Source: Ruminococcus sp.
GTDB lineage: Bacteria; Bacillota; Clostridia; Oscillospirales; Ruminococcaceae
Reading direction: 5' to 3'
Length of the DNA stretch: 7,996 nucleotides
Assembly (NCBI GenBank): GCA_003446315.1
Contig: DMBA01000012.1
Coordinates: 1 to 7,996 of the forward strand
Within the stretch, counting starts at the first letter, position 1. Each line of letters begins with the position of its first letter. The notes beneath the pieces are model-generated. The model saw nothing but the letters and a program-made list of their open reading frames with translations, was not told the DNA's origin and made no database searches. Positions 1-7,996 of the stretch are shown one piece after another. Both the position numbers and the translations under genes were made by a program.

Positions 1-27
1 GAGAGCATGAAAGTTTATCATGCTCTC
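1..27. repeat. 10-bp perfect inverted repeat inside cbiB
   Basis: Bases 1-10 (GAGAGCATGA) are the exact reverse complement of 18-27 (TCATGCTCTC), with a 7-nt loop AAGTTTA. The repeat lies in coding sequence for ESMKVYHAL and could form an RNA hairpin. The left arm begins at the window edge, so the stem may be longer. No T-run follows, so it is not an intrinsic terminator. It may be coincidental. Confidence 0.6.
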
Positions 28-657
28 GAACGAGATGACCTTACAGGATCAAGAAAAGCTGTTTCCATGATTGTAGGCAGAGACACAGATCAGCTTGATT
101 CCAACGGTATCATTCGGGCAGCAGTGGAGACCGTAGCCGAAAATACGTCAGATGGAGTTACAGCACCTTTGTTTTATATTGCTTTATTCGGTGCAATTGG
201 CGGAATTATGTATAAAGCTGTAAACACAATGGATTCAATGATTGGGTATAAGAATGAAAAATATAAAAAGCTTGGCTTTTTTGCTGCAAAACTTGATGAT
301 ATATTAAATTATATACCATCTAGAATTACAGCATATCTTATGATTATTGTATGTCCGATTCTAAAGTTAGATGCAAAAAATGCATACCGAATCTGGAAAA
401 GAGATCGCAGAAAGCATGCCAGCCCGAACTCCGCGCAAACAGAAGCTGCTTGTGCAGGTGCGCTGCATGTGCGACTTGCCGGAGATACGAGCTATTTTGG
501 TGTTCTGCACAAAAAGCCTTATATCGGTGATGATGATCGAGACATCAAACCTGATGATATTAGTACTGCGAACAAACTGATGTATCTAACTTCGATCGCC
601 ATGTTGATCCTTGCAGTTCTTTTTCGACTATTACTATTTGGAGTGATTCTCTCATGA
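1..657 (+). CDS. cbiB: Adenosylcobinamide-phosphate synthase CbiB, 5' end missing
   Basis: Membrane enzyme of late cobalamin synthesis that joins aminopropanol (or its phosphate) to cobyric acid, giving adenosylcobinamide (phosphate). The frame is open from base 1, and the ATG at 7 falls inside a conserved region, so it is not the start. The family is about 310-320 residues; 218 codons are visible, so roughly the first 100 residues lie outside. Family hallmarks seen: ALERDDL, IVGRDT, RAAVETVAENTSDGVTAPLFY, then KAVNTMDSMIGYKNEKY, and a C-terminal segment with PNSAQTEAACAGAL. Hydrophobic segments occur at the APLFYIALFGAIGG stretch, at ITAYLMIIVCPIL and at the extreme C-terminus, as expected for a polytopic protein. 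The stop overlaps the next gene's start by 4 nt (ATGA, 654-657). Family membership is secure; the exact substrate form (phosphorylated or not) is not visible. Confidence 0.94.
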   Translation, partial: ESMKVYHALERDDLTGSRKAVSMIVGRDTDQLDSNGIIRAAVETVAENTSDGVTAPLFYIALFGAIGGIMYKAVNTMDSMIGYKNEKYKKLGFFAAKLDDILNYIPSRITAYLMIIVCPILKLDAKNAYRIWKRDRRKHASPNSAQTEAACAGALHVRLAGDTSYFGVLHKKPYIGDDDRDIKPDDISTANKLMYLTSIAMLILAVLFRLLLFGVILS

Positions 658-1688
658 TACAGCCACATGGCGGTAACATCCATGATTATCCAAATACGCT
701 TGATTTTTCAGCGAACATCAATCCATTGGGCATGCCGGATTCTGTACATGAAGCGATCGTTTCTTCTGTTTCGCAATGCAATCACTATCCGGATCCGTAC
801 TGCAAACAGATTCGCAGTAAAATGTCTGCCCTGCTTCATTTTCCGGAAGATCAAATTGTATTCGGCAACGGTGCAGCCGATTTAATATACCGAATTGTAC
901 ATGCATTACGTCCCAAACATGCTTTAATATGTGCCCCTGGTTTTTCGGAGTATTCTCATGCCTTGCAGGAGGTTCATTGCGAAATTCATGAGCACTTTTT
1001 ATCATCAGAATCTGATTTCATTTTAGATCGTTCTATTTTCAACGATTTTACAAATGAAATCGAAATGATCGTCCTTTGTTCTCCAAATAATCCAACCGGT
1101 CAATTGATTTCGCAATCACTGCTTCGTGATATTTCCGAGTATTGCCGCTTACATTACATCACTTTATTATTAGATGAAAGCTTTCTTTCCTTTGTCATTT
1201 CCGGTTCTTCGAATAGTTTGCTTCCATACATTCATGAACACTGTATCATTCTCAACTCCTTTACAAAAATGTATGCTATCCCCGGTATCCGAATCGGATA
1301 TGCATTATGCGGAAGCAATTATATTGCATCGAAACTACAGCAAACAGGACAGTATTGGGCAGTATCAATTCCTGCGCAGGCAGCTGCATATGCTGCTTTG
1401 GACGAGACAGATTATGCTGTTAAGACTGCTTTATACATAGCATCAGAACGGGAATTCATGACGAAAGAATTATCAAACCACGGTATACGAGTATTTCCTT
1501 CTTCTGCAAATTATTTACTGATTTATTACGAGTCTGATTTTGCGGAAGCGATGCTAAAACAAAGCATACTGATTCGTGATTGTCAGAATTACCACGGGTT
1601 GTCAAATCAATATTATCGGATTGCAATTCGATTGCATGACGATAATCTGGCTCTTATATCCGCAATAAAGAGGTATCAAAATGGCTAG
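654..1688 (+). CDS. cobD: Threonine-phosphate decarboxylase CobD (class I/II PLP aminotransferase fold)
   Basis: A cytosolic PLP enzyme of 344 residues, predicted to decarboxylate L-threonine O-3-phosphate to (R)-1-amino-2-propanol phosphate, the linker used by CbiB next door. N-terminal CobD-type signature: HGGN at residues 5-8 and DFSANINPLG at 17-26. PLP-site features of the HisC/CobD family: GNGAAD (71-76), CSPNNPTG (142-149), LLLDES with Asp174, NSFTKMYAIPG with the Schiff-base Lys205, Arg213 in GIRIGY, and a C-terminal YRIAIR with Arg326 for substrate carboxylate or phosphate. Length is close to the roughly 360 residues of Salmonella CobD. The start at 654 is supported by GGAGTG at 640-645, 8 nt upstream, and by ATGA overlap with cbiB. 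The 3' end overlaps cobQ by 8 nt. Histidinol-phosphate aminotransferase is the main alternative, but HGGN/SANINPLG and the operon favour CobD. Unusually AT-rich for the window (one sampled row 30% GC). Confidence 0.9.
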   Translation: MIQPHGGNIHDYPNTLDFSANINPLGMPDSVHEAIVSSVSQCNHYPDPYCKQIRSKMSALLHFPEDQIVFGNGAADLIYRIVHALRPKHALICAPGFSEYSHALQEVHCEIHEHFLSSESDFILDRSIFNDFTNEIEMIVLCSPNNPTGQLISQSLLRDISEYCRLHYITLLLDESFLSFVISGSSNSLLPYIHEHCIILNSFTKMYAIPGIRIGYALCGSNYIASKLQQTGQYWAVSIPAQAAAYAALDETDYAVKTALYIASEREFMTKELSNHGIRVFPSSANYLLIYYESDFAEAMLKQSILIRDCQNYHGLSNQYYRIAIRLHDDNLALISAIKRYQNG

Positions 1689-3153
1689 ATCCATTATGAT
1701 TCAAGGTACAATGTCAAATGTAGGAAAAAGCCTCATATGTGCTGCTTTGTGCCGAATTCTTCATCAGGACGGTTATCGCTGTGCACCGTTCAAATCGCAA
1801 AATATGGCTTTGAATTCCTATATTACACCGGATGGTCTGGAGATCGGACGCGCACAGGCAATGCAGGCGGAGGCAGCAGGGATCGAGCCATCCGCTTACA
1901 TGAACCCGATCCTGCTGAAACCGACAACAAATATTGGATCTCAGGTAATTGTCAACGGCATCGCACGCGGCAATATGCGTGCTGCTGAATATTTTCTTCA
2001 TAAGACAGAGCTGATTCCGGACATTCTGCATGCATATCAAAAGCTGGATGAATATTATGATTATATTGTGATTGAAGGAGCCGGCAGTCCGGTTGAATTA
2101 AACTTAAAGCAAGATGATATTGTAAATATGGGTCTTGCAAAACTTGTTCATGCACCGGTTTTGTTGGTTGGAGACATTGATCGCGGCGGCATTTTTCCGC
2201 AGTTAATCGGTACATTATCGTTACTGGATTTACAGGAGCAAACATATGTAAAAGGACTGATCGTCAACCAATTCCGCGGCGATATTTCATTGTTTTCGGA
2301 CGGCATATCCATCCTGCAACAGAAATCCCAAAAGCCTGTATTGGGCGTAGTTCCGTACATTTCACACCATTTGGAAGATGAAGACAGCTTATCTGAAAAG
2401 CTGAAACACGGATTCGTACAGAGTATCATTGATATCGGCGTGATCCAGTTTCCGAAACTATCAAACTTCACCGATTTTGACGTATTCTCGCAGTTTCCAA
2501 ACGTTATGATCCGTTACATTTCTACGCCGGAACAACTTGGTAATCCGGATCTTCTGATTCTTCCGGGCACAAAAAGCACCATTCTTGATATGCAGTGGAT
2601 GATGCAAACAGGCTTAACACAGGCGATCAAAGCCTATGCAAGACGCGGTTTTCCGGTGTTCGGTATCTGCGGCGGATTTCAAATGCTTGGCGGTCTGATC
2701 TCCGATCCGGAACATACTGAATGCGGCGGAGAAACAGCCGGACTCGGTTTGCTTCCCGTTCAAACAGTTTTTGTGCCCACAAAAACGCAAAAGCGCGTCC
2801 GGGGAACATTCTCCGAAATCGGCGGTTTTTTCTCTTGTTTATCCGGTGCGGCGTTTGAAGGATATGAAGTACACATGGGCAAAACAGAAACAGATCCTGC
2901 ATTCGCTCTGACCGATTTAGGAGGATGTTGCTGTGGTAATGTTGCCGGCTGTTATGTGCACGGTATTTTTGACTGCGCCTTCGTTTCCGGTGCGCTTGTC
3001 AAGGCGCTTTATGAAGCCAAAGGACTCCCCTATTCTGATAACCCGATCGACCGGAAACAGCAGCGCTGTAACGAGTTGGATCATCTTGCAGATATTGTTC
3101 GTAATAATGTAGATTTGCAATCCATATACAAGATCATGGAGAATGGAATATGA
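1681..3153 (+). CDS. cobQ: Cobyric acid synthase CobQ/CbiP
   Basis: Glutamine-dependent amidotransferase that amidates side chains b, d, e and g of adenosylcobyrinic acid a,c-diamide to give cobyric acid, using ATP. 490 residues, the usual family length. The N-terminal ATP-binding (dethiobiotin synthetase-like) domain shows GTMSNVGKS (9-17), FKSQNMALNS (37-46), RAQAMQAEAAG (57-67), MNPILLKPT (74-82), IEGAGSPVEL (131-140) and GDIDRGGIF (164-172). The C-terminal GATase domain has LPGTKST (294-300), the nucleophile Cys330 in GICGGFQMLGG, YEVHMG (395-400), and the catalytic His427 in CYVHGIFD. All key residues are present, so it should be active. Start at 1681 is supported by AAAGAGG (1667-1673) with 7-nt spacing; it overlaps the cobD 3' end by 8 nt in another frame. 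The stop overlaps the cbiC start (ATGA). Confidence 0.97.
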   Translation: MARSIMIQGTMSNVGKSLICAALCRILHQDGYRCAPFKSQNMALNSYITPDGLEIGRAQAMQAEAAGIEPSAYMNPILLKPTTNIGSQVIVNGIARGNMRAAEYFLHKTELIPDILHAYQKLDEYYDYIVIEGAGSPVELNLKQDDIVNMGLAKLVHAPVLLVGDIDRGGIFPQLIGTLSLLDLQEQTYVKGLIVNQFRGDISLFSDGISILQQKSQKPVLGVVPYISHHLEDEDSLSEKLKHGFVQSIIDIGVIQFPKLSNFTDFDVFSQFPNVMIRYISTPEQLGNPDLLILPGTKSTILDMQWMMQTGLTQAIKAYARRGFPVFGICGGFQMLGGLISDPEHTECGGETAGLGLLPVQTVFVPTKTQKRVRGTFSEIGGFFSCLSGAAFEGYEVHMGKTETDPAFALTDLGGCCCGNVAGCYVHGIFDCAFVSGALVKALYEAKGLPYSDNPIDRKQQRCNELDHLADIVRNNVDLQSIYKIMENGI

Positions 3154-3788
3154 AGATTGAATATGTTTTGCCGGGTGAAATTGAGCATCGCAGTTTTGCG
3201 ATTATTGAATCAGAGCTTGATCGTGAAATACCCGAATCCGTCAAGCCGATCGTGCTGCGCGTGATTCATACAACTGCGGATTTTGAATATCTGGACACGC
3301 TGTATTTTTCGCCGCATGTGATCGAAAACGCTATGCAGGCAATTGCAGCGCATGCTGTTTTTGTGACTGATACAAATATGGCACAAGCCGGGATCAATAA
3401 AGCGGCACTTGCGCGGCACGGATGCAGCAGCATTTGTTATATGGCAGATCCGGAAATCGCAGCGAATGCGAAACAAAACGGAACAACCAGAGCTGTTGCA
3501 TCTGTTGACAAAGCATCTGCACTCAAACAGCCTGTGATCTATGCTGTCGGCAACGCACCGACAGCACTTCTGCGATTATGCACCCATATCAAACAAGGCA
3601 CTTTTCTTCCGGAGCTGGTGATCGGAGTACCGGTCGGCTTTGTAAATGTTGTCCAGTCGAAAGAAATGCTGATCGCATCCGGCATTCCGTGTATTGCTGC
3701 GCGCGGCAGAAAAGGCGGCAGCAATGTCGCAGCAGCGATTTGCAATGCGTTGTTGTATATGGCAGATCAGCGATTGCTTTCTGAGTAA
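3150..3788 (+). CDS. cbiC: Cobalt-precorrin-8 methylmutase CbiC (CobH family)
   Basis: Cytosolic enzyme that shifts the ring methyl group from C-11 to C-12, converting (cobalt-)precorrin-8 to cobyrinic acid. 212 residues, normal for the family. Recognised by ESELDREIP (20-28), RVIHTTADFEY (37-47) whose His40 matches the family's catalytic His, FVTDTNMAQAGINK in the middle, YAVGNAPTAL, LVIGVPVGFVN with QSKE following, and GRKGGSNVAAAICNALL near the C-terminus. Start at 3150 shares ATGA with the cobQ stop and has GGAG at 3138-3141, 8 nt upstream. It is the last gene of this overlapped block, and the adjacent genes supply the following step (CobQ, after a,c-diamidation). The neighbours fit the anaerobic (cobalt-early) route, though CbiC and CobH cannot be separated by motif alone. 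Confidence 0.95.
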   Translation: MKIEYVLPGEIEHRSFAIIESELDREIPESVKPIVLRVIHTTADFEYLDTLYFSPHVIENAMQAIAAHAVFVTDTNMAQAGINKAALARHGCSSICYMADPEIAANAKQNGTTRAVASVDKASALKQPVIYAVGNAPTALLRLCTHIKQGTFLPELVIGVPVGFVNVVQSKEMLIASGIPCIAARGRKGGSNVAAAICNALLYMADQRLLSE

Positions 3789-3878
3789 GACCGGAAAACA
3801 ATAAAAAACAATTCAAAACGTGACTGTATTCCTAAACTCTTTTCGGTGTGCAGCCACAAATTTACGCATTTTCTCCAA
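3789..3878. other. Non-coding gap between cbiC and the riboswitch promoter
   Basis: An AT-rich 90-nt stretch with no gene. I looked for an intrinsic terminator for the cbiC operon and found none: ACCGG near 3790 and TTTTCGGT near 3840 can pair only imperfectly across a loop of about 40 nt, with no T-run after them. Transcription from the upstream operon could therefore run into the riboswitch leader. Confidence 0.5.
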
Positions 3879-3891
3879 TTGACAATTCAAA
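3808..3891. repeat. 10-bp direct repeat pair ACAATTCAAA flanking the promoter approach
   Basis: ACAATTCAAA occurs at 3808-3817 and again at 3882-3891. The second copy overlaps the last bases of the -35 element (TTGACA, 3879-3884). The copies are 74 bp apart, about seven helical turns. In AT-rich intergenic DNA this may be chance; a regulator site is possible but unproven. Confidence 0.3.
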
Positions 3892-3907
3892 CAGAATGTG
3901 CTATAAT
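3879..3907 (+). promoter_or_regulatory. Sigma-A type promoter with extended -10 for the riboswitch operon
   Basis: Consensus -35 TTGACA at 3879-3884, a 17-bp spacer, and consensus -10 TATAAT at 3902-3907 preceded by TG at 3899-3900 (TGCTATAAT, extended -10). The start point is expected near 3914. It lies about 25 nt before the first paired bases of the cobalamin riboswitch, so the leader RNA would contain the whole aptamer. It is a very strong match, so control probably acts after initiation. Confidence 0.9.
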
Positions 3908-3913
3908 ATAGCA

Positions 3914-3925
3914 TGTTCATGAACA
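3914..3925. repeat. 12-bp perfect palindrome at the predicted transcription start
   Basis: TGTTCATGAACA reads the same on both strands and begins 7 bp after the -10 box, where the start site should be. The -10 region is also symmetric (GCTATA-A-TATAGC, 3900-3912). Position and symmetry fit an operator for a dimeric repressor, or a 5' hairpin in the transcript. No regulator gene is seen in the window. The symmetry is certain, the function is not. Confidence 0.6.
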
Positions 3926-3936
3926 AATTGAATAAT

Positions 3937-4123
3937 AGCGAACGGTGCCTTCGGTTGGAATCAATACGAAGGGTAAAAGGGAAGCAGGTGCAAATCCCGC
4001 ACGATCTCGTCACTGTAATTGCGGAGTGGAATGCAAACTGCGGGCAGACGCAGCGTCACTGATAAATCGGGAAGACGGTCATTCCATGCTGATGCATGAG
4101 TCAGGAAACCTGCCGCTTACGCT
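3937..4123 (+). promoter_or_regulatory. Cobalamin riboswitch (B12 element)
   Basis: Aptamer in the leader of the cbiK operon that senses adenosylcobalamin or related corrinoids. Conserved blocks in order: GGTGCC (3944-3949); AAAAGGGAAGCAGGTGCAAA across 3975-3994; ATCCC then CACTGT (4011-4016); CACTGATAAATCGGGAAG (4057-4074); and the B12 box GTCAGGAAACCTGCCG (4100-4115). The closing P1 stem is visible: AGCGAACGG (3937-3945) pairs with CCGCTTACGCT (4113-4123) with two one-base bulges. Length of about 190 nt is typical of the full-length class. It sits between promoter and terminator, so ligand binding should lower expression of the exported CbiK, NEAT-like protein and ABC importer genes. Outer boundaries are approximate. 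Confidence 0.96.
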
Positions 4124-4204
4124 GGTACAGAATGTTTATTCAGATCACGAGGTATTGATCGTACTGTTTCCCGACTCTCCGTCTGCGGCAGGGTCAGTAT
4201 TTCG

Positions 4205-4237
4205 ATGCCTTTTTTCGGATGAAAAAGGGCATTTTTT
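4205..4237 (+). terminator. Intrinsic terminator of the riboswitch leader
   Basis: A 12-bp stem: ATGCCTTTTTTC (4205-4216) pairs with GAAAAAGGGCAT (4221-4232) with one G-U pair, around the loop GGAT. The 3' arm runs into six T (4232-4237). It lies 82 nt after the riboswitch and 46 nt before the cbiK start, so it is the expression platform rather than the end of a gene. A possible competing pairing is CCTGCCGC (4109-4116, in the B12 box and P1) with GCGGCAGG (4185-4192), which would link aptamer folding to the terminator region. Confidence 0.92.
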
Positions 4238-4271
4238 ATGTCAAACCGTATACGATTCATACCGGTTCTCA

Positions 4272-4278
4272 AGAGAGG
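4272..4278 (+). promoter_or_regulatory. Ribosome binding site that fixes the cbiK start
   Basis: AGAGAGG at 4272-4278 lies 5 nt before ATG 4284. The same reading frame is open back to 3945 through the riboswitch and terminator, so this site decides that translation begins at 4284, exactly at a lipoprotein signal peptide. A weak hairpin (AACCGTAT 4244-4251 with ATACCGGTT 4259-4267, one bulge) ends just upstream. Confidence 0.85.
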
Positions 4279-4283
4279 AATGT

Positions 4284-5372
4284 ATGAAAATGAAAAAGAA
4301 GATTGCTATGATTTTGGGACTTGCAGTTGCGATGAGTGCAATGACAGCATGCGGCGACAACACCACCGCAGACAGCAGCGAAGCAGCAAGCAGTGTTGCG
4401 GAGTCTTCTGAGGAAAGCACAGAAGAAGCTGCTGAAGAAACGACTGCACCTGCTGAGGACAGCACGGAATCCGATTCTGAATCGGAAGCTGAAAGCAGCG
4501 AAGAAGAGGAAGCTGAGGATGAAGAAGAAGACTATACGACCGGTGATGCATCACTGGACAATGTCCGAAATCAGGATGAGATCGGCGATCAGGAACTGTT
4601 GGTGCTGAGTTTCGGAACCAGCTTCAATGACAGCCGCCGCCTGACGATCGGCGCAATTGAAGATGAACTTGCGAATGCATTTCCGGATTATGAAGTCCGC
4701 AGAGGATTCACCGCAAACATCATCATCGACCATGTCAACCGTCGTGACGGCATTCTGATTGATGATGTAGATGCAGCATTGCAGCGTGCGATCGACAACA
4801 ATGTAAAGACACTGGTTGTTCAGCCGACCCACTTGATGCACGGTCTGGAATACAATGATCTTGTCGAACAAGTCGGCAGCAAAGCAGATGCGTTTGACAA
4901 AGTTGTATTTGGTGAACCGCTTTTGAATTCTGATGATGATTTCAAGCGCGTGGAAGAGGCAATTGTAAACTGGACAAAGGAATATGACGACGGCAAGACT
5001 GCGATCTGCTTTATGGGGCACGGCACCGAAGCAGAATCAAACGAGATCTATCAGAAGATGCAGGATCTCCTGACTGCCGACGGACACAACAATTATTTTA
5101 TCGGTACCGTTGAAGCATCGCCTTCCGTTGATGATGTTCTGGCATCCGTACAGGCAGGTGATTATGAGCGTGTCATTCTGGAACCGCTGATGGTTGTTGC
5201 AGGCGATCATGCCAACAACGACATGGCTGGTGATGACGCAGATTCGTGGAAATCGGTATTTGAAGCAGCCGGTTATGATGTCACCTGTCTGCTGCGCGGA
5301 CTGGGTCAGAACGAAGACATTCGCAAGATTTATGTCGATCACGCACAGGCAGCAATTGATTCCATCCAATAA
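4284..5372 (+). CDS. cbiK: Exported lipoprotein sirohydrochlorin cobaltochelatase (CbiK type)
   Basis: CbiK inserts Co2+ into sirohydrochlorin in the anaerobic B12 pathway; here it is predicted to sit on the outer face of the membrane. 362 residues. Residues 1-22 are a lipoprotein signal (MKMKKK, hydrophobic core, MTAC with Cys23). Residues 24-85 are a Ser/Thr/Ala/Glu/Asp-rich acidic linker. The chelatase domain fills 103-362, about the size of whole Salmonella CbiK (264 residues). It shows LLVLSFGTSFNDSR (105-118), QPTHLMHGLEY with Glu189 (180-190), CFMGHGTEAESN with His246 (242-253), GTVEASPS and EPLMVVAGDHANNDMAGD with His309 (300-317). His246 and His309 match the two metal-site histidines of the family. 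First gene after the riboswitch, so B12-repressed. An exported CbiK is known in Desulfovibrio (periplasmic form). Cobalt insertion versus another tetrapyrrole metal role cannot be decided from sequence. Confidence 0.92.
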   Translation: MKMKKKIAMILGLAVAMSAMTACGDNTTADSSEAASSVAESSEESTEEAAEETTAPAEDSTESDSESEAESSEEEEAEDEEEDYTTGDASLDNVRNQDEIGDQELLVLSFGTSFNDSRRLTIGAIEDELANAFPDYEVRRGFTANIIIDHVNRRDGILIDDVDAALQRAIDNNVKTLVVQPTHLMHGLEYNDLVEQVGSKADAFDKVVFGEPLLNSDDDFKRVEEAIVNWTKEYDDGKTAICFMGHGTEAESNEIYQKMQDLLTADGHNNYFIGTVEASPSVDDVLASVQAGDYERVILEPLMVVAGDHANNDMAGDDADSWKSVFEAAGYDVTCLLRGLGQNEDIRKIYVDHAQAAIDSIQ

Positions 5373-5382
5373 TGAACATGAT

Positions 5383-5409
5383 CCGGACAGTCGCATGATG
5401 GCTGTCCGG
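5383..5409 (+). other. Intercistronic hairpin between cbiK and the NEAT-like gene
   Basis: CCGGACAG (5383-5390) pairs perfectly with CTGTCCGG (5402-5409). Inner T-G, C-G and G-T pairs can extend the stem to 11 bp with a 5-nt loop. It fills most of the 63-nt gap, is not followed by a T-run, and the next ribosome site (AGAAGGAG, 5421-5428) begins 11 nt later. It looks more like an mRNA stability or processing element, or a weak attenuator, than a terminator. Confidence 0.7.
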
Positions 5410-5435
5410 TATCCATATTTAGAAGGAGCACGAAT

Positions 5436-6389
5436 ATGAAACATTATTTTCCGGCATTATTATTACTTGCAGCATGTCTGCTGACAGGCTGCGGCAGCAC
5501 AACCGAATCGAATTCAGTCGCTGATTCTGATATTTCGAGTGTATCGGATACAGTGATCTCTGACGAAACAACGCAGCCGGCGGAATCTGAAACAGAACCC
5601 GCAGAAACAGAACCGGCGCTTGCGGTTGCATCCGGCGATGATGTGATTGCAGCGGATGCAGTTGGATATGAGGGCATGGAAGCCGTTACCGCAGATGCGC
5701 TGCAAGACGGTGTTTACAGCATTTCAGTCGATTCCAGTTCATCCATGTTCCGCATCACTGATTGCCTGCTTACAGTCGAAAACGGCAAAATGACGGCAAA
5801 GATGACGATGAGCGGAGCCGGATATGAAGCCTTATACAGCGGCACGGCAGCAGATGCAGCAGCAGCACCGGAGTCCGAGCGTATCCCGTTCACAGAAGAA
5901 AACGATGTGCATTGCTTTACCTTTCCGGTCGCAGCACTGGATCAGGAGATCGACTGTGCAGCATTCAGTACCAAAAAGCAGCTTTGGTATGACCGAAAGC
6001 TGGTCTTCCGTGCAGATTCCCTGCCGGATCACGCATTCAAGGAACGCGAGATGGTTACCGCAGAAACGCTGGAGCTTGCAGACGGCGAATACACGATCGC
6101 AGTGACATTGGAAGGCGGATCGGGCAAAGCGAGTGTGCAGTCCCCTGCCAAACTGACCGTTTCCGGCGGAGAAGCAACAGCCGAGCTGATCTGGAGCAGT
6201 AACAAATATGATTACATGCGGGTAAACGATGTGCAGTATCTGCCGACTGATACCACCGAATTCTCCGTGTTTGAGATTCCGGTTACAGAATTTGACCGCA
6301 AGCTGAATGTCACAGCCGATACAACAGCGATGAGCACGCCGCACGAGATCGAATATACATTATATTTCGATTCATCGTCTATTGAATGA
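5436..6389 (+). CDS. Lipoprotein with two NEAT-like (iron/heme transport-associated type) domains
   Basis: 317 residues, predicted surface lipoprotein: signal MKHYFPALLLLAACLLTGC with Cys19, then a Thr/Glu/Ser/Pro-rich spacer to about residue 85. Two beta-rich repeats follow, about 89-196 and 213-316. Each opens with LxDGxYxIxV (LQDGVYSISV at 89-98; LADGEYTIAV at 214-223), continues with a LTVxxG strand (112-117; 240-244), a FxIPV or FTFPV strand, and ends FRADSL or FDSSSI. This order matches NEAT domains, which bind heme in Isd systems. The terminal YxxxY heme-ligand motif is altered: YDRKL (185-189) and HEIEY (303-307). Start at 5436 has AGAAGGAG with 7-nt spacing. Position between cbiK and a substrate-binding protein suggests it captures a tetrapyrrole, corrinoid or metal and passes it to the importer. 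NEAT assignment is by eye, so moderate; ligand unknown. Confidence 0.7.
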   Translation: MKHYFPALLLLAACLLTGCGSTTESNSVADSDISSVSDTVISDETTQPAESETEPAETEPALAVASGDDVIAADAVGYEGMEAVTADALQDGVYSISVDSSSSMFRITDCLLTVENGKMTAKMTMSGAGYEALYSGTAADAAAAPESERIPFTEENDVHCFTFPVAALDQEIDCAAFSTKKQLWYDRKLVFRADSLPDHAFKEREMVTAETLELADGEYTIAVTLEGGSGKASVQSPAKLTVSGGEATAELIWSSNKYDYMRVNDVQYLPTDTTEFSVFEIPVTEFDRKLNVTADTTAMSTPHEIEYTLYFDSSSIE

Positions 6390-7507
6390 TGAAGCGTATT
6401 TTCTTGCTGCTTCCGCTGATTCTGCTGACCGGATGCAGTCAGCAAAATCAGAAAACGGAAACCGTATCCGAAACGGTTGAAACGATGCCGCTGGAATATG
6501 CAGAGCAGTTTTCGGTTGATTTCTGTGCAGACGGCACCTCGGTCATTCATATCGGAGAGGATGCGTTTCTGCTGGTACCGGAGCATCAAACAGCGCCGGC
6601 GCAAACCGAAATGACCGTAATCCAGCAGCCCGTATCCTGTGTTTACGCAGCGGCATCCTCTGCGATGGATCTGTTTGATGCGATCGGCTGTCTGGATCGT
6701 GTTCAGCTCACATCAACGGATCGGGACGGATGGAGTTTGCCGCATATCCGGCAGGCAATGGATGACGGTGCATTGACATTCATCGGCAAATACAGCACGC
6801 CGGATTATGAAGCCCTGATGGAAACAGACTGTGACCTTGCGGTTGAATCGACTATGATCTATCACAGTCCTGCGGTAAAAGAGAAGATCGAGGCTCTCGG
6901 CATACCGGTTTTGACAGAGCGATCCAGTTACGAATCGCATCCGCTTGGTCGAATGGAATGGATGAAACTATATGGTTTGATCCTTGGCAAATACGAAACA
7001 TCCGCTGCTGTTTTTTCAGAAAAAACGGCAGGATTTGCAGCCTTGACAGAACAGGAGATCCCGCCGGAATCCCGTAAAACCTGTGCATTTTTCAGCATTA
7101 CGCCGTCCGGAACAGTCAACATCCGCAAACCGGGCGATTACATTGCAAAGATGATAGATTTTGCAGGCGGGACATATATATTTACGCCGGAAAATCTGCA
7201 TGTCGATGAGAATGCGTTATCGACAATGAGCATTCAAATGGAGTCGTTTTATGAAACGGCAAAAAATGCAGATATCCTGATCTACAACAGCACCATTGAA
7301 GGACAATTGTCGCATATCAGTGATCTGATTGATAAAAGTGACGTATTTGCTGATTTTCGTGCAGTACAAAACGGGGATGTCTGGTGTACGGAACAAAACA
7401 CATTCCAGCAAACGACCGGAGCCGCGGATATGATCGCCGATCTGCACCGGATCTTCACCGATGAAAGCGCAGATCATTTGACATATCTGTACAAAATCCC
7501 GGAATGA
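6386..7507 (+). CDS. ABC transporter substrate-binding lipoprotein (FepB/BtuF-type, TroA fold)
   Basis: 373 residues. Lipoprotein signal MMKRIFLLLPLILLTGC with Cys17. A segment of about 60 residues (18-78) precedes the binding core, including FSVDFCADGTSVIHIG and FLLVPEH, longer than in minimal BtuF proteins. The core resembles type III (siderophore, heme, B12) binding proteins: VSCVYAAASSAMDLFDAIGCLDRV (83-106), FIGKYSTPDYEALMETDCDLAVEST, PLGRMEWMKLYGLILGK (186-202), RKPGDYIAKMIDFAGG (247-262), NADILIYNST (294-303) and DVWCTEQNTFQQTTG (331-345). The permease gene follows after 10 nt, so it should deliver ligand to that permease. ATGATG at 6386 overlaps the upstream stop by 4 nt and there is no clear ribosome site, so translation is probably coupled; the second ATG (6389) is equally possible. 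Ligand (corrinoid, heme, siderophore) not identifiable from motifs; the riboswitch points to a B12-related one. Confidence 0.88.
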   Translation: MMKRIFLLLPLILLTGCSQQNQKTETVSETVETMPLEYAEQFSVDFCADGTSVIHIGEDAFLLVPEHQTAPAQTEMTVIQQPVSCVYAAASSAMDLFDAIGCLDRVQLTSTDRDGWSLPHIRQAMDDGALTFIGKYSTPDYEALMETDCDLAVESTMIYHSPAVKEKIEALGIPVLTERSSYESHPLGRMEWMKLYGLILGKYETSAAVFSEKTAGFAALTEQEIPPESRKTCAFFSITPSGTVNIRKPGDYIAKMIDFAGGTYIFTPENLHVDENALSTMSIQMESFYETAKNADILIYNSTIEGQLSHISDLIDKSDVFADFRAVQNGDVWCTEQNTFQQTTGAADMIADLHRIFTDESADHLTYLYKIPE

Positions 7508-7517
7508 GGAGCAAACG

Positions 7518-7996
7518 ATGAAAAACAGAGCGCTGCGCTGGACAATTTGCTTTCTGTTGCTGCTTGGATTGTCCGGCATATTATTCACGGCAAATCTCAC
7601 GATCGGCAGCAGCAGCATGACCGGATCGGATGCATTTTCGGTATTGTTCGGCAAATCTGCGGATGCAGCAGCCCGCCGCATCATAGCAGACATTCGCCTG
7701 CCCCGTACCATAGCCGCACTGATACTGGGCGGCAGTTTATCGGTATCCGGATTTTTGCTCCAGAGTTTTTTCCGCAATCCGATCGCAGGGCCGTTTGTAC
7801 TGGGCATTTCATCCGGTGCGAAACTGACCGTTGCACTGACCATGATCGCAGCATTACAGACAGGCTTCACCATGCATGCAGCCTCTATGGTCACGGCAGC
7901 TTTTTTCGGCTCGATCGGGTGCATGCTGCTGATTCTGTTGATCTCGCCGAAGGTAAAAAACATGGCACAGCTTATCATAACAGGTGTTATGATCGG
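7518..7996 (+). CDS. FecCD/BtuC-family ABC permease, 3' end missing
   Basis: The frame starts at ATG 7518 and is open to the window end (159 complete codons; the family is about 330 residues, so roughly half is seen). It has GAGGAG at 7506-7511, 6 nt before the ATG, overlapping the upstream stop. The first membrane segment is at residues 8-26, then a loop, then the family hallmark RLPRTIAALILGGSLSVSG (60-78) and QSFFRNPIAGPFVLGISSGA (82-101). A further hydrophobic segment (about 102-113) and one at 121-142 follow. The common NPLADPYLLGVSSGA motif reads NPIAGPFVLGISSGA here, a conservative variant. It should form the membrane channel for the preceding binding protein; an ATPase gene would be expected just past the edge. 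FecCD membership is secure, cargo unknown. Confidence 0.95.
   Translation, partial: MKNRALRWTICFLLLLGLSGILFTANLTIGSSSMTGSDAFSVLFGKSADAAARRIIADIRLPRTIAALILGGSLSVSGFLLQSFFRNPIAGPFVLGISSGAKLTVALTMIAALQTGFTMHAASMVTAAFFGSIGCMLLILLISPKVKNMAQLIITGVMI

What the first reader, a model, noticed from the sequence alone, without database searches (positions are those of the whole stretch)
4284..7996. B12-riboswitch operon joining an exported chelatase, NEAT-like protein and FecCD importer
Seen: one leader with promoter, cobalamin riboswitch and terminator precedes four co-directional genes: a lipoprotein CbiK, a lipoprotein with two NEAT-like domains, a binding lipoprotein and a FecCD permease. Known: cobalamin riboswitches repress B12 synthesis or uptake genes, NEAT domains handle heme, FecCD permeases import siderophores, heme or B12, and CbiK inserts cobalt. 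Inference: the set may be a surface pathway in which an external tetrapyrrole or corrinoid precursor is captured, has metal inserted, removed or exchanged outside the cell, and is imported. That differs from a plain BtuFCD system. Alternatives are ordinary B12 uptake with a cobalt scavenger, or heme-iron use.
Basis: partly seen in the sequence, partly recalled or inferred. Interest (0 to 1): 0.8.

Follow-up and report, generated by a model that had tools for sequence, protein, structure and literature searches.

The report
Surface cobalt-loading importer for B12 precursors
A vitamin-B12-switched gene set, kept together across gut and rumen Clostridia most of which show no gene for a key step in building B12's starting ring, encodes a predicted secreted relative of the cobalt-inserting enzyme, capture proteins and an importer that would likely put cobalt into a scavenged ring outside the cell and bring it in for B12 synthesis.

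Summary
In detail: a consensus promoter, cobalamin riboswitch and terminator precede a lipoprotein CbiK, a two-NEAT-domain lipoprotein, a binding lipoprotein and a FecCD permease; relatives add an ATPase. CbiK-NEAT-SBP-permease order is kept in 73 of 80 related loci (6 of the other 7 run off a contig end), with a riboswitch before CbiK in 72 of 73 testable loci. Fusions in divergent Clostridia join each neighbour in turn (CbiK-NEAT1, NEAT1-NEAT2, NEAT2-SBP), suggesting a hand-over chain. The key result came from whole genomes: 50 of 50 operon genomes have CbiD (corrin synthesis), yet 39 of 50 show no HemC, and 37 of 50 show no HemC, CobA, strong Met8, strong CbiM or second CbiK, so their only recognised early cobalt chelatase is exported. 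Best reading: a tetrapyrrole ring is scavenged, cobalt is inserted at the surface, and the cobalt-ring is imported to start B12 synthesis. This fits the predicted 'tetrapyrrole precursor salvagers', for which I found no importer in print. Nothing is tested biochemically. The exact ring is open, since CbiL was not found in a window-type genome, and the associations rest on few independent evolutionary events.

The parts
3879..3907 (+). sigma-70 type promoter, 12 of 12 consensus positions, TG before the second hexamer
3928..4131 (+). cobalamin riboswitch aptamer (RF00174)
   Evidence: 89.9 bits, E 7.9e-22
4204..4233 (+). intrinsic terminator, presumed expression platform of the riboswitch
4284..5372 (+). 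exported lipoprotein CbiK (class II cobaltochelatase family); His246 (5019-5021) and His309 (5208-5210) align with catalytic His145 and His207 of Salmonella CbiK
   Evidence: roles of the histidines from passages of PMC7689651
5436..6389 (+). lipoprotein with NEAT1 (about residues 76-203, nt 5661-6044) and NEAT2 (about residues 208-316, nt 6057-6383)
6386..7507 (+). substrate-binding lipoprotein, PF01497
7518..7996 (+). FecCD permease, cut by the window end; in relatives an ATPase follows
1..657 (+). cbiB (5' end cut)
   Evidence: PF03186
654..1688 (+). class I/II aminotransferase, CobC/CobD-like by its place among cbi genes
   Evidence: PF00155; the Cob name is inferred
1681..3153 (+). cbiP (cobyric acid synthase)
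   Evidence: PF07685 and PF13500
3150..3788 (+). cbiC (precorrin-8X methylmutase)
   Evidence: PF02570

Best explanation
The operon likely encodes a surface system that would take up a scavenged tetrapyrrole ring, predicted to receive cobalt outside the cell from the exported CbiK, and feed it into the corrin-ring pathway of bacteria whose relatives mostly show no HemC for making that ring. Shown: gene order, riboswitch leader, signal peptides, conserved catalytic histidines, domain fusions, and absence of searched early-pathway genes in most operon genomes. Inferred steps: (1) when B12 is low the riboswitch lets transcription pass the terminator; (2) a ring of the sirohydrochlorin type, released by neighbours, is bound at the cell surface; (3) exported CbiK inserts Co(II); (4) the cobalt-ring passes NEAT1 to NEAT2 to the binding lipoprotein, the order suggested by the fusions; (5) FecCD and its ATPase import it; (6) cytosolic Cbi enzymes complete B12. 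One operon would thereby stand in for ring synthesis, a cytosolic chelatase and the CbiMNQO cobalt importer. For the window's own clade the ring may be a later one (C20-methylated), because CbiL was not found there.
For: Order kept in 73 of 80 loci; riboswitch before CbiK in 72 of 73 loci with at least 700 nt upstream (69 by pattern; 3 by Infernal) and before the module in 8 of 8 divergent regions scanned, of 14 fetched. Of 50 operon genomes: CbiD 50; one CbiK only, the exported one, 44; every CbiX-family match lies on a CbiK; HemC absent 39; CobA above cut-off 13; strong Met8-type match 13; strong CbiM 2; none of HemC, CobA, strong Met8, second CbiK, strong CbiM: 37, or 33 if weak partial CbiM matches count. 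Of 9 named strains (titles) 8 show no HemC, so MAG gaps are not the sole cause. Clostridia sample of 243: exported CbiK has CbiM in 2 of 15 against 29 of 35 for cytosolic-only, HemC in 4 of 15 against 29 of 35. Fusions CbiK-NEAT1 (L120, L124) and NEAT2-SBP (L120); cbiC and cbiD lie within a few kb in L113-L116 and L118-L120. G007, 96% held: no HemA, HemC, CobA/HemD, Met8 or cytosolic CbiK hit; CbiA,C,D,E/T,F,G,H,J present; the only B12-box found by pattern lies before this operon.
Against: No ligand, catalysis or transport was tested. 11 of 50 operon genomes do have HemC, all with Met8 and CobA, 5 of them with a second CbiK, so the operon is not confined to ring-less cells. On the CbiK tree (quick method) 'exported' needs only 3 changes, so the links with HemC and CbiM rest on 2-3 independent events and the pair test cannot reach significance. 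CbiL was not found in G007, so entry at cobalt-sirohydrochlorin does not fit the window's clade simply. 11 of 22 CbiD-positive, HemC-negative Clostridia lack exported CbiK. G134 and G135 have exported CbiK and CbiM; G140, G148 and G248 have exported CbiK and a second CbiK of cytosolic length. Weak NAD_binding_7 matches pass the Pfam cut-off in 48 of 50 genomes and CbiM passes it in 6 of 50; I counted strong ones. L073 lacks the permease and L078 the ATPase in the stretch held. The window's own genome is not held. Structure hits of the binding protein are not ligand-specific.
Confidence: 0.6

Rival explanations
1. Ordinary corrinoid uptake: the FecCD system imports B12, cobinamide or other late corrinoids, and the exported CbiK is a corrinoid- or cobalt-binding accessory; cobalt and ring for the cbi genes come by unknown routes.
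For: B12 riboswitch in front; the permease's best NCBIfam score is BtuC (71.7 bits, far below the cut-off of 334, but only 159 aa are in the window); no other B12-box was found by pattern in the held part of G007, so this may be its only B12-regulated importer.
Against: Does not explain why the only CbiK is exported (44 of 50), why HemC and CobA are missing while CbiD is kept, the CbiK-NEAT1 fusions, or why 14 of 15 NEAT-positive Clostridia have CbiD: salvage of finished corrinoids needs no CbiD.
Confidence: 0.17
2. Cobalt acquisition only: exported CbiK traps cobalt (perhaps in a self-made, exported ring used as a metallophore) and the importer brings in cobalt for a ring made in the cytosol.
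For: CbiM is strong in only 2 of 50 operon genomes and in 2 of 15 exported-CbiK Clostridia against 29 of 35 others; fits the 11 operon genomes with HemC and Met8.
Against: 39 of 50 operon genomes show no HemC and so would not make the ring. Other cobalt transporters were not searched.
Confidence: 0.12
3. Heme-iron use: NEAT domains bind heme, exported CbiK removes iron, and the system feeds iron metabolism, as has been proposed for IhtB/FetB of Porphyromonas gingivalis.
For: NEAT2 fold nearest to heme-bound IsdX1; FetB (9b86, 'Heme-binding protein FetB') is a solved relative of the CbiK; IhtB is called putative ferrochelatase/reverse ferrochelatase (passage).
Against: Control by a B12 riboswitch and place near cbiC-cbiD; NEAT2 has HxxxY where heme NEATs carry YxxxY, and I see no such motif in NEAT1 (motif recalled).
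Confidence: 0.08
4. Dual location: an internal start makes a cytosolic CbiK from the same gene, and the lipoprotein form is incidental.
For: 14 of the 73 loci with a lipobox pattern hold an in-frame start codon with a Shine-Dalgarno-like stretch near the domain start; five of them share one position.
Against: 59 of 73 have none, the positions otherwise differ, and Glu-rich linker codons mimic such stretches; the window's linker (residues 24-103) holds no Met.
Confidence: 0.03

Closest known systems
Tetrapyrrole precursor salvagers (Shelton et al. 2019, PMC6461909)
   Same: Corrin-ring genes kept, early tetrapyrrole genes missing; mostly Firmicutes, often host-associated (passages and section 13); a precorrin-2 class is put at 0.6% (review PMC8123684, passage)
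   Different: That work tested ALA dependence in 3 species and in the parts seen names no importer; this operon is a candidate importer with its own chelatase
Desulfovibrio: exported CbiKP (PDB 2xvx, identity with CbiKP recalled) and a B12 element over cbiK-cbiL and btuCDF (PMC545781 passages)
   Same: CbiK family (E 3.4e-32); [quoted passage not shown]
   Different: The passages do not say whether the cbiK under the B12 element is the exported one; no NEAT proteins are mentioned; its host has a second, cytosolic CbiK (recalled from Lobo 2008, seen here only as a reference)
Porphyromonas gingivalis IhtB/FetB (PDB 9b86)
   Same: CbiK relative (E 2.2e-42), exported (recalled), in a bacterium said to lack the steps to precorrin-2 (PMC6461909 passage)
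   Different: Discussed as a heme-iron protein; no B12 role drawn for it in the passages seen
Isd NEAT heme relay of Gram-positive bacteria
   Different: Joined to a chelatase, run by a B12 riboswitch, lies with cbi genes, ligand residues altered
BtuFCD vitamin B12 importer
   Same: PF01497 and PF01032 families, ATPase, B12 riboswitch
   Different: Extra CbiK and NEAT partners; host genomes carry corrin-ring genes

Membership tests
Class II sirohydrochlorin cobaltochelatase CbiK | PF06180 domain over its cut-off | tested here: met
   266 bits, cut-off 26.2
Class II sirohydrochlorin cobaltochelatase CbiK | two catalytic histidines (His145, His207 of Salmonella CbiK) | tested here: met
   align with His246 and His309; present in 12 of 12 rows of A2; roles from PMC7689651 passages
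Class II sirohydrochlorin cobaltochelatase CbiK | NCBIfam equivalog NF047852 score cut-off (400 bits) | tested here: not met
   223 bits
Class II sirohydrochlorin cobaltochelatase CbiK | cytosolic location | tested here: not met
   signal peptide and lipobox; lipobox pattern in 73 of 78 loci, variant in L017 and L071, the other 3 close to the contig start
Class II sirohydrochlorin cobaltochelatase CbiK | cobalt insertion into sirohydrochlorin | not testable with these tools
   needs an assay
NEAT domain proteins | Pfam PF05031 gathering score | tested here: not met
   32.5 bits against 32.8; many relatives carry PF05031
NEAT domain proteins | NEAT fold | tested here: met
NEAT domain proteins | YxxxY heme-ligand motif (recalled) | tested here: not met
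   NEAT2 has HxxxY, YxxxY in relative P0059; none seen in NEAT1 (by eye)
BtuFCD B12 importer | FecCD permease with class III binding protein and ATPase | tested here: met
   window permease cut, ATPase seen in relatives only
BtuFCD B12 importer | BtuC equivalog score | tested here: inconclusive
   71.7 of 334 bits, but only 159 aa of the permease are in the window
BtuFCD B12 importer | binds cobalamin | not testable with these tools
   needs binding assay
Tetrapyrrole precursor salvager | corrin-ring genes present, early tetrapyrrole genes absent | tested here: met
   in relatives only: CbiD 50 of 50, HemC absent 39 of 50, CobA below cut-off 37 of 50; HemB and HemL not searched; the window's own genome not held
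Tetrapyrrole precursor salvager | B12 made only when a precursor is supplied | not testable with these tools
   needs culture

The most novel reading that the evidence does not exclude
Vitamin B12 synthesis that begins outside the cell: a surface-anchored cobaltochelatase metalates a community-supplied isobacteriochlorin, a NEAT relay of the kind used for heme uptake passes the cobalt-ring to a FecCD importer, and this one operon replaces ring synthesis, the cytosolic chelatase and the cobalt importer in many gut and rumen Clostridia. Exported CbiKs of Desulfovibrio and Porphyromonas would be cousins of the same strategy, not iron or heme enzymes.
Probability: 0.45. Interest if true: 0.9.

Novelty: new variant of a known kind. 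Interest (0 to 1): 0.78.

Why it matters
Precursor-salvaging B12 producers have been predicted (PMC6461909), but how a ring larger than ALA would enter the cell is open as far as I could find. This operon gives a concrete importer and a chelatase acting outside the cell, and predicts cross-feeding of an early tetrapyrrole in rumen and gut communities. It would also re-read exported CbiK proteins elsewhere. Cultured R. flavefaciens strains carry the operon and show no HemC, so the idea can be tested directly.

Tried and rejected
Leads that ended. An exporter next to the operon (for a self-made ring used as cobaltophore): an EamA-type gene follows the ATPase only in the R. flavefaciens-like group, so not general. 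Internal start for a cytosolic CbiK: not conserved. Met8/CysG as hidden chelatase: strong in only 13 of 50. CbtJKL as a known cobalt ABC system: the search listing gave nothing of use. The binding protein's structure matches the whole class (siderophore, heme and other binding proteins) and names no ligand; phmmer against PDB gave nothing for it or for the NEAT protein. The phylogenetic pair test had too few independent pairs. Papers: no text held 3 of the 4 terms CbiK, lipoprotein, NEAT, cobalamin riboswitch; searches gave no importer for early tetrapyrroles in what I saw (listings, passages of 7 papers, one section of PMC6461909). The library is CC-licensed PMC only, so absence from print is not shown.

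Rows dropped before counts in the 243-genome sample: 17 of 32 genomes with NEAT matches (E above 1e-10; 16 of these 17 cover only the first 95 or so model columns in their best match, G243 covers 203-300); 7 of 79 genomes with CbiM matches weaker than E 1e-20; 2 of 59 with HemC matches (G071, G216, neither CbiD-positive); 22 of 72 genomes with CbiK matches, as not CbiD-positive or not full length. In the 50 operon genomes 'strong' means over 90 bits for Met8 (48 of 50 pass the broad family's cut-off) and over 180 bits for CbiM (6 of 50 pass its cut-off, 8 of 50 match at E 1e-3). Exported or cytosolic was judged by eye from N-termini; the second CbiKs of G140, G148 and G248 were not fetched. 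HemB, HemL and other cobalt transporters were not searched across genomes.
Full report
What is there. The window holds the end of a cobalamin operon (cbiB, an aminotransferase, cbiP, cbiC), then a promoter matching the consensus at 12 of 12 positions (3879-3907), a cobalamin riboswitch (3928-4131), a terminator (4204-4233) and four co-directional genes: a lipoprotein CbiK, a lipoprotein with two NEAT domains, a binding lipoprotein (PF01497), and a FecCD permease cut by the window end.

Is it conserved? The NEAT protein has thousands of relatives (3998 of 7998 scored candidates). In the 80 best of 475 related loci from one genome per species, CbiK-NEAT-SBP-permease order is kept in 73 of 80. 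Of the other 7, L056 and L077 begin at a contig start just before NEAT, L028, L043, L055 and L075 end at a contig end, and L073 lacks a permease hit although more sequence is held. A B12-box lies upstream of CbiK in 69 of 73 loci with at least 700 nt upstream; Infernal finds the riboswitch in 3 of the other 4, not in L040. An ATPase follows the permease in 73 of 80 loci (none in L078 in the stretch held). In divergent Clostridia a riboswitch precedes the module in 8 of 8 regions scanned, of 14 fetched, and in 7 of these 8 (L113-L116, L118-L120) cbiC and cbiD lie within a few kb; L117 has CbiK, NEAT1 and CbiD only.

The genome audit. Thirty-seven of 50 show no HemC, CobA, strong Met8, strong CbiM or second CbiK; 33 if weak partial CbiM matches count. 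Of nine named strains (seven R. flavefaciens, Brotaphodocola catenula, Lachnospiraceae YSB2008; titles), eight show no HemC, so the gap is not due to incomplete MAGs alone. These cells keep the corrin pathway but appear unable to build its ring, and their only recognised early chelatase carries a signal peptide. The simplest reading is that the ring comes from outside and gets its cobalt there. The 11 genomes with HemC all have Met8 and CobA, and 5 of them a second CbiK: there the operon would be an extra route.

Wider sample. Among 243 Clostridia, 72 have CbiD and 15 a clear NEAT-like protein, 14 of them with CbiD. Exported CbiK (15 genomes; N-termini; G011 through its operon locus L015) goes with CbiM in 2 of 15 against 29 of 35 for cytosolic-only CbiK (Fisher p 6e-6), and with HemC in 4 of 15 against 29 of 35 (p 2e-4). 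These p-values ignore kinship; on the CbiK tree the exported state changes only 3 times, so replication is thin. Three exported-CbiK genomes (G140, G148, G248) also have a second CbiK of cytosolic length. Eleven of 22 CbiD-positive, HemC-negative genomes lack an exported CbiK, so this is one route among others.

One window-type genome in depth. I read 2,226,423 bases of G007 besides locus L010, together 96% of the 2,331,892 bases of its contigs C1-C34 (that C34 is the last contig is inferred from the genome size). HemA, HemC, Met8 and a cytosolic CbiK gave no hit of their own, the CobA/HemD queries hit only CbiF and CbiH, and the cytosolic CbiK queries only the exported CbiK, while CbiA, C, D, E/T, F, G, H and J were found. 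The only B12-box found by pattern lies before this operon. CbiL, the methylase that follows cobalt insertion, was not found, though it stands beside CbiD in R. flavefaciens (L174, L176). So in the window's clade the imported ring may already carry the C20 methyl group, or CbiL is unrecognised or in the missing part.

Against the literature. Shelton et al. [quoted passage not shown] A review quotes 0.6% precorrin-2 salvagers (passage). P. gingivalis carries a CbiK relative, FetB/IhtB (its export is recalled), discussed as a heme or iron protein (passages). In Desulfovibrio a B12 element controls cbiK-cbiL and btuCDF, and deltaproteobacteria with cbiK lacked known cobalt importers (passages). 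I found no paper naming an importer for an early B12 ring (searches; CC-licensed PMC only).

Verdict. New variant of a known kind: a NEAT capture relay and a BtuFCD-like importer joined to an exported cobaltochelatase and tied to B12 synthesis. Uptake of a ring is well supported by genomics; insertion outside the cell follows from the lack of any other recognised chelatase; ligand and direction are untested.

Noticed in passing
L132, L151, L154, L162: Cytosolic CbiK fused to a CbiL-like domain (510-548 aa) in other Clostridia: chelatase and next enzyme in one protein.
   Followed up: no
P0123, P0146, P0189, P0196, P0203, P0207: Proteins of about 580-620 aa with an apparent lipoprotein signal and two CbiK domains in tandem; six were aligned, many more of that length are listed.
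   Followed up: partly
G007 (L181-L300, L010): CbiL not found although the other corrin-ring genes searched are present; the entry point of the pathway in the window's clade is unexplained.
   Followed up: partly
L016:13963-14919 and R. flavefaciens-like relatives: An EamA-like gene (name by eye, not by a family search) follows the ATPase only in this group, often followed by a two-component system.
   Followed up: partly
L016:12867-13976; L003:13116-14246: The ATPase carries a C-terminal extension of about 110 aa with a glycine-rich motif, unlike the short ATPases (253-257 aa) of the same module in L114-L116.
   Followed up: no
L125 and L126 (G265, G051): Very large NEAT-bearing open frames (1211 and 1073 aa) in genomes with CbiD but only weak CbiK matches.
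   Followed up: no
downstream of the operon in L010: An ArsR-like regulator and a heavy-metal-binding-like protein follow the ATPase (named by eye).
   Followed up: no
PMC12654859, OTU Bt-995 (passages): A rumen organism with 0 of 5 tetrapyrrole steps and 8 of 10 corrin steps was filed as a cobinamide salvager; it may be of the type described here.
   Followed up: no
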